Positions 1 to 64,000 of a DNA stretch of 64,000 nucleotides are shown here, one piece after another; within the stretch, counting starts at the first letter, position 1, and every line of letters begins with the position of its first letter. This stretch comes from an uncultured Candidatus Binatia bacterium (GTDB taxonomy: Bacteria; Desulfobacterota; Binatia; Bin18): positions 62,001 through 126,000 of the forward strand of contig OY282457.1 of the NCBI GenBank assembly GCA_958296235.1. Direction: 5' to 3'. A program made the position numbers and the translations under genes. The notes under the pieces were generated by a model. That model was not told where the DNA came from. It made no database searches and saw only the letters and a list, made by a program, of their open reading frames with translations.

Positions 1-415
1 GCGCCAATTCAGCCACGGGCAAACCCACCTGTTCGGCCACGCCAAGCAAAACAGACAGGTCGCCAATATCCCGCTCTGCCTCAAACGCGGCCACAAACAC
101 CGCCTCGTGATAGGCGGCAAACAGGTCATGGCCTTTGGCGAATTCAGCCGCTTCTAAGGCGTAGGCCGAGTCCAGCCATTTTGCTGGGATGCGGAGCGGG
201 ACGCCGGTTTCGCGCGAGATACGCACGATTTTGCCTTTGGCATCATCCCCGATCATCTCACCATTTTTCCAGCCCTTGTGCCGGCGGGCGATATTGATGC
301 CTTTCCACACCAGCTCGATTGCGAGTTGACCGTCGAGCTGTTCCATTACGCGCTTGGCGATATAGCTGAGGGAAGAGGCATAATCGTAGTAGACCGGGAT
401 TTTAACGTTCGCCAT
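1..415 (-). CDS. DsbA-family / 2-hydroxychromene-2-carboxylate isomerase-like protein (3' end cut off)
   Basis: The reverse strand reads without a stop from an ATG at 415 to the window edge, so only about 138 N-terminal residues are present. The start [20 protein letters not shown] fits the first beta strand and helix of the DsbA-like thioredoxin fold in the HCCA isomerase/DsbA group, where a Y-x-D-x-x-S stretch replaces the CxxC redox pair. A helical insertion of the usual kind follows ([18 protein letters not shown]). With no CxxC, an isomerase or glutathione-dependent role is likelier than disulfide oxidation. The substrate cannot be told from the part present. Confidence 0.8.
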
Positions 416-493
416 GAGGATGCACCCTCTTCATTCCTGGTGGCCAAAACTGTACCCGGCGTTCCATTGCACGGGCAAGAGGGTTGGACTAGA

Positions 494-661
494 GTGGCTA
501 TCAACGCTCGACTCTGTTCACCTCAAGAGAAAGGAATAGCCGTTTTACGATTGATATCGGCCGTAGGCGGTCTACTCGTCACCCTTGGTCTGGCGGTTGC
601 GGGCTGGAGACAACGCGTTCGGATTCAGCAACTCGTCGAGGAGATTAAGGAGACCGCATGA
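494..661 (+). CDS. Possible small single-pass membrane protein
   Basis: This is a 55-codon frame from a GTG at 494. It has a hydrophobic stretch (ISAVGGLLVTLGLAVAGW, about residues 21-38) followed by a basic/acidic helix ending in VEEIKETA. Its stop overlaps the next ATG in an ATGA at 658-661, the arrangement of translationally coupled genes. It lies between the divergently read DsbA-like gene and the UGSC selenoprotein gene. No family is recognised. The upstream part of this open frame is antisense to the DsbA-like gene, so only the part after 415 could be coding. Confidence 0.3.
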   Translation: MAINARLCSPQEKGIAVLRLISAVGGLLVTLGLAVAGWRQRVRIQQLVEEIKETA

Positions 662-747
662 CTGGGATAGAGATTTTTGCCGCAGGTGTCGGGCTGGCGA
701 TCTTGGCGACCATTGGGGTGTTTGTCTGGAGACTGACAAGACCATGA
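658..747 (+). CDS. Possible tiny membrane protein (29 aa)
   Basis: The ATG at 658 overlaps the previous small frame by four bases (ATGA). The peptide begins MTGIEIFAAGVGLAILATIG and ends VWRLTRP, one predicted transmembrane helix with a basic tail. It stops 20 bases before the ATG of the selenoprotein gene. Topology and coupling suggest a real small membrane protein, but length and lack of a known family keep confidence low. Confidence 0.3.
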   Translation: MTGIEIFAAGVGLAILATIGVFVWRLTRP

Positions 748-767
748 AATCATTGTAGGAGGTGCGT

Positions 768-1355
768 ATGGGACAGATTGAAGTCCTCAGTCCGGTTGGA
801 GAAGCGCAAGTCGGCGATCTGCCGCTTGCCCGACGAGACCGGAACTTACAAGGGAAAACAATCGGCTTTCTAAATAACCGCAAGGCCAACGCCGGCCTGC
901 TGCTCGAACAGGTGGAAGCGCTGCTGCACGAACGCTGTGGAGATTTCGCTGTTATTAAAGGTGAAAAGAATGCCTCACTCGGCGCACCCAAAGAGGTCAT
1001 GGCCCGCCTGTCAACCTGTGACGTGGTTGTCGCGGCCATAGGCGATTGAGGCTCATGCACGTCGTGGGGTCTCCACGACACCATTGAACTGGAAAAGCAG
1101 GGAGTTCCGACCGCCATCATTTGCAGCGACGAGTTTGCGCCGCTCGGCCGTGCCGAGTCCCGCACCCTGGGTATGAGCGGTGTGCCCATTGCCGTGATTC
1201 CCCATCCCCTGGCCGGTAATACGCCGCAGGTGGTACAGGCCAAAGCCGCGGCTGTGGTGGATGAAATTCTGGCTATTTTGACCCAGCCCGCGGAGCAGTT
1301 GGCCGACAGGTATCGCGGGCGGTTTCTTAAGCCGATGGGGAAAAAGATCGCATGA
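768..1355 (+). CDS. UGSC-family selenoprotein (Sec at in-frame UGA 1047-1049)
   Basis: An AGGAGG at 757-762 places the start at ATG 768. The frame meets UGA at 1047-1049 and continues open to a second UGA at 1353-1355, giving 195 residues with selenocysteine at position 94. The context reads AAIGD-U-GSC-TSWGLHD, which is the U-G-S-C signature that names the UGSC selenoprotein family known from environmental genomes. A GTCGTGG/CCACGAC stem with a GGTCT loop begins 11 bases after the UGA, as in bacterial SECIS elements. The C-terminal half (GVPIAVIPHPLAGN) continues the same fold. The Sec/Cys motif suggests a redox or thiol-dependent catalytic site; the biochemical role of the family is unknown. 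The gene's own terminator codon is also UGA, so UGA has both meanings in one message. Confidence 0.92.
1047..1079 (+). promoter_or_regulatory. Sec UGA codon and bacterial SECIS-like hairpin
   Basis: The UGA at 1047-1049 is followed by a perfect 7-bp stem, GTCGTGG (1061-1067) with CCACGAC (1073-1079), closing a five-base GGTCT loop. Stem distance and the GG-containing loop resemble the fdhF SECIS that SelB recognises. The helix also encodes protein, as in other bacterial SECIS elements. Confidence 0.85.
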
Positions 1356-1360
1356 ACGCG

Positions 1361-1499
1361 CTTCGACTTCGCCCCTATGGAGCTACGCTCAGCATGAACG
1401 GCAAACAAGTTTGCCTGAACCACTAGCCCCTTACCACTCTGAATAAAGCCGGGTCAGGCGGTCCCGTTTGGCCTGAGCGTAGCGTCAGCGGAGTCGAAG
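1361..1499. repeat. Inverted pair of a REP-like intergenic repeat
   Basis: CTTCGACTTCG...GGAGCTACGCTCAG at 1361-1392 is matched in inverted orientation by CTGAGCGTAGCGTCAGCGGA...GTCGAAG at 1473-1499. The same CTTCGACTTCGC...CGCTCAGG words recur at 6504-6576. The pair could form a hairpin between the selenoprotein gene and its neighbour. It is non-coding. Confidence 0.6.
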
Positions 1500-1529
1500 G
1501 GAGAATGGGGAGGAGGGAGGAATGGCGTA

Positions 1530-2612
1530 ATGGATTGCCAATCAGACAAAATCTCCCTGGACGATTCTCTCGAATCCGTCAATGACTGGTTTTACGACCA
1601 GGGCTGGACGGATGGTCTCCCGATTATTCCACCCACACCCGAGCGGGTAGAAAAGATGCTGGCCTGGACGGACCGCGCTCCCCAAGACGCGCTGGGGCCG
1701 ATACCGCCCGGATACGGCAGTGCCACACTGGAAAAATTAGCCGTAAACGCAGTCATGGCCGGCTGTGTGCCCGAATATTTTCCGGTCATTATTGCCGCGG
1801 TTGAGGCATTGCTCGAAGGCCCGTTCAATCTGTACGGGGTTCAGAGTACAACCCATCCCTGCGCGCCGCTGCTGATTCTCAACGGCCCGATTGCGGCTGA
1901 GCTCGGCGTCAACTCTCGCTACAACGCCTTTGGCCAGGGCTGGCGGCCAAACGCCACAGTCGGTCGAGCGATTCGCCTGGTTTTGCTGAATATCGGTGGG
2001 GGAACGCCAGGCATGCTGGACCGCTCAACCCAGGGCCAGCCCTCCAAGTACAGCTATTGTATTGCCGAGAACGAGGAGGAAAACCCTTGGGGACCGCTGC
2101 ATGTCGAACGCGGCTTTGCAGCCGAGACCAGCACGGTCACCGTCTGCGGAGCGGAAGGGCCGCATAATATCAACGACCATATCAGCAGTGCCGCACCGGG
2201 GATTCTGACGACCATTGCCAGCACCATGGCTGGTATGGGCTCGAATAATGCCTACGCCTTTGGTGAACCGATTCTCGCGCTTGGACCGGAGCACGCCGAT
2301 ATTCTGGCCCGAGACGGCATCTCAAAAGACGACATCCGCACCTATATTTTTGAGCACGCCCGGGTGCCGCGCGAACAGTGGGAGGCGGGCGGCATGATCG
2401 GCATGGGGTTTACCCCGGATGACGCCTTTCCCGAAGCGGACGCCATCCCGCTGATCCGCAAGCCGGAACGGCTCATGGTTCTTGTCGTCGGTGGTCCGGG
2501 TCGCCACTCCTGCTGGATGCCTACGTTCGGGGCCATGACTCGCTCCGTCACCCGTCAGATTGCCCTCAAAGACGGCCGGCCAGCCACGTCTATTCAAGAG
2601 TTTCGTCGCTAG
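1530..2612 (+). CDS. Conserved protein of unknown function, probable UGSC partner
   Basis: This 360-residue soluble protein starts at ATG 1530 behind a purine-rich AGGAGGGAGG stretch. It is rich in glycine turns and carries Cys/His sites that look conserved: HPCAPLLILNG near residue 108, VCGAEGPHNIND near 207 and RHSCWMPTFGA near 328. It has no signal peptide or transmembrane helix. It follows the UGSC selenoprotein on the same strand with only a repeat between, suggesting that the two act together. I recognise no enzyme family with confidence. The Cys and His residues could bind a metal or work with the Sec/Cys site; that is inference. Confidence 0.75.
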   Translation: MDCQSDKISLDDSLESVNDWFYDQGWTDGLPIIPPTPERVEKMLAWTDRAPQDALGPIPPGYGSATLEKLAVNAVMAGCVPEYFPVIIAAVEALLEGPFNLYGVQSTTHPCAPLLILNGPIAAELGVNSRYNAFGQGWRPNATVGRAIRLVLLNIGGGTPGMLDRSTQGQPSKYSYCIAENEEENPWGPLHVERGFAAETSTVTVCGAEGPHNINDHISSAAPGILTTIASTMAGMGSNNAYAFGEPILALGPEHADILARDGISKDDIRTYIFEHARVPREQWEAGGMIGMGFTPDDAFPEADAIPLIRKPERLMVLVVGGPGRHSCWMPTFGAMTRSVTRQIALKDGRPATSIQEFRR

Positions 2613-2620
2613 CCCTGCCG

Positions 2621-2637
2621 GGCCGGATGATCCGGCC
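2621..2637. other. 17-nt intergenic hairpin
   Basis: GGCCGGAT-G-ATCCGGCC is a perfect inverted repeat between the UGSC partner gene and the YchF-like gene. No T-run follows, so it is not a typical intrinsic terminator. It may stabilise the upstream message. Confidence 0.4.
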
Positions 2638-2662
2638 GGCCGAAGCTGCTAGACTCCGGCCT

Positions 2663-3709
2663 ATGAAAGTCGGCTTAGTTGGATTTGCTCGTTCGGGAAA
2701 AACCACCATCTTTAACGCCCTGACTGGTATGAGCGCCGCGGTCGGCAGCTTTGAAACCAAACGCGATGCCGCGATTGCGGTGGTCAAAGTGCCTGACCCC
2801 CGGGTTGATGCCCTGGCTGAGATCGTTCAGCCGGACCGGAAAAAATACGCGGAAGTGACGTTTCTCGACTTTCCGCCCTCAGCCGAACGCAAGGCCGCGC
2901 TTGATACGCGCTCGCTGGCTCAGATGCGCGAGGTCGAAGCCCTGACGCAAGTGGTGCGCGCCTTTGACGACCCGCTGGCGACTGCCCCGGCCGACCCTCT
3001 CCGCGCCTTACGTGACTTTCAGTCAGAATTGATTTTGGCTGACATGGGGGTGATTGAGAAACGACTGGAACGCCTGCGCAAGGAAAAGGGCAAGGAACGT
3101 GAGCGCGAGTTGCTGGAGAAATGCCAGAGCGTACTTGAAGCCGAGCGGCCCTTGCGGAACGAAACGTTTCTGCCCGAAGAAGAAATGCTGCTGTCGGGTT
3201 TTGCCTTTCTGAGTCAAAAACCTCTGCTGATTGTCTATAACCGGGCAGAAGAAGAGATGCAGGCCGCAGTGCCGCAGGAAGTCGCCGCCTATATTGAAGA
3301 ACAGGGGCTGACCGCCGTGCCCATCTGCGGCAAGGTGGAGATGGAAATAGCGGAACTGGAGGAAGACGAACGTGGCCTCTTTCTGGCCGACCTTGGCGTG
3401 GAGGAGTCGGCCCGGGATCGGTTCATTCAGTATGCCTATCGGATGCTGAACCTCATGAGCTTTTTCACCGCGGGACCGATGGAAGCCCGCGCCTGGACCA
3501 TAGAACGCGGCCTGACGGCTATCAAAGCCGCCGGAAAAATCCATTCGGATATTGAACGCGGCTTTATTCGCGCCGAAGTCATCGCCTACGAGGCGTATAT
3601 CGAACACGGCGGGGAAGCGGGTTGTCGGGACGCGGGAAAAATGCGGCTCGAAGGCAAAGAATACGTTATGCAGGATGGCGATGTGGTCCATTTCCGGTTC
3701 AAGGTGTGA
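2663..3709 (+). CDS. YchF/Obg-like P-loop NTPase with C-terminal TGS-type domain
   Basis: The chosen ATG at 2663 gives 348 residues beginning MKVGLVGFARSGKTTIFNAL, a P-loop (GFARSGKT) right at the N-terminus as in YchF/OLA1. A charged helical region around residues 130-180 matches the coiled-coil insert, and the last 80 residues (IRAEVIAYEAYIEHGG ... VMQDGDVVHFRF) are the YchF TGS-like domain. The G3 region reads FLDFPPSAE rather than DxxG and the G4-like position reads YNRAEEE, so this looks like a divergent paralogue of ribosome-associated YchF. It probably binds ATP or GTP and associates with ribosomes. Confidence 0.82.
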   Translation: MKVGLVGFARSGKTTIFNALTGMSAAVGSFETKRDAAIAVVKVPDPRVDALAEIVQPDRKKYAEVTFLDFPPSAERKAALDTRSLAQMREVEALTQVVRAFDDPLATAPADPLRALRDFQSELILADMGVIEKRLERLRKEKGKERERELLEKCQSVLEAERPLRNETFLPEEEMLLSGFAFLSQKPLLIVYNRAEEEMQAAVPQEVAAYIEEQGLTAVPICGKVEMEIAELEEDERGLFLADLGVEESARDRFIQYAYRMLNLMSFFTAGPMEARAWTIERGLTAIKAAGKIHSDIERGFIRAEVIAYEAYIEHGGEAGCRDAGKMRLEGKEYVMQDGDVVHFRFKV

Positions 3710-3752
3710 GACAGAGCTTGGGCCGAAAGGGCGCAGGGTGGCACACCGCGTC

Positions 3753-4181
3753 TCAGCCGGTGGAGAAAATATGACTCCACCCGCCCTGCGCCAGGTTAGT
3801 GACAAAGGCGATATTGCCCTCAAGAAAGTCGTGGTCGAGGAGCTGTGTCGGCTCCACCCAGGCGAGAGTCTCAAAAACATTATTGACCAGAGCGCCGCGG
3901 TAGGCGGGAACATGGAAAAAGGTCAGGGCCACGCTCCGGCCCTTCGGATAGGCATGACTGGTCCGGTGGAGTTCTTCTCCCACGCTGGCCTGAATGCCGA
4001 GTTCTTCCTCCAACTCGCGCAGCAGGCCGGCCGCCTCATCTTCGCCGTCTTTGACTTTGCCGCCGGGGAATTCCCATTTCAGGGCGTGCAAGGCATCTCT
4101 GCGCCGCTGACAGATCAGCAGCCGGGTGGAGCGGGTCACGAGACCGGCTGAGACGCGAACAGGCCGAATGGCATGGGCCAT
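3753..4181 (-). CDS. Nudix hydrolase, MutT-like
   Basis: The protein has 142 residues. Its Nudix box runs from GGKVKDGEDEAA through LRELEEELGI (about residues 40-63) and keeps the full G-x5-E-x7-RE-x2-EE pattern, so it should be catalytically competent. The preceding WEFPGG and the small size fit the MutT group that hydrolyses (deoxy)nucleoside triphosphates such as 8-oxo-dGTP. Substrate is not provable from sequence. It lies four bases from the SirB1-like gene on the same strand and is probably co-transcribed, downstream of it. Confidence 0.87.
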   Translation of the reverse strand: MAHAIRPVRVSAGLVTRSTRLLICQRRRDALHALKWEFPGGKVKDGEDEAAGLLRELEEELGIQASVGEELHRTSHAYPKGRSVALTFFHVPAYRGALVNNVFETLAWVEPTQLLDHDFLEGNIAFVTNLAQGGWSHIFSTG

Positions 4182-4185
4182 TATT

Positions 4186-5019
4186 TTAATTTAACTGGGC
4201 AACCGAGCGCTGGATAAGGGCGCGGATGTTTGCCGCATCTTCGGCCTTGGGCGCCAGTTGCAGATATTTCTTGAAGTCGCGGACAGCGCCCTGCATGCGA
4301 CCCAGGCGTTGCTGAACGGCGCCGCGGTCGCGGACCTCCAGGGCAAAATCCGGCGCCAGCAAAAGAATCCGATCAATAATGCTCAGGGCGCGTTCAAAAT
4401 CGCCCTTTTGCAGATAGACGCCTTTTAAGTTGCGCAGCATACGGATGAGGATTTCTTTTTTCGTTGCCGGGGTAAGCAACTGAGGGATTTGAGCCACAAA
4501 GGGATTATTGTCCCCATACATGCTCTTGAGCTTTGCGGCGAGCTGCTCTTCGGTTACCGCTGCCCCGCCAGCAAAAGGGTCGAGAATCTGCTCTTCATCC
4601 GGGCCGACATGCTTGACCAGGAAATGTCCTGGAAATCCAACCCCAGCCAGGGACAGGCCCAGGCGCCGGCCCACCTCCATATACAGAACGGACAGGGTGA
4701 TGGGGATACCGGTCTTCCGCTCCAGGACTTCATTCAGAAAGCTGTTGCGCGGGTCATAATACTCGCCGGCATTGCCCCTCAGACCCTCCTCAAAAAAGAG
4801 ATGGGTGTTGAGTGCCTGAATCCGGTCCTGGGGGGTAGGGGAATCGGGCAGCTTGGCGCGCACCGCTTCCGCGAGTTGGTCGAGACGCTGCAAGTAGTGA
4901 GCAACGTCGAGATTTGGCTGTTCTTCCTGCGCAATCAGGAGAGCGGCTTCGGCAAGGTCCAGCTCGGCTTCAGGTCCTGAGACAAGAGCGGTGAAACGTT
5001 CACGTGCCGGTGTAGTCAT
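4186..5019 (-). CDS. SirB1-like transglutaminase/TPR protein
   Basis: The start is set at MTTPARERF (ATG at 5019), giving 277 residues. The N-terminal part has the SirB1/transglutaminase-like signature: YYDPRNSFLNEVLERKTG, then GIPITLSVLYMEVGRRLGL and GVGFPGHFLVKH. The last 90 residues form TPR-like helices (GDFERALSIIDRILLLAPDF). This architecture, a non-peptidase transglutaminase-fold domain plus TPRs, is widespread (YchA/SirB1) and has no settled enzymatic role. Its start region faces the alpha/beta-hydrolase promoter. Confidence 0.85.
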   Translation of the reverse strand: MTTPARERFTALVSGPEAELDLAEAALLIAQEEQPNLDVAHYLQRLDQLAEAVRAKLPDSPTPQDRIQALNTHLFFEEGLRGNAGEYYDPRNSFLNEVLERKTGIPITLSVLYMEVGRRLGLSLAGVGFPGHFLVKHVGPDEEQILDPFAGGAAVTEEQLAAKLKSMYGDNNPFVAQIPQLLTPATKKEILIRMLRNLKGVYLQKGDFERALSIIDRILLLAPDFALEVRDRGAVQQRLGRMQGAVRDFKKYLQLAPKAEDAANIRALIQRSVAQLN

Positions 5020-5099
5020 AGAAGCCTCTCCTCTCACCTTATACTGCTAGGAAAAGGGCAGGGGTGCAAGGGTGCGTCAGGGCAGGCCGGTCCCCTGTG

Positions 5100-5149
5100 T
5101 TTTGACAAGGGGCGCGGGTTTTGACAAGGGGCGCGGGGTCTTCTATGTC
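5100..5149 (+). promoter_or_regulatory. Promoter with tandemly duplicated -35 box
   Basis: The 19-bp unit TTTTGACAAGGGGCGCGGG occurs twice back to back (5100-5118 and 5119-5137), each with a perfect TTGACA. From the second copy (5121-5126) a 17-bp spacer leads to TATGTC at 5144-5149. The hydrolase ATG is at 5182 behind GAAAGGAAG. Confidence 0.55.
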
Positions 5150-5181
5150 TCAGGGGACTGAGTGAGAAAGGAAGACCGACT

Positions 5182-6462
5182 ATGGCACTCGCCCGCATCC
5201 CGCGCTATTCGGCCCAGGGCCTCAGCCTGATTTCATTTGAGAGGCTCTCTTCAGCCACAAACGCCGAGGTTATTCCGTTTACCGCAGAAGACCGGGGCGA
5301 ATCAAAAGGCGTGCTGTACACCCGCGGCGGAGAGAAAACGGTGGTGTGTCTGATGCACCCGCGGGCCGACATGAGCCGCCACTATGCCATTCCTTATCTG
5401 CTCAACGGGGGCTATGCCGCGTTTGGTCAGGAAGGCCGTTGGCCCAGCAACGATATTGCCTGTATCCATGAAATGCTGTTGCTGGATATTGCCGCCAGCC
5501 TGCGCTACCTCAGAGAAGAACGGGGCTTTGAGCAGATCGTGCTGATCGGCAATAGCGGGGGCGGTTCCTTGTACGCCTTTTATTTAGCCCAAGCCGTGAC
5601 CGCCCCGCCGGGTCGGCTGACAACCACCCCCGCCGGCGACCCGTACGATCTCAATCGATTTCAACTGCCGCCCGCCGATGGGATGATTTTTCTGGCGGCT
5701 CATCTTGGGGAAGGGAAATTTCTGGAAGGCGCTATCGATCCCTCTGTGACAGACGAGGACGATCCGCTCTCCTGTGACCCCAGTCTGGATATGTATCATC
5801 CGGCCAATGGCTTTTGTGAGCCGCCCCAGCCCAGCTCGTATAGCGCCGAGTTCATCGCACGCTACCGGGCCGCTCAGCTGCAGCGGGTGAGGCGGATTGA
5901 CGCCATTGCCCGTCGTTATGTTGACGAGCAACGCTATTTTCAAGAACAGCTTCGACAGCCGGACTTTGATGACCAAGCGCTGGAGCGAAGAGCTTTTCTC
6001 AGCCGGCGGGCCCTTGTCGGGCGCTATATGGAGATTCACCGTACCGAGGCGAATCTTGCCTATACGGACCCGTCGATTCACCCCTCGGCGCGGGACTATG
6101 GCTCGCTCTGGTCGCCGCGGCCAGACCTGTTTAACTATCTTGAGGCCGGCTTTGCCAAATACCAGACGCCGCGCGCCTGGCTGAGCACCTGGTCGGGCCA
6201 GGCGTCGCGAGCCGCGGTGCTCGACAATGTGGCTCACCTCAGCCTGCCGACCCTGGTCGTGAATCACACCGGAGATCACGCCATTTACCCGCAGGAGTCA
6301 GAGGCCGTGTATCAACACTCGCCGGCTGACGACAAACACCTGGCGCATGTAGACGCCGATCACTTTGGTTTTCCGCTCGCGTCACAGCCCGACCGCGGCG
6401 GCCGCGACGCGACAATGAAAGTGATTGTGGACTGGCTGCGCGCGCGCTTCCCTGGACGATAA
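5182..6462 (+). CDS. Alpha/beta-hydrolase family protein
   Basis: The protein has 426 residues, no signal peptide and a clear alpha/beta-hydrolase core. VVCLMHPRADMSRHYAIPYL carries the oxyanion strand region, LIGNSGGGSLYAFYLA holds the nucleophile elbow (G-N-S-G-G), and LPTLVVNHTGDHAIYP and HVDADHFGFP supply the acid and histidine. A long cap of about 200 residues sits between nucleophile and acid, larger than in simple esterases. The natural substrate is unknown. A promoter with a duplicated -35 box precedes it. Confidence 0.85.
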   Translation: MALARIPRYSAQGLSLISFERLSSATNAEVIPFTAEDRGESKGVLYTRGGEKTVVCLMHPRADMSRHYAIPYLLNGGYAAFGQEGRWPSNDIACIHEMLLLDIAASLRYLREERGFEQIVLIGNSGGGSLYAFYLAQAVTAPPGRLTTTPAGDPYDLNRFQLPPADGMIFLAAHLGEGKFLEGAIDPSVTDEDDPLSCDPSLDMYHPANGFCEPPQPSSYSAEFIARYRAAQLQRVRRIDAIARRYVDEQRYFQEQLRQPDFDDQALERRAFLSRRALVGRYMEIHRTEANLAYTDPSIHPSARDYGSLWSPRPDLFNYLEAGFAKYQTPRAWLSTWSGQASRAAVLDNVAHLSLPTLVVNHTGDHAIYPQESEAVYQHSPADDKHLAHVDADHFGFPLASQPDRGGRDATMKVIVDWLRARFPGR

Positions 6463-6503
6463 CGTATGATGGAAAAAGGAACCCACCCCGCCGTATTCCC
6501 GGC

Positions 6504-6576
6504 CCTTCGACTTCGCTGGCGCTCCGCTCAGGGTGAACGGCGCGCCCCTCGACTTCACTCCGCTCAGGGGTGAATG
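6504..6576. repeat. Two tandem copies of a REP-like repeat
   Basis: CCTTCGACTTCGCTGGCGC...CGCTCAGGGTGAACGG (6504-6540) is followed by CCTCGACTTCACTCCGCTCAGGGGTGAA (6547-6574). The words match those at 1361-1499, indicating a dispersed intergenic family. The gap from 6463 to 6671 has no gene I can support. Confidence 0.6.
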
Positions 6577-6671
6577 GCCAGCTTGCTGCCTCGGGAGTGG
6601 CGTCATCTTGACACCCTTTTGTCATCCGGCGTACAGTTCTCCCGGCGAAGGATATGTCACAGGAGGAAATC

Positions 6672-7070
6672 ATGAGTGCAGCAGAGAATAAGGAAATCAT
6701 CAGCACTATGTTTGCCGAACTCTCGAAAGGGAATGCGGATGCCTTTTTGAGCACCCTGGCGGACGATGTCAATTTCAGCCTGATCGGCTCGACCAAATTC
6801 TCGGGCGTGTTCAAGGGCAAGGCGGAGTTCGTCGAAAAAGTCCTGGCTCCCCTCGGGGCGCAGCTCGAAAACGGGCTGACCATGCACGTGGATAATCTGA
6901 TTGCCGAAGGGGACAATGTTGTCATGCAGGGTCGCGGCGAGTCCATGACCAAGGCCGGTAAGGCGTATAACAACACCTATGCCCAGGTCTTCCGACTCGA
7001 AAACGGGAAAGTGCAGCAGGTCACGGAATACCTGGATACTGAACTGGTGAACGCGGTCTTTGGTAAGTAG
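6672..7070 (+). CDS. NTF2-like / SnoaL-like protein
   Basis: An AGGAGG at 6661-6666 selects the ATG at 6672 over the one at 6654. The 132-residue product has the cone-shaped NTF2-like pattern: ENKEIISTMFAELSKGNADAFLSTLADDV, a central VVMQGRGESMTKAGKAYNN strand pair and a final AQVFRLENGKVQQVTEYLD. Such folds serve as small isomerases, dehydratases or binding domains. No catalytic set can be assigned. It lies just upstream of the MaoC pair on the same strand. Confidence 0.85.
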   Translation: MSAAENKEIISTMFAELSKGNADAFLSTLADDVNFSLIGSTKFSGVFKGKAEFVEKVLAPLGAQLENGLTMHVDNLIAEGDNVVMQGRGESMTKAGKAYNNTYAQVFRLENGKVQQVTEYLDTELVNAVFGK

Positions 7071-7108
7071 TCCCGAGGGGCGTCGGATTCGGCGTCCCTC
7101 CCCAACCC

Positions 7109-7588
7109 ATGACCAGCCAAGCCTCTGTCACAGCGCCGGATCGGACCTGCCTGATCGGCCGCGCTCTGTCTCCGGTTCGCTACACTATTCGTGAGGACGA
7201 TATACACGACTATCTGCCGGTTGCGGGCGAGGAGCAGGCCGCCTTTCTGAGTGACGAAGAAGCCCAAGCGGCAGGGTATGCGCGCCGGGTTATCCCCCCC
7301 TCGTTTGCCCCTTTTGTTGCGGTGCAGGCGCTGCTCCAGGCTTTCGATTGGGAGAGAGATTTTCTGTTCAACTATCGGACCGGAACCGCCATGTTCGGCG
7401 AGCAGGAACTGGAATATCTGCGGCCCCTCTATGTGGGTGAAACGCTGACCGTTCGGTCCGAAGTGGCGAACGTGTACGAGAAGAAAGGGAAAAGCACGTT
7501 TGACGTGATCCAGGTCCATTTTACCGCAACGGATGACTCCGAGGCGGTGGCCTTTCAGGGAGAACAGTCGTACATCCTGTTCAAATAG
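7109..7588 (+). CDS. MaoC-type hot-dog protein, FAS1-DH-like N-terminal half
   Basis: The protein has 159 residues. The start SPVRYTIREDDIHDYLPVAG and the later VIPPSFAPFVAVQALLQAF match the N-terminal hot-dog domain of two-part MaoC dehydratases, which binds the acyl chain but lacks the hydratase residues. The strand YLRPLYVGETLTVRSEVANV completes the fold. The hydratase-type partner gene follows after three bases, so the two probably form a heteromeric (R)-specific enoyl-CoA hydratase or dehydratase. Confidence 0.85.
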   Translation: MTSQASVTAPDRTCLIGRALSPVRYTIREDDIHDYLPVAGEEQAAFLSDEEAQAAGYARRVIPPSFAPFVAVQALLQAFDWERDFLFNYRTGTAMFGEQELEYLRPLYVGETLTVRSEVANVYEKKGKSTFDVIQVHFTATDDSEAVAFQGEQSYILFK

Positions 7589-7591
7589 CCG

Positions 7592-8032
7592 ATGGACACC
7601 CGACCCAAAATATTTTTTGACGAGGCGTATGAGGGGATGCCGCTCCCCCAGGCGACCTATGGTCCGATGGACCGTCTGGCCTATATCCCCGTAGCCATCA
7701 TTCTGCGCGACACCAATCCGCTGCATCTTGACCGTGTCTACGCGCAGGAACGGGGGCTGCCCGACGTGGTACAGCAAGGTCCCCTCAACGAAACTTTTCT
7801 GTATCGTTTTCTGACTGATTGGCTGCATCACCCCTGGGACCTGCGAAAAACCAGGCTACGTTTTGCCGCCAATGTTTTTCCGGGTGATCGCTTGACCTGT
7901 GGTGGAGTGGTGAAGCGGGTATATCATGCCCATGACGAGCCCCGAGTCGATTGTGAACTCTGGCAACAGAATCAAAAAGGGGAAAAAATTCTGACTGGTG
8001 AGGCGACCTTTACCTTGCCGAAACGCGGCTAG
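7592..8032 (+). CDS. MaoC-family (R)-enoyl-CoA hydratase-like subunit
   Basis: The protein has 146 residues. The motif LRDTNPLHLDRVYAQERGLP is the hydratase-2 signature, with the catalytic Asp and His (D-x-N-P-L-H) intact. The C-terminal half (RLRFAANVFPGDRLTCGGVV) completes the hot-dog fold. It pairs with the preceding non-catalytic half, probably hydrating or dehydrating an acyl-CoA thioester. The exact chain or pathway is unknown. Confidence 0.86.
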   Translation: MDTRPKIFFDEAYEGMPLPQATYGPMDRLAYIPVAIILRDTNPLHLDRVYAQERGLPDVVQQGPLNETFLYRFLTDWLHHPWDLRKTRLRFAANVFPGDRLTCGGVVKRVYHAHDEPRVDCELWQQNQKGEKILTGEATFTLPKRG

Positions 8033-8067
8033 GGGGTCTACTGGGTTGATTGGGTCGGGTGCCGTTT

Positions 8068-8664
8068 ATGTTGGCCGAAAAACGACGGCTGCGCACGCTG
8101 CTCCGTCAGCAGCGGCGGGCTCTTTCAGCGCAGGCCGTCAGAAAAAACAGTCAGCGGATTGCGGCCCGTTTGTGTGTGCAGGTGATGTCTCACCAGGCTC
8201 GGCAGGTTCTGCTGTACAGTCCCGATGAAAATGAGGTGGAAACCGAAGGAGTGTGGCAGGTAGCCTGCCGGCGAGGAACAGCCGTCTACTATCCGAGAGT
8301 GACGGCAGATAAACAGGAGATTGAGTTTGTTAGGCGTCACGCTAACGATCATTTGATCCCGGGCGTTTTTGGCATCCCGGTCCCACCCGGAGAAGATATC
8401 CTCAGGCGTGTCGCCCAAACTGCTCTGGCGCTGCTCCCCGGCGTTGGTTTTGATCGGGCCGGCCATCGACTTGGACGAGGGCGAGGCTATTATGACCGGG
8501 CTTTGAGAGGCGTATTGGCTGGAGCGCTGCGCGTTGGTCTGGCCCATGACTACCAAGTCGTTCCACGTCTCCCTATTGATGAGCATGACGAGCGCGTGGA
8601 CTACATTGTCACGGAAAAGCGACTGATCGAATGTGCCGGAACCGGCGTGGAAAAAGCTGGGTAG
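8068..8664 (+). CDS. 5-formyltetrahydrofolate cyclo-ligase
   Basis: Starting at MLAEKRRLR (ATG 8068) the protein is 198 residues, the usual size. The N-terminal KRRLRTLLRQQRRAL helix binds ATP and folate, and LLPGVGFDRAGHRLGRGRGYYDR is the family's signature P-loop-like segment. It converts 5-formyl-THF to 5,10-methenyl-THF with ATP, in the cytosol. In E. coli a 6S RNA gene lies upstream of this gene; no such RNA is visible here. Confidence 0.93.
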   Translation: MLAEKRRLRTLLRQQRRALSAQAVRKNSQRIAARLCVQVMSHQARQVLLYSPDENEVETEGVWQVACRRGTAVYYPRVTADKQEIEFVRRHANDHLIPGVFGIPVPPGEDILRRVAQTALALLPGVGFDRAGHRLGRGRGYYDRALRGVLAGALRVGLAHDYQVVPRLPIDEHDERVDYIVTEKRLIECAGTGVEKAG

Positions 8665-8729
8665 GCGGCACGCTGGAGGACTGCAAGAACACAACGCGAG
8701 GAGGGGTGACGAATAGCGCCTGGTTGGAT

Positions 8730-8758
8730 TTGCCCTTCTTGTACCATTTCGGTTATAG
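8730..8758 (+). promoter_or_regulatory. Sigma-70-type promoter for the fumarate-reductase-like operon
   Basis: TTGCCC (8730-8735) is separated by 17 bp from TTATAG (8753-8758), 22 bases before the ATG at 8781. The short leader leaves little room for other control elements. Confidence 0.55.
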
Positions 8759-8780
8759 TGGCCTGCGCTAGAGGGTGTCT

Positions 8781-10400
8781 ATGCCCAAATACGATGTTCT
8801 TATTGTCGGCGGCGGGGTTGCCGGACTCCGGGCCGCCCTTGCGGCCAGGCAGGCAGGCGTACAGGTTGCCCTGCTCAGCAAGACCCATCCGCTCCGCAGC
8901 CATTCTGCGACCTCGTCAGACGGATTGAATGCAGCCTTTGGAAAAGACGATTCGTGGCAGCAGCACGCCCAGGATACGGTCCGGGCCGGAGCCGGCCTGT
9001 GCGACCAGGCGGCTGTCGAGGAGATGTGCCGCGCAGCGTCAGACGACATTATTCAGCTCGACCATATCGGGGTGCCATTTAACCGGAATGCTGAGGGCAA
9101 ACTCGACCGGTGGGCCCTCGGCGGGCATACCAGCCCACGCACGGCATTTTCTGCCGATATGACCGGCCATGCTGTGCTCAACACGCTCTATGAGCAATGT
9201 ATACGGGAAGAGATTCCCAGTCATGAAGAGTGGCTCGTGACCTCCCTGGTTGTTGAGGATGGCATCTGTCGCGGGGCGCTCGCCCTGGAGCTTGGCACAG
9301 GTAACCTCGCAGCGTTCGGCGCGTCCGCCGTGGTGCTGGCCACGGGTGGCGCCGGGCGTGTGTATGCCCCGAGCACGGCCTCGCAATCGTGCTGCGGTGA
9401 CGGTATGCGTCTGGCCTATAGAGCCGGGCTGGGCCTCAGGGATATGGAAATGGTGCAATATCATCCCCTGGGCTTTTGCGAACGGGCGGCCTTTGCCTCT
9501 GAAGGTGCCTTGGGCGAGGGCGCTACGCTGTGCAACCCGGACGGACAACCCATCCTTCAGACAGACGACCTGACGCTCCGGGACGCGCTGTGTCGCTCGC
9601 TCGCTTCCGCGGAGGATGGCGCGACACTCGATTTCCGCTCGATTGGCAAAGAGCGTATTGGCGCCCGATTCCTCTATTTGGAGCGAGCAGCCAATGAGAT
9701 GGCTGGTATCAGCCTGGACACAGCGCCGCTGCCTGTCATGCCGCGCATGCATCGTGTCCTGGGTGGCATCCAGACCGATACGAACGGGGCAACGGCTGTC
9801 TCCGGTCTGTTTGCTGCCGGAGAGTGCGCTTCTCCTGGGGTGCACGGGGCCAATGCCCTGGCCGGGAATGCGCTGACCGCCAGCGTTGTCTTTGGTCGGC
9901 GGGCCGGTAGCGCTGCGGCCGCCCAGGTATCGATCGTCGCTCCCCAGACGATTGCCGACTCTACCCTGGAGGATGCCCGACTCGCGCTGGCGGCGATTTT
10001 TTCCCGGCCGGCCTCAGAGGATACGGTTGTGGCGATTCAGCGCGCACTGGCGAGCGCAATGGCTGAGTACGTTGGGCTCGTACGGGACGCGGCCGGGTTG
10101 CGGGAGGCTGCCGGCTGTGTCGCCGACTTGCAGACACGCTACGCTCAGGTTGGGCTCCGACATCACGGCAAGATGTATAACCATGAATTGCTCACTTTTT
10201 ATGAGCTGGGAGCGCTGCTCGACGTTGCCGAAGCCATTGTGACTGCGGCCCAGGAACGACAGGAAAGCCGTGGCGTCCACCACCGGAGCGACTTCCCGGC
10301 AACGAACGATGCGGAGTGGCAGCATCATTCGTTGGTGACGTATGGACCCGCTGGACCAAGCCTGACCACCAGTCCGGTCAATGCCGGGCAGTCTGCGTGA
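8781..10400 (+). CDS. Fumarate reductase/succinate dehydrogenase-like flavoprotein subunit
   Basis: The chosen ATG at 8781 gives 539 residues. The N-terminal FAD Rossmann motif (DVLIVGGGVAGLRAALAARQ) is followed by HPLRSHSATSSDGLNAAFG, keeping the histidine that carries covalent FAD in FrdA/SdhA. QYHPLGF and SEGALGEGATL correspond to the substrate histidine and Glu region, and HRVLGGIQTD to the second substrate histidine. The site that reads HGANRLG in FrdA (Arg390 in E. coli) reads HGANALAGNAL here, so a key carboxylate-binding arginine is Ala. With the next two genes it forms a CCG-type membrane-associated complex without membrane anchor genes. A substrate other than succinate or fumarate is possible. 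Confidence 0.85.
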   Translation: MPKYDVLIVGGGVAGLRAALAARQAGVQVALLSKTHPLRSHSATSSDGLNAAFGKDDSWQQHAQDTVRAGAGLCDQAAVEEMCRAASDDIIQLDHIGVPFNRNAEGKLDRWALGGHTSPRTAFSADMTGHAVLNTLYEQCIREEIPSHEEWLVTSLVVEDGICRGALALELGTGNLAAFGASAVVLATGGAGRVYAPSTASQSCCGDGMRLAYRAGLGLRDMEMVQYHPLGFCERAAFASEGALGEGATLCNPDGQPILQTDDLTLRDALCRSLASAEDGATLDFRSIGKERIGARFLYLERAANEMAGISLDTAPLPVMPRMHRVLGGIQTDTNGATAVSGLFAAGECASPGVHGANALAGNALTASVVFGRRAGSAAAAQVSIVAPQTIADSTLEDARLALAAIFSRPASEDTVVAIQRALASAMAEYVGLVRDAAGLREAAGCVADLQTRYAQVGLRHHGKMYNHELLTFYELGALLDVAEAIVTAAQERQESRGVHHRSDFPATNDAEWQHHSLVTYGPAGPSLTTSPVNAGQSA

Positions 10401-10439
10401 CGGGAGTCTGTTACTAAAGGCAGAGCATGGAGGGGACCT

Positions 10440-11408
10440 ATGGAAACAACATTTAAGGTCTACCGTTTCGACCCTGAAAATGGGAGTAAACCGGATTTTG
10501 CTACCTACCAGGTAGACCTGCCGGATTCGGCGACCGTGATGGATGGGCTCAGACATATTCGGGATGAACAGGACCCCAGCCTGGCGTTTCGGGCCTCGTG
10601 TGAGCGGGGGTCGTGCGGTGACTGCGCGCTCCGTATCAACAAAAAAGGCCGGCTCGGCTGTACCCTGAAAATCGCCAAAACGGTCAAGAATGGCGTTGTG
10701 ACTGTCGAGCCTATTCGCAATATCCCGGTGCTGAAAGACCTGGTGTATGACCTTGAGGGCTTCCTCTGGAAGAAAATAAAGTCGGTCCAGCCCTGGATTA
10801 CGCCCCGCGAGCCGGAACCCAAGGGCGAATACGTGGTCGCCGAGGAGCAGCTGGCCGAAGTCCGCAAGGCGATGAGCTGTGTTATGTGCGGCCTGTGTGA
10901 CGAGGGCTGCGCGGTGATTAAAATTGACAAGGACTTCGTGGGTCCGGCCGCCCTGACCAAGGCGTATCGAGCCGTTTTCGATCCGCGCGACGGCCAGCAC
11001 AATGAGCGCTTAACGCTGGTCAGCGAGCCTGGGGGCGTCTGGGACTGCACGCACTGTTTTGAGGCCAATGGGCATTGCCCTCTGAACCTGGAACCGACCG
11101 ACCGACTCTTCGAGGTGCGCGACGAGGCGATTCGACAGGGCATTCGCTCCGGCACCAGGAATCCCAAGGTGCAACGGCATTACGATAGCTTCCTGAATTC
11201 GGTCAAGCGTAGCGGCTGGCTGGATGAAGGCCGGCTGGCGATCGAGAGTGAGGGCCTGACCAATATTGCCGGCTTGGCGAAACTCCTGCCCACGGTAATC
11301 AGGGCCATCCCCAAGGGCAAGGCCCCGCTGCCGTATTTCCATCACAAGCGGCCGGGCGCCGAGGCGATTCGACGCATCATAGACAAAGCCCAGAGGAGCG
11401 AAGCATGA
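10440..11408 (+). CDS. Fumarate reductase/succinate dehydrogenase-like iron-sulfur subunit
   Basis: The protein has 322 residues. The N-terminal ferredoxin domain has CERGSCGDCALRINKKGRLGC for [2Fe-2S]. The C-terminal domain has CVMCGLCDEGC and CTHCFEANGHCP for the additional cubane and 3Fe-type clusters. About 80 residues beyond the last cluster make it longer than E. coli FrdB; such tails occur in CCG-linked (type E-like) complexes. It transfers electrons from the flavin to the CCG subunit, whose start codon overlaps its stop (ATGA at 11405-11408). Confidence 0.88.
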   Translation: METTFKVYRFDPENGSKPDFATYQVDLPDSATVMDGLRHIRDEQDPSLAFRASCERGSCGDCALRINKKGRLGCTLKIAKTVKNGVVTVEPIRNIPVLKDLVYDLEGFLWKKIKSVQPWITPREPEPKGEYVVAEEQLAEVRKAMSCVMCGLCDEGCAVIKIDKDFVGPAALTKAYRAVFDPRDGQHNERLTLVSEPGGVWDCTHCFEANGHCPLNLEPTDRLFEVRDEAIRQGIRSGTRNPKVQRHYDSFLNSVKRSGWLDEGRLAIESEGLTNIAGLAKLLPTVIRAIPKGKAPLPYFHHKRPGAEAIRRIIDKAQRSEA

Positions 11409-12292
11409 AGTACGCATTTTATCCAGGCTGTGTGTCGCGTGGGGCCTGTCCTGAACTCTATCCCGCTTCGGTCAAGGTGGCGGAAACACTCGGGATCGAA
11501 ATCGAAGAAGTGACTGATGTCGGCTGTACTGGCGCCGGAGTGTTGAGCCGTGATCTGTCCGACCCCATCAACGCCCGGACCTTGGCCAAGGTGGAAGCTA
11601 TGGGGCTTTCCTCCCTCATGACGATCTGCAGTACCTGTCAGGGGGTCTTTACCCAGGCCAATCATCGTTTCAAAAACGAGCCTGAGTACCGTCAGAAAAT
11701 TAATGCCGAATATCTGGCCGAGGAGGGGCTGGAATACAAAGGCACGGTGGAGGTCAAGCACCTCTTATGGGTGTTGATGGAAGACTATGGGGTGGAGAAC
11801 CTCAAGCCGTATATCAGGCGGAAACTGACCGGGCTCAAGGTCGCGCCGTTCTATGGCTGCTACATCCGTCGTCCGACCTCCATTATTGCGCCAAAAGGCT
11901 TGTCGGGGCGGAAAACCTATTTGGAGGATTTGCTCGACGTTCTTGGCGCCGAGTCCGTGGATTCGAGTGGGAAGTCCAAATGCTGCGGCTTTCCGATTCT
12001 GACGGTCAACGAAGAAAATTCAATGCGGATGGTGAGCGATCATACCGGTGACGCCAAGACGAAGGGGGCCGACTGCATGGTGACTCCCTGTCCCCTGTGT
12101 CATCTCAATCTTGATGCCAACCAGCCGACGGCCGAGAAACGGGCGGGGACCCAGATTGGGATGCCGATTATCCACCTCCCCCAGCTCCTGGGTCTGGCCT
12201 TTGGCTTCGATGAGAAGGAAATGGAACTCCAGCGGCATATCGTTTCGACCGAGGCTGTTTCGCGTCAACTGGAGGTCAGTATCAGATCATAG
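11405..12292 (+). CDS. CCG-domain (HdrB/SdhE-like) electron-transfer subunit
   Basis: The protein has 295 residues and two cysteine-rich modules. The first starts YPGCVSRGAC and continues VGCTGAGVLS and ICSTCQG. The second has PFYGCYIRRP, KCCGFPILT and CPLCHLN. HdrB/SdhE proteins use such CCG modules to hold a noncubane [4Fe-4S] cluster that hands electrons to quinone or disulfide. The second module is canonical, but in the first the CCG triad reads CTG, so probably only one site is active. Overlap with the preceding gene and the missing cytochrome b anchor support a type E-like complex. Confidence 0.88.
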   Translation: MKYAFYPGCVSRGACPELYPASVKVAETLGIEIEEVTDVGCTGAGVLSRDLSDPINARTLAKVEAMGLSSLMTICSTCQGVFTQANHRFKNEPEYRQKINAEYLAEEGLEYKGTVEVKHLLWVLMEDYGVENLKPYIRRKLTGLKVAPFYGCYIRRPTSIIAPKGLSGRKTYLEDLLDVLGAESVDSSGKSKCCGFPILTVNEENSMRMVSDHTGDAKTKGADCMVTPCPLCHLNLDANQPTAEKRAGTQIGMPIIHLPQLLGLAFGFDEKEMELQRHIVSTEAVSRQLEVSIRS

Positions 12293-12393
12293 CGCGTCCC
12301 TCTCTGGTTTGGTTGTGAGGGGCAGGTGCCCTCTTTACTCCGGGACTCTGGGGCGTCGATCACCCTGAGATTTGTTTTTTACCAGTTGCGTTT

Positions 12394-13434
12394 ATGGCGA
12401 CACAGCCGACGAGAAAGACGTTTCGCCAGCCCGACGAAATTTTTGCGTTCCTGACCAAAGAGCCACTCTCCCCGCTCTACCTCTTTCACGGTGAGGAGAC
12501 CTACTTCATTCATCGCGCCATCGCCCTGGTGCGGGCGCGCCTGGGTGAAAACCCGGCAGTCTATACGTTTTATGCGGGAGAAGACCCTCTTGAGCGGCTA
12601 CTTGAGGCTTGGGGCAGCGCCTCACTTTTTTCCGAACGTCAATTAGTCGTACTCAAGAACGCGGGCCAACTGTCCGCCGCCGACCGGGAAAGCCTGACGA
12701 CTGAAGCCGAACTCCGGGATGACAGTCAGCCCCTGGTGGTCTGCGTGCAGGGCAGGGCCAATCTCAGCCAGAAATTCTTTTCTGTGTGTGCAAAGCGGGG
12801 GTTTGCTGGCGAATTTCGCTCGCCTTTTATCAACCAGATCCCCGGCTGGGCGCAGCGTTTTGCCCGGGAAAGGGGGGTCCGTCTCAACGCCGAGGCGGCC
12901 TCGTATCTGGCCGACCATATTGGAACCGATCTGCTTGCCTTGTCCACCGAGATTGACAAGCTGGTTGCTTTTGTTTTCCCGGCAACCGAAATAGACCAGG
13001 CCGTGGTCAGGCAATGTATGGGGGATCTGCATCAGCACTCGGCCTTTGATCTGGCCGAGGCTTTGGGGCGACGCAACAGCAAACGGGCGGTTCGCCTGGT
13101 ACAGGAAGTATTGCGCGATGAGAAGCGAGCGCTCCCCGCCTTGCACGCGCTCGTCAGTCATTTTCGGCGTCTGTGGCAGGTCAAGGATTTGTCCGATGCG
13201 AATGCTCCGAGCAGTCAGATTGAACGGGCGGTCGGGTTGCGCGGCCAGCGGCTGCGCGCTGCCGTGGAGCAGGGTCGTGTCTTCTCAAGTGCAGACCTGC
13301 GCCGCATTTTGCGGCATGCCTCGCAATTAGATCTGGCTCTCAAATCGAGTCCGACTTCCCCACGTCTCTTGTTCGATGCCTTTGTGTTGGACGTCTGTGG
13401 GAGAGGAGCTATTGAAGGTAGGCCCAGACTGTGA
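12394..13434 (+). CDS. holA: DNA polymerase III delta subunit
   Basis: The protein has 346 residues with the HolA pattern: an N-terminal clamp-opening module (SPLYLFHGEETYFIHRAIAL), an AAA-like core without Walker motifs (LVVLKNAGQLSAADRESL), a GTDLLALSTEIDKLVAF helix and a C-terminal collar domain (HQHSAFDLAEALGRRN, then ALHALVSHFRRLWQV). It opens the beta clamp within the clamp loader. A short gene overlaps its stop by four bases. Confidence 0.92.
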   Translation: MATQPTRKTFRQPDEIFAFLTKEPLSPLYLFHGEETYFIHRAIALVRARLGENPAVYTFYAGEDPLERLLEAWGSASLFSERQLVVLKNAGQLSAADRESLTTEAELRDDSQPLVVCVQGRANLSQKFFSVCAKRGFAGEFRSPFINQIPGWAQRFARERGVRLNAEAASYLADHIGTDLLALSTEIDKLVAFVFPATEIDQAVVRQCMGDLHQHSAFDLAEALGRRNSKRAVRLVQEVLRDEKRALPALHALVSHFRRLWQVKDLSDANAPSSQIERAVGLRGQRLRAAVEQGRVFSSADLRRILRHASQLDLALKSSPTSPRLLFDAFVLDVCGRGAIEGRPRL

Positions 13435-13778
13435 CAGACAAAACGGATGACTCACCCAACTCCGGTCAACTCGGCTTTGCGTTTTTTTCTCCGGCAAGTG
13501 AGGCTGTAACTCCGCGTCAAGGAAACGGGAGCCGCGCTCAGGCGTCGCTTGCTACCCTGCTGCCCCATTTCCAGACCGCATTCCTTGAGACTCCTCTGGA
13601 CGAGGTGGACCGGGAACTCGCGCCCTTACTTGAGCTATGCGAATCGGTTCTGACGCGGGCCCTTGACGTTGCTCGGAAAAGAGAATCTCAGGGCTGGTCC
13701 GAGGCTGAATACCGCAGCCTGCGCGGGATCGGCCAAACGCAATGGTTGCTGATTGAGGCCCAAGCCAAAAAACGCTGA
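13431..13778 (+). CDS. Hypothetical protein (115 aa)
   Basis: The GTG at 13431 overlaps the holA stop in a GTGA, so the two are probably translated together. The first 40 residues are polar and likely disordered. The rest forms two helices (DEVDRELAPLLELCESVLTRALDVARKRE and a second ending IEAQAKKR). No family is recognised. The position suggests only co-expression with holA. Confidence 0.6.
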   Translation: MTDKTDDSPNSGQLGFAFFSPASEAVTPRQGNGSRAQASLATLLPHFQTAFLETPLDEVDRELAPLLELCESVLTRALDVARKRESQGWSEAEYRSLRGIGQTQWLLIEAQAKKR

Positions 13779-13807
13779 TTGTCTGATCTGTTTCGCTGTT
13801 GATTCTC

Positions 13808-13873
13808 AAAAAAACCCCGACAGTGCTACGTCCGCGGGGACGTCCCGTGGGTGATGAACACGGGCTGCCGGGG
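13808..13873 (-). terminator. Intrinsic terminator closing the structured RNA
   Basis: On the minus strand CCCCGGCAG (13873-13865) pairs with CTGTCGGGG (13823-13815) with one G-T, followed by seven T (13814-13808). Two smaller hairpins, CCCGTG/CACGGG and ACGTCC/GGACGT, are nested in the loop. Confidence 0.7.
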
Positions 13874-13926
13874 TCACGGTGGCGCCTGGTCCTCCCAAGC
13901 GACCACCCGATTTGGGATAGGTCGGC

Positions 13927-13971
13927 CTAAGAGGCCGCCACCTCACTGATCACCGTCGTTGATAACTGCAC
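13927..13971 (-). CDS. Candidate 14-aa leader peptide in the structured RNA
   Basis: A GTG at 13971 lies seven bases after AGGAGG and opens a 14-codon frame, MQLSTTVISEVAAS, that stops at TAG inside the GGCCTCTTAGGCC hairpin. A second frame (ATG, starting MLDPRWVRRERRWSS) overlaps it upstream. A strong ribosome site on so short a frame is typical of translated leaders that control RNA folding. Coding is unproven. Confidence 0.35.
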   Translation of the reverse strand: MQLSTTVISEVAAS

Positions 13972-14064
13972 TAGACCACCTCCTTTCTCGGCGCACCCAG
14001 CGCGGGTCCAGCATCCGCTCAGCCAGGAACCGATCGCCGCTACCGGCCCGAGGCTCGGTCCGCT

Positions 14065-14089
14065 CTGTCCTATCGCATTATAGGGACAG
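14065..14089. promoter_or_regulatory. Minus-strand -10 box inside a palindrome
   Basis: CTGTCC-TAT ... ATA-GGGACAG forms an inverted repeat (14065-14073 with 14080-14089) that covers the minus-strand TATAAT (14082-14077). A good -35 at normal spacing is not seen; CTGACA lies 22 bp upstream. The palindrome may be an operator. Confidence 0.4.
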
Positions 14090-14247
14090 AAACGACGCGG
14101 GCTGTGTCAGCCCGACCGAAAAACTGGCCCCAGCCTACGCCCAAATGTCCCACGTGTCCACAGGAGCCTGTGCGGTCTGTCATTGCCCTTTTTCTGTTCG
14201 GACGGCTCTTGCGGATATGCGCCGCGCTCTATACAGTCCTGTGGGAT

Positions 14248-15129
14248 ATGCCCAACTTTCACGCCTTAGCCGTTTTTGAAGCCTGTGGCTCTTCAACAGA
14301 AGAGATCCAAGAATCCGTTTCATCCCTCTTTGCGTCCTTCTCGCATCAACGTGTCCGTTACCATGAGCACGAACTGAGTGCAGGCCCCAGCGCTGCGCCA
14401 GCAGGGAAAAGCTTCTACTGCATGGTGTTTATCGACTGCGATGTCGATGCCTATACCGAAGAAAAAGCGCTGGACTTTGCGAATGACGCCTTTGAGTATA
14501 TTTCGACGGAGGCCTGCCAATATCTGGCCTTCGGGCTCGTTCCCGGTCGTCAACGGGTACAGCGCCGACGGGAAGAAGCGAGCGATACTGCCGCCAGCGA
14601 ACGGGGCGGGCGGCGGCGCGGTACGCCGGGTCGGGGTCGGAGGAGACGAGACGAGCAGGAACGCGACAGAGGGACGCGACAGGAAACGGACCAGACCCAG
14701 GTATCCCAAGGAGAAGTCCCGTCAACACCTGCTGCTGAACCAGGCGAAACGCCTCCCGCTCCAGAGCCGGAGATACAGGCGGTTGCAGTTGAGCCGGAAG
14801 AGGTTGAAGCGCCAACCGAACTTGAGGTGGACATTGAGGCCGGCGAGCCGCCGGCGCCGCCACCCCGCAGCTCTGCGGCAATGCAGGTGACCGTCACCGT
14901 CAAGCTCCGGGCCTCCGAGCTCAAAGACTCGCTGAATGGGGAGACACCGCCCGCGCAGCAAGACCTGGTTCAGATGGCGATTGCTGAGGCGCGCAACCGC
15001 CACCCGGAAGTGCCCGCGGATGTTGCGCCCGAGTCAGAATCCACCCCGCTCCCCGGTGGTGATACGCTGCTGTCGTTGACCTGGAAATACCCGGCCCCGG
15101 TTCTTTCTTCAAAAGAATCTGCGTCGTAA
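14248..15129 (+). CDS. Hypothetical protein with Arg-rich and Glu/Pro-rich linkers
   Basis: The start MPNFHALAVFEACGSS (ATG 14248) is chosen because codons upstream look unlike protein; the product is 293 residues. Residues 1-105 form a compact domain (VFIDCDVDAYTEEKALDFANDAFEYIS). A strongly basic arginine stretch (about 110-145) and a Pro/Glu/Ala linker (about 155-210) follow, then a short C-terminal domain (MQVTVTVKLRASELKDSL). The basic segment could bind nucleic acid. No family is recognised. Confidence 0.65.
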   Translation: MPNFHALAVFEACGSSTEEIQESVSSLFASFSHQRVRYHEHELSAGPSAAPAGKSFYCMVFIDCDVDAYTEEKALDFANDAFEYISTEACQYLAFGLVPGRQRVQRRREEASDTAASERGGRRRGTPGRGRRRRDEQERDRGTRQETDQTQVSQGEVPSTPAAEPGETPPAPEPEIQAVAVEPEEVEAPTELEVDIEAGEPPAPPPRSSAAMQVTVTVKLRASELKDSLNGETPPAQQDLVQMAIAEARNRHPEVPADVAPESESTPLPGGDTLLSLTWKYPAPVLSSKESAS

Positions 15130-15194
15130 AGTATACGGTCGCTTCTCACGCCTGTCAGACCTCTCGAACAGCACTGCTCCTCCATAGCGCCTGC

Positions 15195-15217
15195 CTGAAA
15201 AAGACTCGCTTTTTCAG
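15195..15217. terminator. Hairpin, possible terminator
   Basis: CTGAAAAAG-ACTCG-CTTTTTCAG is a perfect 9-bp inverted repeat between two plus-strand genes. No separate T-run follows, so termination would depend on the T-rich arm itself. Confidence 0.4.
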
Positions 15218-15271
15218 AGGACCCGTGTTACACCACCCGTCGTACCGGCAGGGATAAAGCGGAGGTGCAGT

Positions 15272-16498
15272 ATGCAACAGACCACTGACCAGCAGTATAT
15301 GCTTTCCGGCGTGACCGTCTTGGATTTTACCCAATACCTGGCCGGACCGACCGTGACCCGTCTCATGGCAGAGATGGGCGCTCATATCATTAAGGTCGAA
15401 CAGGCGCCCATGGGTGATCCTTCGCGTTTGCTGCCGTTTATTCAGGATGAGCGCAGCGCGTATTTTGTCCAGCAGAATCGCGGTAAAAAAAGCCTCTGTC
15501 TCGATTTCGACAAGCCTGAATCCCTTGAAATTTTGCAGGCCTTGATTCCGACCGTGGATGTTGTGGTTGAGAATTTCGGGCCGGGCGTGATGGAAAAACG
15601 GAATCTTGACTATCCGTCGCTCAAGACCATCAATCCCAAAATTATCATGGCCTCGATTTCCGCCTTTGGGCGAAAAAGTCCGCTGTCTCACAAGGTGGGT
15701 TACGATTTTATTGCCCAAGCTTTCTCCGGCATTATGCATATGACCGGCAGTCCAGACGGACCGCCGCAGTTTGTCGGGCTCGGTATTGCCGATGTCAGCA
15801 GTGGCGTCCACGCCTTTGCGGCTCTGGGTTATGCCTTATATCACCGGGAACGGACCGGCGTCGGCCAGTATATCGATCTGTCCATGATTGACGCCATGTT
15901 CCATATGCACGAGGTCAATGTGCAGGGCCATACCCTGAGCAAAGGCGAGTTTGTGCCGACCCGGATGGGGTCACATCATCCCCTGGTGTGTCCGTGTGGG
16001 GTGTTCAAAGGGCCGGCAGGCTGGATAGTCGTCCTCGTCTTAGATCGTCAGTGGGGCAATATGTGTAAGGCCATGGGCCGACCGGAATTGATTGACGATG
16101 CCCGTTTTGCGACCAATGCCGCGCGAGGGAAGAATCAGGGGGAACTCATTCCGATTATCGAAGCCTGGATGCAGGCGCAGCCGAGTGATGAAGCCGTCCT
16201 CCAAGTTTTTGAAGAGCACCGGGTTCCTTCCGCTCCGGTCATGTCCATCACCGATATTTTAGCCCACCCGTATTTCAAGGCGCGGGAGATGGTCAGGACG
16301 GTGCCCGACCCCATCCTGGGCGAAGTCACCATCCCCGGCTTTCCGCTGAAGTACTCCGAGTTTCCTCAGCTCCCGGACATTCAAGCCCCGCTTTTAGGCC
16401 AGCATAGCGCTGAGGTGCTGCGAGAGCAGCTCAGCTATGGCAACGAAACCATAGCCGCACTCCAAGAGAAAGGGGTGCTGTACGCGGAGGACCGTTAG
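15272..16498 (+). CDS. CaiB/BaiF (class III) CoA-transferase
   Basis: The protein has 408 residues. The N-terminal VTVLDFTQYLAGPTVTRLMAEMGAHIIKVEQ binds CoA, and GVGQYIDLSMIDAMF keeps the catalytic aspartate in the S-M-x-D-A context used by formyl-CoA transferase. Two interlocked domains are expected, active as a dimer. It moves CoA between two carboxylic acids; the acid is not readable. SMP-30-like and MetE-like genes follow on the same strand, probably one catabolic operon. Confidence 0.9.
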   Translation: MQQTTDQQYMLSGVTVLDFTQYLAGPTVTRLMAEMGAHIIKVEQAPMGDPSRLLPFIQDERSAYFVQQNRGKKSLCLDFDKPESLEILQALIPTVDVVVENFGPGVMEKRNLDYPSLKTINPKIIMASISAFGRKSPLSHKVGYDFIAQAFSGIMHMTGSPDGPPQFVGLGIADVSSGVHAFAALGYALYHRERTGVGQYIDLSMIDAMFHMHEVNVQGHTLSKGEFVPTRMGSHHPLVCPCGVFKGPAGWIVVLVLDRQWGNMCKAMGRPELIDDARFATNAARGKNQGELIPIIEAWMQAQPSDEAVLQVFEEHRVPSAPVMSITDILAHPYFKAREMVRTVPDPILGEVTIPGFPLKYSEFPQLPDIQAPLLGQHSAEVLREQLSYGNETIAALQEKGVLYAEDR

Positions 16499-16570
16499 CG
16501 TGCTCTGGACAGACCCGGCGACACCGAGCGGTCTCAGAGCGTGGGTCAAGACAAGACACAGGGAGAAAGT

Positions 16571-17479
16571 ATGGCATCGATAATTCCTGTTGAGCAGGTG
16601 GAAATCTTTGGCGCGGGCGTTCTCAGAGCTGAGGGTGTGGTCATTGATAAAGAAGGCAACGCGTGGGGCGGCGGGCGTAACGGTATTGTGTATAAAGTCA
16701 GTCCGGACGGCGTCGTGCACGAGGTCGCCCAGCTACCGGACCGGGCCATCCCCAACGGCGTCACGCTGGATCAGGAAGGGAACTTCGTCTACTGCGACCT
16801 CAGGCATAAAGCGGTGATGCGGCTGTCGCCCGACGGAAAAGTTTCCCTGGTGGCTGACCACGCTGGAGACTTTCCGATTTCGATTCCGAACTTCGCCAGC
16901 TATGACGCCGAGGGCAATCTCTACGTCTCGAACTCCAGCTCCCAGCCAGGCCGTGAGGTATTTAAGGAGTTTGTCCATCCCCAGCCCAACGGAGCGGTTG
17001 TGCGCATCCGTCCCAACGGCCGGGGCGAGGTCGTCGCCACCGGGATTTATTTTGCCAATGGGACGGCTATCGACCCCAACGAGGATGCGGTCTACGTCCT
17101 GGAGAGTTCGCGTAACGACTGCGTCCGTATTCAGATCAACAAAGACGGCACCTTTGGTCCGCCTGAAATCTATGCCAAAGACTTTCCGGCCCTGCCGGAC
17201 GGAATGGCTTTTGATGTGGACCGCAACTTGTATATCACCCTGCCCGGCGTACCCGAGAACGGCAAGCTGGAGCCCCGAAACAGAATCATCAAAGTCGATC
17301 CGAACGGCAACTGGGAGACCTTCATACACGACCCGGACGGTGCCGCGCTGGCGTTCCCAACCAACTGTGCATTTGGGGGCCCTGACATGCAGGACCTCTT
17401 TGTGGCCAATCTGGAAGGGGATCATATGAATAAGGTCCGCACCTCCGTCCGAGGACACCCCTTGTATCACCAGCGCTAA
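16571..17479 (+). CDS. SMP-30/gluconolactonase-like beta-propeller protein
   Basis: The chosen start MASIIPVEQVEIF (ATG 16571, after GGGAGAAAG) gives 302 residues of repeated propeller blades: GVVIDKEGNAWGGGRNGIVYKVSPDG, NGVTLDQEGNFVYCD, FASYDAEGNLYVS, ALPDGMAFDVDRNLYITLPG. The Glu/Asn/Asp metal site of SMP-30 lactonases appears to be present (RAEGVVID, FANGTAIDP, LPDGMAFD). It lacks a signal peptide. Hydrolysis of a lactone intermediate in the operon's pathway is likely. Confidence 0.87.
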   Translation: MASIIPVEQVEIFGAGVLRAEGVVIDKEGNAWGGGRNGIVYKVSPDGVVHEVAQLPDRAIPNGVTLDQEGNFVYCDLRHKAVMRLSPDGKVSLVADHAGDFPISIPNFASYDAEGNLYVSNSSSQPGREVFKEFVHPQPNGAVVRIRPNGRGEVVATGIYFANGTAIDPNEDAVYVLESSRNDCVRIQINKDGTFGPPEIYAKDFPALPDGMAFDVDRNLYITLPGVPENGKLEPRNRIIKVDPNGNWETFIHDPDGAALAFPTNCAFGGPDMQDLFVANLEGDHMNKVRTSVRGHPLYHQR

Positions 17480-17496
17480 CCAGACGGAGCTTTCTC

Positions 17497-18666
17497 ATGC
17501 AAAAGAGCGACGAACGGATTCTCACCACCCATGTCGGCAGCCTGCCACGCAATCCTGAGCTGACCGATCTGCTGATTGACCAGGAGCAGGGCAAGCCCAT
17601 AGATGCCGCGGCGCTTGAGCGCCAATCCGAAAGAGCCGTCCAACATGTGATCGATGAACAGCTCAAAGCCGGGGTGGATATCATCAATGACGGCGAACAG
17701 CCGCGCATCGGTTTTCAGACCTATGTGCCGCAACGCATGCGCGGCTTTGGCGGAGAGAGCAAACGGCCGACGCCGCAGGACATGGCTGAATTCCCGGATT
17801 TTACGGCCATGATGCAGCGGCGCAATATGATGCGGGCCAAGGTTTTCAACGCCCCGCAGGCCACCGCCGAGGTCGCCTACGATGATCTGTCCGCGGTGCA
17901 AAACGAATGTGCGTTGTTTCTACGCTGTACAGAGCAGACGCCCGGCGCGTTCACCGAACGCTTCATGACCGCGGCCTCACCCGGCATTATTGCCACCACC
18001 ATGCTGAACGCCTATTACGATTCGCACGAGGCGTATGTGCTGGCGGTGGCTGAGCAGATGAGAAAGGAGTACGAATATATCCACGCCCAGGGTGTGCTGC
18101 TGCAACTCGACGCCCCTGACCTGGCTATGGAGCGGACCTTCCTCTTTCAGGAGCAGAGCCTCGCCGAATTTCAGAAGACCATCGAGGTCCATATCGAAGC
18201 CGTCAACCGCGCGACCGAGAATATCCCGGCCGACCGTATCCGGCTGCATATCTGCTGGGGGAATTACGATGGCCCTCATAATCACGATGTGCCGCTGGCC
18301 GATATTCTGCCCGTTCTCTATCAGGCCAAGGTTGGAGCCCTGTCCATTGAGCTGGCGAATCCCCGCCATCAACACGAATATAAAGCCTTCCGGCAGCATC
18401 CCCTGTCCGACTCAATGCTGCTCATTCCCGGTGTGATTGATTCCACAACCAACTATATCGAGCATCCGGAAATCGTTGCCGACCGCCTGTGCCAGGTGGT
18501 CGACGCGATCGGGGACCGGAGTCGCGTCATTGCCGGTTCGGACTGCGGCTTTGGCACGTTTGCCGGCTGGGAGATGGTGTCCGAGAGCGTGGTGTGGGCC
18601 AAGCTGCGGGCGTGTGCCGAAGGCGCGCGCCTTGCCTCGCAACGCTTGTGGGGAGGGGCAGGGTAA
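17497..18666 (+). CDS. MetE C-terminal-like (cobalamin-independent methionine synthase II family) protein
   Basis: The protein has 389 residues. RILTTHVGSLPR at the start, VDIINDGEQPR, LQLDAPDL and HICWGNYDGPHNHD follow the MetE barrel, and the histidine and cysteine of H-I-C plus SDCGFGTF near the C-terminus supply the zinc ligands that activate a thiol. The N-terminal MetE domain that binds folate is absent, so it is probably not a complete methionine synthase. It begins 17 bases after the SMP-30-like gene. A thiol-alkyl transfer role in a catabolic pathway is an inference. Confidence 0.87.
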   Translation: MQKSDERILTTHVGSLPRNPELTDLLIDQEQGKPIDAAALERQSERAVQHVIDEQLKAGVDIINDGEQPRIGFQTYVPQRMRGFGGESKRPTPQDMAEFPDFTAMMQRRNMMRAKVFNAPQATAEVAYDDLSAVQNECALFLRCTEQTPGAFTERFMTAASPGIIATTMLNAYYDSHEAYVLAVAEQMRKEYEYIHAQGVLLQLDAPDLAMERTFLFQEQSLAEFQKTIEVHIEAVNRATENIPADRIRLHICWGNYDGPHNHDVPLADILPVLYQAKVGALSIELANPRHQHEYKAFRQHPLSDSMLLIPGVIDSTTNYIEHPEIVADRLCQVVDAIGDRSRVIAGSDCGFGTFAGWEMVSESVVWAKLRACAEGARLASQRLWGGAG

Positions 18667-18863
18667 GCGACCCGCGGTGAACGCGCGGGAACTCGCCCCA
18701 GGCGTTCCATAACTGTACTCCTTTCTGGGATACGCGCCGGTATTCTGCAACAGGCCGGCCCTGTGCTATACTCCAGCCCATGACCAGCCTGTCGCCTCCG
18801 TCTCACGAGCCTCCTGACCTCGTTTCAGAAGTTGCTGCGCTCAGCCGGTGATATATTGCACGC

Positions 18864-19451
18864 ATGGCCAGAGACTCTCGATCCACTACGCCTAAGCAGG
18901 CTGCCAAGAAAACCCCAGCCCAGACCCTGCTGGGCGCCATCGGCGCTGGACTACGAAAAATACCGACTACTTTTGTCTTGGTGCTGATCGGACTTTTCAT
19001 TTATTTTCGTTCGCCGGACGAGGCCCAGCCACCAGAGCAACAGTCCGAAGATTCCATAGCGCACGAAGAGCCGCAGCCCCCGGCTGATCTGCCTGCTAAT
19101 ATCAGTCCAGCCTTTTGGACCTGTGTTTACCGTACCGACACGCAGCTCTCCGAAAGCCGCTGGGCGGATGTGTACTACGGCATGGAAGCCAGCGACGCCG
19201 GGCGCTCGATATCCGTTGCTGTCTCCCCAGAGTGGGCTAATCTGACACTCGACCAACGCTCCACCGTAGTCGAACTGGTGGCGACGACTTGGCAAAAGAA
19301 CAGCCAGGACCTGGCGCTGTTTGATCCAGGAGCCGGGCTGGAAACCGTGACGCTCAAAAGGGCAGAGGACGACACGGCAGTGGCGGTCTGGACGCCTGAC
19401 GCCGGAGTCCAACTCGTCGAGGGGGAGTCCGAATCGCCAAGCCACGGATAG
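18864..19451 (+). CDS. Hypothetical single-pass membrane protein
   Basis: The protein has 195 residues: a basic N-terminus ([20 protein letters not shown]), one transmembrane segment near residues 33-50 ([16 protein letters not shown]), an acidic/proline linker and a C-terminal domain of about 110 residues ([17 protein letters not shown] ... [15 protein letters not shown]). The basic start should stay inside. It precedes mtnA on the same strand. No family is recognised. Confidence 0.65.
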
Positions 19452-19497
19452 CCAAACCTCGCGGGGGAATAACGGAGATACGAGGCGAAAGGAAGGC

Positions 19498-20544
19498 ATG
19501 AAGTCAGCCACGTTTTTTACCATAGACTGGCGGGACGGGGCGGTGGTGATGATCGATCAGCGCGCCTTACCCACTCGGGAAATCTATCGCACCTACACGG
19601 ATTACCGCAGCGTTGCGCGAGCCATTACCGATATGGTGATTCGCGGTGCCCCCGCGATTGGAGTAGCCGCTGCTATGGGGATTGCGCTTGGAGCGCGACA
19701 GCTCAAGCGGAGTGCTGAGCCCGCCGTTTTTGCGCGCATCTGTCAGGTCTTTGCCGCCACCCGGCCGACCGCGGTCAACCTCTTTTGGGCCATTGACCGC
19801 ATGCGACGCCGGTATGAGAAAGTGCGGGCCAAAGGCCGTGAGGCCCTCATTGAAGCCCTGGAACAGGAAGCCCTGAAAATCTATCAGGAAGACATAACCG
19901 CCAATCAGCGTATCGGTCGCCACGGCGCAAAATTGATTCCCAAAGGGGCGACGGTTTTAACCCATTGTAATGCCGGGGCGCTGGCAACGGCCGGATATGG
20001 AACCGCCCTGGGTGTGATCCGGGCTGCCTGGGAGCAGGGCAAGAATATCTCCGTTTTTGTGCCGGAAACCCGGCCGTATTTGCAAGGCGCGCGTTTAACC
20101 GCCTGGGAACTCGTCCGCGAGGGCATTCCCGCAACTCTGATTACCGACAATATGATCGGCCATTTCATGCAAAAGGGCGCGATTGATTGCGTGATTGTCG
20201 GCACCGACCGCACCGCGGCCAACGGAGATGTGGCCAATAAGATCGGCACGTATACGTCTGCCGTGCTGGCCGGACGACACAAGCTGCCGTTCTATGTGGC
20301 CGCCCCAACAACATCAATTGATCTGGACTGTCCCTCGGGCAAAAAGATTCCGATTGAAGAACGGTCCGCCCAGGAAGTCACCCATGTGCTGCGCCAACAG
20401 ATTGCTCCCAGCGAGATCGCGGTTGCCCATCCAGCCTTTGATGTCACCCCCCATCGCCTGGTCAGCGCGATCATCACGGAAAAGGGGATAGCCCGCGGTC
20501 CCTATTCGCAGTCGTTGCCGAAATTTGTCAAAAGAAAACGGTGA
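19498..20544 (+). CDS. mtnA: S-methyl-5-thioribose-1-phosphate isomerase
   Basis: The protein has 348 residues and the MtnA/eIF2B-like fold. The substrate loop [13 protein letters not shown], the catalytic cysteine in [20 protein letters not shown] and the aspartate in [20 protein letters not shown] are all present. It turns methylthioribose-1-phosphate into methylthioribulose-1-phosphate in methionine salvage. Other salvage genes are not seen nearby. GAAAGGAAG precedes the ATG. Confidence 0.93.
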
Positions 20545-20557
20545 GACACTGACTGGT

Positions 20558-21550
20558 TCAGGCGGCATGATGGACAGCGAGCGCTGAGCACATTTGGGCC
20601 AGCCGCTGGCGTAGCGCACTCGGACGTTCCACCGTTACGTTGTCCCCCCAAGTGAAGAGGTGCCAGCACATCTCGTTGATACCGCCTGCCTTGAAGCGCA
20701 CAGTCAGCGAACCGTCGTCGTTCTCAGAGACGGTCTGGTCGGGATGGAAAAGGAACGCTATTACGTCCGACGCCACGCTGGGGTCGAACCGCAAAGCGAC
20801 CTCGACCGGCTCTTCCTGAAAGGTGCCAAACGAACGCTTGGCGTAGCGCTGCAAGTCGAACGTCGGGTCACGCTCGAATGTTTCATCCGTGATTCGGGCA
20901 TCGCTCATGTTCGCGAGTCGCCAGAGCTGCGTGTCATTCGCCCAGTCGGTCCGCCCCACCAGGAACGCGCGATTGCCGTAGAGCACCCCGTAGGGTTGAA
21001 CACGCTGGTGGCTGTGCCGTCCCGTCCATTGAGCGAGATAGCCGAACTCAACCACGCGCCCCGCCTTGATGGCATTGCGCAGGAGCGAGAGCAGACCCTC
21101 TTCCAGGCTTTCCCTCGGGCCGGCGCGCATGGCGAGACCTTCCGCCTCCATCAGGGTCTCTAGGGTGGAGTCAAACTCTTCGGCGGAGTGACGGCGCAAT
21201 GCGGCTCGCAGCTTGGTCGCAAGGTCACGAAGCCCGCCAGCGCGTTCCTCAAGGCCGGTGCGCTCCAGACTGTCGGCCAGTGTTTCGAGTTCTGTCAGTT
21301 CTTCGGGCGAGACACGAAGGAATGGGGGTAGGGCACGTGACTGAAGTCGCCAACGAATACGACGGTCGCCGGTGTCCGCATCCACGGTCTCCAGCGGCCC
21401 GAACGCAACCTCAACGGCATCGCGCATCCGCTCGGCTGTGCGCCGGCTGACGGAGAACTCGTCTTGAATGTCGGCGAGGGTCAGGCCGCCTCGGCTTCCT
21501 TGGAGATGGATAGCGAGGCGGAGGAGTTCTATTACGCGTTCGTAGCGCAT
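20558..21550 (-). CDS. HTH/WYL-domain transcriptional regulator
   Basis: The protein has 330 residues. The N-terminal winged helix (LTLADIQDEFSVSRRTAERMRDAVE) is followed by a helical linker and a WYL domain (AIKAGRVVEFGYLAQWTG, then VQPYGVLYGNRAFLVGR) with a WCX-like C-terminus (VEVALRFDPSVASDVIAFLF). WYL proteins sense ligands or nucleic-acid fragments and often regulate defence islands (BrxR and CapW types). Its start is two bases after the nuclease-like gene's stop, so both share a transcript. Confidence 0.88.
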   Translation of the reverse strand: MRYERVIELLRLAIHLQGSRGGLTLADIQDEFSVSRRTAERMRDAVEVAFGPLETVDADTGDRRIRWRLQSRALPPFLRVSPEELTELETLADSLERTGLEERAGGLRDLATKLRAALRRHSAEEFDSTLETLMEAEGLAMRAGPRESLEEGLLSLLRNAIKAGRVVEFGYLAQWTGRHSHQRVQPYGVLYGNRAFLVGRTDWANDTQLWRLANMSDARITDETFERDPTFDLQRYAKRSFGTFQEEPVEVALRFDPSVASDVIAFLFHPDQTVSENDDGSLTVRFKAGGINEMCWHLFTWGDNVTVERPSALRQRLAQMCSALAVHHAA

Positions 21551-21552
21551 AT

Positions 21553-22209
21553 CTAGGACAGGGTGCCGTTCCCAGAGAGGTGCCAGTACTGAAACCCCTC
21601 AGCGGTATAACGGGCGAGCAGATATAAATCGTCGGAATCTGTGGCTGAGTAGCCCGTCACCATTCGCGCGAGCGACTTAGCAATCTTCGATTTGTCTTGC
21701 TCTTTATCCTCCCAAATCATGCAACGAACGCAGGCGCGTCCGACCAAAAGTTTCTGAAAGTCGTCTCTTATGTCGCCGAGATTGCACCGCCGTCCGCGAG
21801 TGTGCCACCATTCGCATTCGACGATCAGAGCGGCTTCTTCCAAAAAGTCAAGCTTAGAGTCCACCAGATATGTCGTCCCAGAAGGTGCATTGCCATACTT
21901 GAGCCAGCAAACGTCGTACAACCATTCCCCATGGTTACTGTTATCGACGTCTTTCGCGCATGTATAAAAACTCTTCGAATTTCCTTCAGCGCATAACTGT
22001 GTCTTGATATCTTTCGTCCGTTTCTCAAGGCGGACACCTTTACCGTGCAAGCTACAGAATGCTTCGTTCAGTGATTTGCGGACAATCTTGGATATAGTAT
22101 TTCTGTCCATGTAAGCCCTCCCTAATTCATAAAGTCTGGGTACCACGTCATATAATGTTTCAGAAGGCAATTCCCCCTGAAGTAACCACATCTTTTCTTG
22201 AGTCGTCAT
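21553..22209 (-). CDS. Hypothetical protein, possibly PD-(D/E)XK nuclease-like
   Basis: The protein is up to 218 residues. The segments GEWLYDVCWLKY, FLEEAALIVECEWW and DDFQKLLVGRACVRCMIW give a D...E-x-E pattern followed by a helix-strand pair, resembling the PD-(D/E)XK nuclease core, though this is only a pattern match. Bases are A/T-richer here than in flanking genes. The annotated ATG (22209) lies inside an intergenic repeat, so M7 (MWLLQGEL) may be the true start. It is joined to the WYL gene. Confidence 0.6.
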   Translation of the reverse strand: MTTQEKMWLLQGELPSETLYDVVPRLYELGRAYMDRNTISKIVRKSLNEAFCSLHGKGVRLEKRTKDIKTQLCAEGNSKSFYTCAKDVDNSNHGEWLYDVCWLKYGNAPSGTTYLVDSKLDFLEEAALIVECEWWHTRGRRCNLGDIRDDFQKLLVGRACVRCMIWEDKEQDKSKIAKSLARMVTGYSATDSDDLYLLARYTAEGFQYWHLSGNGTLS

Positions 22210-22280
22210 GCCGGACGTGATCCGGCATCCAGAGAGCGGAGGGGCCAGGAGCCTGGATTCAGGCTTTCGCCGGAATGACG
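22204..22280. repeat. Intergenic inverted repeat (CGTCATGCCGG...CCGGAATGACG)
   Basis: The ends CGTCATGCCGG (22204) and CCGGAATGACG (to 22280) are inverted, with internal GGATTCAGGCTTTCGCCGG and CCGGCATCC words typical of dispersed proteobacterial-style repeats. One end covers the start codon of the nuclease-like gene. Confidence 0.6.
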
Positions 22281-22315
22281 GAGGGAGCCGGGGCTACACA
22301 GAATGGAGAAGTGCT

Positions 22316-22915
22316 CTAGTCTCCACCTAGAAACAGGGCACTGGCAGTCAGGGCTGGAATTTCTATGTTGCGTTTCAGGTTGTAAACTTTCAGTAGAGCT
22401 ATCTTGTTATCCTCGGACATTGTGAACTTAAACTTTGCATCCGCATTAGGATAATGACAAACAAGGTCATGACTACTACTTGAGGAAAACCAATTTCGTC
22501 CTTCCCATTCGCATCCTTTCTTTCTATCCAGAAGAGGAGACAGGTAGATTCTTCCAATATATTCATCAACGGTCATTCCAAGATCATCTATCCCTCGTCT
22601 TACAATAACGAACGCGTTGGCAAATTCCGGCGGCACCTTCACTTTGATTTTGGAGATTTCTTCAAGGGCCTTCTCCACTCTTCTCCGAGCTTCTACTCTT
22701 TCTTGCTCTAGCTGTTCAAGATACTTCGCGTGCTCTTCTTCTTGTCGTTTCAGTTCTTCTTGATATCTCCTTTCTTTTTCTTCCTGCTCTCTGAGTCGTC
22801 TTTCTTCCATTTGTTCTCTGGCCTTTTGTAGATCATCAGCTACAGCCGAGTTATTGGCAGGGAAAAGACAAGGAAAAGCACAGACCAAGAGCGAAAATAT
22901 AACTGAATTCTTCAT
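22316..22915 (-). CDS. Exported coiled-coil protein of unknown function
   Basis: AAGGAGG in the reverse reading selects ATG 22915 (MKNSVIFSLLVCAFPCLF), giving 199 residues with a signal peptide cleaved near AVA-DD. Residues 25-85 are a Glu/Arg/Gln-rich coiled coil (EERRLREQEEKERRYQEEL). The remaining 110 residues form a small domain with two cysteines (KKGCEWEGRNWF and DLVCHYPNADAKFKF). It is A/T-rich like its downstream neighbour. No family is recognised. Confidence 0.7.
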   Translation of the reverse strand: MKNSVIFSLLVCAFPCLFPANNSAVADDLQKAREQMEERRLREQEEKERRYQEELKRQEEEHAKYLEQLEQERVEARRRVEKALEEISKIKVKVPPEFANAFVIVRRGIDDLGMTVDEYIGRIYLSPLLDRKKGCEWEGRNWFSSSSSHDLVCHYPNADAKFKFTMSEDNKIALLKVYNLKRNIEIPALTASALFLGGD

Positions 22916-22987
22916 ACTGTATTTCCTCCTTGAAGGAATCACATCTTTTTCTCTCTCACGAAGACTGCTCCTGTCGGGGGGCGATGT

Positions 22988-25069
22988 TCACCTCTGAAAG
23001 CCCAGCGGGCGTGTTCGGTCCGGCTTGGCTTCGCATTCCGCACGCAACATTTCCACGAGTACCTGCGGGTCATTCAAGCAACCGAGAATTTCGGCCTTCT
23101 GGCGCACGACGGCGAAGTCGCCGGGCGTGAGGGCAGTAATATCCGCAACCTCAGGCGGAGGTGCAAGCCCGAAATAGGCGCGGAATGCCACTGTGGCCTG
23201 CTCGGGTGAGAGATAGTTGAGCGCAATCTTGAAAGTGAAGCGCCGTAGCGTAGCTGGGTCAAGCCGGTCGCCAAAGTTGGTTGTGCAAGCGAAGGGAAGC
23301 GGATGGCTTTCCATCCAAGTCAGCATCTCGTTGACCTGACTGACCTCCCAGTTTCTTACGGCGAGACGGCGGTCGGCGAGTAGGGAGTCGGCTTCGTCGA
23401 AGAGCAGGAAAGCCGCTGCGTTGCGCGCTTCGGCGAAGGCGGCGGCGATCTCCTTCTCGGTTTCCCCAACGAACGGCGACATCAGATCGGACGCCCGCTT
23501 CTGCACCACCTCAAGCCCGAGCCGGTCGGCGAGATGACGAACAAACACGCTCTTCCCGGTGCCGGGTGGTCCTTGCAGGCATAATGAGAACTGGCGTGCA
23601 TTGCTTCCGGCGAGGCTCTCCACAAGCCGTACAGAGTCCACATCGGTGTGGATCAGTGTAGGGTCGAATTTTTTCGTCGCTGGTTGAACCGGTGGCGTCT
23701 CACTGGACAACAGTCGTGACAGACTGCGCACGCCGCGACGCACGTCGTCTATGCTTCCGTGGCCGAGCCGCGCGGCGGCGGTGACTCCGAACGCCACACC
23801 TGGCGTCACGTCGAACTCACAGGCGAGGGTGCGTGCGTCTTCCTCGTCTGATTCGATGCCGTGGTGCACGAACTGCCGCGTCCAGATTCGCGCCCGAACT
23901 CGGGGTGGTGGTTGGCGCAATTCCAGGGCGAACATCATGCGGCGCAAAAGGCTGGGGCTGGTCTGTGGAGCGGCATTCGATGTCCACAGTGTGGGCACCG
24001 GCGTTTGTTCGAGCAGCCGGTTCATGAACACCTTCGAGCCTCCGGCCCGGCGTCCTGGAGATCGACGGAAACCGAAAAGCGCTGCGACAGTACCGCCTTC
24101 GTCGGAAAGCAGGTCTTCCATCTCGTCAAAAAGCAAGAGCGACTGGCGGTCCTTAGTAAGCAGCCGCTGAACGAGACGCAGTTCCTGAAGCCTCTCGTGA
24201 CGCGAGGGCTCACCGCCGTGGTCGTCCGATTCGCCGACGACATAGAGCGATGCGTCAAGCCGGGCGGCCAGTGTCTTACAGAACTCGGTCTTACCGGTCC
24301 CCGGAGGGCCGTAGATGAGGACGTTTACACCCGTTTCGCCGTTCCGCAGGGCTCCTTTCAGTATTCGTTCGATATGATCGCGATCGTCGGCCACATGGTC
24401 GAAATCCGACCAGCAGAGCTCGCCTGGACTTGCCTCGTCGAGTAGCATGCGCCACACATCCGAACCGGCGGGAGGCGGAGACCAGGCGAGCCGCATCAAC
24501 CGATCCATGACCTTCACGTCACCGTCGTCGTCGATGGATATGAGACCCGAGGCCACGAGCGGTGCGTCGGGTGCGAATCGACTGAAGAATGTGTTGGCCG
24601 ATAGACCGAGGAGGCAGGACAGAATCGAGTTCCGACAGTTGAAAGTCCTTGTCCGCCGATGGTTGAATACGTCGTCCACCATCGATTCGATGATCGGCTC
24701 CATGGAGTAACGTAGCAGGAGTTCCAGGATCGCCGTATCTGTTCGAGAGAGCCGTAGCGCCCTTCCAAGCTGTCGGAGCCGCTGTGCCGTCCGGTCTGGC
24801 CGTGCCTTCCTTGTCGTCGTATATTCGTTCCAAAGGGCCTCCCCCAGATGCCGCCATTTCAGTGCAGGTATCTCCTTTTTGTTCCACCAGTACTCTATCG
24901 CGTCCTGGGCCGTGTCGCAGGTGATGAGAGAGGATTGGCATATCAATTGGATTTCATGTTCAAATATCCACTCCGCCATCCTTCTTGCCGCCACCGTGCG
25001 GCGGTGGAGCCGCGGCACGGCGTTCGACAAGTAAAAGAAGATGAGACGGCGTTCGTAGGCGTTGAGCAT
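22988..25069 (-). CDS. Double-AAA ATPase
   Basis: AAGGAG six bases before ATG 25069 favours this start over the one at 25102, giving 693 residues. About 250 helical residues precede two AAA modules. Module 1 has Walker A GPPGTGKTEFCKT (about 254) and Walker B LLLFDEMEDLL (about 311). Module 2 has GPPGTGKSVFVRHLADRL (about 500) and FLLFDEADSLLADRR (about 554). Both sites look active. This is the largest and probably first gene of the WYL/nuclease-like/coiled-coil block. It may remodel a protein or nucleic-acid complex in a defence-type system. Confidence 0.85.
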   Translation of the reverse strand: MLNAYERRLIFFYLSNAVPRLHRRTVAARRMAEWIFEHEIQLICQSSLITCDTAQDAIEYWWNKKEIPALKWRHLGEALWNEYTTTRKARPDRTAQRLRQLGRALRLSRTDTAILELLLRYSMEPIIESMVDDVFNHRRTRTFNCRNSILSCLLGLSANTFFSRFAPDAPLVASGLISIDDDGDVKVMDRLMRLAWSPPPAGSDVWRMLLDEASPGELCWSDFDHVADDRDHIERILKGALRNGETGVNVLIYGPPGTGKTEFCKTLAARLDASLYVVGESDDHGGEPSRHERLQELRLVQRLLTKDRQSLLLFDEMEDLLSDEGGTVAALFGFRRSPGRRAGGSKVFMNRLLEQTPVPTLWTSNAAPQTSPSLLRRMMFALELRQPPPRVRARIWTRQFVHHGIESDEEDARTLACEFDVTPGVAFGVTAAARLGHGSIDDVRRGVRSLSRLLSSETPPVQPATKKFDPTLIHTDVDSVRLVESLAGSNARQFSLCLQGPPGTGKSVFVRHLADRLGLEVVQKRASDLMSPFVGETEKEIAAAFAEARNAAAFLLFDEADSLLADRRLAVRNWEVSQVNEMLTWMESHPLPFACTTNFGDRLDPATLRRFTFKIALNYLSPEQATVAFRAYFGLAPPPEVADITALTPGDFAVVRQKAEILGCLNDPQVLVEMLRAECEAKPDRTRPLGFQR

Positions 25070-25204
25070 GATGTACTCCTTGTCCGTGGCTTGTACGAAC
25101 AAGGTTAGTACAGCAGTGCGTCAGATTCGGACGTACTTTATCGCTTCCGGGAGGATGGCCTGCCGAGCCGGCAGATAGGGGAGGGGCAACGACGCGGCAT
25201 CTAC

Positions 25205-26281
25205 TCAGACTGATGCTTGCCGAACGATAGTGTCAACCAGCCGGGTATGCTCTGGTGCTCCGATTGCAGGCAGCGAGAGAGATGGCCGGTCGGCAATACA
25301 TTGCCTCAGCCGCTCAACACGCCGCTGCGCTTCGGCCACCCGCTCCTCAGTCAAAACGCCTTGTTGGAGCGCCTGCCGGCACGCCTTCCGAGCGCTGAGC
25401 GCGTGTTCCAGGCTCTGGCAGACCAATAAGAGGTCGGCTCCGGCGCTGAGCGCCTGAACCGCGGCGTCTGCAACCGACGCATGCCGAACAATAGCGCCCA
25501 TCTCCAGATCGTCCGAGACAATGACGCCCTGGAATCCCAACCGCTGCCGGAGCAGATCATTCATAATTATAGGGGAGAGTGAGGCCGGCTGCTGCGGGTC
25601 AAGGGCCGGATACACAACATGGGCGGTCATCAGGAGTTCGATCTCTTGGGCAATAGCGGCTTGAAACGGGAGGAGGTCAACTGCCTCCAGGGTCGCTCTG
25701 TCTCGCTCATCGTAGGGCAGGTCATCGTGCGAATCGATGACAGTCGCCCCGTGCCCAGGAAAGTGCTTGCCGCACGGGAGTACGCCCGCCGCGCGCAGTC
25801 CGGCGGCAAGGGCGCAGCCGAACTCGGCCACACGCTGTGGATCAGAGCCAAACGCGCGGTCGCCAATAACGGTGTTGTCAGGATTGCTATACACGTCAAG
25901 TACCGGCGCAAAGTCAATATCTATCCCCACGCTGCGTAGCTCCTGCCCCAGGGCGACTCCGACGGCATGGGCGAGTTGTAGGGAGCCGGTCTGGCCGATC
26001 CGAAGAGCGGGCGGGAAATGGGTGAATGGCGGTGAGAGACGATGGACCCGCCCGCCCTCAGCGTCGAGCGCAATCAAGGGTGAGCGCTCGGGGGTCAGGG
26101 CGTGTATATCCGCACACAGGGTCTGGAGCGTGTCCGGGTCCGTATAATTCCGCTGAAAGAGGATGATGCCGCCGGGCTGCAAGTCGGCAAGCATCCGACG
26201 GGTCTCGGCATCAAGGGTTGGCTGGGGAATACCAACCATCAGACATTGGCCAATGGCGTCTTGAAAAGACTGGCTGCTCAT
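25205..26281 (-). CDS. nagZ: Beta-N-acetylhexosaminidase (glycoside hydrolase family 3)
   Basis: The start at MSSQSFQDAIGQC (ATG 26281) gives 358 residues. GKHFPGHGATVIDSHDDLP carries the catalytic His/Asp loop of NagZ, and VIVSDDLEMGAI holds the GH3 nucleophile aspartate. LIALDAEGGRVHRL is also diagnostic. It removes N-acetylglucosamine from muropeptides in cell-wall recycling, or from similar sugars. There is no signal peptide at the chosen start, so it should be cytosolic. Confidence 0.92.
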   Translation of the reverse strand: MSSQSFQDAIGQCLMVGIPQPTLDAETRRMLADLQPGGIILFQRNYTDPDTLQTLCADIHALTPERSPLIALDAEGGRVHRLSPPFTHFPPALRIGQTGSLQLAHAVGVALGQELRSVGIDIDFAPVLDVYSNPDNTVIGDRAFGSDPQRVAEFGCALAAGLRAAGVLPCGKHFPGHGATVIDSHDDLPYDERDRATLEAVDLLPFQAAIAQEIELLMTAHVVYPALDPQQPASLSPIIMNDLLRQRLGFQGVIVSDDLEMGAIVRHASVADAAVQALSAGADLLLVCQSLEHALSARKACRQALQQGVLTEERVAEAQRRVERLRQCIADRPSLSLPAIGAPEHTRLVDTIVRQASV

Positions 26282-26378
26282 AACCACGCTTAACCACATT
26301 CTAGCAAGAAGGCTGATATGAGAAAAGAAAAGCCCATAACACCTAGACAATCCTCGGATAAATATGCTATCAGCACGC

Positions 26379-26481
26379 CCATGCTATCGCTTTGCCCCGG
26401 ACGGAAGGCTGGGGAAAGAGCCGCCGGGCGACAAATCGGTCGACCCAAATAGGCTCTGGAGGGGCAAAGAGATAGCTATGG
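26379..26481. other. Long imperfect hairpin in the nagZ-panB gap
   Basis: The 26282-26661 gap holds no convincing gene. CCATGCTATCGCTTTGCCCC (26379-26398) pairs with GGGGCAAAGAGATAGCTATGG (26461-26481) with only one mismatch and one bulge. An inner AGAGCC (26417-26422) pairs with GGCTCT (26452-26457). There is no T-run on either side, so it is not a terminator. It could be a structured RNA or the remnant of a small mobile repeat. Confidence 0.5.
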
Positions 26482-26661
26482 TAGACCGCTTGGATCCAAT
26501 TGTTGTACGGACCGAGACGGACGGCAGAAAAGCTATATGACAGGGAAGGGCGACAGCGTGCGGCTTTGGCAGCAGCCCGCATGACCCCAACCCATTTTCC
26601 CTGTCCCGACGCCCTCCGGCTGTGGTTCGTGGAGAAGATGCAGACTGTAAGGAGGGACGCC

Positions 26662-27480
26662 ATGCAACACACAAAAATTTCGGTTCCTGAACTGCAACGG
26701 CTGAAAGCGTCGGGGCAAAAGATTACGGCCCTGACCGCCTACGACTACCCGTTCGCCCGCATCCTGGACGAATGTGGCATCGACTTTCTCCTGGTTGGCG
26801 ATTCTTTAGGCACGACAGTGCAGGGGGCGGATACGACCCTGCCGGTCACGATGGACGATATGGTCTATCACCTCAGGCTAGTCAATCGAGCCCGCCCGCA
26901 TGCCCTCATTGTGGGGGACATGCCGTTTTTGTCCTACCAGGCTGGTATTTGTGACGCCATTGCCAATGCCGGCCGATTACTCAAGGAAGGCGGGGCCGAG
27001 GCCGTCAAACTGGAAGGGGGGGTCAACATCGCCCGGGTTATCAAGGCCATCGTGAATGTGGATATCCCCGTGATGGGCCATATTGGTCTGACGCCGCAGT
27101 CGGTGCATCGCATGGGCGGCTATAAGGTCCAGGGCAAGAAATCGGGTCGCCAGCCCGGCGCGCGGGAACGGCTCATCGAAGACGCGGAAGCCGTCACCAA
27201 CGCCGGCGCGTTTGCCGTGGTCTTGGAGGGCGTGCCCATTGACCTCGCTGCCGAGATAACGGATATGCTGCCCATTCCCACCATTGGTATCGGTGCCGGC
27301 CCGCACTGTGATGGCCAGATTCTGGTGATGCATGATCTGCTGGGCATGTCCGGTGATTTCACGCCCAAATTCGTCAAACGCTATGCTAATCTGGAGCGTG
27401 TCGTTGCCGACGCGGTAAGCGCCTATATCAGCGAGGTGCGGGAGCAGGCGTTCCCCCAGGATGAGCACTCGTTCCATTAA
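26662..27480 (+). CDS. panB: 3-methyl-2-oxobutanoate hydroxymethyltransferase
   Basis: AAGGAGGG precedes ATG 26662; the protein is 272 residues. ITALTAYDYPFARI, LLVGDSLGTTVQG, VGDMPFLSYQ and VKLEGG form the metal and ketopantoate site of PanB. It makes ketopantoate from 2-ketoisovalerate and 5,10-methylene-THF in pantothenate/CoA synthesis. panC follows directly. Confidence 0.95.
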   Translation: MQHTKISVPELQRLKASGQKITALTAYDYPFARILDECGIDFLLVGDSLGTTVQGADTTLPVTMDDMVYHLRLVNRARPHALIVGDMPFLSYQAGICDAIANAGRLLKEGGAEAVKLEGGVNIARVIKAIVNVDIPVMGHIGLTPQSVHRMGGYKVQGKKSGRQPGARERLIEDAEAVTNAGAFAVVLEGVPIDLAAEITDMLPIPTIGIGAGPHCDGQILVMHDLLGMSGDFTPKFVKRYANLERVVADAVSAYISEVREQAFPQDEHSFH

Positions 27481-27511
27481 AGTGTGCCGCTTACTACCCG
27501 GAAACAGAGTC

Positions 27512-28354
27512 GTGCATATTATTCAGACCGTTCGAGAGATGCAGCGTTGGTCAGAAGATCAACGTCTGGAGCGTAAGACCATAGCCTTTGTCCCCACCAT
27601 GGGATTTCTGCACGAGGGTCATCTCAGTTTGGTACGCGAGGCGAAAAACCGGGGCGATGTGGTTGTGGTCTCCATTTTCGTCAATCCCATGCAATTCAAT
27701 CAGTCGTCCGATTTCGATAAATACCCGCGTAACGAGGCCCAGGACGAACGCGCCCTGAAAGAATTGGGGACCGATGTTTTGTTTATGCCGCGGCCGGCTG
27801 AAATCTATCCCGATGACTATCAGACCGCGGTTGAGGTCGAGAAAGTCAGCCAACCCCTATGTGGCGCCTTTCGTCCCGGTCATTTTCGGGGGGTGACAAC
27901 CGTGGTGGCCAAGCTGTTCAATATGGTCAAGCCGCATTGTGCGTTGTTTGGCGAAAAGGATTTCCAGCAGTGCGTTGTCATTAAACGTATGGTCAGAGAC
28001 CTGAACTTTGACATCGATATCGTTGCTCTGCCGACGGTACGTGAAGCGGATGGCCTGGCCATGAGTTCCCGCAATGCCCGCCTGAGTACGGTTGAACGAG
28101 AGATGAGCCTGTGCGTGTCGCGTGCGCTCGCGGACGCCCAGGAGTTGGTCTCCGGCGGGCAAACCTCCTCGGCCGTTATTCTTCAGACCGTGCAGCAGAT
28201 GCTAACCCAAAACGCCGCGGTGCGGGTCGAGTACGCCTCCCTGTGCCAGCCTGAAACGCTCGAAGAAGTGGAGCAGATATCCGGTCCTACCTTGTTGGCC
28301 ATCGCGGTCTGGGTTGGCGAGGTTCGGCTGATTGATAACTGCATGTTACCTTAG
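27512..28354 (+). CDS. panC: Pantoate-beta-alanine ligase
   Basis: The GTG at 27512 (VHIIQTVREMQRWS) gives 280 residues and matches the family's usual N-terminus better than an ATG at 27461, which would overlap panB. VPTMGFLHEGHLSLV has the HxGH nucleotide motif, NPMQFN and GEKDFQQ the substrate sites, and SSRN the KMSKS-like loop. It joins pantoate and beta-alanine with ATP. Confidence 0.94.
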   Translation: MHIIQTVREMQRWSEDQRLERKTIAFVPTMGFLHEGHLSLVREAKNRGDVVVVSIFVNPMQFNQSSDFDKYPRNEAQDERALKELGTDVLFMPRPAEIYPDDYQTAVEVEKVSQPLCGAFRPGHFRGVTTVVAKLFNMVKPHCALFGEKDFQQCVVIKRMVRDLNFDIDIVALPTVREADGLAMSSRNARLSTVEREMSLCVSRALADAQELVSGGQTSSAVILQTVQQMLTQNAAVRVEYASLCQPETLEEVEQISGPTLLAIAVWVGEVRLIDNCMLP

Positions 28355-28369
28355 TCGCAGAGTTCGCGT

Positions 28370-28840
28370 ATGGCCAAAGAGAAATCCACCGAGAGAGCGA
28401 TCTGCGTCAACCGCAAAGCGCGGCACGACTATATCATTAACGAAACCCTCGAAGCCGGGATTGTGCTGAACGGCGGCGAGGTCAAATCGCTCCGGGACGG
28501 TCGGGCCAACCTCAAAGACAGCTATGGCCGGATCGACAAGGGCGAGGCGTTCTTATTGAACGCGCATATCAGCGACTACAAACCGGCCCATTATTTCAAC
28601 GGCGACCCCAACCGCAGGCGTAAGCTCCTCCTGCATAAAAGAGAAATCATGCGTCTGATGGGCAAAACAAAGGAGCAGGGATTGACCCTGGTTCCTCTGC
28701 GGCTGTACTTTAAGGAAGGTCGGGTCAAGGTTGAGTTGGCTTTGGCCAAGGGCAAACGGACGTATGACAAGCGCGCTGCCATTCGCGAACGCGAGATGAA
28801 GCGCGATATTCAGCGCGCCATGTATAGACGGACAGGCTAG
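28370..28840 (+). CDS. smpB: SsrA-binding protein SmpB
   Basis: The protein has 156 residues. RKARHDYIINETLEAGIVLNGGEVKSLRDG is the conserved beta-barrel core, and LYFKEGRVKVELALAKGKRTYDKRAAIRERE is the C-terminal strand and basic tail. SmpB brings tmRNA to stalled ribosomes. The tmRNA gene begins 55 bases downstream, so RNA and partner are linked. Confidence 0.96.
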   Translation: MAKEKSTERAICVNRKARHDYIINETLEAGIVLNGGEVKSLRDGRANLKDSYGRIDKGEAFLLNAHISDYKPAHYFNGDPNRRRKLLLHKREIMRLMGKTKEQGLTLVPLRLYFKEGRVKVELALAKGKRTYDKRAAIREREMKRDIQRAMYRRTG

Positions 28841-28895
28841 GGGGAGTATACTCTCTCTACTTTTCCCTTCTGCGGGGACGAAATAATTCTGATAA

Positions 28896-29247
28896 GGGGG
28901 CGATCTGGTTTCGACGTGGGCTAGAAAGCCAGGGCTGCATGCCGGGGTTCTGTCCCGCCCGTAAAACGGACAGGCTGCAATTTAACTGCAGACGATTCTG
29001 AATACCTTCTTGCTGCCTAGTGCAGCTTGCGTCTTACCGACCCGCGCCCGTAGGGTTGGCTAAGGCGACACAAATCGGGATAGGGCGCGCATCGTGCCGA
29101 AGGGTGCGCGCCCGAAACTTTACTTTGGCTGGTCTGAGGGCATCCTGCTCGTAGGAGGCCCGAGGATGAGATAAAACTACGAGCTACGCATTGTAGATGC
29201 CTTGAGTGGACTACTCTCGGACGCGGGTTCGATTCCCGCCGCCTCCA
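28896..29247 (+). ncRNA. ssrA: tmRNA
   Basis: The 5' GGGGGCG...TGGTTTCGACG and the 3' GCGGG-TTCGATT-CCCGC T arm with CGCCTCC-A make the tRNA-like half; the acceptor arms pair with one G-T. The tag frame starts at GCA 28988 and reads ADDSEYLLAA before TAG at 29018-29020, ending in the -LAA type degradation signal. CCA is not encoded (ATCC follows). Confidence 0.95.
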
Positions 29248-29463
29248 TCCCTTTTGTTATTTTTTCTATTCCTGTCCGTTCCCTGAAAAGCCCTGAAGAC
29301 CCTGTGTTTGCAGGACTTTTTCTTTCCTGAAGGCCCTTCATGTTCCTTCGATCCTCATAAATCTACGGAGACCGGGCACAGCGTGCAATTGCCGCCGCGG
29401 GACGCTTCCACTCTGGACGCGCCGATGTGGCCCGCCGCCATGACGCCTATCTTGCCACGGCTT

Positions 29464-29880
29464 ATGAAACACCCGAGGGGTGAAGAGGTCTTTATTGACA
29501 CGTCCGCCTTCTACGCCGTGCTGGACGCGGCCGATGAGGGGCAGGCTCGGGCGCGCGCGGGGTGGCACGGACTGATCCTCGACGGTAAACCATTGGTGAC
29601 CTCGAATTACGTGTGTGTGGAGACCTGCGCTCTTGTTCAAGCCCGGCTCGGAATGGATGCCGTGCGTGTTTTGTTCGATGATATGCTGCCGATGGTGGCC
29701 GTGGTCATGCTCGATGAGGCACTCCACACGAATGCCATCGCAACCTTGCTCGGAGCCAATAGACGGAACCTGAGCTTGGTGGACTGCACGAGCTTCGCGC
29801 CGATGCGCCACCGCGGCACGGGCACGGCATTTGCCTTTGACCAACATTTTGCCGAACAAGGCTTCCACCTCGTGTCGTAG
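29464..29880 (+). CDS. PIN-domain (VapC-like) ribonuclease
   Basis: The start MKHPRGEEVFIDTSAFYA (ATG 29464) gives 138 residues. EVFIDTSAFYAVLD, VCVETCALVQ and LSLVDCTSF are the PIN motifs with the acidic triad, and GTAFAFDQHFAEQGF ends the fold. PIN proteins are usually toxin RNases. No antitoxin gene is visible upstream; the segment after tmRNA (29248-29463) shows only non-conserved codons. It may be an orphan toxin or a housekeeping PIN protein. Confidence 0.82.
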   Translation: MKHPRGEEVFIDTSAFYAVLDAADEGQARARAGWHGLILDGKPLVTSNYVCVETCALVQARLGMDAVRVLFDDMLPMVAVVMLDEALHTNAIATLLGANRRNLSLVDCTSFAPMRHRGTGTAFAFDQHFAEQGFHLVS

Positions 29881-30015
29881 CCCCTACGGACCCATGCTGA
29901 TCAAGTTGATCGGTGGAGTTGATCTGCGAAGAACAATTAATTCAGCGCTTGACACGACTGACAAATGGTCGGTCTTCCACTGGTAATCTTTGTCATCAAG
30001 TTGTACATTGTACGT

Positions 30016-30282
30016 ATGAAAAGGCTTACCGCCTCCGATGCGAGGAAAAATTGGTTTCGGGTGCTTGACGAAGTCGCTGCGGGGGAAGTTGTTGTCCTGG
30101 AGCGAAAGGGACAGAGACTCGTTTTGCGCAGGGAAGACAAAAAAGTCACGAAATCGAAACAACAGTTTCCTGACTACACACGTCTCCTGCGTGTTCCTGA
30201 TGCTGACCAAGTTGATCAGTGGAGTTGGGATTGGCAAGGGGATAGCCAAGACCTCGTGTCGGTCTCTCGAAAAAAACATTGA
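30016..30282 (+). CDS. Phd/YefM-family antitoxin
   Basis: The start MKRLTASDARKNWFRVLDEV (ATG 30016) gives 88 residues. The N-terminal DNA-binding part with EVVVLERKGQRLVLRR is typical of Phd/YefM, and the polar C-terminal tail (DADQVDQWSWDWQGD) should block the toxin. Its stop overlaps the toxin start (TTGA at 30279-30282). Such pairs repress their own promoter. Confidence 0.85.
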   Translation: MKRLTASDARKNWFRVLDEVAAGEVVVLERKGQRLVLRREDKKVTKSKQQFPDYTRLLRVPDADQVDQWSWDWQGDSQDLVSVSRKKH

Positions 30283-30662
30283 CTATTCTGCTGGATACTC
30301 ATTTCCTGATTTGGCTCGTACTTGGGTCAAGGCGACTCAGGGATTTCCACTGGCTGGATAAATATCGTCCATGGGGCGTTTCTCCAATATCGCTGCTTGA
30401 GGTGCAATATCTGGCTGAGGTAGGCCGAATAGAGATCGAAAATCCAGAATTCACAGAAACCCTGCTGAACGACCCTCGTTTCCTGGTAGATGAGGTTCCA
30501 CTCCTCTCCCTCATTCGCCAGGCTATGCTGATATCATGGACACGCGACCCGTTTGACCGACTATTGTCCGCTCATAGTGCGGCTCGTCGGACTCCTTTCT
30601 GTACCGTCGATCAGATTGTTCTTGAAAACCATTCGCCGGTCGTCAGAGAGTTGTCTGTGTGA
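30279..30662 (+). CDS. PIN-domain VapC-type toxin
   Basis: The TTG at 30279 overlaps the antitoxin stop by four bases. The 127-residue product has LLDTHFLIWLVLGS, SPISLLEVQYLAEVG and TRDPFDRLLSAHSAARR, giving the PIN acidic residues (D, E, D). It should cleave RNA and be held in check by the partner upstream. Confidence 0.87.
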   Translation: MTILLDTHFLIWLVLGSRRLRDFHWLDKYRPWGVSPISLLEVQYLAEVGRIEIENPEFTETLLNDPRFLVDEVPLLSLIRQAMLISWTRDPFDRLLSAHSAARRTPFCTVDQIVLENHSPVVRELSV

Positions 30663-30705
30663 GAGAGCTGTTCACTGTATAAAATTTGGTGCGATTGAGG
30701 ATGAA

Positions 30706-31755
30706 ATGGGTTTACTATTCTTTGATGACAGCAAGCACGATAACCAAGGCTTCTCTCTTGGAGCATTCGTATATACCCAGAGAGACCCAAGTCCATACAT
30801 CAATTCAGCACTTCAAGACTGTGGATTGCGTCCTGGAATTGACGAGTTCAAATCGTCTGGATACATGAGTCGTAGTCCAGCTCAGGAAAAATTAAGGAGG
30901 GAACTGCGTAACATCATTTTCAATCAAGGTTGCCGCCTAGGCGTGGTCGTGGTGCCCTGTTCGTTGGAGCTAGGAGATGAGGCCATGCTCCTTCTTCAAA
31001 AGATGCTCAGTCATCCCAATCTTGACCGTGGGCAGCACGAAGTCTATTTCGACGAAGGTCTCTTCAAAACGGTGGATTGCGGACGGGATACCGCGAGTGC
31101 TCACGGCTTGCCTGAATGGCGCAATCTAAATTTAGAACAGGATTCGAGAAAGACTCCTGGCATTCAACTGGCTGACCTTGCAGCTCATACGTGCGCCGTT
31201 ATGCTTAAGGAATCGCTCGGACTTATCGACAAAACCGTAAAAGCCGGAGACAATTCAGGTTACGATCCTGATCTCGATATCGAAATCGGATTCGAGCTCT
31301 GGGCGAGCGTCCGTTATAATTTCCTCTCTGAGGAGCCACCGCATCCAGATGAATGGGTTGAAGGTGATCTTCAACCTACGGCCAATGTTCTGCCCTACGG
31401 CCTGCACGTTTCCTCCACTTGTAGAGAGAAATTGCGAGAAGCCGCGACAGGTCGGTTTGGTACAATGTACCTGGGCTGTGTATTCACTAGAAGAACAGAA
31501 CGATACGACACAAACAAAAAGGGCGCACCGCGGTGCGCCCCTCCAAGTTGCGATGAATGTGTGTGTCTTTTACTCCAACACCTCAGCAATCACGAGTTCG
31601 GTGATCTTCTCTTCATTATAGCCCAGAATATTCTCCAACACGTTCTGGTTCTCACGTCCCAGCGTCGGGGCTGCCGGGTTGATCTGGGCCGGGGTGCGGG
31701 AGAATTTGAAGCGGGTGCCCTCGACCGTGGTCTTGCCAAAGTCGGGGTGCTCTAA
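30706..31755 (+). CDS. DUF3800-like protein, C-terminus uncertain
   Basis: The start MGLLFFDDSKHDNQGF (ATG 30706) gives up to 349 residues. FFDDSKHDNQGFSLGAFVYT and DSRKTPGIQLADLAAHTCAV match the RNase H-like DUF3800 pattern (acidic start and Q-L-A-D). The frame does not stop at the end of the conserved part but runs through a minus-strand terminator (31521) and 186 bases into the next gene's antisense strand. The genuine C-terminus may lie near residue 270 if a stop was lost. DUF3800 genes are common in mobile and defence regions. Confidence 0.68.
   Translation: MGLLFFDDSKHDNQGFSLGAFVYTQRDPSPYINSALQDCGLRPGIDEFKSSGYMSRSPAQEKLRRELRNIIFNQGCRLGVVVVPCSLELGDEAMLLLQKMLSHPNLDRGQHEVYFDEGLFKTVDCGRDTASAHGLPEWRNLNLEQDSRKTPGIQLADLAAHTCAVMLKESLGLIDKTVKAGDNSGYDPDLDIEIGFELWASVRYNFLSEEPPHPDEWVEGDLQPTANVLPYGLHVSSTCREKLREAATGRFGTMYLGCVFTRRTERYDTNKKGAPRCAPPSCDECVCLLLQHLSNHEFGDLLFIIAQNILQHVLVLTSQRRGCRVDLGRGAGEFEAGALDRGLAKVGVL
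31516..31540 (-). terminator. Intrinsic terminator of the CoA-transferase pair
   Basis: GGGCGCACCGCGGTGCGCCC (31521-31540) is a perfect 20-nt palindrome, followed on the minus strand by five T (31520-31516). It lies 30 bases after the stop of the second CoA-transferase. Confidence 0.8.
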
Positions 31756-32811
31756 ATCAACGAAGTGCTCACGGTGTTGAAGCTGCTTGTCCTCGTACAG
31801 CTCGTTTATGGTTTCCACCGCGCTGGCCGGGACTCTTTTCGCCTGAAGTTGTTCTTCGGCGTCATAAGGACTGAGTTGGCCGCTCCATTCGTTAATTGCC
31901 TTATCGATCTCGTCCTGATGGGCCAGCCGGCCTTTGACGGTGGCAAGACGCTCGTCACTGCCGAGGTCCGGGCGGTTCATGGTCTCGCACAGTGAGCGCC
32001 ACTGGTCGTCAGTTTCCACGCCAATCGCCACCCAGCGATCCTCTCCTGCGGACTGATACACCCCGTGCGGGGCGAAGTTCATGTCCCGGTTGCCCATACG
32101 GGTCTGGGTCCGTCCGTTGACGGTTTGGTCTAAAAGAAACGGCGCCAGAAAATGAAGGGCGGCTTCGGCCTGCGCCAGGTCAATATGCTGGCCTTTGCCA
32201 GTCTGGTGCTTGTGTTCCAATGCCGCCAGCACGGCCGCGGCGTTATACCACGGTGCAATATAGTCGGTGTAGGCGCCGAACGGCCCCGCCGGCTCGCGGT
32301 CGGGCCAGCCGGTGGGATCGAAAAAGCCTGAGACGGCAGCCGCTAAGTTCCCAAACCCGGCGAAGTGAGAATGCGGCCCAGTCTGACCCATTAAGCAGGT
32401 GCTGAGCATGATGATGTCAGGCTTGATTTTTGTGAGTGACTCGTAGTCAAAGCCCCACTCCCGCATGGCTTTGGGAGAAAAGGACTCGGTCACTACGTCT
32501 GCCCACCGCACCAAGTCAAAAATGATGTCGCGCGACTCCGGTTTTGACAGATTCAGGGTCATCGGCAGTTTGCCCGTGTTCATATTATTGAACAAGCCGG
32601 AATTATTCGGGCCGGGCTGCTTGTTTTGAAAGGGCCCGACCATGCGCACCGCGTCAAAGCGTGTGGTCGATTCAACCCGTACAACGGTCGCTCCGTAGTC
32701 GGCCAAAATACGCGTCGAGCCAGGGCCGGCCATAGCCCACATGAAATCGAGCACTTTGACCCCAGCCAGGGCTTGATTGTTTTCACTGCCAGTCTGTTGT
32801 CCCTCTGCCAT
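31570..32811 (-). CDS. CaiB/BaiF CoA-transferase, second of a pair
   Basis: The protein has 413 residues. VKVLDFMWAMAGPGSTRILADYGATVVRVE is the CoA-binding start, and the region normally holding the catalytic aspartate reads GKGQHIDLAQAEAALHF, with Glu in that place. Many CaiB-family members have this Q-A-E-A form. The gene is 26 bases downstream of another of equal length, so a heteromeric transferase like BbsEF or SmtAB is possible. The acid substrate is unknown. Confidence 0.88.
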   Translation of the reverse strand: MAEGQQTGSENNQALAGVKVLDFMWAMAGPGSTRILADYGATVVRVESTTRFDAVRMVGPFQNKQPGPNNSGLFNNMNTGKLPMTLNLSKPESRDIIFDLVRWADVVTESFSPKAMREWGFDYESLTKIKPDIIMLSTCLMGQTGPHSHFAGFGNLAAAVSGFFDPTGWPDREPAGPFGAYTDYIAPWYNAAAVLAALEHKHQTGKGQHIDLAQAEAALHFLAPFLLDQTVNGRTQTRMGNRDMNFAPHGVYQSAGEDRWVAIGVETDDQWRSLCETMNRPDLGSDERLATVKGRLAHQDEIDKAINEWSGQLSPYDAEEQLQAKRVPASAVETINELYEDKQLQHREHFVDLEHPDFGKTTVEGTRFKFSRTPAQINPAAPTLGRENQNVLENILGYNEEKITELVIAEVLE

Positions 32812-32837
32812 AATTACCCCTCCTGATTGAGGCTCGG

Positions 32838-34079
32838 TTAGATTATTCCCTTGTTCTGCAACTCTGCTAACGCTTGGGCATCAAGGCCGAGTTCGCCATA
32901 GACCTCAGCATTGTGCTCGCCAATCTTTGGCGGTCGGCGCTTATAGGCAATCGGCTGCTCGCTGAACTTGGCAAACGGACCGGGATAGGCGAACGCTTTG
33001 CCCATCTCCTCATGGTCAACCGCGGTCCAGTATTGACGCGACTCCAACTGCTCGCTCTCGACGACCTCGTCAATCGTAGTGACCGGGGCGACCAGCAGGC
33101 CACGGTCCAGGGCGTTCTGGAACAGCTCTTCTTTGGTTTTGGTCTTGGTGAAATCTTCAACGATCAGTTTGAGGCGTTCATAGTCTTCAAGCGTTTTCGG
33201 ATCGCCACCAAACAGGAGGCCGCCCATCTCAACCCAGTCCATCTGTTGGACGTCTTTGTCACAAAACCCCTCTTCATATATCCAGTCCATCAGACGCTTG
33301 GTGAAATGGGCAAACGCCGAGCCAAACAGGTAGGCAATCGAAACATGACCGTCTTTCGCTGGCCAGAGCAGGCGGATTTCCAACGGCCCCATTTTTGCCC
33401 CACCGGCCATGCGGCGGGTTTCCGCATCGTTGAGCGGAGCCGAGAGTATGGTCGATTGGGTTGCCTGGGCCGCCGCCTGCTGGGCGGAAATATCAATATG
33501 CTGGCCCTGGTTCGAACGGTGGGATTCGTGCAGGGCAATCAGCGCGGCCGGTGCCGCTGCGGCGCTGGCGTGCAGATAGCCCTGGGGAACGCTCAGGCGG
33601 ACCGGCGGGCGGTCTTCGTCCCCGGTAATGACGAGCGGTCCGCTGCTGGCCAGAATCACCAGGTCGCTGTCCGCATAACTGGCCTTTGGGCCGTCTTGTC
33701 CAAAGGGGGTAATCGAGACATAAATCAACCCTGGATTGTCTGCCGCTAACTCGGCATAGCTCAGGCCGTATTGGGCCAGGGTGCCGGGGTTGTCCGACTC
33801 GATCAGAAATTTTGTGTCGCGCGCCAGGCGTCGAAGAAGGTCCTGGCCTTCGGACCGCGTGATATCGAGCGTGACCCCCCGTTTATTACGGTTATAGGCC
33901 CACCAGTAGAGCGAGAGCTCCGCATCTTCCTGATCCTGATAGAAGGGTCCGAGCTTGCGAGCCGGGGAACCTCCGGGAGGCTCGATTTTAATTACATCAG
34001 CGCCAAGGTCGGCCAGGATTTGGCCACACAGCAATCCGCGTTCTGTTGTCAGGTCAAGAACTCGATAAGGGTTGAGCAT
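32838..34079 (-). CDS. CaiB/BaiF CoA-transferase, first of a pair
   Basis: The protein has 413 residues. YRVLDLTTERGLLCGQILADLGADVIKIEPP and NRNKRGVTLDITRSEGQDLL are family signatures. The usual catalytic aspartate region reads NQGQHIDISAQQAAAQAT, with Gln, so this subunit may not form the acyl-enzyme intermediate. The pair with the following gene could be an active/structural heterodimer. Confidence 0.87.
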   Translation of the reverse strand: MLNPYRVLDLTTERGLLCGQILADLGADVIKIEPPGGSPARKLGPFYQDQEDAELSLYWWAYNRNKRGVTLDITRSEGQDLLRRLARDTKFLIESDNPGTLAQYGLSYAELAADNPGLIYVSITPFGQDGPKASYADSDLVILASSGPLVITGDEDRPPVRLSVPQGYLHASAAAAPAALIALHESHRSNQGQHIDISAQQAAAQATQSTILSAPLNDAETRRMAGGAKMGPLEIRLLWPAKDGHVSIAYLFGSAFAHFTKRLMDWIYEEGFCDKDVQQMDWVEMGGLLFGGDPKTLEDYERLKLIVEDFTKTKTKEELFQNALDRGLLVAPVTTIDEVVESEQLESRQYWTAVDHEEMGKAFAYPGPFAKFSEQPIAYKRRPPKIGEHNAEVYGELGLDAQALAELQNKGII

Positions 34080-34237
34080 TCGGCGACTCCCACACTAGCA
34101 ATGGCAGTGATTTTTTATCCTCCGCATGAGGTCTCCCCCATAGCTCCCTTGGCGAGAACAGGCAAGCCCCGATTTGATGCCGGCCGGATAATTCGGGTGG
34201 GCTCTGCTCAGGCGATATGGTATTGACGGAGTGCATC

Positions 34238-34384
34238 ATGATCTGTCCGCGCTGCCGAACAAAAATGAAAGTAGAGGCGCACCGGCCTCATAAACACGAA
34301 AAATGGCGCTGCCCGCAGTGTGGCAAAATCCGTATGAAACCCGCGTCATACCGTCGGCATAAACGACGCGATCAAGCTGAATAG
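34238..34384 (+). CDS. Small zinc-ribbon protein (48 aa)
   Basis: The ATG at 34238 gives MICPRCRTKMKVEAHRP, then WRCPQCGKIRMKP and a basic tail SYRRHKRRDQAE. Two C-x2-C knuckles 25 residues apart form a zinc ribbon, and the lysine/arginine-rich tail fits nucleic-acid or ribosome binding. It lies alone between two minus-strand genes. Confidence 0.65.
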   Translation: MICPRCRTKMKVEAHRPHKHEKWRCPQCGKIRMKPASYRRHKRRDQAE

Positions 34385-34419
34385 AGCTGGGAGCGCGGAC
34401 ATCTTGCCGGCATCCGGCT

Positions 34420-34881
34420 TCAGGGAGAAGGACGCTCCTCGACTGTCTCCTTGCGGCTGGCAACATAGGCGGCCATGAGTCCTGGCAGGTCAATAGGCGA
34501 CTCTGTTTCTCTGAGCTTGCCGCCGGGTGGGATAATTTTATCCGACCCGCCAAGTGAGATCAGGACATAGGGGCCGCCGAGCAAACCCTTGGTCTGAACG
34601 GATGCGATCGCGTCTTCTTGAATTTCAATATCACGGTCTATGGTGAAGCGGACTCTCGCCCGCGCGCCCGTGAGCTGGACGGTATCAACCCGGCCTACGC
34701 GGACACCGGCGACCTCGACAGGAGTGCCCGGTCCCAGGCCGGTGGCACTTTCAAAGTCCGCATAGATGGTATACCCCCAGGCGTTATAGAGCACGGTTTC
34801 TCCGAGTGACGAGAACAGATAGAACGCACTTGCGGTTCCAAGAATCAGGAAACCAACGACGCTGAGGCCGATCCGTTGCAT
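34420..34881 (-). CDS. MlaD-type (MCE domain) lipid-transport protein
   Basis: The start MQRIGLSVVGFLILG (ATG 34881) gives 153 residues: one N-terminal membrane anchor, then one MCE domain (YTIYADFESATGLGPGTPVEVAGVRVGRVD ... TKGLLGGPYVLISLGG). MlaD binds phospholipid in the periplasm as the substrate part of MlaFEDB. The usual mlaE/mlaF neighbours are absent, so this is an orphan copy or the rest lies elsewhere. Confidence 0.86.
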   Translation of the reverse strand: MQRIGLSVVGFLILGTASAFYLFSSLGETVLYNAWGYTIYADFESATGLGPGTPVEVAGVRVGRVDTVQLTGARARVRFTIDRDIEIQEDAIASVQTKGLLGGPYVLISLGGSDKIIPPGGKLRETESPIDLPGLMAAYVASRKETVEERPSP

Positions 34882-34966
34882 GGCCTGACAGCCTAGCAGA
34901 CCACCCCTTATCTCCCAAGACCCTCCACCCATTCTCATGGCAGATACGCTGGCTCTCCAAGGGAAT

Positions 34967-35875
34967 ATGAAAAACGCAGGCGAGAAGCGCTTTGGGCAGC
35001 TTCTTTGTTTTGCGCTTCTTTTCTGTAGCTTTTTATTCGGTCATCTCCATAATGTCCGGGCCGATACTACAGCCCTGGTCGCCCAGGGGCAGTATGTCTT
35101 TGCCCTAGCCGGCGGATGTGGCTGCCATACCGCGGATGCGGGACCCGCCAACGCCGGCGGGCGGCCGATTGAAACCCCCTATGGGCGATTTTACGGGACG
35201 AATATTACGCCTGACCCAGTTCACGGCATTGGGACCTGGACGGACCGGGAAATCATCGACGCGATCCGGTTGGGGGTGAAACCTGATGGGACGGTCATGA
35301 GTCCGGTCATGCCATACCCGGCCCTGAGCGGCATGACGGATGCAGATGCCACGGCGCTGGTTGCTTTCCTGCGCAGCCGTGCGCCCGTCGCGCAGGAAAA
35401 CCTCCCCCACGAGGTCGGCATTCCATTTTCTGGACTGGCCATGCGTGTCTGGCGCTGGCTGTTTTTTGAACCGGTTACAACTCATGCCACAGCTTGGACG
35501 GACCCCATTGCCCGAGGCCGCTACATCAGCGAACATCTCGCCCATTGCCAAGAGTGCCATACGCCGCGCACCGTGTTTGGCACTCTTGACCGGACGCGCG
35601 ATCTAGCCGGGAATCCAGCTGGCATTGACGGCGAGGTCGCGCCCAATATTACCCCGGATGACGAGACGGGTATCGGACAGTGGAGTGAGGGAGATATCGT
35701 TTCCCTGCTGCGCACCGGCTTTCTCCCGAATTTTGATAACGTCCAAGGGCTGATGGCGGTAGTGATTGATGGGGTCCCCGGAGGCGGATACAAAGACATG
35801 ACGGATGAAGATGCCTACGCTGTTGCCGCATATCTGAAATCGGTTGCTCCAAGGGAGCAGGCAGAAGCGGAATAG
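34967..35875 (+). CDS. Diheme cytochrome c
   Basis: The start MKNAGEKRFGQLLCF (ATG 34967) gives 302 residues with a signal peptide. Two cytochrome c domains follow the pattern of alcohol-dehydrogenase-type or sorbitol-dehydrogenase cytochromes (GTNITPDPVHGIGTWTDREI and APNITPDDETGIGQWSEGDI). The second heme site is canonical, CQECH; the first reads GGCGCHT, that is C-x-C-H. It should accept electrons in the periplasm; a dehydrogenase partner is not seen. Confidence 0.85.
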   Translation: MKNAGEKRFGQLLCFALLFCSFLFGHLHNVRADTTALVAQGQYVFALAGGCGCHTADAGPANAGGRPIETPYGRFYGTNITPDPVHGIGTWTDREIIDAIRLGVKPDGTVMSPVMPYPALSGMTDADATALVAFLRSRAPVAQENLPHEVGIPFSGLAMRVWRWLFFEPVTTHATAWTDPIARGRYISEHLAHCQECHTPRTVFGTLDRTRDLAGNPAGIDGEVAPNITPDDETGIGQWSEGDIVSLLRTGFLPNFDNVQGLMAVVIDGVPGGGYKDMTDEDAYAVAAYLKSVAPREQAEAE

Positions 35876-35906
35876 CGTGGAGCTTGCGTAAAAAGGAGGT
35901 AGTGCA

Positions 35907-36404
35907 ATGAAAGGGATAGTGATCCGTGTGGTTCGTGGGGTTTTGATCAGCGCCAGTGTGATGGCAGGCGGGCTGCATACTATGGGTGGGCTGAGTTTCG
36001 GGCATGAAAACCACCCCACCCAGATGCCGGACCCGCAGCAGACGGTGGCGTTTCGCACCTATCTGATGGAGAATATCGGGGCCAACGCCAAGGAGATGAA
36101 GGGCAAGATCGATGCCGGTAAGCTCTCAGAGGCAAAAATGAATGCGGCTGCCATAGCCCTTCATTCCACCCGCATCGCAGCGCTCTTTCCTGAGGGCAGC
36201 ACGTCGGACGCCTCTCGGGCAAAAGAAGAAATCTGGCAAACCTGGGAGGCTTTTCTCGCCTCAGCCACAGTGCTGAGTACGGAAGCGAACGCGCTGACCG
36301 TGGCGGCGGGAGAAAATAATGCCACCGCAGTCAAAGAACATATGCAAAAGATGTTCGGGACGTGTAAGGGCTGTCACGACCAGTTTCGCAAGCCGGAGGA
36401 ATAA
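35907..36404 (+). CDS. Cytochrome c'/c556-like protein
   Basis: AAAAAGGAGG precedes ATG 35907; the protein is 165 residues with a signal peptide. Four amphipathic helices lead to the C-terminal heme motif CKGCHDQFRKPEE, the layout of the cytochrome c'/c556 four-helix bundle. It lies 32 bases behind the diheme cytochrome and is probably co-expressed. Function could be electron transfer or gas/radical handling. Confidence 0.86.
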   Translation: MKGIVIRVVRGVLISASVMAGGLHTMGGLSFGHENHPTQMPDPQQTVAFRTYLMENIGANAKEMKGKIDAGKLSEAKMNAAAIALHSTRIAALFPEGSTSDASRAKEEIWQTWEAFLASATVLSTEANALTVAAGENNATAVKEHMQKMFGTCKGCHDQFRKPEE

Positions 36405-36484
36405 GCCGCGGGGCAGTTATATTGCTCCTTGGCAAAAAACGTGAGATAAAAATTCAGTAATTTTCCTGGCAAAAGGAGTCTCTT

Positions 36485-37774
36485 GTGTCCGGTGCTATTG
36501 GGTTCCAGGCGCTGACAAGCCGTAATGCCGTGCTGAGCAGCGCAGAAAATTTTATCCTGTACCTGCTCATGGAGACCAAGCCGCAGGGTGGGGGCGTGCG
36601 CCTGCCGCTCAATCTTGGCATTGTCCTTGACCGTAGCGGTTCGATGTATGACGAACAGCGGCTTGATTACGTCATTGAGGCCATCAAATATCTGATCGAT
36701 AATCTTGGCCCGGATGACAAGGCCGCGGTGGTCGCGTTTGCCGACCGGGCGGAAGTTGCGGCAACGGCAGACCAGGTCGCGACTGAGGCCGCCAGGGTGA
36801 AACGGACGATTGACGATCTCGATCTTCTGGAAATTGGGGGCGGAACACAAATGGCGCTGGGCATGGAAGCGGCGCTTGCCGAGGTGGAGAAGTATTATTC
36901 ACCGAACCGCCTGAACCGGCTGCTGCTCCTGACCGACGGTCAGACGTATGAGGAGCGCAAATGTCTGGAACTCGCCCGCCAACACCGGGCGCGTATTTCG
37001 TGCAGTACGCTCGGGGTGGGGATCGAGTTCAATGAAAAATTGCTAATGGAAATGGCCGAGGAGAGTGGCGCCAATTATCACTTGATCGATACCCCGACCT
37101 CCATTCCGAATATTTTCTCCAGTGAACTCCAGGGACTGCGGAATGTCGCCCTGACCAACGCGCGTATTGAGATGCAACTCAGCGCGGGAGTGCAGGTGAA
37201 AGAAGCCTTTCGCGCCAGTCCTCAGATTTACCCCATAAAAGAGATTACGCCCGACGCCAACCGGACGCTTTCCCTGCCGTTGGGAGATATTGAAGCTGGA
37301 ACGCCAAGCTCAGCCTTAGCCGTACTCGTCTTGCCGCCCCGCCGACCCGGCCGGGTACGGTTGGCGCGGGCTGAGCTGTCTTACGATACGCCCGAGGCAA
37401 AGAACCAGCGCGAAAGCGTGGACATTGTGGTGAATTATACGCTTGAGCGTTCGGATATTGGCCGGGCAAACGGCTATGTGATGAATCTGGTCGATCAAGT
37501 CAGTGTCGCCAAGATTCAGATGCAGGCTGAGGCGGCTATGGCTGCCGGCAACACGGATAAAGCCACGCGGCTGTTGGGTAATGCCATAGCCGGCACGCAA
37601 CGTCTGGGGAATACGAAAGCAACCCAAGCGCTGGAGGGGCTCCAGAGTGAGTTGAAGAAGACCCAGAGTCTTGCGACCGGGGCTGCCAAGACCCAGCTGC
37701 TCAGCGCTCAGGCAACCCTCCGAAAAACGCAGCAGCTTGATCCTGAAAGCGTCAAGGATGCGCTCCGGGATTAA
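36485..37774 (+). CDS. Cytosolic von Willebrand factor A domain protein
   Basis: AAAGGAG six bases before GTG 36485 sets the start (429 residues). LNLGIVLDRSGSMYDE is a full MIDAS (D-x-S-x-S) and GGGTQMALGM and LLLTDGQTYEE supply the remaining metal residues. There is no signal peptide or membrane helix. The C-terminal third is beta-rich and then a helical Gln/Ala/Thr region (LQSELKKTQSLATGAAK). It opens the kinase/phosphatase/FHA cluster and may be a scaffold or substrate binder. Confidence 0.85.
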   Translation: MSGAIGFQALTSRNAVLSSAENFILYLLMETKPQGGGVRLPLNLGIVLDRSGSMYDEQRLDYVIEAIKYLIDNLGPDDKAAVVAFADRAEVAATADQVATEAARVKRTIDDLDLLEIGGGTQMALGMEAALAEVEKYYSPNRLNRLLLLTDGQTYEERKCLELARQHRARISCSTLGVGIEFNEKLLMEMAEESGANYHLIDTPTSIPNIFSSELQGLRNVALTNARIEMQLSAGVQVKEAFRASPQIYPIKEITPDANRTLSLPLGDIEAGTPSSALAVLVLPPRRPGRVRLARAELSYDTPEAKNQRESVDIVVNYTLERSDIGRANGYVMNLVDQVSVAKIQMQAEAAMAAGNTDKATRLLGNAIAGTQRLGNTKATQALEGLQSELKKTQSLATGAAKTQLLSAQATLRKTQQLDPESVKDALRD

Positions 37775-37812
37775 GCTCTACCCCAGATGTAGCCCATGAA
37801 GGAGATGTGCGC

Positions 37813-38466
37813 ATGATTCGCTGTGCGGAATGCAATGAAGAAAATGTGGATGGCCTGGAGTACTGTGATAGCTGCGGAGCGAAACTCGAAGTGATAGCGA
37901 CGGAAGCCGTGGTCGCCGATGCCCCCGACAGCCCGGCCGCAGAGGAGGCTCCCGCCGAAATTGAGGCCAGTGCGGAGACCGCGGCAGAAGAAGCCACGCC
38001 TGAGCCGGCTGAGCCTGAGACCGCTGAAGCTGAGGGCGAGGAGCGCGCGGAGGCGGCTGGAGATGAGCCCCCAGAGCCGGCGGCAGAAGAAGCCGTGCCT
38101 GTCGCCGCCGCTCTCAGCGAGGAACGGGAAGCGGTCGGCAGCGCTTCGCTCACTATCACCCGCGGTGGCACGGTGGGGAAAGTCTTTGAGCTCCAGGCCG
38201 GAGACAATCTGGTTGGTCGGTGGGACCCGGATTCCGGTTCTTTTCCTGAGGTTGATATGGAAAACGATGACCCGGAAGCGCGGATCTCTCGCAAACACGC
38301 GCTGATAAAGTTCGGGACCGATCTGACGATTGAAGATATCGGGAGTCTGAACGGGACGTTTGTCAACCGGGGCCAACGTCTTGAGCCGGGCTCGCCCGCC
38401 CCTCTCAAGGATGGAGACGAGATCATCATCGGCAAAACCTTTTTTAAGGTGGCGCGCGTGCAATGA
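37813..38466 (+). CDS. Zinc-ribbon and FHA-domain protein
   Basis: The start MIRCAECNEENVDGLEYC (ATG 37813) gives 217 residues. Two C-x2-C knuckles (CAEC, CDSC) form an N-terminal zinc ribbon, an Ala/Glu/Pro-rich linker covers about residues 35-110, and an FHA domain occupies 115-217 (NLVGRWDPDS, ISRKHALI, SLNGTFVN). The FHA Arg, Ser, His and Asn that bind phosphothreonine are present. It probably reads the product of the kinase downstream. Confidence 0.86.
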   Translation: MIRCAECNEENVDGLEYCDSCGAKLEVIATEAVVADAPDSPAAEEAPAEIEASAETAAEEATPEPAEPETAEAEGEERAEAAGDEPPEPAAEEAVPVAAALSEEREAVGSASLTITRGGTVGKVFELQAGDNLVGRWDPDSGSFPEVDMENDDPEARISRKHALIKFGTDLTIEDIGSLNGTFVNRGQRLEPGSPAPLKDGDEIIIGKTFFKVARVQ

Positions 38467-38525
38467 GGCGCCGCCGGCCGTTCTGGACGTGGCGAAACTG
38501 AGCGCCTTGAGTAGACTGGTGATGC

Positions 38526-40232
38526 ATGGCTTCTGCGCCGCTGATGACCGAACAGAGAGACCTTGAGGAGCGCTGTGTTTGTGTCGAGTGCGGACAGGCC
38601 AATAGCATCGGCGAAACTTTTTGCGCCGCCTGTGGCGTAGCGCTTGAAGAAGCAGGGGAGAGGGAGTCGGCCGCCCCTCTCGAACCGTTGCCCATCGGCA
38701 CCGTTCTGGCTGATACTTATCGTCTGACCACACTCCTAGCGACTGGACAGGAAAATCGTTACCGGGCGGTTCGTCAGACTGACGAAGACCGGCCCTACCT
38801 CATAGCGGAACGGGCGAGCGACCAGACCGCTGCCCATCCGGGTGGCGCGTTTCGGTTGTTCGAGCAGCTTGCCGAGATTCATCATCCGGCCCTGATCCTC
38901 CCCCAAGAACGTTTTGAACGTGACGGCCGAGTCTATCTCATTACACCGAGTCAGTCCGGTCTCCCACTGAGTCAGCGTATTGGCCGGACATCGGAGCGGG
39001 AGGCGGCCGGCTGGGGGGTCCAGTTATGTCAGGCCGTGGATGTTTTGCACCGGCATGGACTCTTATGTGTCGAACTGCCCCCGGAAAATATCCTGCTCGA
39101 CAAGACGGGCCGGCTGCGCCTCATTCAATTCGACGCGATCCGTCTCAAGGACACAGTTGAGGAGAGTCCCGTGCTGACAGACGGCTATGCCGCGCCCGAG
39201 GCATACAAGGCCCAGGTATTAAATGAAGCCGCAGATGTGTTTGCGCTCGGCGCCTGTCTGTATGCCGTTCTGGTGGGGCGGCGTTTGCCCGTTGAGGGCT
39301 GGGCGGTTCAGCCTGAGCCACCTGTATTCTATCCTGAGAAAGTTCTGACTCCCGAGTGTGAGCGCATTTTAAGCAGGGCGTTGGTCCTTGAGAGCACCGA
39401 ACGCTATGCGGACTTGGAAGCGCTGAAACATGATTGGCTTGCGCTGAGCCAGTCTACGTACATCCGTTCGGCCTGGCAGACCGATGTCGGACAGGTGCGC
39501 GACCATAATGAAGATGCCGTTCTGGTCAAAGAGGTCGGGCAGGGCAGTATAGCCGGTGATGATTTTCGGGGGCTGTATATTGTGTCAGACGGGATGGGTG
39601 GAGCCGAAGCCGGTGAGGTCGCGAGCCAGCTCGCCATTCAGACGGTCGCGCGCCAGGTCGAAGCAGCCTGGGCTGAGAGTGAGGCAAAAGAGGAAGGGGA
39701 CGCAGCTGCCTGGGAGATCTGTTTGCGTGAGGCGGTTGCGGCGGCCAATGCCCGGGTGGTCCAATACGGAAAAGACCATCCCGAAGCGGCCGGCCTGGGG
39801 GCTACGATCGTTGCCGCGTTGATCCAGGCGGGACAACTGGCGCTGGCCTGGGTCGGGGACAGTCGGGTCTATCTGCTGGAAAACGGAGTGTTGCGCCAGC
39901 TCTCGCACGATCATTCCCTGGTTGCCCGGCTGGTCGAAATCGGCCAACTGACGGAAGAAGAGGCACTGACTCACGAGCACCGCAACGTCCTGATTCGGTC
40001 TTTGGGCAGCAAGGAAAACGTCAAGGTTGATACGCTCTCGCGGCCGCTGAAGCGCGGCGTCCGCCTCCTCCTGTGCAGCGATGGGCTGACCAGCCATGTG
40101 CTTGATCCGGCGATCGCCGATATTATGAGTCGCCACCGGACTCCGCGCGAGGCCGCCTTGGAACTGACTGTCGCGGCCAATACCGCCGGCGGCAGCGATA
40201 ATACCTCGGTGGTGGTTGTCTTTCACGAGTAG
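38526..40232 (+). CDS. Zinc ribbon-pseudokinase-PP2C phosphatase fusion
   Basis: The protein has 568 residues in three parts. Residues 17-38 form a zinc ribbon (CVECGQANSIGETFCAACG). Residues 55-305 are kinase-like, but the VAIK Lys is Ala (YLIAERAS), HRDLKPEN reads CVELPPENILL and DFG reads QFD, so it cannot transfer phosphate. From about 320 a PP2C domain has DHNEDAV, VSDGMGG, WVGDSRVYLL, CSDGLT and GSDNTSVV, all metal ligands intact. It should remove phosphate from Ser/Thr, with the dead kinase as sensor or adaptor. It ends 13 bases before the active kinase gene. Confidence 0.92.
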   Translation: MASAPLMTEQRDLEERCVCVECGQANSIGETFCAACGVALEEAGERESAAPLEPLPIGTVLADTYRLTTLLATGQENRYRAVRQTDEDRPYLIAERASDQTAAHPGGAFRLFEQLAEIHHPALILPQERFERDGRVYLITPSQSGLPLSQRIGRTSEREAAGWGVQLCQAVDVLHRHGLLCVELPPENILLDKTGRLRLIQFDAIRLKDTVEESPVLTDGYAAPEAYKAQVLNEAADVFALGACLYAVLVGRRLPVEGWAVQPEPPVFYPEKVLTPECERILSRALVLESTERYADLEALKHDWLALSQSTYIRSAWQTDVGQVRDHNEDAVLVKEVGQGSIAGDDFRGLYIVSDGMGGAEAGEVASQLAIQTVARQVEAAWAESEAKEEGDAAAWEICLREAVAAANARVVQYGKDHPEAAGLGATIVAALIQAGQLALAWVGDSRVYLLENGVLRQLSHDHSLVARLVEIGQLTEEEALTHEHRNVLIRSLGSKENVKVDTLSRPLKRGVRLLLCSDGLTSHVLDPAIADIMSRHRTPREAALELTVAANTAGGSDNTSVVVVFHE

Positions 40233-40245
40233 CGAGGCATTGTCG

Positions 40246-42621
40246 ATGTCGCGGAATGAAAGCGGTCAACTCGAACCCGGAACGGTCCTGGCGGGTCGGT
40301 ATCAGATTGAGCGTTTTCTTGCGGGTGGCGGGATGGGCGTCGTCTATGTCGCCCAGGATCAGCGTCTGGCTGAGAGACAGGTCGCCATCAAAGAAATTTT
40401 TGACCGATTTACGAATCCCGAAGAACGCGCCCAGGCCATTGAGTATTTTCATCGCGAGGCCGACACGCTGGCCCAGCTTACCCATCCTGCCATTCCCGCC
40501 ATTTTCGACCGTTTTGGTGAAGGCAATTGCCATTATTTGGTGATGGATTTTGTCGAAGGGGTCAATCTGGAGCAGGAAATCGCCGGACTGGGCGGTCAGC
40601 TCCCCGAGAGCCGGGTCATCGAGATTGGCCGGGAGCTGTGCGACGTGTTGACCTATCTGCATGGCTTTTCTCCGCCAATCATTTACCGGGACATGAAGCC
40701 GGGCAATGTGATCCTCCGGCCGGACGGGCGCATCACGCTGATTGACTTCGGCATTGCCAGAATTTTCTCTCCCCAGGGTAAAGCCACCCTGATTGGCACG
40801 CCTGGCTTTGCCCCGCCCGAGCAATACTCGGGACAGGTCGATGAGCGGTCCGATCTGTATGGCCTGGCCGCAACCCTGCACTATATCCTGACCGGGCGTG
40901 ACCCGGAGAAGCACCCGCCGTTCTCGTGCCCGCCGGTGCTTTCGGAGAAGCCTGACGCTTCTCCTTTCCTCGCCCAGGCGATAGACCAGACCCTGGCGTA
41001 TAAAGCGGAGGAGCGGCCAAAGAGCGCGGAAGCGTTTAAGGACATGTTTCTGTATGGGCGCGGACTGGGCGCGGCCCCATCTCCCAGCTCGTCCCAAGCC
41101 GCGACCCAGATTCTCGAGCCTTTGCCGGAGCCGGTTGAGGAACCCCTCACCGTCGCACCGCCACAAAAGAAACGGCGCTGGGGACGGCTGGCTGCGACCC
41201 TGGTTTTTTTGCTGCTGCTGACTGGTGGGGCGTATGGATTGTTCACTTCCCCTGAGTTGCTACAAGGCAATCCGGTCACGCGCGTGGGAGAGAAAATACC
41301 GTGGCAGCAGATTGAAACTTGGCTGCCAGAATCTCAGCGTGAAAGGTTTCGGGCGTTTGTTGCGGATTTACCCTGGGAGCGGGAGAAACGGTTGCGCACG
41401 CTGCGGGCCGACCCGCTCGAACTGGTTTCTCTCAACTTGCTGAATACCTCGCGCGATGGCACGCCGCTGTCGGAAGCTAAGGAAAGTTATACGGTTGGTG
41501 AAGTGCAATACCTGACCTGGGAAGTGGTGCTGAAAAACAAGCTGTTTGAGGTCGAAGGCGGGAATCATCGACTGGAAGGCCGATTTTTCGACCCTGAGGG
41601 CGGCCTGGCCGGGAAAAGCGAAGCCGGTCGGTTTGTCCGACCCGAAGAAGAACAGCTTGAGCTGCGGGGCGTGACCCTCATTGAGGGGCTCAAAGAGCGG
41701 GCGACCGGCGATTATCAGCTTGAGCTCTACCTTGGGGATGCCAAGCTGGCCAGTCAAACAGTCCAGATAGAAGCCGACCGGGTCAGCGTAGCAAAGGCTG
41801 ACGCCGAAGAAGAAGGTGGTATAGCCGGTGGGGCTGATGGCTCAGCCTCGGCGCCTTCCCCAGCCGCGATAGAGGAAGAGCGCAAACGACGCGCTGTGGA
41901 GGCCAAGCGGCTGGCACTTATCCAGGAACGGAGCAAGGAACCGCTTGATCTCCTCTCTGTCCGCTTTTTTAATACGGCGAAAGATGGCAGACGCCTTTCT
42001 CAGCCAGCGTCTTCGTTTGGCGCATCGCAACTCCGGTTCGTAGCCTGGGAGGCCGATTTTCAGAACCAACTCCATGACCTGTTGTCTTCTCACCACCGGG
42101 TCACCGCAACCTATTTTGCCCCCAATGGTCAGATTCTTGGGACGGTTGAAGACGGAAAAGAAGTGTCGGATACAACAGAGAAGGTGACGTTTACCGCCAG
42201 AATCGGCAATGCCAGTGGAGGCGCCTTTCTCCCAGGCGACTATCGGGTTGACTTTTATGTCAATGGCTACCCGCTCTCGTCCAGAAAATTCAGCGTAAGG
42301 GATGATCGGGACTTGGCCCGTATCCTCAGCTCGCACCAAGGGAGCATCCTCGGGCTCGGTCCTGAGCGTGAGGCGCTGCTTGAAGCGCATTTCCAACCGC
42401 ACAGTAATGGAGCCTTACGTGGCCGCCTGGTGATTCACGCGCACGGCTTTGGGGCCGCCTCTCTGGAAGGAGCGACGCAGGGCAACCAGATTGAGTTTGC
42501 CAGTAAGGTTGGCAATCGCGTCTATCATTTCCAGGGCTGGCGTGAAGAAAATTGGCTCAGAGGAACCTATCGTGTCGGGTCGTCCGAGGATATGAGCGGA
42601 AATTGGTCACTGCAACTCTAG
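40246..42621 (+). CDS. Transmembrane Ser/Thr protein kinase with duplicated sensor module
   Basis: The start MSRNESGQLEPGTVLAGRY (ATG 40246) gives 791 residues. The kinase domain (about 10-280) is complete: LAGGGMGVVY, VAIKEI, YRDMKPGNVIL, LIDFGIA and GTPGFAPPEQY. One membrane helix lies near 313-332 (LAATLVFLLLLTGGAYGLF). Outside are two copies of a roughly 120-residue module, one beginning PLELVSLNLLNTSRDG (about 388) and one PLDLLSVRFFNTAKDG (about 565), then a final beta domain. A charged linker joins the copies. It is the writer for the neighbouring FHA readers. Confidence 0.93.
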   Translation: MSRNESGQLEPGTVLAGRYQIERFLAGGGMGVVYVAQDQRLAERQVAIKEIFDRFTNPEERAQAIEYFHREADTLAQLTHPAIPAIFDRFGEGNCHYLVMDFVEGVNLEQEIAGLGGQLPESRVIEIGRELCDVLTYLHGFSPPIIYRDMKPGNVILRPDGRITLIDFGIARIFSPQGKATLIGTPGFAPPEQYSGQVDERSDLYGLAATLHYILTGRDPEKHPPFSCPPVLSEKPDASPFLAQAIDQTLAYKAEERPKSAEAFKDMFLYGRGLGAAPSPSSSQAATQILEPLPEPVEEPLTVAPPQKKRRWGRLAATLVFLLLLTGGAYGLFTSPELLQGNPVTRVGEKIPWQQIETWLPESQRERFRAFVADLPWEREKRLRTLRADPLELVSLNLLNTSRDGTPLSEAKESYTVGEVQYLTWEVVLKNKLFEVEGGNHRLEGRFFDPEGGLAGKSEAGRFVRPEEEQLELRGVTLIEGLKERATGDYQLELYLGDAKLASQTVQIEADRVSVAKADAEEEGGIAGGADGSASAPSPAAIEEERKRRAVEAKRLALIQERSKEPLDLLSVRFFNTAKDGRRLSQPASSFGASQLRFVAWEADFQNQLHDLLSSHHRVTATYFAPNGQILGTVEDGKEVSDTTEKVTFTARIGNASGGAFLPGDYRVDFYVNGYPLSSRKFSVRDDRDLARILSSHQGSILGLGPEREALLEAHFQPHSNGALRGRLVIHAHGFGAASLEGATQGNQIEFASKVGNRVYHFQGWREENWLRGTYRVGSSEDMSGNWSLQL

Positions 42622-42690
42622 GCTGGGTTATGATGACGGTTTCCGGCATAGGGGAACGTGGGGCATTGAGCAGACTTTGAGTGGAGCAGC

Positions 42691-43581
42691 ATGGAGCTTT
42701 CACGCGAACGACTTGTCCTGTATAGCGGGGCTGGGCTTCTGGGCGGTCTTGCCGGCTGGGCCGCGGCTGACCCGTTGGCCGCGGTGGGGAATGTCTATCT
42801 CCGGGCTATGGCCCTGGGAGGGGCGACCGGTATTTGTGTTGGCGCGTTTATGGGTGCCATTGAAGGGTTGAGCGCCGGGCATAAGAACAAGACCTGGCAA
42901 GGTGTGAGGCTGGGTAGCATCGCCGGTCTGGTGGGTGGGGCGGTCGGTCTCCTCATGGCGGAGCTGGTGTTTGGCCTGTTTGGCCGTCTTAGTGGGCGTG
43001 TTATAGGCTGGGGAATTTTCGGGCTTGCCGTCGGGCTGGGAGCCGGCTGGGTCGGCCAATCGTTAGTCCGTTTACGCAATGGCGCGATAGGCGGTTGCAT
43101 CGGCGGGGCCATCGGGGGCGCGCTCTTTCAGATTGTTACCTCCCTCCTTTCGCAAACGGCTGGCCTTGGGGTTGCCTTGGCCATCCTGGGGGCCATGATC
43201 GGTCTCTGGATCGGTCTGGTCAGTGAGATATTGAAGCGCGGCTGGTTTATGGTGATTCGCTCGCAAAGTCGCAACGCCCGTGAGGGCCGTGAATATCACC
43301 TGACCAAGCCCAAAACGACAATCGGCCGAGCCGAAGAAAGTGATGTCGGCCTGTTTGGCGACCGGTCCGTTGCCAACCTGCATGCGGTGGTCGAAAAACG
43401 TCAGAACACCTTTGTGCTTGCCAAAAACGAAGGGCAGGTCAGCGTTAATCGAATTCCAGTCACCCAGCCCGTCCAACTGAAAAACGGCGACCGGGTCGAG
43501 GTCGGCGGAACCTTGCTCCTCTTTCGAGAGCGTGCAGGCAAGGAGGAAGCCGGCCGGACAGCAGTGTCAGGTGGAGAATAG
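42691..43581 (+). CDS. Polytopic membrane protein with C-terminal FHA domain
   Basis: The protein has 296 residues. The first 190 are glycine-rich hydrophobic helices (LYSGAGLLGGLAGWAAADPL, GICVGAFMGAIEGL, LAILGAMIGLWIGLV), perhaps five or six spans. The C-terminal FHA domain runs from about 195 (REYHLTKPKTTIGRAEESD, ANLHAVVEKR, GQVSVNRIPV). It has Arg and His but Asn of the SxxH pair in place of Ser, so phosphate binding may be weaker. The next gene starts two bases later. Confidence 0.86.
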   Translation: MELSRERLVLYSGAGLLGGLAGWAAADPLAAVGNVYLRAMALGGATGICVGAFMGAIEGLSAGHKNKTWQGVRLGSIAGLVGGAVGLLMAELVFGLFGRLSGRVIGWGIFGLAVGLGAGWVGQSLVRLRNGAIGGCIGGAIGGALFQIVTSLLSQTAGLGVALAILGAMIGLWIGLVSEILKRGWFMVIRSQSRNAREGREYHLTKPKTTIGRAEESDVGLFGDRSVANLHAVVEKRQNTFVLAKNEGQVSVNRIPVTQPVQLKNGDRVEVGGTLLLFRERAGKEEAGRTAVSGGE

Positions 43582-43582
43582 C

Positions 43583-45133
43583 ATGAGACTGAAACGTCCC
43601 CCTCAACAGAGCGCTATCCGAGCTGTGGGTGTGTTCCTCTATTGCCTGGCCTGCTGCTCGTTTCTGGCATCTCATGCCTCTGCGGCAGATTCAGTGGTCG
43701 TCTCTGTCACCAACCCCCAACTGGAGAATTTTACCAATGGCGGCGCGGTTGGCCTGTATTTTAATGCGACCGATTTGCGCGGGCAGCCGATCGGACAACT
43801 CACGCCGGAGCATGTGACTGTGCAGGAGGACGGGCAGGACACCCAGATCATTGATTTCCGAGGCGAACAACAGGGCCGGCCGGTCGATATCGTGGTGGTC
43901 TTCGATGTCACGGAAAGCATGGGGCCGTTCATTGACGGCATGAAAGAAGCGGCCATTGATTTTGCCGAGCGTCTGGCCAAGGCCAATCGGGATTATCGCT
44001 TGGGCCTGGTTACTTTTGAGGATTACGTGATTCGGGACGAGCGGGAATTCACCCGGAGCGCCCGGGAGTTCAAAAGCTGGGTTGGCGCGCTGCGCCCGAC
44101 CGGCGGGGGAGATATTCCAGAGAACTCTCTCGATGCCATGTTGCTGGCCAGCCGCTTTCCGTTTCGGCCCGACGCCCAGGCTGTCATCATCCTGATTACC
44201 GATGCCCCCAATCATACGCGTGGGGACGGCTCGGAAAAAAACAATCCCTACGGTCGGGAGGTCACTCAACTGTCGGGCGCGGAAGTATTGGCCGAAATCA
44301 AAAAGGCAAATCTGAACGTCTATGCGATTTCTCCCCCGCCCTTTATGGCTCCCGACCTGTATAAGATCGCAAAGGAGAGCGCCGGGCGGCATTACAATAT
44401 TGTCAGTGAGGGCGAACGCTTTCCTGAGCTGATCGGTGAGATCGGCCGCTCGCTCGCGTCGCAATATTTTCTGACATATACCAGCCCTCGCCCGGTCGAG
44501 GATGGGGCGGAACGTGAAATCGTGCTGACCCTTCAGCACCCGAATGGGGAAGGGGAGGCGCGCGCGTCCTATCAGGTGCGTGGGATTGCTGGCGCGCGAG
44601 TCGTCTCAACCAACTCAGGACCGGGGACCACCCACCCGCAAACCGTTATTGCCTATGGGGCGTGGAATATGCTGGTTCCGCTCTTGGCCGCCGGCGGACT
44701 GCTGCTGCTGGCGCGCGTCCGGCTTAACGAGCTCCCAGCCGAAGTGCTGAGTCTGGTGAAGACGGCAACCGCGGGTCCCAGTTCCACGAGCCAAAACCCA
44801 CCCCTGGACCCTGTTGTGCCGAAGAACTCCGTACCGTACGCCCGACTTGTGCGCCAAAGCCCGTTTGAAGACGCGCCGCGCGAAATTGCTTTTTCCCGCG
44901 ATGAAATGACGTTTGGCCGTGGAGAAGAATGTGAAGCAATGATTCTCCACTCGTCCATATCGCGGGAACATGCGCGTATAAAAAAGGTCAAACAGGGCTA
45001 TGTGCTGCTCGATTTGCAGAGCAGAAACGGCATCCACATCAATGGCAAAAAGGTTTCCGAAAATCTGCTCAGAGATGGCATGCAGGTTCGTATCGGGGAT
45101 GTAGAGTTTATCTTCTACGCCGCAAATACGTAA
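43583..45133 (+). CDS. Exported VWA protein with transmembrane segment and cytoplasmic FHA domain
   Basis: ATG 43583 gives 516 residues with a signal peptide ending SHASA-AD. The periplasmic VWA domain has DIVVVFDVTESMGPF (MIDAS with D-x-T-x-S), TGGGDIPENSL and ILITDAPNH. A membrane helix near residues 370-390 (WNMLVPLLAAGGLLLLARV) precedes a cytosolic FHA domain (MTFGRGEECE, SSISREHARI, QSRNGIHINGK) with a full phosphothreonine site. It can couple an outside metal-dependent adhesion domain to phosphorylation inside. Confidence 0.88.
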   Translation: MRLKRPPQQSAIRAVGVFLYCLACCSFLASHASAADSVVVSVTNPQLENFTNGGAVGLYFNATDLRGQPIGQLTPEHVTVQEDGQDTQIIDFRGEQQGRPVDIVVVFDVTESMGPFIDGMKEAAIDFAERLAKANRDYRLGLVTFEDYVIRDEREFTRSAREFKSWVGALRPTGGGDIPENSLDAMLLASRFPFRPDAQAVIILITDAPNHTRGDGSEKNNPYGREVTQLSGAEVLAEIKKANLNVYAISPPPFMAPDLYKIAKESAGRHYNIVSEGERFPELIGEIGRSLASQYFLTYTSPRPVEDGAEREIVLTLQHPNGEGEARASYQVRGIAGARVVSTNSGPGTTHPQTVIAYGAWNMLVPLLAAGGLLLLARVRLNELPAEVLSLVKTATAGPSSTSQNPPLDPVVPKNSVPYARLVRQSPFEDAPREIAFSRDEMTFGRGEECEAMILHSSISREHARIKKVKQGYVLLDLQSRNGIHINGKKVSENLLRDGMQVRIGDVEFIFYAANT

Positions 45134-45168
45134 AGTCGAAACGAGCGGAAGACCTCGATACCTGCATC

Positions 45169-47211
45169 CTAGCGATACAACTCCTCGTGTTTGACCGTGT
45201 GATCCGGCAGACGAATACGCGGGTAGAGTGAGGGCAGGCCGTTGCGGCCGAGGAGGAGGAAGTCAACCGGCACGAGTGGCATGGGGACTTCGAGGCCGAC
45301 ATAGCTGCTGAACTGATCTCTGCCAAATGCCAGGCGGGTACCGAGGATGTCTTTGGGCAGCGTCCCCCGGACATCGAACCCTTCTCCCAGACTTCCGGTG
45401 AGATGGGGAAGAACCCGCCAGCCGTCTTCGTCGTTTTTTTCAAACTGACTCTTCAGGGTGATATCTGCGGGTTCCGCCCCTTGAACCAGTTTGGCAATTT
45501 CCCGGTCCCCACGATAGCGGGCGTCTTCATAGCCCTTTTCGCGGAACTTGCGCCAGAACTGCTGCCACGACGCGGTGGGCACCCCATATACTTTGGGGCG
45601 AGGGCCGGTGTCGCTCTCCAACAGCAGAGTAATATCGCCATGTGGGGAGAGGATGATGCCGTCGTCCGTGAGTTCAACGTTCCGCCAGTTGCCATCATAC
45701 AGTTCTCTTTTGAGTCCCAGACCCTGAGCGCCAAACAGGTCCGGGTTGTCGCGCAGGAACATTTTGCTGAGCTGTAAGCCTTGGTTTTCAGGCCGACTGA
45801 GCTGTTGAAACTCTTTGGCCGCTTCTTTGGCCGCCTCAGTCTTGGGATAGTTCTCCAGCAGGCGACGCAGGTAGGCCTGCTTGTCCGTTTGATGCGAACT
45901 GGCTTTGGCTTGTTCAAGCAGGGCTTCTGCCGCGTTTTCCTGGAGCTTGGGAATCTCTTCTTCCATGCCAGCCAGCGCGTAATACTCAATGGATTTCTCA
46001 ATACGGCCTTCCTTGGCATAGGCTTTGGCGAGGATGGGATAGATTTCTGGAGCGCGTTCCTCCGGGGGGGTCTGCTGCACGTATTTTTCGCCCTCGGTAA
46101 TAATTTTTTCTTGAGAGATGGCTCGTCCGGTCATGACGTGCCAGAGCTTTCCCAAGGTCTGGAGCATGGTCAGCCCACCAAAGGTTGCCGCGCCGACCAA
46201 CCCCTCGGTGCCGAGTTGGAGGCCGGCCACAACAATATTGTCTTTGACAAAACCACTCCCCGGCAGCATATAGGTCAAGGTTTCTTTGCTGTGCTCCCAC
46301 TCTGCCTGTTTCACGCCGGCAAGCGGGTCTTGGGGGGCCTCCGGGTCGTGCTGGGTGAGGGCGTCATAGTGTTGCAGGCGGGACTCGACCTGCCGGACCC
46401 CGGCCTTGGCCTTTTCAGCGTTTTCGTCAACCAGCAGGGCGAGCTGATAATGGAAATTGGCCTGCCAATAGTCTTCTGCAGAGAATGCCTGCTCAGCCCG
46501 GGCTAACTCCGCCTTGACAAGGGCTTTTTTTCGTTTCGTATCCAGGGCTTCCATTTTGGCCTGGACTTCTGGAGCCCGCGGGTCATGCGGGGCTTGTTCG
46601 AGGAAACGCCGATACAGGGCCAGGGCTTTTCGTTCTCGGGGCCCTGGGCCTGAGCGCTGGCCAGCCGAAGAGACAATGCCTTGCGCGGCGTATGGGCTCG
46701 GACTGGCGGGAGCGCCAAGAAACAGCCGGGCCACGTCAAATGTCGAGAGCGCCCAATTGAATAGCCGGGCCACTCGGTGCCGTTTTTCCGAGGCGTAGAG
46801 CTGGTCTGCCTGGGCGAGCAGCTCATCCGGCGTCGCGTTCAGTTCCATAAGCGGCAGCTCCTCCTGCCCATCCTGCTCTATTGACCGGTACAGCAGGGCA
46901 TACACCAGGGGGGTGACGCCGGTTGCCTCCTCTCCCTGCGCTTGGCGGTGCGTGTCCTGTTGCGCCAGTTGAATGATCCGGCCGCGTAATGCTGACGGGT
47001 CTTGCAGATAGCCATCAATAATCGCGTCGGCAACGTGTCCGCCGACCTCATCCGGAAAATATCGCTCTGGAGGCAGCGGGGGCACAAAGGGATTATAGGC
47101 AGGCAAAAATTCCGTCAGCCGCTGGGCTAAGGGATCGGCGAAATCCCGAGCGTGCAGGGGTGCCGCGCACACGAGCTGGCAGCACAGGAACAGAGGGATG
47201 AGATACCACAT
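45169..47211 (-). CDS. Exported TPR-like protein of unknown function
   Basis: The protein has 680 residues with a signal peptide (LIPLFLCCQLVCA-APLH). Helical repeats include ALALYRRFLEQAPHDPRAPEVQ, YWQANFHYQLALLVDENAEKA and YPILAKAYAKEGRIEKSIEYYAL. A hydrophobic stretch near 330-370 (LQLGTEGLVGAATFGGLTML) may touch the membrane. The last 150 residues are a beta-rich domain. It is convergent with the VWA/FHA gene and follows the lipoprotein gene by 21 bases. No family is recognised. Confidence 0.75.
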   Translation of the reverse strand: MWYLIPLFLCCQLVCAAPLHARDFADPLAQRLTEFLPAYNPFVPPLPPERYFPDEVGGHVADAIIDGYLQDPSALRGRIIQLAQQDTHRQAQGEEATGVTPLVYALLYRSIEQDGQEELPLMELNATPDELLAQADQLYASEKRHRVARLFNWALSTFDVARLFLGAPASPSPYAAQGIVSSAGQRSGPGPRERKALALYRRFLEQAPHDPRAPEVQAKMEALDTKRKKALVKAELARAEQAFSAEDYWQANFHYQLALLVDENAEKAKAGVRQVESRLQHYDALTQHDPEAPQDPLAGVKQAEWEHSKETLTYMLPGSGFVKDNIVVAGLQLGTEGLVGAATFGGLTMLQTLGKLWHVMTGRAISQEKIITEGEKYVQQTPPEERAPEIYPILAKAYAKEGRIEKSIEYYALAGMEEEIPKLQENAAEALLEQAKASSHQTDKQAYLRRLLENYPKTEAAKEAAKEFQQLSRPENQGLQLSKMFLRDNPDLFGAQGLGLKRELYDGNWRNVELTDDGIILSPHGDITLLLESDTGPRPKVYGVPTASWQQFWRKFREKGYEDARYRGDREIAKLVQGAEPADITLKSQFEKNDEDGWRVLPHLTGSLGEGFDVRGTLPKDILGTRLAFGRDQFSSYVGLEVPMPLVPVDFLLLGRNGLPSLYPRIRLPDHTVKHEELYR

Positions 47212-47232
47212 GCCGCTTTCTTTCCGGGCGGC

Positions 47233-48486
47233 TTAGCGGCCTAAACGTCCAACCTTGGCCATATAGGCTTCAAGCGCTTCGAGTTTGCCCTTGGCTTCAA
47301 GTTTTTCCATAATGCCGTCCTGTTGCGCAACCGCGGCGTAATGCTGGAGCGCTGCTCGTCCGAGGGCTTCAAAGATGTCCGCATCAAAACGTAAACTTTC
47401 CGGATCGTTCTGGGCCGTATATTCATGGGCGAGGGTGACGTAGAAATCACCTAACTCCAGCCGATACCGATAGCGGTTTTTGCTCTCCCGGTGTTTATCA
47501 AGCAACTGTTGATAGGCCAGGATAACGCTCTCGTTGCCATCCTCGATGCGGTAGCGGTTGAGGATAAAGAAAGCGACTTTCGCCCGCTCCAGCCGCTCTT
47601 CTTCTTCCTGTGCCAGGGAAGCATAGGGCGTGTTGTCATACTGCTGAGCGAGGTCCCGCCATTGTTGCGCCTGTTCGTCCAGCGCCTGCATATACTCCAC
47701 CGCGGTGGTTGCCGTCGGTATCTGTTGGGCGAGCGACTGAAAGGCGGTGAGCGCTTCGACTGCTTGCCCTGCCTGTTGTTTGAGTCGGCTTTTACCCTGG
47801 GCGACGCGTTGGTACTCGGCCAAGGCCCGTTCATAGGCGTGCAGCCCTTCATACGCCCGACCCCGAGTGAAGGCGATAATGGCGGGATAGGCGCCGGGAT
47901 GCTTGGTTTCATAATCGTTGATGCGGGTGAGTGTGGCCTTATGCACATTAGCTCCGGTCACATCTTTAGGAAGAGGAAAGCGGTAGGTGTCTTTTGTCGC
48001 CACGCGCTGAAACTCGGCGACAACCTTGAGGAGGTCCTGCTCGGTCCGGTACTGCGCACTGCCGTTTGGACCTGAATCGTCGGCAGACAGACCCGGTACC
48101 CAGGTGAGCCAGCCCGAGGATGCTCCTGCTTGGGCTGGACCAAGCGCCGGCAGGGGCGGCAGGGGCTCTTCCGGCTGGGCCGGCGGCAGTTCGGGCGGAG
48201 CGGCCTGGGCCGGTGGAGGAGACGGAGGGATGAGGCCCGTTGCATCGACGCGGGCTAAAAACTCCCACGCCAATTCTGCCTCTGGATCGTCTGCTTCTGC
48301 TGTTTTTTCCTGTGGTGCAGGCGGCAGGTCTGAGGGAACGGCAGCTTGTACGGGCTCATCATTGATAAGCGGGGGAGGGCGCTTCGCCCTGCAGCCGGCG
48401 ATGAGCAGGCCGGCGCCGACCACGCAAAGCCAGAAAATCAGGCTGACAGAAAATGCTCTGGTCGTGTCAGGATAGCGACGTAACAT
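47233..48486 (-). CDS. Lipoprotein with TPR-like helices
   Basis: The start MLRRYPDTTRAFSVSLIF (ATG 48486) gives 417 residues. GAGLLIAGC is a lipobox, so Cys about 32 should be acylated. A Pro/Ala-rich linker (residues 45-125) leads to helical repeats (EGLHAYERALAEYQRVAQGKSRL, YNRYRIEDG-type pairs). It is upstream of the exported TPR-like gene and probably in the same operon. Confidence 0.78.
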   Translation of the reverse strand: MLRRYPDTTRAFSVSLIFWLCVVGAGLLIAGCRAKRPPPLINDEPVQAAVPSDLPPAPQEKTAEADDPEAELAWEFLARVDATGLIPPSPPPAQAAPPELPPAQPEEPLPPLPALGPAQAGASSGWLTWVPGLSADDSGPNGSAQYRTEQDLLKVVAEFQRVATKDTYRFPLPKDVTGANVHKATLTRINDYETKHPGAYPAIIAFTRGRAYEGLHAYERALAEYQRVAQGKSRLKQQAGQAVEALTAFQSLAQQIPTATTAVEYMQALDEQAQQWRDLAQQYDNTPYASLAQEEEERLERAKVAFFILNRYRIEDGNESVILAYQQLLDKHRESKNRYRYRLELGDFYVTLAHEYTAQNDPESLRFDADIFEALGRAALQHYAAVAQQDGIMEKLEAKGKLEALEAYMAKVGRLGR

Positions 48487-48703
48487 AGCTCTATGAAGTA
48501 TAGCCGGCCGCAGCCGTTCCATCCGTTCGGATGTCGGCTGACTGCCCACAGACTCGTTACCAGCTTAAAGTGGGAAGCACGGCGAGTCAAAGGCGGATAG
48601 TCAAGAACCTGGAAGCGACGAGTACAGGGCAGGCCGGAGAAATTGCGGTTGTCTGGAGCAAATGATACAGACATGCGGTGACATACTGACGAGGGGGAAT
48701 CGC

Positions 48704-49783
48704 ATGCAATTCAGTATTACCGCCCATACCAAAATCGATAACTGGGCCGTCTTTCCCTATGTTGAGAATTTAGGCTTTGACGCGGCCTGGGTACCTGACT
48801 CCCAGATGATCTGGTCGGACTGTTATGCGACCTTGGCGCTGGCCGCTCAGCACACCTCGCGCCTTCGTATTGGCACCGGGGTCGCTATTCCGGGGACGCG
48901 GATTGCCCCAGTGACAGCGCATTCTATTGCCTCGATTAACCGCCTCGCCCCTGGCCGGACCTTTCTTGGTGTTGGGACCGGTCATACGGCCATGCGAGTC
49001 ATGGGCATGCAGCCGATGAAGGTCCGGGATTTTCGCGAATACCTGCGCGTGGTTCGCACGCTGCTGCACGGAGAAGAGGTCGAATATACCCTGAATGGAA
49101 CCACACGGACGATAAAATTCCTGCACCAGGACCTGAAATTCATTGACCTGGAACAGCCGATTCCCATCTACGTTGCGGCCAATGGACCGCTGGCTTTACG
49201 AACCGCGGGAGAGTTTGGCGATGGACTGGTTTCGCTGTTTAACGAACAGGGTGAGGTCTTGCAGGCGAATGTCAGCCGGGTCCAGGCCGGGGCTGAGCGA
49301 GCCGGGCGGACCTTGCCTGAGAATTTCCATACCACGGCCCTGACCACTGCGGTCGTATTGAAACCGGGCGAAAATTTAACCTCGGACCGGGTGATTGAAG
49401 CGTGTGGCTCCTGGGTCACCTGCGCCCTGCATTTTGTGTATGAAATTTACGAACAAACCGGGGATGAGAGTACTGTGCCCGAGGCGTTTCAGGATGTCTG
49501 GGAAGAGTACCGGGATCAGGTCGAGAACATGGCCACGCCTCAGGCCAAACGCTACCTTCAGATTCACGATGGGCACTGCACCTACCATGTCCCTGAGGAA
49601 CGAAAATTTATCACGCCGAAAACGATCAAGGGGTCGTGCATGGTCGGCGAACCGGATGAACTGATCGCTGCTATCCGCCGAGCGGAGCAGGCCGGACTTG
49701 GGGAAATTTCTTTGCTGCCACCGCTCAAAACAAGCCGTGAAGTATACAAAGATTTTGCCGAACAGATAATCGCGAAATACTGA
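48704..49783 (+). CDS. LLM-class flavin-dependent oxidoreductase
   Basis: ATG 48704 follows GAGGGGG; the protein is 359 residues. The TIM-barrel pattern of F420/FMN luciferase-like enzymes is clear: FPYVENLGFDAAWVPDSQ, RLRIGTGVAIPGTR, APGRTFLGVGTGHT and PIPIYVAANGPLALRTAGEFGDG. It resembles the methylene-H4MPT reductase-like group, so the cofactor could be F420 or FMN. Substrate is unknown. Confidence 0.9.
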   Translation: MQFSITAHTKIDNWAVFPYVENLGFDAAWVPDSQMIWSDCYATLALAAQHTSRLRIGTGVAIPGTRIAPVTAHSIASINRLAPGRTFLGVGTGHTAMRVMGMQPMKVRDFREYLRVVRTLLHGEEVEYTLNGTTRTIKFLHQDLKFIDLEQPIPIYVAANGPLALRTAGEFGDGLVSLFNEQGEVLQANVSRVQAGAERAGRTLPENFHTTALTTAVVLKPGENLTSDRVIEACGSWVTCALHFVYEIYEQTGDESTVPEAFQDVWEEYRDQVENMATPQAKRYLQIHDGHCTYHVPEERKFITPKTIKGSCMVGEPDELIAAIRRAEQAGLGEISLLPPLKTSREVYKDFAEQIIAKY

Positions 49784-49825
49784 GCCGGCTATGGTATAAA
49801 CGACAGGAGAAGCTGAGGAGTGGAC

Positions 49826-50083
49826 ATGAGCGCAGAATTGATAGGCATTCTGAGTGTGGGCGTAGCGCTGGCAGCGCTCCTGCTGACCAGCCTCAAAAGC
49901 ATGCGCGAGGATATGAACTCAAGCCTCAAAGGGGTGCGAGAGGATACGCGGCGGATGGAGAGCCGTTTGGAGGCGTTCGAGCACTGTCTGGACGCGATTG
50001 AGCAGCGCATGGCGCGTTTGGAAGGGGTCTTGGACGGCCTGCGGGAGGCCCTCTTTGGGCGGGCGCGTGAGGCGACCGGATGA
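49826..50083 (+). CDS. Small membrane-anchored coiled-coil protein
   Basis: GAGGAG precedes ATG 49826; the protein is 85 residues. A hydrophobic N-terminus (LIGILSVGVALAALLLTSL) is followed by a coiled coil (REDTRRMESRLEAFEHCLD, then QRMARLEGVLDGL). The same layout, one helix plus Glu/Arg coil, is seen in the small frame at 494-661. Family unknown. Confidence 0.72.
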   Translation: MSAELIGILSVGVALAALLLTSLKSMREDMNSSLKGVREDTRRMESRLEAFEHCLDAIEQRMARLEGVLDGLREALFGRAREATG

Positions 50084-50222
50084 GTGTCTTCTCTTTTTTC
50101 GTGCGAGCCTGTCTTGATGCGGAAGACAGGTGCTACCTGGCGCGTGACGCTCATCCAGCCGGGTGAGCCGCACTGTAAAGTTGGGGAAGGTTGGAGCGGC
50201 CAAGCGGAGACGATTCTTGCCA

Positions 50223-50307
50223 TGCCGGAGGCGGGGCTCGAACCCGCACGGGGCAAAGCCCCATGGGATTTTAAGTCCCATGTGTCTACCAGTTCCACCA
50301 CTCCGGC
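50223..50307 (-). tRNA. tRNA-Leu (anticodon UAA)
   Basis: The reverse strand folds as a type II tRNA: acceptor GCCGGAG with CTCCGGC, anticodon arm TGGGA-CTTAAAA-TCCCA with anticodon TAA, a long variable arm (GGGGC...GCCCC) and T arm GCGGG-TTCGAGC-CCCGC. CCA is not encoded. Confidence 0.96.
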
Positions 50308-50363
50308 ATGCGGATAGATTGTAGGGGAAGGGTGAAAATCTGGCAATACTTCGGAGGGGGCCT

Positions 50364-50521
50364 GTGGCTAGTGACGAGTGGTTAGTGGTTAGTGGGGGAA
50401 CCCGCAGGGCGGGTTAGCGGAGTGTAAGCCGATCTGTGCGCAGAGGACCCCCTCACCCTGGCCCTCTCCCTCCAGGGGAGAGGGAAGAAGATGGCTTCCC
50501 AGCCCCTCCTTAGAGAGGGGC
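50364..50521. repeat. Intergenic repeat cluster with hairpins
   Basis: A short tandem of GTGGTTAGTG-like units (50364-50396) is followed by AACCCGC-AGG-GCGGGTT (50399-50415), CCCTCTCCC...GGGAGAGGG (50462-50484) and GCCCCTC...GAGGGGC (50502-50521). The last two lie after the fusA stop on the minus strand and may act as its terminator, but no T-run is seen. Confidence 0.6.
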
Positions 50522-50534
50522 GGCGGGGGGTTCC

Positions 50535-52607
50535 TTACCCGACTTCCAGCTCTTTGTTGCGGCCGAGCGCCTCGTCCAGGACGCTGGCGGGAACCTTATC
50601 GTAGTGGTGGAACTCCATGGTGTAGGTCGCCCGTCCCTGGGTGAGAGACCGAATGGCAGTGGCGTAGCCGAACATCGTCGCCAGCGGGACGTGGGCGGTT
50701 ACTGTGCGCTGGCCTCCGGCACGCTCGCCAAGCTCGGTCATTTTTCCACGGCGTGACTGGAGGTCTCCCATGGCCGTTCCCATATAGTCTTCGGGCATGA
50801 CCACTTCGACCTCCATCATGGGCTCCAATAAAACGGGTTTGGCTTTATTTACCGCGGCTTTGAATCCCATGGAGCCCGCCATGTGGAAGGCCAACTCTGA
50901 TGAGTCCACCTCGTGATAATTGCCGTCATACAAGGTGACGGTCGTATTGAGGAGGGGATAGCCGTATATCACCCCGTTCTCCGCAGCTTCCCGCACCCCC
51001 TTTTCGACCGAGGCGATATACTCTCGGGGAATGGCACCCCCTTTAATTGCGTTGACAAAGACCAAGCCCTCGTTGTCGTTGGGTTCGATCTTGAGGAAGA
51101 CATGGCCAAACTGACCCCGGCCCCCCGTCTGGCGGATATAGCGCCCTTCGGCCTCTGCTCCCCGGGTAATGGTTTCACGATAGGAGACCTGCGGCGCGCC
51201 CGTGTTGACCTCGACCTTAAACTCGCGCACGAGTCGGTCCAAAATCACTTCGAGGTGCAGCTCTCCCATGCCGGATAGAATCGTCTGACCGGTCTCGTCG
51301 TTGGTTTGAATAACCAGGGTCGGGTCCTCCGAGGAGAGGCGCTGGAGGGCGAGCCCCAGCTTTTCGGAATCGATCTTGGTTTTGGGCTCAATCGCGACCG
51401 AGATAACCGGCTCTTTGAATGAAATCGATTCGAGCAAAACGGGCCGATGCTTTGTTGCGATGGTGTCGCCGGTCGTAAAGTTCTTCAGGCCGACGATCGC
51501 GATGATGTCTCCAGCCGCGGCACTCTCCAGGTCTTCTTTCTTGTTGGCGTGCATGCGGACCAGACGGCCAAGGCGCTCGCTGCGTTCGGTGCGCGGGTTA
51601 AAAATCGAAGCGCCGGTCTTGAGGTTGCCGCTGTAGAGGCGGACAAAGGTCAGTTGGCCGGAGTAGGGGTCGTGCATGGTTTTGAAAGCCAGGCCGGCCA
51701 GGATGTCATCCGCGACCTGCCAGGTGCGTTCTTCTCCGGCCAGGGTTTGGCCCGCCACGGGTCGTATCGGCGGCGGGAGATAGTTGACCACGGCATCCAA
51801 GAGCGGCTGAATACCCTTGTTGCGCAGCGCAGTGCCGCACAGGACCGGAAAGACGTCGAGCGCCTGTGTCTTGAGGCGGACCGCGGCGGTGATTTCTTCT
51901 GGAGTGAGAGCTTCACCGCCCAGATATTTCTCCAATAATTTGTCATCAGCATCGGCCACGCTGTCAACCAGCATCTCGGAAAATTTCGCCGCCTCCGCTT
52001 GGAGTTCTGGCGGAATCTCCTCTTCGTGAAACCGCGCCCCAAGCGTATCTTCCTCCCAGACGAGGGCCTTGTGCTGAACCAGATCGACCACGCCCGTCAT
52101 GGCATCTTCTGCGCCGATCGGCAGTTGGAGAATCAAGGGCTGCGCCCCCAACCGATTCTTGATTTGATCGACCACATTGTGAAAGTCCGCGCCGATACGG
52201 TCCAGTTTATTGACAAAGACAATGCGGGGCACGCCGTATTTGTCCGCCTGCCGCCACACGGTCTCCGACTGTGGTTCGACACCGCCAACCCCACAGAAGA
52301 CGACAATGGCGCCGTCCAATACGCGCAGGCTGCGCTCCACCTCAGTGGTAAAATCCACATGGCCGGGCGTATCAATGATATTGATCTGATGGTCATTCCA
52401 GTCGCAGGTAATGGCCGCCGCGGTAATGGTGATACCCCGCTCACGTTCCTGGGGCATCCAGTCGGTGACTGCTGTCCCTTCGTGCACCTCACCGATTTTG
52501 TGCGAGAGACCCGTATAGTACAGGACTCGTTCGCTCACCGTGGTCTTGCCGCTATCAACGTGAGCGACGATGCCGATATTTCGAGTTTTTTCTAGTATGG
52601 TGGACAT
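50535..52607 (-). CDS. fusA: Elongation factor G
   Basis: The protein has 690 residues and full EF-G layout. [19 protein letters not shown] is the P-loop, [11 protein letters not shown] switch I, DTPGHVDF switch II and [10 protein letters not shown] the base-specific motif. Domains II to V follow, with [18 protein letters not shown]. It translocates tRNA and mRNA on the ribosome. No rpsL, rpsG or tuf gene is nearby, and the P-loop uses Ser where many EF-G have Ala, so this may be a second EF-G paralogue. Confidence 0.92.
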
Positions 52608-52862
52608 ATGCTTCTCCCGACTCGGTGCACTGCTCCGAGAAGTCTGCGCAATTCAACACAAAAATGTAACGTTCGGTTAGAGGGAAGGGTCGGTGTTTGC
52701 GCCCGACCTGTGTTGGTAGAAAACCATAGCGAACAATGCAAATAGCTGAGTATTTTCCCTACAATACACAAAACGCGCCGATATTCCAAGCCAAAGGACG
52801 GGCCGGGAGTGGCACCCAGGTGACAAAATCGCGAGAAACAAAGACGGTTCTGCGCGGCGACT

Positions 52863-54026
52863 CTATATTCGATATTTTTTCAGGAGGTTGCGGGCGATTA
52901 CCAGTTTCTGAATTTCGCTCGTGCCTTCCCCAATAATCATGAGGGGCGCATCCCGATAAAAACGCTCAACCGGAAACTCCTGAGTGTAGCCATACCCGCC
53001 CAGCACGCGCATCGCTTCCAGGGCGACTTCTTCGCACGCCTCAGACGCAAACAGTTTTGCCATGCCGGCTTCCAGGTCACACCGCTCGTCTCGGTCTTTC
53101 TTCTCGGCCGCCTGGCGAACCAGTAAGCGGGAGGCTTCGACCTTGGTGGCCATGTCAGCCAGCTTGAGTTGAATGGCCTGATGTTCACAGATTGGTTTGC
53201 CAAAAGTTTCGCGCTGCTGGGAATAGCGAATGGCTTCCTCAAAGGCAGCCTGGGCGACGCCGACCGCCCGGGCCGCAACATTGATCCGGCCCACTTCCAG
53301 GCCGCCCATGACTTGCTTGAAGCCCAGGCCCTCTGCGCCGCCGATCAGCGAGGCGGCTGGTGTCGGAAAGTCCTCAAAGGCCAGCTCGCACGTATCCAGA
53401 CCTTTATACCCCAGCTTCTTGATGTCCCGGCTGACCGTCAGTCCCGGAGCGCCTTTCTCGGCAGCAAACAGGCTGATGCCGGTATAGGCCGGCTCGGCGT
53501 CGGGGTCGGTCTTGGCGGCGACCGCCAGAATATTGCCATGCCGCGCATTGGTAATAAACATTTTCGAGCCGTTGATCAGATAGCCGTCGCCCTGCTTCCT
53601 GGCTGTTGTCCGAATCCGCTGCACATCACTTCCGGCGTGGGGCTCGGTGAGAGCGAGGCCGCCGCGTTTCTCGCCAGTGGCCATAGCCGGCAGGAGCCGT
53701 TGTTTTTGTTCTTCTGTTCCGAACAGAGCCAGAATGTGAGCGAACAGCAGGTGGGAGTTCAGGACGCCGGTCAGGCTCATCCAACCACGACAGATTTCTT
53801 CGATAATCATGGCGTAGGTGGTAAAGGACAGCCCCATGCCGCCATACTCGGTTGGGATAATCGCGCCGAATAAACCCAGCTCTTTCATCCGCTCAACCAG
53901 GGCGTGGGGGTATTCGTCGCGATGCTCCATTTCGCTGGCGACTGGCTTGACCTCACGCTCTACGAAACGGTTGAGCGTGGACAGGATTTGTTGTTGTTCC
54001 GGGTCGAGCTCGGGCATGGGTGGCAT
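52863..54026 (-). CDS. Acyl-CoA dehydrogenase
   Basis: The protein has 387 residues. LALTEPHAGSDVQRI, GYLINGSKMFITNA and DLEAGMAKLFASEACEEVALEAMRVLGGYGYTQE are family signatures, and IGEGTSEIQKLVIAR carries the catalytic glutamate. It oxidises an acyl-CoA to the 2-enoyl form with FAD, passing electrons to ETF. Chain specificity is unclear. Confidence 0.93.
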   Translation of the reverse strand: MPPMPELDPEQQQILSTLNRFVEREVKPVASEMEHRDEYPHALVERMKELGLFGAIIPTEYGGMGLSFTTYAMIIEEICRGWMSLTGVLNSHLLFAHILALFGTEEQKQRLLPAMATGEKRGGLALTEPHAGSDVQRIRTTARKQGDGYLINGSKMFITNARHGNILAVAAKTDPDAEPAYTGISLFAAEKGAPGLTVSRDIKKLGYKGLDTCELAFEDFPTPAASLIGGAEGLGFKQVMGGLEVGRINVAARAVGVAQAAFEEAIRYSQQRETFGKPICEHQAIQLKLADMATKVEASRLLVRQAAEKKDRDERCDLEAGMAKLFASEACEEVALEAMRVLGGYGYTQEFPVERFYRDAPLMIIGEGTSEIQKLVIARNLLKKYRI

Positions 54027-54383
54027 CCTTTCTGCCGGGGGCTGTTACGCGCCGACTGTGACGGACTGGTATTCATTCTCCAGCTTTATCGCCTGAGATC
54101 AAGGGAGAGCCGGCGCGCCGGCTGGACTGGCTGGACAAGGCGAAAGCAGATAAGAAAAGAAAACGCCATTGTCCCTGGTCGCAGACCCCCGGCCAGCGAA
54201 ATCGCTGTCTACTCCCGGTGCTTCTCTCGATACGCGACCGATTATGTCTTACGATTGCAGTTTACACTCATTCCAGAGGATTGCCTTGAATTCTGGGCTT
54301 ATGCTCAGCTCGCCTGCACTTGGCAGCGGCAGGGCTGAGCCGGTATGATTGCGGCAATTCAGGGGATGAGGACGGGAAACAAC
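54027..54383. other. Intergenic region with a 16-bp palindrome
   Basis: This 357-bp gap between divergent genes has no gene I can support. It contains AGCCGGCGCGCCGGCT at 54108-54123, a perfect palindrome. It lies 82 bases before the acyl-CoA dehydrogenase start and could be an operator or simply GC-rich sequence. Confidence 0.4.
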
Positions 54384-55508
54384 ATGAGCCTTCGACCGGA
54401 AACCAAGGCGGTTCATAATGCAGTGATCGATCCCACAAGCGGCGCTATCGTGCCGCCTATCGTGCTCAGCACCACATTCGAATACGAGGCGACCGGGCAA
54501 GGGCATGACCCAGACGAACTGGTCTATACCCGTTACCAGAATCCCAATCGCGCTGCGCTGGAAGCGACGCTCGCCAAGCTCGAAGACGGGACCGTAGCTC
54601 ATGCCGTCTCAAGTGGATCGGCAGCGATGCTCACCATATTTCAAGCGCTGAGACCGGGGGATCACATCGTATCGAGTGACGATATGTACTTCGGCGTCCG
54701 TGTTCAGCTCAATGAATTTTTCGCGCCCTGGGGTTTGGAGACCACGTATGTCGATATGAGCGATGTCAACGCGGCGCGCGCTGCCATGCGTCCGAAAACC
54801 AAACTGGTCATTCTCGAATCACCCACCAATCCGATGATCAGGCTGGCTGATATCAGAGCCATTGCCGCTATTGCGCATGAGAGCGGCGCCAGGCTTTTGG
54901 TTGATAACACTGTTGCTACTCCGGTCGCGCAGAATCCGATTGAGCTTGGCGCCGACATCGTCGTCATTTCCTTGACCAAGTACATCGGCGGGCACCACGA
55001 TGTATTGGGCGGCGTTATCATCTTCGCCGAAGCAGACGAATTTGCAGAGCGTATCATGAGGTTGGTGAGAATCGGCGGAGGGGTCTTGTCGCCGATGAAT
55101 AGCTGGCTGGCCGCGCGCGGTTTGCAGAGCCTGTCCTATCGTGTCCGCGCCCATAGTGAGAATGCGCTGCAAGTCGCCTGTTATTTGGCGGCGCATCCCA
55201 AAATCGAAGGTGTCCTCTATCCCCATCATCCCAGCCACCCACAATACGAGCTAGCACTGCGCCAGATGCGCGTTGGCAGTGGCTTAATGTCGATTTTCGT
55301 TAAAGGCGGGCGGCGGGCAGCAATCGAGCTGGTGAATCGGCTAAAGCTTTTCACGAGCGCGACCAGCTTCGGCGGCACCCATAGCTTGATTGAACACCGC
55401 GCATCAATAGAAGAAAGCTCAAGCACGCCGGCGAACTTACTGCGTGTGTCGATTGGTCTGGAACATCCGGATGATTTGATCGCCGACTTGCAGCAGGCGC
55501 TTGAATGA
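54384..55508 (+). CDS. Cys/Met-metabolism PLP enzyme (cystathionine gamma-synthase/lyase-like)
   Basis: The ATG at 54384 (MSLRPETKAVHNAV) gives 374 residues. VYTRYQNPNRAALEATLAKLE, HAVSSGSAAMLTIFQAL and LLVDNTVATPVAQNP precede the PLP lysine in ISLTKYIGGHHDVLGG. SATSFGGTHSLIEHRAS is the C-terminal substrate site. Gamma-synthase, gamma-lyase and methionine gamma-lyase cannot be told apart here. Confidence 0.9.
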   Translation: MSLRPETKAVHNAVIDPTSGAIVPPIVLSTTFEYEATGQGHDPDELVYTRYQNPNRAALEATLAKLEDGTVAHAVSSGSAAMLTIFQALRPGDHIVSSDDMYFGVRVQLNEFFAPWGLETTYVDMSDVNAARAAMRPKTKLVILESPTNPMIRLADIRAIAAIAHESGARLLVDNTVATPVAQNPIELGADIVVISLTKYIGGHHDVLGGVIIFAEADEFAERIMRLVRIGGGVLSPMNSWLAARGLQSLSYRVRAHSENALQVACYLAAHPKIEGVLYPHHPSHPQYELALRQMRVGSGLMSIFVKGGRRAAIELVNRLKLFTSATSFGGTHSLIEHRASIEESSSTPANLLRVSIGLEHPDDLIADLQQALE

Positions 55509-55563
55509 TCTATCACATCCCCAGCCGAGTAGAGTGGGGCAATGCGCAAAAGGGAAGAACAGC

Positions 55564-58083
55564 ATGGCTCACACCCCCCTGATGCAGCAGTATTTGTCGG
55601 TCAAGCAACAGCATCAGGACGCGATTGTGTTGTGCCGCTTGGGGGATTTCTACGAGATCTTTTTTGATGACGCGCCTCTGGTCGCGGACCTGCTCGATTT
55701 AACCCTGACTGCCCGCGAGGGCGGAGACGGCAAGGTCCCTATGTGCGGAGTGCCCTATCATGCCGTCCAGGGCTATATCGCCCGTCTGGTCAAGGCTGGG
55801 AAAAAAGTTGCGCTGTACGACCAGGTCGAAGACCCGAAAACGGCCAAGGGCCTGGTCAAGCGCGCAGTTACGCGGGTCATTACCCCTTCCACGTATGTTG
55901 AGAACGAGGCCGACGCAACAAGCCCGACCTTGCTGGGGATGTTTGCTCGCGGGCGACAGTGGGGGCTGGCGCTGCTCGAACCAACGACCGGGGCGTTCCA
56001 ATTCTGGAGCGAGACGGAAGCTGCCCTGGCTGACTCCCTGGCTCATCTCGCGCCGCGTGAGATTGTCATCACCAAGGGCCTGGCCGGGCATCCCGTCCTG
56101 GCTGAGTACCGGAGCGGCCAGGCCGGGACGACCCTGACAAAGCTGGAAGACTGGCAGGCTGCCTTCGATGATAGCGTTGAGTGCGTCCAGTCTTTTTTCG
56201 GGCTGGATTCCTTGCGGGCCCTGGAATTGGACCCGGAAAACACCATTGCCATCGCCCTGGTGCTCCGTTTTCTGCAGCAGCATATGCCGGTCAGCCTGCC
56301 GCATATCGGTCTGCCGAAACGGCTCCATACCGGCGAAACCATGCTGTTAGGCCCGGTTGTCGAGCGCAGCCTGGAAATTTTTCGTCCGGCGAACCTGGAT
56401 ATTCGTGGCAAGGCTCTGATTGATGTATTGGATGCCACGGTCACGCCGATGGGCCGGCGACTGTTGCGGTACTGGCTGAAGAATCCGCTCTTATCCGTGG
56501 CGACTATTGAAGCCCGGCACGCCGGGGTGGCCGAGTTCGTCGACGCGCCGGCCGTGCTGGAGGCGGCGCGCGACGCGCTTGCCCCTGTTCGTGACCTGGA
56601 ACGTCTGGTTGCCCGTTTTAGTTGTCGAGTGGCGAATCCCAAAGACAGCGCGGCCCTGCGAGACTCGCTGGCGCAAATGCCCGACGTGAGTCGCGCGCTG
56701 GAAACGGTCCAGAGCCCGCTGCTGCGCCAACAGCGTGAACACCTGCAATCCGACCTCGGTCTCTTACCGGATACCCTCGCCCGCGCCTTGGTCAAGGTGC
56801 CGCCCGTTCATCTCCGAGAAGGCGGCGTCTTTGCGCCGGGCTATCATGCGGAACTGGACCGCCTGCAAGCCCTTGCCTCGGATGCCAAGCAGTGGCTTGC
56901 CGCGCTCCAGGCCCGAGAAAGTGAGCGCACGGGCATTCCCTCGCTCAGAATTGGGTATAACCGGGTCTTTGGCTACTACCTGGAAGTCTCCAAGGCCCAC
57001 CTCAATAAGGTGCCCGACGCGTATATGCGGAAACAAACCCTCGCGAATGCGGAGCGATTTATTACGCCTGAGCTGAAAGAGTACGAGGACCAGATTCTCA
57101 ATGCCCAGGACCGCTCGGTCGCCCTGGAGCAGGAACTCTTTGCCGAATTATGCGCTCTGGTCCTCCAGTATATGACCCAGATTCAAGCGCTTGCGCAGGC
57201 GTGTGCCCAGCTTGACGGCCTGGCCGGCTTTGCCTGGGTGGCGGTCAACCAGCACTACGTGCGCCCCGAAATGTCAGAGGCGGCCGAACTGTTGATCGTG
57301 GATGGACGGCATCCGGTTGTCGAGTCGCTGCTGGGACGGAGCGCCTTTGTCGAGAATGATGTGCAGCTCAATCGGTCGGACCAGCAGTTCCTGCTGTTGA
57401 CCGCCCCGAATATGAGCGGCAAATCCGTGTATTTACGCCAGGCTGCACTGATTGTACTGCTGGCCCAGATCGGTTCATTTGTGCCGGCCACGCGCGCCCG
57501 GGTCGGTATTGTGGATCGGATTTTTACCCGTATCGGAGCCTCCGATAATCTGGCCCTGGGGGAAAGCACGTTTGCCGTAGAAATGATTGAAACCGCCCAG
57601 ATCCTGAACGCAGCCACAGAACGGAGTCTGCTGCTGCTGGACGAGATCGGGCGTGGAACCTCGACATCGGATGGCCTGTCCATTGCCCGGGCGATTATCG
57701 AGTTCCTGGTTGATGACGACGGGCCGAGACCCCGTACCCTGTTCGCCACGCATTTTCATGAACTCACCGAGCTGCACGGCCGGCTCCCCGGCCTGGTGAA
57801 TTACACCTTCGCCGTTCGTGAATGGCAGGATGAGGTTGTTTTTCTGTACAAGGTCATCGCTGGCGCGTCGGATCAATCGTATGGCATCCATGTCGCCAAG
57901 CTGGCCGGACTGCCACGAGCGGTGACGGAGCGGGCGGAAGAAATCCTCAAGGACCTTGAAGGGTCCCCAGAGATTGTGCGGCCAGCCAAAAAACGTGCTC
58001 GGGGAAGCGCGAGCAAAGCGCGGACAATAGTGACAGAACAGTCTTCTCAGCTTGGCCTGTTTGGGCAAGCGCGCGAGTCATAG
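55564..58083 (+). CDS. mutS: DNA mismatch repair ATPase MutS
   Basis: The start MAHTPLMQQYLSVKQQHQD (ATG 55564) gives 839 residues. GDFYEIFFDDA holds the mismatch-reading F-x-E. The ATPase has TAPNMSGKSVYLRQAAL, DNLALGESTFAVEM, LLLDEIGRGTSTSDGLS and TLFATHFHELT. mutL follows eight bases after the stop. Confidence 0.97.
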   Translation: MAHTPLMQQYLSVKQQHQDAIVLCRLGDFYEIFFDDAPLVADLLDLTLTAREGGDGKVPMCGVPYHAVQGYIARLVKAGKKVALYDQVEDPKTAKGLVKRAVTRVITPSTYVENEADATSPTLLGMFARGRQWGLALLEPTTGAFQFWSETEAALADSLAHLAPREIVITKGLAGHPVLAEYRSGQAGTTLTKLEDWQAAFDDSVECVQSFFGLDSLRALELDPENTIAIALVLRFLQQHMPVSLPHIGLPKRLHTGETMLLGPVVERSLEIFRPANLDIRGKALIDVLDATVTPMGRRLLRYWLKNPLLSVATIEARHAGVAEFVDAPAVLEAARDALAPVRDLERLVARFSCRVANPKDSAALRDSLAQMPDVSRALETVQSPLLRQQREHLQSDLGLLPDTLARALVKVPPVHLREGGVFAPGYHAELDRLQALASDAKQWLAALQARESERTGIPSLRIGYNRVFGYYLEVSKAHLNKVPDAYMRKQTLANAERFITPELKEYEDQILNAQDRSVALEQELFAELCALVLQYMTQIQALAQACAQLDGLAGFAWVAVNQHYVRPEMSEAAELLIVDGRHPVVESLLGRSAFVENDVQLNRSDQQFLLLTAPNMSGKSVYLRQAALIVLLAQIGSFVPATRARVGIVDRIFTRIGASDNLALGESTFAVEMIETAQILNAATERSLLLLDEIGRGTSTSDGLSIARAIIEFLVDDDGPRPRTLFATHFHELTELHGRLPGLVNYTFAVREWQDEVVFLYKVIAGASDQSYGIHVAKLAGLPRAVTERAEEILKDLEGSPEIVRPAKKRARGSASKARTIVTEQSSQLGLFGQARES

Positions 58084-58091
58084 TCTGAGTC

Positions 58092-59993
58092 ATGGGCATG
58101 GACCGTATTCATCTTCTGGATTCGCCTACGATTGAGCAGCTCCGGGCGGGCGAAGTCATTGAGCGTCCCGCCTCGATTGTCAAAGAGTTGGTCGAAAATG
58201 CGATTGACGCCGGCGCGCGCTCAATCAGCGTGTCGATTACCAAGGGCGGGATTGATGAAATCGTTGTCCAGGACGACGGGGGAGGGATAGCGCCGGCTGA
58301 TGCGCCGCTCGCATTCCAACGCCACGCGACCAGTAAAATACAATCCAGCAATGATCTCTTTCTGCTGACGACCCTAGGCTTTCGGGGCGAGGCGCTGGCC
58401 AGCATTGCTGCGGTGACGCAGGTCGAATTGCTCTCCCGGACACCGGACGCCATCGAAGGGGTGCGCGTCCGGGCGGGTGGCAGTGCGCCGCTGGAGACAA
58501 CCCCTGCCGGCTGTCCGCAGGGAACAACCGTGACCACGCGGCATTTGTTTTTTAATACCCCACCGCGGCGGGCCTTCCTCAAATCCCCGACTGCCGAAGG
58601 TCATCAGGTACATGAGGTCCTGGTCGCTCTGGCGTTGTCGCGTCCGTCCATTCACTTTCGCTTTCAGTCGGACGGTCGCGAGGTGTTTCATGCGCCTCCT
58701 CAGGCTGACTTAGCCCTGCGCGCGCGGGCGGTTATCGGCAAGGAGTGGGCCCAGGAATTTCTGGCGCTCCCGAGTGCAGACACAACCCTGGCCGAAGAGG
58801 GCGTTGGGCTGACTGGCCTGGTCAGCCCGCCCAGCCGCAGCCGCAATACCCGGACCGGCCAATACTTCTTCGTGAATGAACGCCCGGTGAAAAGCCAGCC
58901 CTTAGCGTCTGCCTTGAATCGCGGCTACGGAGAACTGCTGCCGGCCGGCCGCTTCCCCTTGGGGGTACTCTTTCTGACTGTCCCGACTGACCAGGTTGAC
59001 GTCAATGTTCATCCCACCAAGCGCGAAGTGAAATTCAAAGCGGAACGAGAACTCCTCCGGCTGGTCGTCCAGACCGTCAGAAAGACACTGGATCGGGCGA
59101 ATCTGTTCAAAAAAATTGATCTTCCGGTCTCTGACCTGCCAGGCGGCAAGCGACAGGCTGACAGCCGAACCGAAGGGTTGCCCCGTGCTGAGAGGCAGGC
59201 GCGGACCGAGAGTCGGGCCTTGGACAGCGCGGTTCCAAGACCCGACCCGGCCGATTACCCAAGGCCCCACAGACGCCACAAGACCGCGGACTCGTATGGA
59301 GCCCGGCCTGAGCCCGGCTTACGCCTGTTGGACAAGCCACTGGTCCACGAGTCGGCAGTCGCCCCGCCGAATCTGGCCCATTCACAAACGACCTTATACC
59401 AACGACCCGCCGGGACCGAATTCCGTGTGGTTGGCCAGAGCCATGAGTTGTTTGTCCTGGTTGAAGTGGCAGGCGAACTCTGGATTGTGGATCAGCATGC
59501 GGCGCATGAGCGCATCATGTATGAACAGGTGCTCGACAGCCTGCAACACCAACACAGCGCAACGCAGCCGCTGCTGATACCCGTCACTTTTGAGTTATCG
59601 CCTGCCGCGTGCAGCGCGTTAGAAGAACTGGGCGATTATCTCGTCCAGGTCGGCTTTGATATTCAGCCCTTTGGAGGGAACACGTTTCAGGTGCAAGCCA
59701 CGCCAGCGTATTTTCGCCCGGCTGACACTCCGGGGCTGTTGAGTGAGCTGGCCGAAGCTCAGGCCGAAGGGCGCTCGGATAATTCCATTGAGGCCAAACA
59801 GGAAGACATAGCGGCGCGTATCGCCTGTAAGGTAAAATCGATTAAAGCCGGCCAGACGCTGACTGGGGAGGCCATGCATGCCCTGGTGAAAACGCTTTTG
59901 GATTGTACCTCGCCATTTACTTGCCCGCATGGTCGGCCAACTATGGTCCGCTATTCGGTGCGTCAACTTGAGCGTCAATTTGACCGACGCTAG
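58092..59993 (+). CDS. mutL: DNA mismatch repair protein MutL
   Basis: The protein has 633 residues. The GHKL ATPase has ELVENAIDAGARS, VQDDGGGI, RHATSKI and TLGFRGEAL. A variable linker (about 330-440) leads to a C-terminal domain with VDQHAAHERIMYE, the DQHA(x)2E(x)4E endonuclease motif, and ACKVKSIKAGQ and CPHGRPT metal sites. It should nick DNA itself, so no MutH is needed. Confidence 0.96.
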   Translation: MGMDRIHLLDSPTIEQLRAGEVIERPASIVKELVENAIDAGARSISVSITKGGIDEIVVQDDGGGIAPADAPLAFQRHATSKIQSSNDLFLLTTLGFRGEALASIAAVTQVELLSRTPDAIEGVRVRAGGSAPLETTPAGCPQGTTVTTRHLFFNTPPRRAFLKSPTAEGHQVHEVLVALALSRPSIHFRFQSDGREVFHAPPQADLALRARAVIGKEWAQEFLALPSADTTLAEEGVGLTGLVSPPSRSRNTRTGQYFFVNERPVKSQPLASALNRGYGELLPAGRFPLGVLFLTVPTDQVDVNVHPTKREVKFKAERELLRLVVQTVRKTLDRANLFKKIDLPVSDLPGGKRQADSRTEGLPRAERQARTESRALDSAVPRPDPADYPRPHRRHKTADSYGARPEPGLRLLDKPLVHESAVAPPNLAHSQTTLYQRPAGTEFRVVGQSHELFVLVEVAGELWIVDQHAAHERIMYEQVLDSLQHQHSATQPLLIPVTFELSPAACSALEELGDYLVQVGFDIQPFGGNTFQVQATPAYFRPADTPGLLSELAEAQAEGRSDNSIEAKQEDIAARIACKVKSIKAGQTLTGEAMHALVKTLLDCTSPFTCPHGRPTMVRYSVRQLERQFDRR

Positions 59994-60039
59994 CGCAGCC
60001 TGCTGTTCCTCTTCAACTGGTGACGATCTTCTGGAAATC

Positions 60040-61074
60040 ATGACTCCCATACACATAGGCGCCCTCTCGCTTCCTACCAATCTGTTCCTGGCCCCGCTTG
60101 CTGGCTATACGACCCTCCCGTTTCGGTGGTGTATGCGCGAAGTGGGTGGCTTCGGTCTGGCGACAACCGAACTGGTCCATGCTCGGTCGTTGCTGGAAAA
60201 AAATCGGCGCGCCTTTGAGTTGATTGAAACGCGCCCGGACGACAGCCCGCTGAGTGTCCAGCTCTTTGGGCCGGTGGCCGAAGAAGTCCGCGATGCAGCC
60301 GTCTGGCTTGAGGAGCAGGGGGCGGACGCCATTGATATCAACATGGGCTGCCCGGTTGAAAAGGTCATCAAAACCGGCGCTGGCGCGGCCATGTTAAAAG
60401 ACCCGAAAAAAACCGGCGCGTTCGTCCGCACCGTGACGAGGGCGGTCAAAATTCCGGTCACGGTGAAGACGCGCCTGGGCTGGGACCGGACGCGGCTTGA
60501 TGCGCCAGTGCTGGCGCCTATTCTGGAAGACGAGGGGGTTGCGGCCCTCACCATTCACGGCCGCACGCGGGCCGAGGCATTCCGGGGCTCGGTCGACCTG
60601 GAGGGTATTCGCTCGGTCGTGGAATCCGTGCCGGCCATGCCCGTTTTCGGAAACGGCGATGTATGTGATGCGGCAACAGCCAAACGTATGCTCGAAGAGA
60701 CGGGCTGCGCGGGTCTGGTTATTGGCCGCGGCGCGCTGACCAACCCCTGGGTCTTCCATCATATTCAGGCCGGTTTGCTGGGGCAGCCGGCTCCGCCCGA
60801 GCCTCCATTGGTAGAACGTGTGGCCTTTATGACCCGTCATTTTGAACGCGCGGCGCAGCAGCGGGGAGAGCATCTGGCCTGCACCCAATTCAGGAAGACC
60901 ATAGACTGGTATGCGAAATGTTTTGGACCCTGTCGGCCGCTACGGCTGGCTATGAAGGAACTCAGCAGCCGCCAGCACTATTACGATCTGGTCGGCCAGT
61001 TTTTGGCCTATCGTAACCAGCATCCGCTCTCCCCACGCGAGAACCCTCCGGCTGTGGACTCCGTGTCCGTCTGA
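60040..61074 (+). CDS. tRNA-dihydrouridine synthase
   Basis: The chosen ATG at 60040 gives 344 residues. LFLAPLAGYTTLPFR, DINMGCPVEKVIKTGAGAAML (with the catalytic Cys), VTVKTRLGW, ALTIHGRTR and VFGNGDV are Dus motifs around FMN. It reduces uridines of the tRNA D-loop. It resembles the DusB group. It lies just after mutL. Confidence 0.93.
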   Translation: MTPIHIGALSLPTNLFLAPLAGYTTLPFRWCMREVGGFGLATTELVHARSLLEKNRRAFELIETRPDDSPLSVQLFGPVAEEVRDAAVWLEEQGADAIDINMGCPVEKVIKTGAGAAMLKDPKKTGAFVRTVTRAVKIPVTVKTRLGWDRTRLDAPVLAPILEDEGVAALTIHGRTRAEAFRGSVDLEGIRSVVESVPAMPVFGNGDVCDAATAKRMLEETGCAGLVIGRGALTNPWVFHHIQAGLLGQPAPPEPPLVERVAFMTRHFERAAQQRGEHLACTQFRKTIDWYAKCFGPCRPLRLAMKELSSRQHYYDLVGQFLAYRNQHPLSPRENPPAVDSVSV

Positions 61075-61091
61075 TCCTTCTCCGGCTCCGG

Positions 61092-61130
61092 TTGACAATC
61101 ATCTCCGGTTTACGTCACAATGACGCAAAC
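61092..61130 (+). promoter_or_regulatory. nadA promoter with overlapping palindromic operator
   Basis: TTGACA (61092-61097) lies 18 bp before CACAAT (61116-61121). GTTT-A-CGTCA-CAA-TGACG-C-AAAC at 61108-61130 is a palindrome with one mismatched arm position. It covers the -10 box, so a bound repressor would block RNA polymerase. The NrtR-like regulator gene two genes along is the likely partner. Confidence 0.6.
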
Positions 61131-61156
61131 TAAAACGCGCGAACCGGAGAGCGATT

Positions 61157-62170
61157 ATGCACAACGGACCGACCGGCCTTCAAGAAAAGACTCCACACCA
61201 GCTCTACGAGCATCTGGCGCAACTCGACAGCGGCTATACGCTGGACGCCTGCACACAATACGCAGCCTGGATTCATGAGATTCACGAGCTGAAACGCCGG
61301 CAGAACGCCGTCATACTGGCGCACAATTACCAACGCCCGGAGATTTTTGAGGTGGCTGACGTGATAGGCGATTCCCTCGAATTGGCCCGCCAGTCAAAGC
61401 AGGTTGCGTCTGACGTGGTTGTCTTTTGTGGTGTCCACTTCATGGCTGAAACGGCCAAGATCGTGAATCCTGAGCGCACGGTGCTCCTGCCTGACTTGCA
61501 GGCCGGCTGCTCTCTGGCCGAGAGCGTCACGGGGGAGGCCCTGGCTGACCGAAAGGAAGAGCTGCGCCAGGTATATCCCGATCTCCAGGTGGTCTGTTAC
61601 GTCAATACGACCGCGGATGTCAAAGCCGAATCTGATGTGTGTTGCACCTCGTCGAACGCAATCCAGGTGGTGGAAGCGCTTGACACCGAGAACATCCTTT
61701 TCGTGCCTGACGAGAATCTGGCCCGTTATGTCCAGAATGAAACCAGTAAGAATATTATTGCCTGGCAGGGGAACTGCTACGTTCATCATCAGATCACGCC
61801 GAAACAGATTCAAGAGGTACGGGACAAACTCCCGCAGGTAAAAGTGCTCGTCCACCCCGAGTGCCGGGAAGATGTGCTCGCCCTGGCGGATGCCGTGCTC
61901 TCAACCAGCGCCATGATGCGCTACGCCAAAGAAAGTCCGGCTCAGGAGTTTCTGATCGTCACGGAGTGCGGTCTGTCGGATCGCTTGCTGTTGGAAGTCC
62001 CGGAGAAGAAATTCTACAAGAGCTGCAAGCTGTGCGCCTATATGAAAATGATTACGCTCGAAGGGGTGCGGAACTCTCTGCGCGACGGACGTTTTGAGAT
62101 TACGCTGCCGGAAGAGACCCGGGTCAGCGCCCAGCGTTCACTTGACCGTATGCTGGCGCTCAAGGCATAG
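61157..62170 (+). CDS. nadA: Quinolinate synthase
   Basis: The protein has 337 residues. LAHNYQRPEIFEVADVIGDSLELA, VFCGVHFMAETAKI, CCTSSNAIQVVE, VLVHPECREDV and SCKLCAYMKMITLE are the family motifs; cysteines in FCGVHF, CCTSSN and CKLC would hold the [4Fe-4S] cluster. It condenses iminoaspartate and DHAP in de novo NAD synthesis. nadB and nadC are not in the window. Confidence 0.95.
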   Translation: MHNGPTGLQEKTPHQLYEHLAQLDSGYTLDACTQYAAWIHEIHELKRRQNAVILAHNYQRPEIFEVADVIGDSLELARQSKQVASDVVVFCGVHFMAETAKIVNPERTVLLPDLQAGCSLAESVTGEALADRKEELRQVYPDLQVVCYVNTTADVKAESDVCCTSSNAIQVVEALDTENILFVPDENLARYVQNETSKNIIAWQGNCYVHHQITPKQIQEVRDKLPQVKVLVHPECREDVLALADAVLSTSAMMRYAKESPAQEFLIVTECGLSDRLLLEVPEKKFYKSCKLCAYMKMITLEGVRNSLRDGRFEITLPEETRVSAQRSLDRMLALKA

Positions 62171-62179
62171 TATGCTCCT

Positions 62180-62866
62180 GTGGGCAGAGCAAACGAGGGC
62201 CAGCGCAGCGCAAAACAAATACCTCCGCGTGTCGCCGTTGATGCGGTGCTCTTTACCCTTACCCAGGGGGCCCTGCGCGCGCTGCTGGTGAAAATTAAGA
62301 AGGGTGGGTTCGCCGGCCGTTGGGCGTTCCCTGGGGGGCTGGTGCAGGTAGACGAATCGCTCGATGCCGCGGCCCAGCGCGAGTTGTATGAAAAAACAGG
62401 CGTGCAGGACCTCTACCTGGAGCAATTGTATACGTTTGGCAGTGCGACCCGGGACCCTTCCGCACGAACCGTGTCAGTCGCGTATTTTGCCCTTGTCCCG
62501 CCGCTTGCGCAGACTCCCCATCTCGGGGAAAAATACGCGGACATTGCCTGGTTTCCGGTGCATGATCTGCCCGAGCTGGCCTACGACCATAACGCCATAG
62601 CGGAATATGCGCTACGGCGGCTCCAGAGCAAATTGGGCTACGCGAATATTGTCTACAGTCTCCTGCCGCGGGAATTTACGGTTGCGGAGCTACAGGGGGT
62701 CTACGAAATCATCCTCGATCGTCAGTTGGATCGACGAAATTTCAGACGAAAAATTATCAGTTCCGGTCTGCTCAAGCCCCTCTTGAAAACACGGCGGGGC
62801 GCGCATCGACCGGCCCAACTCTATACGTTTTCCCAGCGCCAGCCCATGCAGCTTGACGTGCTATAA
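62180..62866 (+). CDS. nrtR: NrtR-like Nudix transcriptional regulator of NAD metabolism
   Basis: The protein starts at GTG 62180 (228 residues), nine bases after nadA. A Nudix domain (VDAVLFTLTQGALRALLV ... AFPGGLVQVDESLD) is followed by a winged helix (LPREFTVAELQGVYEIILDRQ, then RRNFRRKIISSGLL), the NrtR layout. The Nudix box reads RELYEKTG, with Lys for the second Glu, fitting a regulator that binds ADP-ribose without cleaving it. It probably represses the nadA promoter. Confidence 0.85.
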   Translation: MGRANEGQRSAKQIPPRVAVDAVLFTLTQGALRALLVKIKKGGFAGRWAFPGGLVQVDESLDAAAQRELYEKTGVQDLYLEQLYTFGSATRDPSARTVSVAYFALVPPLAQTPHLGEKYADIAWFPVHDLPELAYDHNAIAEYALRRLQSKLGYANIVYSLLPREFTVAELQGVYEIILDRQLDRRNFRRKIISSGLLKPLLKTRRGAHRPAQLYTFSQRQPMQLDVL

Positions 62867-62959
62867 CCGCCTGTGAGAGCCGGCTGCTGCGTGGTTGGGC
62901 CGGGTAGCGATGTATGGTAGCGTGAGGGTCGGCTCACCGACCGAAAGGAGATGGTACGC

Positions 62960-63406
62960 ATGGTCATCCGTATCGTAGGCGCCCTCATGCTCGTCTTGGG
63001 ACTTGGGGCTGTGCTCGCTGCACCAGGGCACTCTCCGGCTATTGTCCTGGCCGAGACGAGTCTGGCTGCCGAAACCGGGCCTGCGCCAGAAAAGCAACAA
63101 GCGGCAAGACCGCTCTCAACCCCTGCCAGTCTGCCTGCTACCTTATCGCCAGACTTGTTCAGCGGAGCGGTCAAAGACGGTTACGTCATTGCCCAAACCA
63201 TCCCGGACGTGTTAGCCGGGCTGCACTGCTACTGTGGCTGCGATCGGTCCATGGGGCACGGTAACCTCCTGGATTGCTTTGTGGATGATCACGCCGCTGG
63301 CTGAATGCACTGTTTGCACGAAGCGCAGGATGCGCAGGCATTATTTGAAGCAGGAGCCCCGCCAGAAGTTATCCGGGATTTTATCGATCAGAAGTACGGC
63401 CATTAG
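62960..63406 (+). CDS. PCYCGC-family exported selenoprotein (Sec at UGA 63302-63304)
   Basis: AAAGGAG nine bases before ATG 62960 sets the start. UGA at 63302-63304 is followed by an open frame of 33 codons to TAG at 63404-63406, giving 148 residues with Sec at 115. The product has a signal peptide, then LHCYCGCDRSMGHGNLLDCFVDDHAAG-U-MHC-LHEAQDAQ. The CYCGC motif and later C-x2-C position are those of the PCYCGC (lipo)protein family; here the first Cys is Sec. It should act in the envelope as a thiol/redox or metal-binding protein. Confidence 0.85.
63302..63335 (+). promoter_or_regulatory. Sec UGA codon and SECIS-like hairpin
   Basis: GCGC (63323-63326) pairs with GCGC (63332-63335) around AGGAT, 18 bases after the UGA; a TGC/GCA pair outside may extend the helix. 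It is shorter than the hairpin at 1061 but lies in the right window for SelB. Confidence 0.5.
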
Positions 63407-63419
63407 GGCAGGGCGCGAC

Positions 63420-64000
63420 CTACGCCTCTTTGAGATAAAAACGAACGCCACACACCTCCACCTGATCGTCCGACACCCGACGACCACGCTGCTCTGCCGT
63501 GGTCAGGAGCCTCTGGACATCCGTAACAACTATATCCACTCCGCCCAGACCATCTCCGCGTCCATCCATGGCCTCAACAAACCGCAGGTTGGCATTTTCC
63601 AGCGGCAGGCTCAGGCGACCGTGAGCGTCCTGCTGGAGTGGAAGGCCGGCGATATCTGCCCACCGCTGAGCCATTGATTGCGGGTCATGGGACTGCAACT
63701 CAACCGCTGAATAGCCGCTGACCACATCCGTCCGCCGGGCGGTGTCCCAGCCATCCCCACCAGCAGGTTCCCAATGTCCTTCGGGCTCGTTCTTCGGGTC
63801 CCAGTCAAGTTCAAAGAAGGCCCCCCCCGTGTCGCCCGGGTGGAGCTGCATACACTGAAAGCCGTGAATGTTCTGTTCCCAGGCAATACGGACGCCGAGC
63901 TCCTGCGCCCGGGCCTTACGCGCCTGTTGCGTTTCGCGGCTATCGCACTGGCAAATGACCATATAGCCGCCGTTGCCGTTGCGCCGTTGCAGAAAGCGAC
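63420..64000 (-). CDS. VOC/glyoxalase-like protein (5' end cut off)
   Basis: The frame is open to the window edge, so the N-terminus is missing; about 193 residues are seen. MQLHPGDTGGAFFELDWD and a second module (VELQSHDPQSMAQRWADIAGL ... NLRFVEA) match the two-module vicinal oxygen chelate fold, with His and Glu as likely metal ligands. The substrate is unknown. It is convergent with the selenoprotein gene. Confidence 0.78.
   Translation of the reverse strand, partial: RFLQRRNGNGGYMVICQCDSRETQQARKARAQELGVRIAWEQNIHGFQCMQLHPGDTGGAFFELDWDPKNEPEGHWEPAGGDGWDTARRTDVVSGYSAVELQSHDPQSMAQRWADIAGLPLQQDAHGRLSLPLENANLRFVEAMDGRGDGLGGVDIVVTDVQRLLTTAEQRGRRVSDDQVEVCGVRFYLKEA

Follow-up and report, generated by a model that had tools for sequence, protein, structure and literature searches.

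According to the available parts of PMC2398784, UGSC is a major selenoprotein family of the Global Ocean Sampling (GOS) metagenome, with 255 selenocysteine (Sec) and 21 Cys forms, and the family is called thioredoxin-like both there and in the accessible text of PMC13188914. No function is assigned to UGSC in the accessible portions of the literature on the family, though it is among the most abundant GOS selenoproteins (PMC2398784), in agreement with the initial annotation of the locus studied here, which listed the family as lacking a known biochemical function. An 'Unknown_1' fusion was noted in 2008; the pairing of UGSC described below is more general, and Unknown_1 is not equated with the present partner.

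GrdB binds the substrate for attack by Sec and cooperates with GrdA (PMC13188914 and PMC10838667, available parts). For FarB, a GrdB-like protein from anaerobic Synergistota that occurs alongside other grd genes, an attack by Sec has been proposed to break the C-F bond of monofluoroacetate, which suggests that recruitment of GrdB-type proteins to non-amino-acid substrates is possible; FarB is likened to UGSC by description and not by sequence (PMC10838667, available parts). Where the accessible literature treats both UGSC and GrdB, its UGSC parts draw no link between them. The UGSC family itself is already known, and what is new here is its strict pairing with a second protein, its relationship to GrdB and the absence of GrdA.

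The UGSC gene and its selenocysteine codon

The analyzed stretch of DNA (the window, 64,000 nucleotides of contig OY282457.1 from an uncultured Candidatus Binatia bacterium) contains the following features.

757–762, plus strand: AGGAGG, a ribosome-binding-like site 5 bases before ATG 768 (from sequence)
768–1355, plus strand: UGSC-family selenoprotein gene, 195 aa, Sec at residue 94, terminal TGA at 1353–1355 (profile matches, AlphaFold2 model)
1047–1049, plus strand: selenocysteine codon TGA within GD-U-GSC (of 119 distinct homologous genes, 113 share this TGA)
1061–1079, plus strand: SECIS hairpin of bacterial type with a stem of 7 bp and the loop GGUCU; distance from the UGA to the apical loop, 18 nt
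1530–2612, plus strand: putative partner subunit gene, 360 aa (near-obligate pairing, conserved residues)

The UGSC frame starts at ATG 768, runs for 93 codons to the TGA at 1047–1049 and continues for another 101 codons to the TGA at 1353–1355. The hairpin begins 11 bases after the first TGA, with the stem halves GTCGTGG and CCACGAC at 1061–1067 and 1073–1079 and the loop GGTCT at 1068–1072. The single in-frame UGA in its D-U-GSC context, the reopened frame of 101 codons ending in UGA and the 7-bp stem with its loop had all been described in the initial annotation and were recovered exactly. As it had also anticipated, a standard ORF list breaks the gene in two, at 762–1049 and 1173–1355.

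The joined protein scored 145 bits against NF041046 (cut-off 125; model positions 1–147 of 147) and 170 bits against PF24696 (cut-off 25; model positions 1–172 of 172), above both curated cut-offs, and it carries the (U/C)GSC family motif as GD-U-GSC at residue 94. With the family it shares the whole domain, the motif and the SECIS. Judged by its sequence, the window protein is an ordinary, well-supported member of this known selenoprotein family, and the UGSC-type identity first given to it stands.

The genome containing the window (4.62 Mb in one contig, 98 % complete) was searched for the Sec machinery, as had been proposed earlier. SelA (525 bits), SelB (386 bits, cut-off 242), SelD (310 bits, cut-off 125) and tRNA-Sec (68.6 bits, found by ARAGORN as well) are all present. 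Two tRNA-Sec genes lie ∼1 kb apart beside selA, at C1:2956298-2956393 and C1:2957297-2957377 (L032 8299-8394 and 9298-9378, minus strand); the second is 15 nt shorter in the region of the variable arm and folds less well, and may therefore be a degenerate copy.

Among 119 distinct UGSC genes, the codon at the Sec position was TGA in 113, which all continue beyond it, and Cys in six, so the concern that the homologues might all stop at this point was not borne out. The hairpin, the complete Sec machinery and the TGA kept in homologues together indicate that the TGA is a Sec codon, and the window gene almost certainly encodes a selenoprotein.

The window hairpin has a folding energy of −10.4 kcal/mol, which was reached by none of 100 synonymous (protein-keeping) shuffles; compared alone with dinucleotide shuffles it was not exceptional (z −0.3 to −1.1 in three sequence windows). 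A hairpin of −4 kcal/mol or lower with G in the first two loop positions was found in 113 of 113 distinct Sec genes, which supports the SECIS-like reading given at the outset, and 99 of these hairpins ranked in the best 10 % when set against synonymous shuffles of the same gene. Over the 113 Sec genes the energy averaged −9.9 kcal/mol, compared to −3.5 for synonymous shuffles, and a control placed 40 codons downstream gave no signal (−1.8 versus −1.7; 3 of 117 genes in the best 5 %). The apical loop lies 17–24 nt after the UGA in all 113 Sec genes, at 18–19 nt in 102 of them, and the hairpin centre is identical in 100. When 85 distinct hairpin regions were compared, five stem pairs were canonical in 85/85 (at most 63/85 in shuffles), one pair showed up to 25 changes affecting both sides of the stem, and the G and U at the apex did not vary. 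In the E. coli fdhF SECIS, too, the apical loop is GGUCU. The strong hairpin is missing in four of the six Cys-form genes and kept in L070 (−9.9) and L085 (−8.2).

Besides the window copy, five UGSC genes were found in the genome, each with exactly one TGA inside the match and 26–39 % identical to the window copy. In alignments of UGSC and partner sequences thinned at 80 % identity, one of which took only part of the unfused sequences, the UGSC residues U94 (Sec or Cys), G95, C97 and F123 are kept in 71/71 members and N37, K39, K67, G112, H146 and P147 in at least 64 of 71. One locus (L138) has a variant motif, U-G-T-S, without the resolving Cys. Four genomes (G033, G198, G208 and G252) gave at least eight UGSC matches each among eight candidates scored, so that their true number may exceed the six of the window genome.

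A partner gene paired with UGSC

The initial annotation did not include the partner gene at 1530–2612, the other five pairs of UGSC and partner, or the link to GrdB. The 360-aa partner ORF gave no match in Pfam, NCBIfam or PDB, and within its family Pfam matched 0 of 80 members. Two single-member matches to NCBIfam were judged to be chance and rejected as a guide to function, and the sole match in a sequence search for a relative in PDB, DnaB with E 0.26, was rejected as well. Partner residues D28, G29, P31, A77, G78, G119, P120, G145, R146, E180 and W187 occur in 80/80 homologues, and C79 in 79/80.

Six partner copies are present in the genome, one adjoining each UGSC gene (6/6); UGSC comes first in the window pair and the partner first in the other five. 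The partner paralogues are 37–47 % identical to the window partner, and from these values and the 26–39 % identity of the UGSC paralogues the duplications look old.

A survey of 395 genomes of the phylum yielded 38 UGSC-positive and 38 partner-positive genomes, 37 of them in common, with at most eight UGSC and five partner candidates scored per genome, so that copy numbers are lower bounds. In the UGSC-only genome (G358), a 24.8-bit match 1.9 kb from grdA is probably grdB and was counted as a pairing miss; in the partner-only genome (G169) the match lies within a 133-aa frame. The partner is present in 28 of 29 UGSC-anchored loci. Conversely, 71 of 80 partner-anchored loci from named genomes have UGSC on the same strand within 1 kb, the remaining nine being L072, L080, L104, L114, L130 and the four Poribacteria loci L131, L137, L144 and L148. 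UGSC is first in 95 and the partner in 28 of 123 pairs, a count in which the single UGSC gene of L080 is paired twice and the partner of L052 is split in two. Natural in-frame fusions occur in both orders; a mechanical test gave 38, not all of them true, since L093 (a Cys form whose two genes are separated by a TGA) is no true fusion and L115 is a partial one. The pairing of UGSC with the partner is, from these gene counts, near-obligate and sometimes realized in one chain, and the two very probably form a functional pair.

The fused chain of L074 was modeled as one confident unit (pLDDT 93.2, pTM 0.93). Foldseek gave no match for this model at E 0.001 or better, and its VIA matches fall mainly on the UGSC part; the partner fold is not claimed as new. 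A GrdE-type pyruvoyl precursor was considered for the partner and rejected: across the six paralogues no Cys is conserved in its 'VTVxG' stretch, so no pyruvoyl-type cleavage site is evident.

In the four Poribacteria loci (L131, L137, L144 and L148) the partner is ∼30 residues shorter and stands without UGSC in the DNA examined, and, with L131 as reference, no neighbor gene apart from the partner is common to all four. UGSC/partner pairs were also seen in metagenome bins titled Bordetella parapertussis (L081, L121, L127, L128 and L139), a label that may be wrong.

Relationship to GrdB and PrdB and the predicted fold

When 71 UGSC members were compared with GrdB-family models, TIGR01917 matched 33 of them (best 1.9e-6), GrdF 13, TIGR01918 11, GrdH six and PrdB four, and unrelated families matched at most four. 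The window protein itself reached 18.4 bits against TIGR01917, below the family cut-off of 602. PF07355, the Pfam GrdB model, matched 0 of 71 members; in the GrdB loci read, this model ends just before the Sec. For profile alignment the GrdB-family loci were read through the UGA. Aligned by hhalign to 12 long GrdB proteins, UGSC gave a probability of 95 and E 3e-8 over 87 columns, with Sec placed on Sec and Cys on Cys, and against short PrdB-like proteins a probability of 62 and E 7.5e-5. The same method detected no homology between UGSC and the partner or between the partner and GrdB. By profile comparison, UGSC is distantly related to the selenoproteins GrdB and PrdB, its C-terminal half being homologous to the Sec-bearing half of GrdB, and the homology to GrdB is limited to ∼80–90 residues around Sec.

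Like UGSC, the selenoproteins GrdB, GrdF and GrdH of glycine, sarcosine and betaine reductase (TIGR01917, TIGR01918) have UG(S/T)C at a strand-to-helix turn, E..G(I/V)P and a P-H-P motif. In contrast to GrdB, UGSC has no GrdB N-terminal half, and the window copy lacks the second Cys of UxxCxxC: in its UGSCTSW the first Cys is present and the second is replaced by Trp, as in many homologues. Of the six copies in the genome, three (L028, L029 and L030) have the full GrdB-like UxxCxxC. PrdB of D-proline reductase (TIGR04483) and the short PF07355 selenoproteins resemble UGSC in size and as small Sec subunits, with a weaker profile match, but are a separate family, of which the genome has two members besides its six UGSC genes. 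These two short PF07355 (PrdB/GrdB-like) genes lie at C1:972416-972835 (L165) and C1:2978713-2979069, and the former runs on past its TGA as U-PVC.

GrdA was not found in the genome by a search that was positive in 9/9 added genomes with GrdB; among the 38 UGSC-positive genomes it was detected in four. Therefore, the window system is not a standard glycine reductase, and UGSC must function independently of GrdA. As for GrdE, none of its models is matched by the partner, and PF09338 (GrdE) gave no match in the genome in a search run without a positive control.

The AlphaFold2 model of the window UGSC protein (pLDDT 94.4, pTM 0.88) consists of five alternating beta-alpha units with Sec at the N-terminus of a helix. 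Its top-50 Foldseek and VIA matches are mostly flavodoxin-like, azoreductase, receiver and B12-binding folds, the best Z among these generic flavodoxin-like and related neighbors being 10.6, and no thioredoxin is among the structural matches listed. The model shows a predicted flavodoxin-like alternation instead of a thioredoxin fold, which would call the published thioredoxin-like label into question. A sequence search for a UGSC relative in PDB gave as best match a designed coiled-coil protein (E 0.03), which was rejected.

Gene context, proposed chemistry and alternatives

The neighbors of the UGSC/partner pairs in the genome are catabolic and include amidohydrolases with a luciferase-like monooxygenase, a cyclase, RidA with MaoC, a PLP decarboxylase and a metallo-beta-lactamase-fold hydrolase. 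TctC was the only recurrent neighbor family, in 13 of 130 close versus seven of 130 distant ORFs (the distant set comprising 136, of which six were left out for size); every other close-neighbor family had at most three ORFs, among the best 25 of 85 families. With neighbors this diverse and TctC at 13 versus seven, gene context was rejected as uninformative about the substrate. Divergently upstream of UGSC, at 2–415 on the minus strand of the window (L034 11811-12416), lies a gene that looks DsbA-like by eye, a possible reductant, and beyond it are two ORFs that by eye appear nitroreductase-like.

The locus may be read as one copy of a two-subunit GrdB-like enzyme in which Sec attacks a substrate carbon, with a probability of about 0.5 for this reading as a whole; that UGSC and the partner cleave a C-N or other C-X bond in the manner of GrdB is, by analogy, a little short of an even chance. 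As in GrdB, the Sec selenolate, at the N-terminal end of the helix that follows the third strand, would attack a carbon of a small substrate, which may be held in a pocket between UGSC and the partner, and would expel a leaving group, either an amine or a different group, for instance a halide. The covalent Se-adduct would then be reduced off with the help of the UGSC Cys (UxxC), with Cys97 as resolving thiol, and a thiol- or thioredoxin-type reductant would renew the Sec site. The partner might fill the place of GrdE in glycine reductase, in substrate binding and activation, an analogy of role that involves no direct comparison of the partner with GrdE. As no GrdA was found, the product would not be passed on to acetyl phosphate, and the six divergent copies in different catabolic neighborhoods suggest several substrates for one chemistry.

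The UxxC at the N-terminus of a helix in the model and the DsbA-like gene divergently upstream would also suit a thiol-disulfide oxidoreductase of thioredoxin-like fold, with the partner as its redox substrate or reductase. This is unlikely, because the model is a five-strand fold of alternating beta and alpha elements, with mostly flavodoxin-like, azoreductase, receiver and B12-binding folds among its top-50 matches, and the sequence relatives are GrdB and PrdB. It is about equally improbable that the pair works as a racemase, isomerase or lyase, with Sec and Cys serving in acid-base or addition-elimination chemistry and no net reduction: lyase, isomerase and amidohydrolase families occur among the neighbors, and no conserved reductase subunit stands alongside among the neighbor families listed, but the retention of Sec in 113 of 119 genes is more in keeping with nucleophilic and redox chemistry, and the characterized relatives GrdB and PrdB are reductase subunits.

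It is very improbable that the pair detoxifies metals or organometal species, to which Sec and Cys would bind as ligands. Several uncharacterized selenoproteins are thought to bind metals (PMC13188914, available parts), yet no recurrent metal-resistance family was seen among the 130 close neighbors (best 25 of 85 families), and the context is catabolic. That the TGA at 1047–1049 is a sequencing error or an ordinary stop can practically be dismissed: the only point in its favor is that a short ORF would result, and against it stand the TGA in 113/119 homologues, the SECIS in 113/113, the full Sec machinery and five more own-genome copies with one TGA each.

Extending the reading as a GrdB-like enzyme beyond this locus, it may tentatively be proposed, at lower confidence than for the locus itself, that UGSC and the partner are unrecognized GrdA-independent two-subunit Sec reductases (or C-X lyases) that radiated in environmental bacteria, with a Cys form in a haloarchaeon, each pair having its own catabolic substrate. 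If so, UGSC and the partner would represent an offshoot of the glycine/proline reductase superfamily that lies outside the fermentation of amino acids. The near-obligate partner, the predicted fold and the GrdB/PrdB superfamily make the bond broken by UGSC a testable question, and the Cys forms that occur naturally in Natrialba asiatica and Sphingomonas (L085, L091 and L093) permit expression without the selenocysteine machinery.

What the first reader, a model, noticed from the sequence alone, without database searches (positions are those of the whole stretch)
36485..45133. Six-gene kinase/phosphatase/FHA/VWA envelope signalling cluster
The cluster encodes an active membrane kinase, a PP2C, three FHA readers and two VWA proteins (one inside, one outside). 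All are on one strand with small gaps, and no secretion-system genes are present. The zinc ribbon is shared by the FHA protein and the phosphatase. The set looks like a complete signalling circuit that I cannot match to a described system.
Basis: partly seen in the sequence, partly recalled or inferred. Interest (0 to 1): 0.8.

Follow-up and report, generated by a model that had tools for sequence, protein, structure and literature searches.

The report
Bacterial ArnA–ArnB-like phosphoswitch operon
Six neighbouring genes in an uncultured bacterium look like a complete on/off switch run by protein phosphorylation: the core pair resembles a motility switch known from archaea, here packaged with its own kinase, phosphatase and cell-envelope parts.

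Summary
The six genes are real, co-directional and conserved: A (VWA), B (zinc ribbon-FHA), C (zinc ribbon-kinase-like-PP2C), D (membrane kinase) and E (multi-TM-FHA-like) recur in order in two Binatia families. F (outside VWA-TM-FHA) is adjacent in one family, unlinked in the other, and fused to E in two genomes. No T6SS sheath gene was found. Corrections: E's FHA lacks pThr-binding residues; C holds a pseudokinase. The cluster can be matched. Counterparts of A-D sit together on cyanobacterial and Deinococcus plasmids. Among solved structures B's best sequence match is ArnA, and A matches the ArnB/vWA2 fold family. ArnA-ArnB is the archaeal pair in which a zinc-ribbon-FHA protein binds the multiply phosphorylated C-terminus of a VWA protein. 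A's C-terminal tail carries six conserved T-x-x-[LIM] sites; three of them recur in all three phyla. Best reading: D phosphorylates A's tail, B docks on it, C resets it, and D/E/F couple this to the envelope. The ArnB_C family itself is not matched, so membership is only partly met. New variant of a known kind.

The parts
36485..37774 (+). Gene A: cytosolic VWA protein, ArnB-like layout (VWA 43-211, then beta region and helical C-terminus)
   Evidence: Pfam VWA 2.6e-16; profile A3 hits 4fx5_A 5.8e-22 and 8s05_A 2.5e-17 over most of their length; GTG start behind AAAGGAG
37565..37738 (+). A C-terminal tail, residues 361-418, with six T-x-x-[LIM] sites: T361, T371, T380, T393, T403, T415
   Evidence: 6 of 10 tail Thr vs 1 of 17 before the tail fit the motif in the window protein; the six motif Thr are the ones conserved in >=93% of 15 Binatia proteins
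37807..38466 (+). Gene B: zinc ribbon - low-complexity linker - FHA (ArnA-like); ATG alternative two codons in
   Evidence: FHA 2e-14; GR/SRKH/NG and CxxC-CxxC in 15 of 15 orthologues; best PDB match ArnA 5a8i_A 1.1e-18
38526..40232 (+). Gene C: zinc ribbon - pseudokinase - PP2C phosphatase
   Evidence: Pfam; Stp1/IreP model 230.4 bits, cut-off 230; pseudokinase residues
38862..39440 (+). Pseudokinase region of C (residues 113-305)
   Evidence: Pkinase 7.3e-20; DFG Asp, beta3 Lys, HRDxK Lys absent in 10 of 10 aligned
39477..40220 (+). PP2C domain of C (residues 318-565)
   Evidence: RxxNED, DGMGG, GDSR, SDG, GG[ST]DN in 14 of 15 orthologues; G200 is interrupted
40246..42621 (+). Gene D: Ser/Thr kinase - juxtamembrane linker - TM - extracytoplasmic beta domains
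   Evidence: Pkinase 8.4e-30; catalytic residues; TM
41104..41115 (+). Juxtamembrane TxxL motif of D (T287-L290)
   Evidence: TxxL motif in the same linker of 14 of 14 D proteins whose linker was examined; G211 fragment not assessable
41263..42618 (+). Extracytoplasmic part of D: two repeated Ig-like beta domains and a C-terminal beta domain (putative sensor)
   Evidence: AF2 model pLDDT 61.7, pTM 0.35, weak; no PDB sequence relative below E 0.3
42691..43581 (+). Gene E: glycine-rich multi-TM domain - degenerate FHA-like domain
   Evidence: FHA 2.3e-8 and Yop-YscD_cpl 6.3e-10; TM; Gly-Arg and His kept, Ser and Asn-Gly lost
43532..45133 (+). Gene F: signal-type segment - extracytoplasmic VWA - TM - cytosolic FHA (start codon uncertain)
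   Evidence: Pfam; MIDAS DVTES and GR/SREH/NG; fused to E in G208 and G211

Best explanation
The operon encodes a bacterial ArnA-ArnB-type phospho-switch with its own writer, eraser and envelope parts. Kinase D, through its extracytoplasmic beta domains and with the membrane partners E and F, responds to an envelope signal and phosphorylates several threonines in the C-terminal helical tail of VWA protein A (T-x-x-L/I/M sites). B, held loosely through its zinc ribbon as ArnA is, docks its FHA domain on the phosphorylated tail, giving a tight A-B complex that exposes or hides A's MIDAS site to an unknown output partner. The PP2C of C, scaffolded by its zinc ribbon and pseudokinase, removes the phosphates. 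F's FHA may bind phosphorylated D (juxtamembrane TxxL) or A, linking the outside VWA to the switch. Shown here by computation: genes, domains, motif residues, conservation, E-F fusion, relationship of B to ArnA and of A to the ArnB fold. Inferred: every phosphorylation, binding and signalling step.
For: Order A-B-C-D-E in families f1 and f5. E-F fusion in G208 and G211, topology compatible. F kept where C is kept though unlinked in f5: both present in all six f5 genomes fetched. B's profile: ArnA 5a8i_A and 8s05_C rank first and second of 177635 distinct PDB sequences, with zinc-ribbon and FHA stretches, above OdhI/GarA; control: F's profile ranks ArnA 26th. A's profile: 4fx5_A and 8s05_A over ~350 positions, vWA2 5a8j_A 9e-13; none of these is among the 60 rows shown for F's profile. 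Tail motif: 121 TxxPhi among 205 tail Thr in 22 proteins, 37.7 expected by shuffling; 51 among 436 Thr before the tail; conserved Thr coincide with motif Thr. [quoted passage not shown] tightening by ArnC, zinc finger contact (PMC12852372 passages). Eleven of 11 plasmid records with >=80% of A also carry a C match within about 3.6 kb.
Against: A tail-only profile does not find ArnB at E<=1; it finds designed helical proteins (1.1e-8) and 4fx5 weakly (0.29). Pfam ArnB_C is not matched by any of 10 A proteins nor anywhere in the genome, while the Sulfolobus control is. The placing of T361/T371/T380 on ArnB T344/T354/T363 rests on one full-length HMM alignment. The 22 proteins are not independent, and the cyanobacterial shuffles are borderline (0.015-0.053). 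OdhI and GarA are close behind ArnA as matches of B. The model of A is useless (pLDDT 39.3). No phosphorylation data exist. Five of 15 same-family relatives lack a full C. No consistent output gene was found.
Confidence: 0.6

Rival explanations
1. A TerY-P-type triad (VWA + PP2C + kinase), as in E. coli yegL-pphC-yegI, with extra FHA genes: a stress or anti-phage module.
For: Same three enzyme/VWA classes; kinase + zinc ribbon, PP2C and standalone vWA are described as a gene set (PMC7159879 passage). A has weak vWA-TerF-like similarity 1.3e-4, below cut-off.
Against: No significant blastp match of A, C, D to YegL, PphC, YegI (best E 0.024); no PADLOC hit for A, B, E, F, and for C and D only generic kinase/phosphatase models. 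No other Ter genes were searched for.
Confidence: 0.12
2. A PpkA/PppA/Fha-type post-translational regulator of a secretion or surface machine: the FHA domains of B, F and perhaps E switch an envelope apparatus directly.
For: Kinase-PP2C-FHA logic; E and F membrane FHA proteins; PpkA itself has a VWA (PMC1262709 passage).
Against: VipB/TssC absent from the genome, control E. coli found; TagH 28-33 bits vs cut-off 120; no machine genes adjacent in the loci looked at. Other envelope machines were not excluded.
Confidence: 0.15
3. A general STPK/PP2C/FHA cluster of the PknB-PstP-GarA/OdhI kind, in which B inhibits a metabolic enzyme when unphosphorylated and A is only a scaffold.
For: B's FHA resembles OdhI (8.8e-18) and GarA (9.2e-17) nearly as well as ArnA; NCBIfam OdhI 47 bits.
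Against: OdhI model far below its cut-off of 200; PknB_PASTA model matched only in the kinase part. The constant neighbour is a VWA with a Thr-rich tail, not a dehydrogenase; zinc ribbon as in ArnA.
Confidence: 0.1

Closest known systems
ArnA-ArnB motility repression module of Sulfolobus (with kinases ArnC/ArnD and phosphatase PP2A)
   Same: Zinc ribbon-linker-FHA protein beside a VWA protein; B's best PDB match is ArnA; A matches 8s05_A, taken to be ArnB because its LIETT/SIETT segment fits the numbering in PMC12852372 with an offset of 2; Thr-rich C-terminus.
   Different: Here kinase and PP2C are in the same operon, the kinase is a membrane protein, a PP2C-pseudokinase fusion replaces PP2A, two membrane proteins E/F are added; ArnB_C family not matched; bacterial; output unknown.
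VWA-FHA-PP2C-kinase clusters on cyanobacterial and Deinococcus plasmids (annotated, apparently unnamed)
   Same: A-B-C-D in the same order in Tolypothrix and Nostoc linckia, A-B-C in Trichormus, with extra genes between C and D in Gloeothece; VWA-kinase-FHA-PP2C in Deinococcus; E-like or F-like membrane genes upstream in Tolypothrix, Trichormus and Gloeothece.
   Different: 26-31% identity in A; zinc ribbon is on the kinase there and on C here; the Tolypothrix kinase carries TPRs, not an extracytoplasmic domain.
TerY-P triad
   Same: VWA + PP2C + kinase classes.
   Different: No sequence match to YegL/PphC/YegI; FHA, zinc-ribbon-FHA and envelope VWA added.
PpkA/PppA/Fha1 of T6SS
   Same: Kinase, PP2C, FHA logic.
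   Different: No T6SS sheath gene in the genome.

Membership tests
ArnA-ArnB module | Zinc ribbon-linker-FHA protein homologous to ArnA | tested here: met
   Profile A4: 5a8i_A 1.1e-18 with two stretches, best of 177635 sequences
ArnA-ArnB module | VWA protein with the ArnB/vWA2 three-domain layout | tested here: met
   Profile A3 aligned over 44-389 to 8s05_A (2.5e-17) and 47-401 to 4fx5_A; by sequence only, the fold model failed
ArnA-ArnB module | ArnB_C (PF18677) C-terminal domain | tested here: not met
   0 of 10 A proteins, 0 in own genome, control Sulfolobus positive; tail-only profile misses ArnB
ArnA-ArnB module | Multiple phosphothreonines in the VWA C-terminus bound by the FHA | not testable with these tools
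   Candidate TxxPhi array only
ArnA-ArnB module | Controls archaellum expression | not tested
   Bacterium; output unknown
TerY-P triad | Sequence relatives of YegL (VWA), PphC (PP2C), YegI (kinase) | tested here: not met
   Best blastp E 0.024 for D-YegI, A-YegL 0.50
T6SS post-translational pathway | T6SS structural genes | tested here: not met
   VipB PF05943: 0 in own genome
PknB/PstP/GarA type | PASTA kinase and GarA/OdhI equivalog | tested here: not met
   PknB_PASTA model 173 of 450 bits, kinase part only; OdhI 47 of 200

The most novel reading that the evidence does not exclude
An ArnA-ArnB-type switch, studied experimentally in Sulfolobales, is a widespread signalling module of bacteria. 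It is encoded with its own kinase, pseudokinase-PP2C eraser and integrin-like extracytoplasmic VWA, and written in a shared Thr-x-x-Leu/Ile code conserved from Binatia to Cyanobacteria and Deinococcus, giving outside-in signalling across the bacterial envelope.
Probability: 0.4. Interest if true: 0.75.

Novelty: new variant of a known kind. Interest (0 to 1): 0.62.

Why it matters
It would turn a set of clusters annotated only as 'VWA / FHA / PP2C / kinase' in several phyla into one testable signalling system with a structural precedent. It would also extend ArnAB-type multi-phosphorylation switching to bacteria, whereas the 2026 ArnAB paper says ArnB-like architectures elsewhere are mostly not involved in such processes (PMC12852372, Discussion). 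The predicted phosphosites, reader and eraser can be tested directly, including in the laboratory species Deinococcus radiodurans, which has the cytosolic set.

Tried and rejected
T6SS link: rejected, no VipB in genome. TerY-P: considered from memory (that yegI/pphC/yegL are its E. coli example is recalled), no sequence match and no PADLOC support. PRK14559 (phosphatase model): only the PP2C part aligned, below cut-off. FraH as the zinc-ribbon-FHA precedent: recalled, the search gave nothing usable. AlphaFold model of A failed (pLDDT 39.3); model of D's outside part was weak (61.7) and Foldseek gave only generic Ig-like matches, TM-scores 0.44 or lower in the rows shown. Tail-only profile against PDB did not find ArnB. 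Output gene from neighbours: flanks differ between families f1 and f5. Window B alone in plasmids found only actinobacterial FHA genes, not the cyanobacterial or Deinococcus B genes, which are recognised by position, architecture and blastp 27-37%. Promoter scan of the operon was near chance.
Full report
WHAT IS THERE. Six + strand genes lie at 36485-45133: A 429 aa VWA; B 219 aa zinc ribbon-FHA; C 568 aa zinc ribbon-kinase-like-PP2C; D 791 aa from ATG 40246, kinase-TM-outside domains; E 296 aa multi-TM-FHA-like; F 533 aa signal-type segment-VWA-TM-FHA. The window is bases 62001-126000 of a single-contig 4.62 Mb genome whose nearest named relatives are Candidatus Binatia/Binatota MAGs at 87-90% identity in F. 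Genes G and H (45169-48549) run the other way.

ACTIVE SITES. D keeps the beta3 Lys, YRDxKPxN and DFG in the five D sequences of the motif alignment. C's kinase-like domain lacks the DFG Asp, beta3 Lys and HRDxK Lys in 10 of 10 aligned; the HRD Asp itself survives in 6 of 10. C's PP2C motifs are all present in 14 of 15; in G200 the gene is interrupted by a stop. B has GR, SRKH, NG and two CxxC in 15 of 15. F has MIDAS DxTxS in 15 of 15; SRxH in 13 of 15 by the pattern used, and in G208 and G211 the pattern failed, G208 having SAEH by eye. E keeps Gly-Arg and His but not the Ser of SxxH nor the Asn-Gly in the orthologues aligned, G200 being cut off there (the 'NG' and the G211 'SAGH' printed by the pattern lie elsewhere in the protein).

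CONSERVATION. One search covered 98 genomes with C, the own one included. Of the 97 others, 6 of 6 same-genus, 4 of 9 other same-family and 14 of 14 family-f5 genomes have a C match of E<=1e-100, 24 in all (counted by me from the listing; 'f1' and 'f5' are the tool's labels). I fetched stretches from 9 f1 genomes and 6 f5 genomes, chosen because they had hits. In f1, six show A-B-C-D-E-F on one contig (G198, G201, G203, G206, G207 with A cut at the contig start, G208 with E-F fused); two are consistent but cut by contig ends (G200, G211); G205 gave only a 3.6 kb contig with E-F. In f5, 6 of 6 show A-B, then a second kinase hit and an FHA hit, then C-D-E, with F on another contig; in L104 the extra kinase and FHA hits lie in one ORF. 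F at E<=1e-90 is in 39 of 41 f5 genomes (my count; exceptions G290 and G297). In the phylum sample of 198 genomes, full-length A (E<=1e-90) is in 4: G000, G121, G149, G068. So the module belongs to certain lineages and is not universal.

FUSION. In G208 (782 aa) and G211 (801 aa), both of genus g150, E and F are one ORF; in G208 F's signal-type segment directly follows E's FHA-like end. In Tolypothrix a single protein joins an outside VWA (40% to F, E 7e-20) to a glycine-rich multi-TM region (33% to E, E 0.001), and Gloeothece has a separate E-like gene (E 2e-6) beside a VWA-multi-TM protein. E and F therefore probably act as one membrane unit (inference).

OTHER PHYLA. tblastn of A on 72,556 plasmids gives 52 records, 11 with >=80% coverage; all 11 also have a C match near by (several are near-identical plasmids). 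Read in annotation: A-B-C-D in Tolypothrix and Nostoc linckia; A-B-C in Trichormus; A-B-C-kinase/FHA-hypothetical-D in Gloeothece; A and C-D either side of the origin in Nostoc ATCC 53789, where genes crossing the origin are not listed and B was not seen; A-D-B-C in D. radiodurans (B split in the annotation), Deinococcus QL22 and D. wulumuqiensis. A is 26-31% identical to these over ~400-450 positions; C aligns through its pseudokinase into PP2C.

THE ARN LINK. Profile B (A4) against PDB sequences: ArnA 5a8i_A 1.1e-18 and 8s05_C 1.3e-18 first, then OdhI 8.8e-18 and GarA 9.2e-17; of the three alignments shown, the two ArnA ones cover both zinc ribbon and FHA. OdhI and GarA are close behind, so the FHA alone is not decisive. 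Profile A (A3): 4fx5_A 5.8e-22, 8s05_A 2.5e-17, 5a8j_A (vWA2) 9e-13. [quoted passage not shown] PMC12852372 (passages and Discussion) reports the ArnAB co-crystal, the zinc finger contact, rapid phosphorylation of T353, T363 and T375, and loss of early ArnA binding in T353A/T354A and T359A/T363A. I take 8s05 to be that complex because chain A carries LIETT and SIETT at the published spacing with an offset of 2; the PDB entry names it only 'Conserved protein'. In the alignment window T361, T371 and T380 fall, without gaps between them, on ArnB T344, T354 and T363, each followed at +3 by L or I. Control: F's profile gives mycobacterial FHA and integrin beta first; ArnA is 26th and ArnB/4fx5 are not among the 60 rows shown.

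THE TAIL CODE. In the window protein 6 of 10 tail Thr have L/I/M at +3, against 1 of 17 before the tail; a fraction 0.0024 of 5000 shuffles reach 6. Across 15 Binatia, 5 cyanobacterial and 2 Deinococcus proteins: 121 motifs among 205 tail Thr, expected 37.7; before the tail 51 among 436. In Binatia the six motif Thr are conserved in >=93%, the four others in <=80%; T403 is Thr in 22 of 22, T371 in 21 and T380 in 19, these three reaching all three phyla, while T361 and T415 are Thr in 15. D's juxtamembrane linker also has a TxxL in 14 of 14 assessable sequences. That FHA domains often read the +3 residue is recalled. Against this: cyanobacterial shuffles are borderline; a tail-only profile does not reach ArnB; ArnB_C is not matched.

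MECHANISM. See Best explanation. Which protein senses what, and what A-B then does, are open. D's outside part is two repeated beta-sandwich-like domains plus a third beta domain, from a weak model, with no informative structural match.

NOVELTY. Full-text searches for a described bacterial system of this make-up found none, in an open-licence library only. Papers seen as passages: PMC1262709, PMC7159879, PMC7744417, PMC10470591, PMC6509490, PMC12088040, PMC6213207; passages plus Discussion: PMC12852372; all others as search listings. I file it as a new variant of a known kind: it works like ArnAB, membership only partly met.

Noticed in passing
window 34420-36404: MCE/MlaD-like gene (name from inspection only), a cytochrome c-type gene and a cytochrome c' gene precede the operon in several family f1 loci but were not found in the f5 loci.
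   Followed up: partly
window 45169-48549: Two convergent TPR-type genes are kept downstream in the genus and G207 but not in G206, where CaiB-type genes follow F.
   Followed up: partly
L104:5828-7579 and L135:9754-10956: A kinase-FHA fusion gene sits inside the cluster both in family f5 and in Gloeothece.
   Followed up: partly
L112, L113, L114: In G079, G124 and G159 a kinase, a PP2C and (next to it) an FHA gene or FHA hit form a different compact cassette.
   Followed up: no
L131, L132, L135: Cyanobacterial clusters also carry a serine hydrolase gene and, in L131 and L135, ARC6/PARC6-family genes upstream.
   Followed up: no
L099 (G200:C67): C is interrupted by an in-frame stop between two halves, assembly error or pseudogene.
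   Followed up: no
L149:13033-14616: In D. wulumuqiensis the cluster lies next to lexA and pprA DNA-damage genes; ArnA represses damage genes in Saccharolobus (PMC10470591 passages).
   Followed up: no
f5 orthologues of C and B, e.g. L104: Low-complexity linkers carry a conserved KTAEL (C) and, in several, PTGEI (B), again T-x-x-[LI].
   Followed up: no

Follow-up and report, generated by a model that had tools for sequence, protein, structure and literature searches.

A predicted pseudokinase–PP2C fusion in a conserved kinase, vWA and FHA gene cluster of the Binatia

In the TerY-P triad of Anantharaman et al. 2012 (via eLife 13:RP94800, PMC11090510), a vWA protein and a PP2C phosphatase are combined with a serine/threonine kinase whose C-terminus bears a zinc ribbon. 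The locus considered here, situated in a stretch of 64,000 nucleotides of Candidatus Binatia DNA (the window), is similar in that genes for a vWA protein, a PP2C and a Ser/Thr kinase are adjacent, and zinc ribbons are present in the set. However, the PP2C protein carries a predicted pseudokinase domain, FHA proteins and membrane segments have been added, the zinc ribbons reside on the PP2C and FHA proteins and not at the C-terminus of the kinase, and no link to restriction genes is seen. The C-terminal part of the kinase is formed by one transmembrane (TM) helix (residues 314–335, by hydropathy) followed by an extracytoplasmic region, unlike the zinc ribbon or OB fold of TerY-P. As far as the domains can be read from the sequences, the vWA–PP2C–kinase core resembles the TerY-P triad, yet a feature that defines the triad is missing, namely the zinc ribbon at the C-terminus of the kinase.

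Bacterial fusions of PP2C and kinase domains, in Pseudomonas and others, have been known since 2005 (PMC1262709, PMC12088040). They combine the same two domains on one chain but in the opposite order, the PP2C coming first and the kinase being considered potentially active; in the present protein the kinase part precedes the PP2C and has lost its catalytic residues. In Mycobacterium, PknB phosphorylates the pseudokinase region of MviN (the ActPs3 family), which thereby recruits FhaA (PMC12599244). The present case is similar in that a live kinase, an FHA reader and a pseudokinase occur together, and a likely phospho-motif is found inside the pseudokinase in f9, one of two families with the fusion (the other, f1, is that of the window). 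Unlike it, the MviN pseudokinase belongs to a transmembrane protein of peptidoglycan synthesis and has no fused phosphatase. In a 2025 review of bacterial pseudokinases the term PP2C is absent, phosphatase occurs once, in a reference title, and the sections on ActPs3, GLW, CP1, DYD and DLHK contain no such architecture. Within the open-access literature searched, we encountered no described pseudokinase family with this PP2C architecture. A function is known for only a small number of bacterial pseudokinases. Here an apparently dead kinase shares its chain with a phosphatase, an enzyme of the opposite function, in the vicinity of a live kinase and FHA readers.

The fusion gene lies among six consecutive genes, in the order vWA, zinc-ribbon FHA, fusion, TM kinase, multi-TM FHA, vWA–TM–FHA (Table 1). 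The vWA-TerF-like profile scores 22.6 bits on the vWA protein, against a cut-off of 29.4. The zinc-ribbon FHA protein has the canonical phosphothreonine-binding residues (GR, SRKHA and NGT). In the multi-TM protein SVANLHA stands in place of SRxHA, and since the Ser-Arg pair is missing, this FHA domain may not bind phosphothreonine. The orthologs of the latter protein that were read mostly lack the pair too, one f9 copy having an Arg nearby. The gene following the fusion had been described as encoding a real kinase; its product retains VAIK, YRD and DFG.

Table 1. Genes of the cluster and domains of the fusion protein in the window.
Feature	Position	Strand	Basis or details
vWA protein, 429 aa, MIDAS DxSxS intact	36485..37774	+	Pfam VWA 2.6e-16
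Zinc ribbon + FHA protein, 219 aa	37807..38466	+	Pfam FHA 2e-14, DZR weak
Zinc ribbon – predicted pseudokinase – PP2C phosphatase protein	38526..40232	+	568 aa, ATG start
Zinc ribbon, residues 19–37 (CxxC...CxxC)	38580..38636	+	Pfam Zn_Ribbon_1 weak
Predicted pseudokinase domain, residues ~58–308	38697..39449	+	ENRY76-79, A94, E95-R96, E183, Q201
PP2C domain, residues ~313–568	39462..40229	+	all metal ligands present
Predicted active Ser/Thr kinase, 791 aa	40246..42621	+	Pkinase 8e-30
Multi-TM protein with C-terminal FHA, 296 aa	42691..43581	+	Pfam FHA 2.3e-8
Signal/TM – vWA – TM – FHA protein, 533 aa	43532..45133	+	VWA 4e-11, FHA 8e-15, TM 27–52 and 376–398

The genes that precede the cluster, at 31570–36404, encode two class III CoA-transferases and two cytochromes c, including one cytochrome c', and are probably unrelated. 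Downstream of it, on the minus strand, are two large ORFs (45169–47211 and 47233–48549) with no Pfam match at 1e-3. A role in anti-phage defence was considered and rejected, as the PADLOC matches were kinase models and one PP2C model, with no vWA or FHA protein matched.

The preliminary description had presented the fusion as a kinase-like domain joined to a PP2C phosphatase with all its metal ligands, and both points hold. The two domains are encoded by a single ORF matching Pfam Pkinase and PP2C, and every metal or phosphate residue of the latter (R325, D330, D355-G356, D445, D519 and D558) is present, being invariant or nearly so in the orthologs. The PP2C half is recognised by Pfam PP2C_2 (7e-15) and PP2C (1e-13), and its score with the Stp1_PP2C_phos equivalog (the Stp1/IreP PP2C, NCBIfam NF033484), 230.4 bits, is just above the cut-off of 230. 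Judging by the ligands and the curated profile, this half is predicted to be a PP2C (PPM) phosphatase of the Stp1/IreP type. We know of no description of Stp1, PstP or IreP with an N-terminal pseudokinase. The serine/threonine phosphatase family PRK14559 (NF011149) was rejected as an assignment: the score is 119 bits at a cut-off of 374, and the match covers the C-terminal PP2C only (profile 368–629), leaving the N-terminal part unmatched. Among 14 control genomes this profile exceeds its cut-off in Synechococcus elongatus only. The four cysteines of the zinc ribbon (C19, C22, C33, C36) are invariant in the ortholog alignment. The fusion has no TM segment by hydropathy, and its pseudokinase and PP2C domains are separated by a linker of only about 5–8 residues.

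Pfam Pkinase matches residues 113–305 of the fusion (E 7e-20), and the kinase-like part matches solved kinase structures at 5e-15. When a profile of seven orthologs is compared to PDB, StkP, PknB and PknA are matched across the whole domain (profile 1–251, E 6.6e-17). Comparison of the Binatia pseudokinase profile with active kinases by hhalign yields 99.9 % (E 8e-33) over columns 54–305, the N-lobe included. The predicted kinase homology spans both lobes of the Binatia domain, and the Pfam, PDB-profile and hhalign matches, as sequence evidence, contradict the alternative of a fold other than that of a kinase.

The catalytic positions were read by alignment to the active kinases from the same operons. 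In the window protein, the HRD and DFG motifs are replaced by C181-V182-E183 and Q201-F202-D203, respectively, and A94 occupies the place of the VAIK Lys. The VAIK Lys, the HRD Asp and the DFG Asp, whose loss had been noted earlier, are indeed absent, with A94, E183 and Q201 in their positions. A fourth loss, that of the alpha-C Glu (L111), had been overlooked. The Asn of the catalytic loop is retained (N188). The VAIK Lys, the alpha-C Glu and the DFG Asp are absent in all 34 f1 and f9 sequences, one of which has a gap at the Lys, whereas the HRD Asp has been lost in f1 only, in eight of nine sequences, and all f9 orthologs retain this Asp. The f9 pattern (n = 25) is K to R, alpha-C Glu lost, HRD to [LV]ND, N to S, and DFG to GLD. 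Judged by these positions, the pseudokinase of the window's genus is very unlikely to use ATP in the conventional manner. A non-canonical transfer of phosphate or another group by this domain, as in SelO and SidJ, would be compatible with the retained Asn188 and, in f9, with the Asp at the HRD position, but the three residues gone from every sequence and the loss of the HRD Asp in f1 make it highly improbable.

The remodelled pocket is itself conserved, with new residues where the catalytic ones have been lost: ENRY replaces the Gly-rich loop in 33 of 34 sequences, [RA]ER is found at beta-3 in 32, and APE-x-Y[KR] and FYP are present in all 34. This conservation, together with the short linker, would suit a sensor, in which the altered pocket binds a nucleotide or another small molecule and switches the PP2C, similar to the N-terminal regulatory domains of phosphatases of the SpoIIE/RsbU type. 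The DYD pseudokinases provide a possible analogy. They are membrane kinases of Actinobacteria and Firmicutes, and their AlphaFold3 models feature ATP with an Arg-Asp salt bridge (PMC12599244). The f9 members share with them R for K, the missing alpha-C Glu and an Asp as the last residue of the DFG motif. However, the combinations are different (QFD with A94 in the window, GLD with Arg in f9), TM segments are absent, and a PP2C is fused. Since the window's genus has Ala in place of the Arg and has lost both the HRD and DFG Asp, we regard the sensor role as rather unlikely.

Close orthologs of the fusion come from Binatia/Binatota metagenome-assembled genomes. Counted at E <= 1e-32, 50 of the 148 class genomes contain the fusion, 11 of them belonging to f1 and 39 to f9; the next matches, at E 1e-19 and above, are ordinary kinases. 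In the trees, the pseudokinases of f1 and f9 form one clade (support 99/100), as do the PP2C domains of the Binatia fusions (support 100/98). The pseudokinase clade has a long stem, 4.1, and may or may not derive from the operon's own kinase. One ortholog from the same genus is truncated or frame-shifted, with an ORF of 410 aa and the remainder in another frame.

Between species of the window's genus, omega is 0.13–0.19 for the pseudokinase and 0.10–0.12 for the PP2C. The pseudokinase domain is under purifying selection. Chance or decay is excluded by the approximately 50 orthologs with the same architecture in combination with these dN/dS values. Thus the selection test contradicts, for the Binatia, the notion that the domain is a decaying remnant of a former bifunctional kinase/phosphatase whose kinase half is no longer needed. 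The progressively stronger decay of the kinase-like region in Chloroflexia and Deinococcus could be read in its favour, but the low omega, the conserved new motifs and the full length in two families leave it hardly any credibility.

The vWA gene of the operon and the fusion tend to occur together. Both are present in 47 genomes, the fusion alone in three, vWA alone in one, and neither in 97 (n = 148), that is, they co-occur in 47 of the 51 genomes having either; the four exceptions are mostly fragmented assemblies. The gene order in f9 is vWA, ZnR-FHA, kinase-FHA, pseudokinase–PP2C, TM kinase, TM-FHA. The additional f9 gene, a kinase with a C-terminal FHA between ZnR-FHA and the fusion, has a similar counterpart in Gloeothece.

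Wherever a Binatia locus was read far enough, the fusion has a live kinase next to it. This, and the full bilobal domain retained by the Binatia sequences, would be consistent with direct docking, the pseudokinase forming a heterodimer with the neighbouring kinase and the phosphatase acting on the activation loop of the latter. MviN and other bacterial Ser/Thr kinases dimerise back to back (PMC12599244), and the contact could be of this PknB-type/MviN kind. Yet the second kinase gene directly upstream of the f9 fusion makes the partner ambiguous. Moreover, many known constraints on back-to-back dimers fall into the N-lobe, and in the Chloroflexia relatives considered below active kinases match only the C-lobe part, with no recognisable N-lobe; hence the model of dimerisation through the N-lobe is not universal. 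Genomic adjacency of the kinase and the fusion is no proof of contact. We retain direct docking as a tentative explanation, held with less than even confidence.

Short motifs with threonine and a hydrophobic residue at the third position after it recur in the proteins of the cluster. The vWA tail (residues 371–419) contains five TQxL motifs, at T371, T380, T393, T403 and T415, while 0.17 are expected by shuffling (P ~5e-5). They are identical and in the same places in all f1 orthologs, and in the f9 tails all five sites are retained, with TTLL at one of them. Against the background of 2700 ORFs of the loci compared, at least four such motifs within 60 residues are found in 26 vWA copies only. 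The vWA tails of Cyanobacteria and Deinococcus feature repeats of K-T-x-x-[LIM]. The live kinase has a juxtamembrane T287-Q-I-L, and T-x-x-L is invariant in 14 aligned kinases. In f9, AKTx[ED]L occurs in a variable insert of 24 out of 25 pseudokinases, and AKTxDL in the linker of the kinase-FHA proteins (three of three read); the f1 pseudokinases lack the insert motif.

At pThr+3, FHA domains often have a preference for certain residues, some of which are hydrophobic. This preference makes the T-x-x-L motifs candidates for phosphorylation by the kinase and for binding of FHA domains. Their recurrence across the vWA tail, the kinase and the f9 pseudokinases as apparent lookalikes of FHA-docking sites is new here, and they provide concrete candidate sites.

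We consider it fairly probable that the pseudokinase anchors or regulates the PP2C as the eraser of a membrane-linked kinase–vWA–FHA phosphothreonine module. The live kinase would phosphorylate T-x-x-L motifs, five in the vWA tail and one beside its own membrane helix, the FHA proteins would read the marks, the vWA tail would act as an adaptor, and the PP2C of the fusion would remove the marks. The kinase-like domain of the phosphatase would no longer phosphorylate, being retained as a kinase-shaped surface that anchors the phosphatase to the complex; it could also relay a conformational change to the core of the PP2C, and since only few residues separate the domains, the pseudokinase may switch the PP2C. 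From sequence comparison we infer both the docking and the regulation. The contact might be made with the vWA tail, with the FHA proteins or with the live kinase, which is only one of the conceivable partners. Lineages may use different docking surfaces, as f1 lacks the AKTx[ED]L insert and the Chloroflexia lack a recognisable N-lobe. The preliminary description suggested that the dead kinase steers the phosphatase by docking to the live kinase or its substrates. The conserved unit with a live kinase and the co-occurrence with vWA fit docking or steering, and in this general form the suggestion is plausible; on the other hand, one of the cited losses, that of the HRD Asp, is specific to f1, and dimerisation via the N-lobe does not extend to all relatives. 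Such a non-catalytic role can be tested directly, as the domain may be removed from the phosphatase.

Similar gene sets are found beyond the Binatia. On plasmids of the cyanobacteria Tolypothrix, Trichormus, Nostoc and Gloeothece, genes for vWA, FHA and a PP2C protein of 530–620 aa follow each other as in the window, in most cases with a kinase gene after them; in Trichormus there is no kinase downstream within the stretch available, which ends at the start of the record. Two Deinococcus records have the order vWA, kinase, FHA, PP2C fusion. In the Chloroflexia, about 60 of 150 genomes yield a PP2C match extending through the N-terminal region, mostly in frames of 530–690 aa. The relatives from Deinococcus and from cyanobacterial plasmids represent culturable systems. 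Gammaproteobacterial matches spanning 109–564 were dismissed, as they are separate neighbouring kinase and PP2C genes and not fusions.

In the N-terminal halves examined of the PP2C proteins from outside the Binatia, Pfam finds no kinase above the cut-off. In profile comparison, the f9 pseudokinase profile matches these regions at 97 % (Deinococcus), 98 % (Chloroflexi) and 94 % (Cyanobacteria), with the vWA control at 0.6 % or less. The match of the cyanobacterial region to the f1 profile alone is weaker, 38 %, and the same region, although matching the Binatia pseudokinases, gives 2 % with active kinases. The comparison points to degenerate kinase domains, missed by profile libraries, within some PP2C proteins of Chloroflexi, Cyanobacteria and Deinococcus.

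The PP2C tree features three clades of fusions (Binatia; Chloroflexi; Cyanobacteria with Deinococcus) with stand-alone PP2Cs between them. The starred branches require three or more label changes, the deep branches being weak. The deep PP2C branches do not unite the three clades, and with their weak support the fusions may have had a single origin followed by losses or have arisen by convergence. For the same reason a mechanism shared across these phyla is no more than a possibility. It is conceivable, although we would not count on it, that pseudokinase–PP2C fusions are an ancient class of regulated erasers common to the vWA/FHA/kinase modules of Binatota, Chloroflexota, Cyanobacteriota and Deinococcota and recruited to FHA-bound T-x-x-L phospho-motifs. 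If true, one complex would contain the writer, the reader and the eraser, and the phosphatase would be run by a catalytically dead domain of kinase shape, decayed in some lineages to a degree at which Pfam misses it.

At many loci of the Chloroflexia a second, stand-alone PP2C adjoins the fused one, the two belonging to different clades. In the Anaerolineae genome fen_1063, several adjacent paralogs of a zinc-ribbon kinase, in frames of 500–670 aa, surround a zinc-ribbon PP2C protein.

Follow-up and report, generated by a model that had tools for sequence, protein, structure and literature searches.

A probable selenoprotein of the CYCXC family in a Candidatus Binatia genome, with hints of a distant relationship to CcmH

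The gene at positions 62960 to 63406 of the window (the whole 64,000-nucleotide stretch of DNA analyzed here) very probably encodes a genuine selenocysteine (Sec)-containing CYCXC protein (OS_HP4, NF041379/PF13798), as judged from sequence comparison. With a UGSC family gene in the same window, it brings to two the genuine selenoproteins of known families confirmed in one Binatota genome. The Sec form itself is already catalogued; the part worth following is a possible link to CcmH, an accessory protein of cytochrome c assembly; this link is absent from the selenoprotein catalogues and is the newer element of this analysis. If true, this link would provide the first testable function for an orphan selenoprotein family, with CYCXC as a selenol version of the thiol-reduction step for apocytochromes or cuproproteins.

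The gene and its family

With TGA read as Sec, the frame on the forward strand translates into a 148-residue product that ends at a TAG stop codon (MVIRIVGALML...LHCYCGCDRSMGHGNLLDCFVDDHAAG-U-MHCLHEAQDAQALFEAGAPPEVIRDFIDQKYGH). The single in-frame UGA is codon 115, in the context HAAG-U-MHC. The features of the locus are as follows (positions are those of the window):

61157 to 62170, forward strand: nadA homologue (quinolinate synthase), domain assigned in relatives
62180 to 62866, forward strand: NUDIX-NrtR-like regulator, a conserved neighbor, domains assigned in relatives
62944 to 62950, forward strand: Shine-Dalgarno-like AAAGGAG, 9 nt ahead of the ATG at 62960, from sequence
62960 to 63406, forward strand: CYCXC/OS_HP4 selenoprotein gene, 148 amino acids, probable Sec115, TAG stop
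62960 to 63055, forward strand: hydrophobic N terminus, probable Sec signal peptide, from sequence with the boundary placed by eye
63227 to 63241, forward strand: CYCGC motif (Cys90, Cys92, and Cys94), cysteines invariant across the family
63302 to 63304, forward strand: probable Sec-UGA, codon 115, TGA in 26 of 82 distinct relatives and Cys in the remaining 56
63311 to 63313, forward strand: Cys118 codon, second residue of UxxC, invariant in alignment A5
63323 to 63335, forward strand: SECIS-like hairpin GCGCA-GGA-UGCGC, with its loop beginning 23 nt past the UGA

The product matched the NF041379 model, "CYCXC family (seleno)protein," at 109.7 bits (E = 5.4e-32; equivalog cutoff, 90), and the pattern that this model describes, UxxC or CxxC after CYCxC, was present as HAAG-U-MHC downstream of CYCGC. 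All 41 of 41 diverse family members matched the same model, and across these members CYCGC, Cys106, Sec/Cys115, Cys118, and His111 were invariant. The Pfam model PF13798 (PCYCGC) matched residues 67 to 147, a span that includes the UGA, at 56.5 bits (E = 4e-15; gathering cutoff, 25 bits). Relatives of the protein also carried hydrophobic N-terminal segments. Compared with the Cys forms of PF13798, the window protein has all invariant Cys positions and CYCGC in common and differs in that Sec takes the place of the leading Cys in the C-terminal CxxC.

An earlier note on this DNA had proposed a selenoprotein of the Sec/Cys type in the PCYCGC family, with the family pattern running on past the UGA, and the profile matches, with the codon comparison below, bear it out. 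The same note suggested that the Sec form of the family was undescribed, and on this point it was mistaken. A catalogue from 2026 counts OS_HP4/PF13798, with the motif UxxC, among the known selenoprotein families and gives a 2007 study of Olavius symbionts as the source (PMC13188914); a list from 2022 likewise has OS_HP4 with UxxC (PMC9312934). Given these entries and the NF041379 model, whose cutoff the gene passes, the Sec form is already described. The Pfam entry name is silent on Sec, which might suggest a new family, but NF041379 and the OS_HP4/PF13798/UxxC entry refute that reading, and we give it practically no weight. The window gene shares PF13798, a single Sec, and UxxC with CYCXC/OS_HP4 (NF041379; Zhang and Gladyshev 2007; PMC13188914 Table 1), and nothing essential differs: the family takes its name from an Olavius symbiont, and the window gene is from Binatota.

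The UGSC gene (759 to 1355, forward strand; TGA at 1047) matched NF041046 at 145 bits (cutoff, 125) and is a real selenoprotein gene, also of a known family. The earlier count of two selenoproteins in 64 kb was thus right. The UGSC protein, with the motif UGSC, belongs to the same genome and uses the same machinery as the CYCXC protein but is unrelated to it. The window also contains a tmRNA gene (28896 to 29250; Rfam RF00023).

Selenocysteine or stop at codon 115

To compare relatives, we combined a search of 58 related genomes with 80 loci from named genomes; 82 distinct sequences were counted at the Sec/Cys site, with three degenerate or divergent loci left out. The site was TGA in 26 of the 82 and Cys in the other 56, and TAA, TAG, or another residue occurred in none. 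Every one of the seven genomes of the genus had TGA at the same position, as did seven of the eight genomes with a match from other genera of the family; the eighth (G008, locus L020) had TGC. Within the genus, dN/dS was 0.029 upstream of the UGA and 0.059 downstream, and the C-terminal 33 residues are therefore under selection. The earlier claim that Sec replaces a Cys at residue 115 agrees with this alignment, and on both points that the note said would tell against it, reads with a codon other than UGA and an unconserved C-terminal stretch of 33 residues, the outcome favored Sec.

The genome that carries the window encodes the full set expected of a bacterial selenoprotein genome: SelA (524.6 bits), SelB (385.7 bits), and SelD (309.8 bits), each beyond its curated cutoff, and a tRNA-Sec (68.6 bits) near selA, with the anticodon tca (UCA) by ARAGORN. 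Roughly 1 kb away from this full-length tRNA-Sec (L036:8299-8394) lies a second, shorter tRNA-Sec-like copy (L036:9298-9378, reverse strand), sited in a stretch that is repeated nearby, which looks like a partial duplication.

Could the UGA instead be an ordinary stop codon or a pseudogenizing nonsense mutation, with the downstream similarity a decaying remnant? UGA serves as a stop codon too in the same genome, and one relative (G016, locus L155) has the UGA form, yet SelA, SelB, and tRNA-Sec were not found above cutoff in its genome, which is rated 100% complete; a mis-binned contig, an assembly gap, or recent loss are the alternatives for that case. Against this reading, purifying selection persists downstream of the UGA, the window's genome has SelA, SelB, SelD, and tRNA-Sec complete, and UGA occupies the same codon in metagenome-assembled genomes (MAGs) of Binatota, Acidobacteriota, Rokubacteria, and Lambdaproteobacteria, where TAA and TAG never do. 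We therefore consider an ordinary stop highly improbable. Because the site holds only TGA or Cys and dN/dS past the UGA is 0.059, an origin by sequencing error or pseudogene formation is very unlikely, and the UGA is best read as selenocysteine. From gene anatomy and conservation, SelB and tRNA-Sec would almost certainly insert Sec at UGA115, guided by a small hairpin that lies 23 nt past that codon.

This hairpin (63323 to 63335) lies inside the longer stretch, 63302 to 63345, that the earlier note had put forward as the SECIS element. Folded alone, the longer stretch was not unusually stable (z = −0.31 versus shuffles); its minimum-energy fold is thus no better than that of shuffled sequences, and within those bounds the conserved hairpin is only a minor structure, with pairing probabilities falling to 0.11 to 0.16. 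We rejected that fold as the SECIS, but the hairpin within it stood: in wider context, four of its five pairs had probabilities of 0.74 to 0.77. Published criteria for bacterial SECIS elements are a loop of 3 to 9 nt, an upper stem of 4 bp or longer, G in the first two loop positions, a distance of 16 to 37 nt from the UGA, and a minimum free energy of −7.5 kcal/mol or lower (PMC13188914). The GGA loop, 5-bp stem, and 23-nt spacing fit these values; the energy is borderline, with the minimal hairpin (−5.4 kcal/mol) short of −7.5 and a 33-nt fragment at −8.4 kcal/mol.

Conservation also points to the hairpin. Its two Ala codons were GCG in 16 of 16 Sec genes of the class, and equivalent hairpins with G-containing loops were found in every other Sec lineage: GAGGCGC-UGGAU-GCGUCUC in family f2, CCAGGAG-GUC-CUCCUGG in Acidobacteriota, and GAGGCCC-GGU-GGGCCUC in a Lambdaproteobacteria MAG. 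Relative to protein-preserving synonymous recodings, the mean folding z was −1.55 for 27 Sec genes versus −0.22 for 57 Cys genes, a comparison between related sequences and hence not a formal test. Two side observations concern the hairpin. The Cys form in G008 (L020) still has a SECIS-like hairpin, and its genome keeps SelA; this gene is an apparent recent Sec-to-Cys reversion, after which a retained hairpin is expected in a SelA-keeping genome. In L031 and L033 (genomes G016 and G043), the motif is U-x3-C, in which Sec and Cys stand one residue farther apart, and the hairpin is shifted by the same 3 nt.

Possible relation to CcmH and function

Comparison of the CYCXC and CcmH family profiles with hhalign gave a probability of 92.6% (pairwise E = 4.6e-7; score, 42.1), and 60 column-shuffled controls reached at most 4.2% and a score of at most 19.3. 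The probability was 56% with CYCGC masked and 81% against one classical CcmH alone. By hmmscan, neither the read-through protein nor the 41 members matched the Pfam CcmH model, so formal CcmH membership is not claimed. These profile data hint that CYCXC is distantly related to CcmH.

A sequence search for a solved structure of the CYCXC family returned none. The predicted core (pLDDT, 96.9) comprised a helix (residues 10 to 27), a Cys-rich loop (28 to 56), and two further helices (57 to 71 and 76 to 87), with Sec at core position 56, where the second long helix begins. A thioredoxin fold was ruled out by this all-helical model. On this model the exported protein would consist of three helices, with the cysteine-rich loop between the first two, and Sec115 and Cys118 are predicted to form UxxC in the loop region that also holds the CYCGC cluster. 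CcmH forms a bundle of three helices, and its redox motif lies between the first and the second (PMC3884852); the best PDB fold match by Foldseek was the CcmH N-terminal domain (2kw0), a weak match (E = 1.4). A Pfam-confirmed CcmH relative, whose predicted structure has the same helix order as the CYCXC core, itself reached no better than E = 0.07 in comparison with known CcmH structures; the weak score of CYCXC therefore does not disqualify the match.

CYCXC shares profile similarity with the periplasmic domain of CcmH/NrfF (PF03918; 2HL7, 2KW0) and, by prediction, a common order of helix 1, Cys loop, helix 2, and helix 3 ending in (K/R)YG. It differs from CcmH/NrfF in having a longer loop, which carries additional Cys/His and UxxC, and in lacking the C-terminal membrane helix. 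How CYCGC and UxxC line up with the CxxC of CcmH is ambiguous. Within the same class, members of the CcmH family have LTCQCGC...YGEK, and in most Binatota CcmH homologues (A4; L131 and others) LTCQCGC...CNHxxC replaces the classical LRCxxCQ.

SCO1/SenC adjoins the gene in some relatives, and in others an HMA P-type ATPase, a rhodanese, and a DsbA-like protein are nearby. We hypothesize that CYCXC participates in periplasmic thiol/selenol chemistry or metal handling during cytochrome or copper-protein assembly. The likeliest job, put forward tentatively at a little short of an even chance, is that of a periplasmic selenol/thiol oxidoreductase distantly related to CcmH that would reduce, or help to metallate, the cysteines of exported cytochromes or copper proteins. 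A fuller proposal, and a more guarded possibility, would place CYCXC/PCYCGC within the CcmH/NrfF superfamily as a divergent branch: a thiol reductase that uses Sec in the assembly of exported cytochromes or copper proteins and that includes the U-x3-C variant of the two Binatota relatives.

Doubtful, though to be taken seriously, is the view that the protein binds metal (Cu, Zn, or Hg via conserved Cys/Sec/His) rather than acting as an oxidoreductase. The six invariant Cys/Sec residues and the invariant His, which hold across 41 diverse members, may ligate a metal instead of forming a redox pair. Gene neighbors of some relatives fit as well, namely SCO1 and the HMA ATPase, which is of the copper type. 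However, free exchange of Sec and Cys at UxxC is a usual sign of a redox site (see also PMC13188914), and the proposed homology to CcmH suggests thiol redox chemistry. The genus's own neighborhood was set aside as a functional clue: nadA and NUDIX-NrtR adjoin both Sec and Cys forms in Binatota and look like an NAD locus, so we drew no function for CYCXC from them.

Distribution

Among the papers searched, none dealt with selenoproteins in the phylum Binatota, and a search for phage homologues of the CYCXC protein returned none. The nearest records among named genomes were Candidatus Binatia/Binatota MAGs. Sec forms of CYCXC were also found in Acidobacteriota, Rokubacteria, and Lambdaproteobacteria MAGs, and Cys forms predominated in soil Binataceae, Obscuribacterales, and Actinomycetota. 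The family tree, built on 90 columns and with many forks unresolved, requires five Sec/Cys changes.
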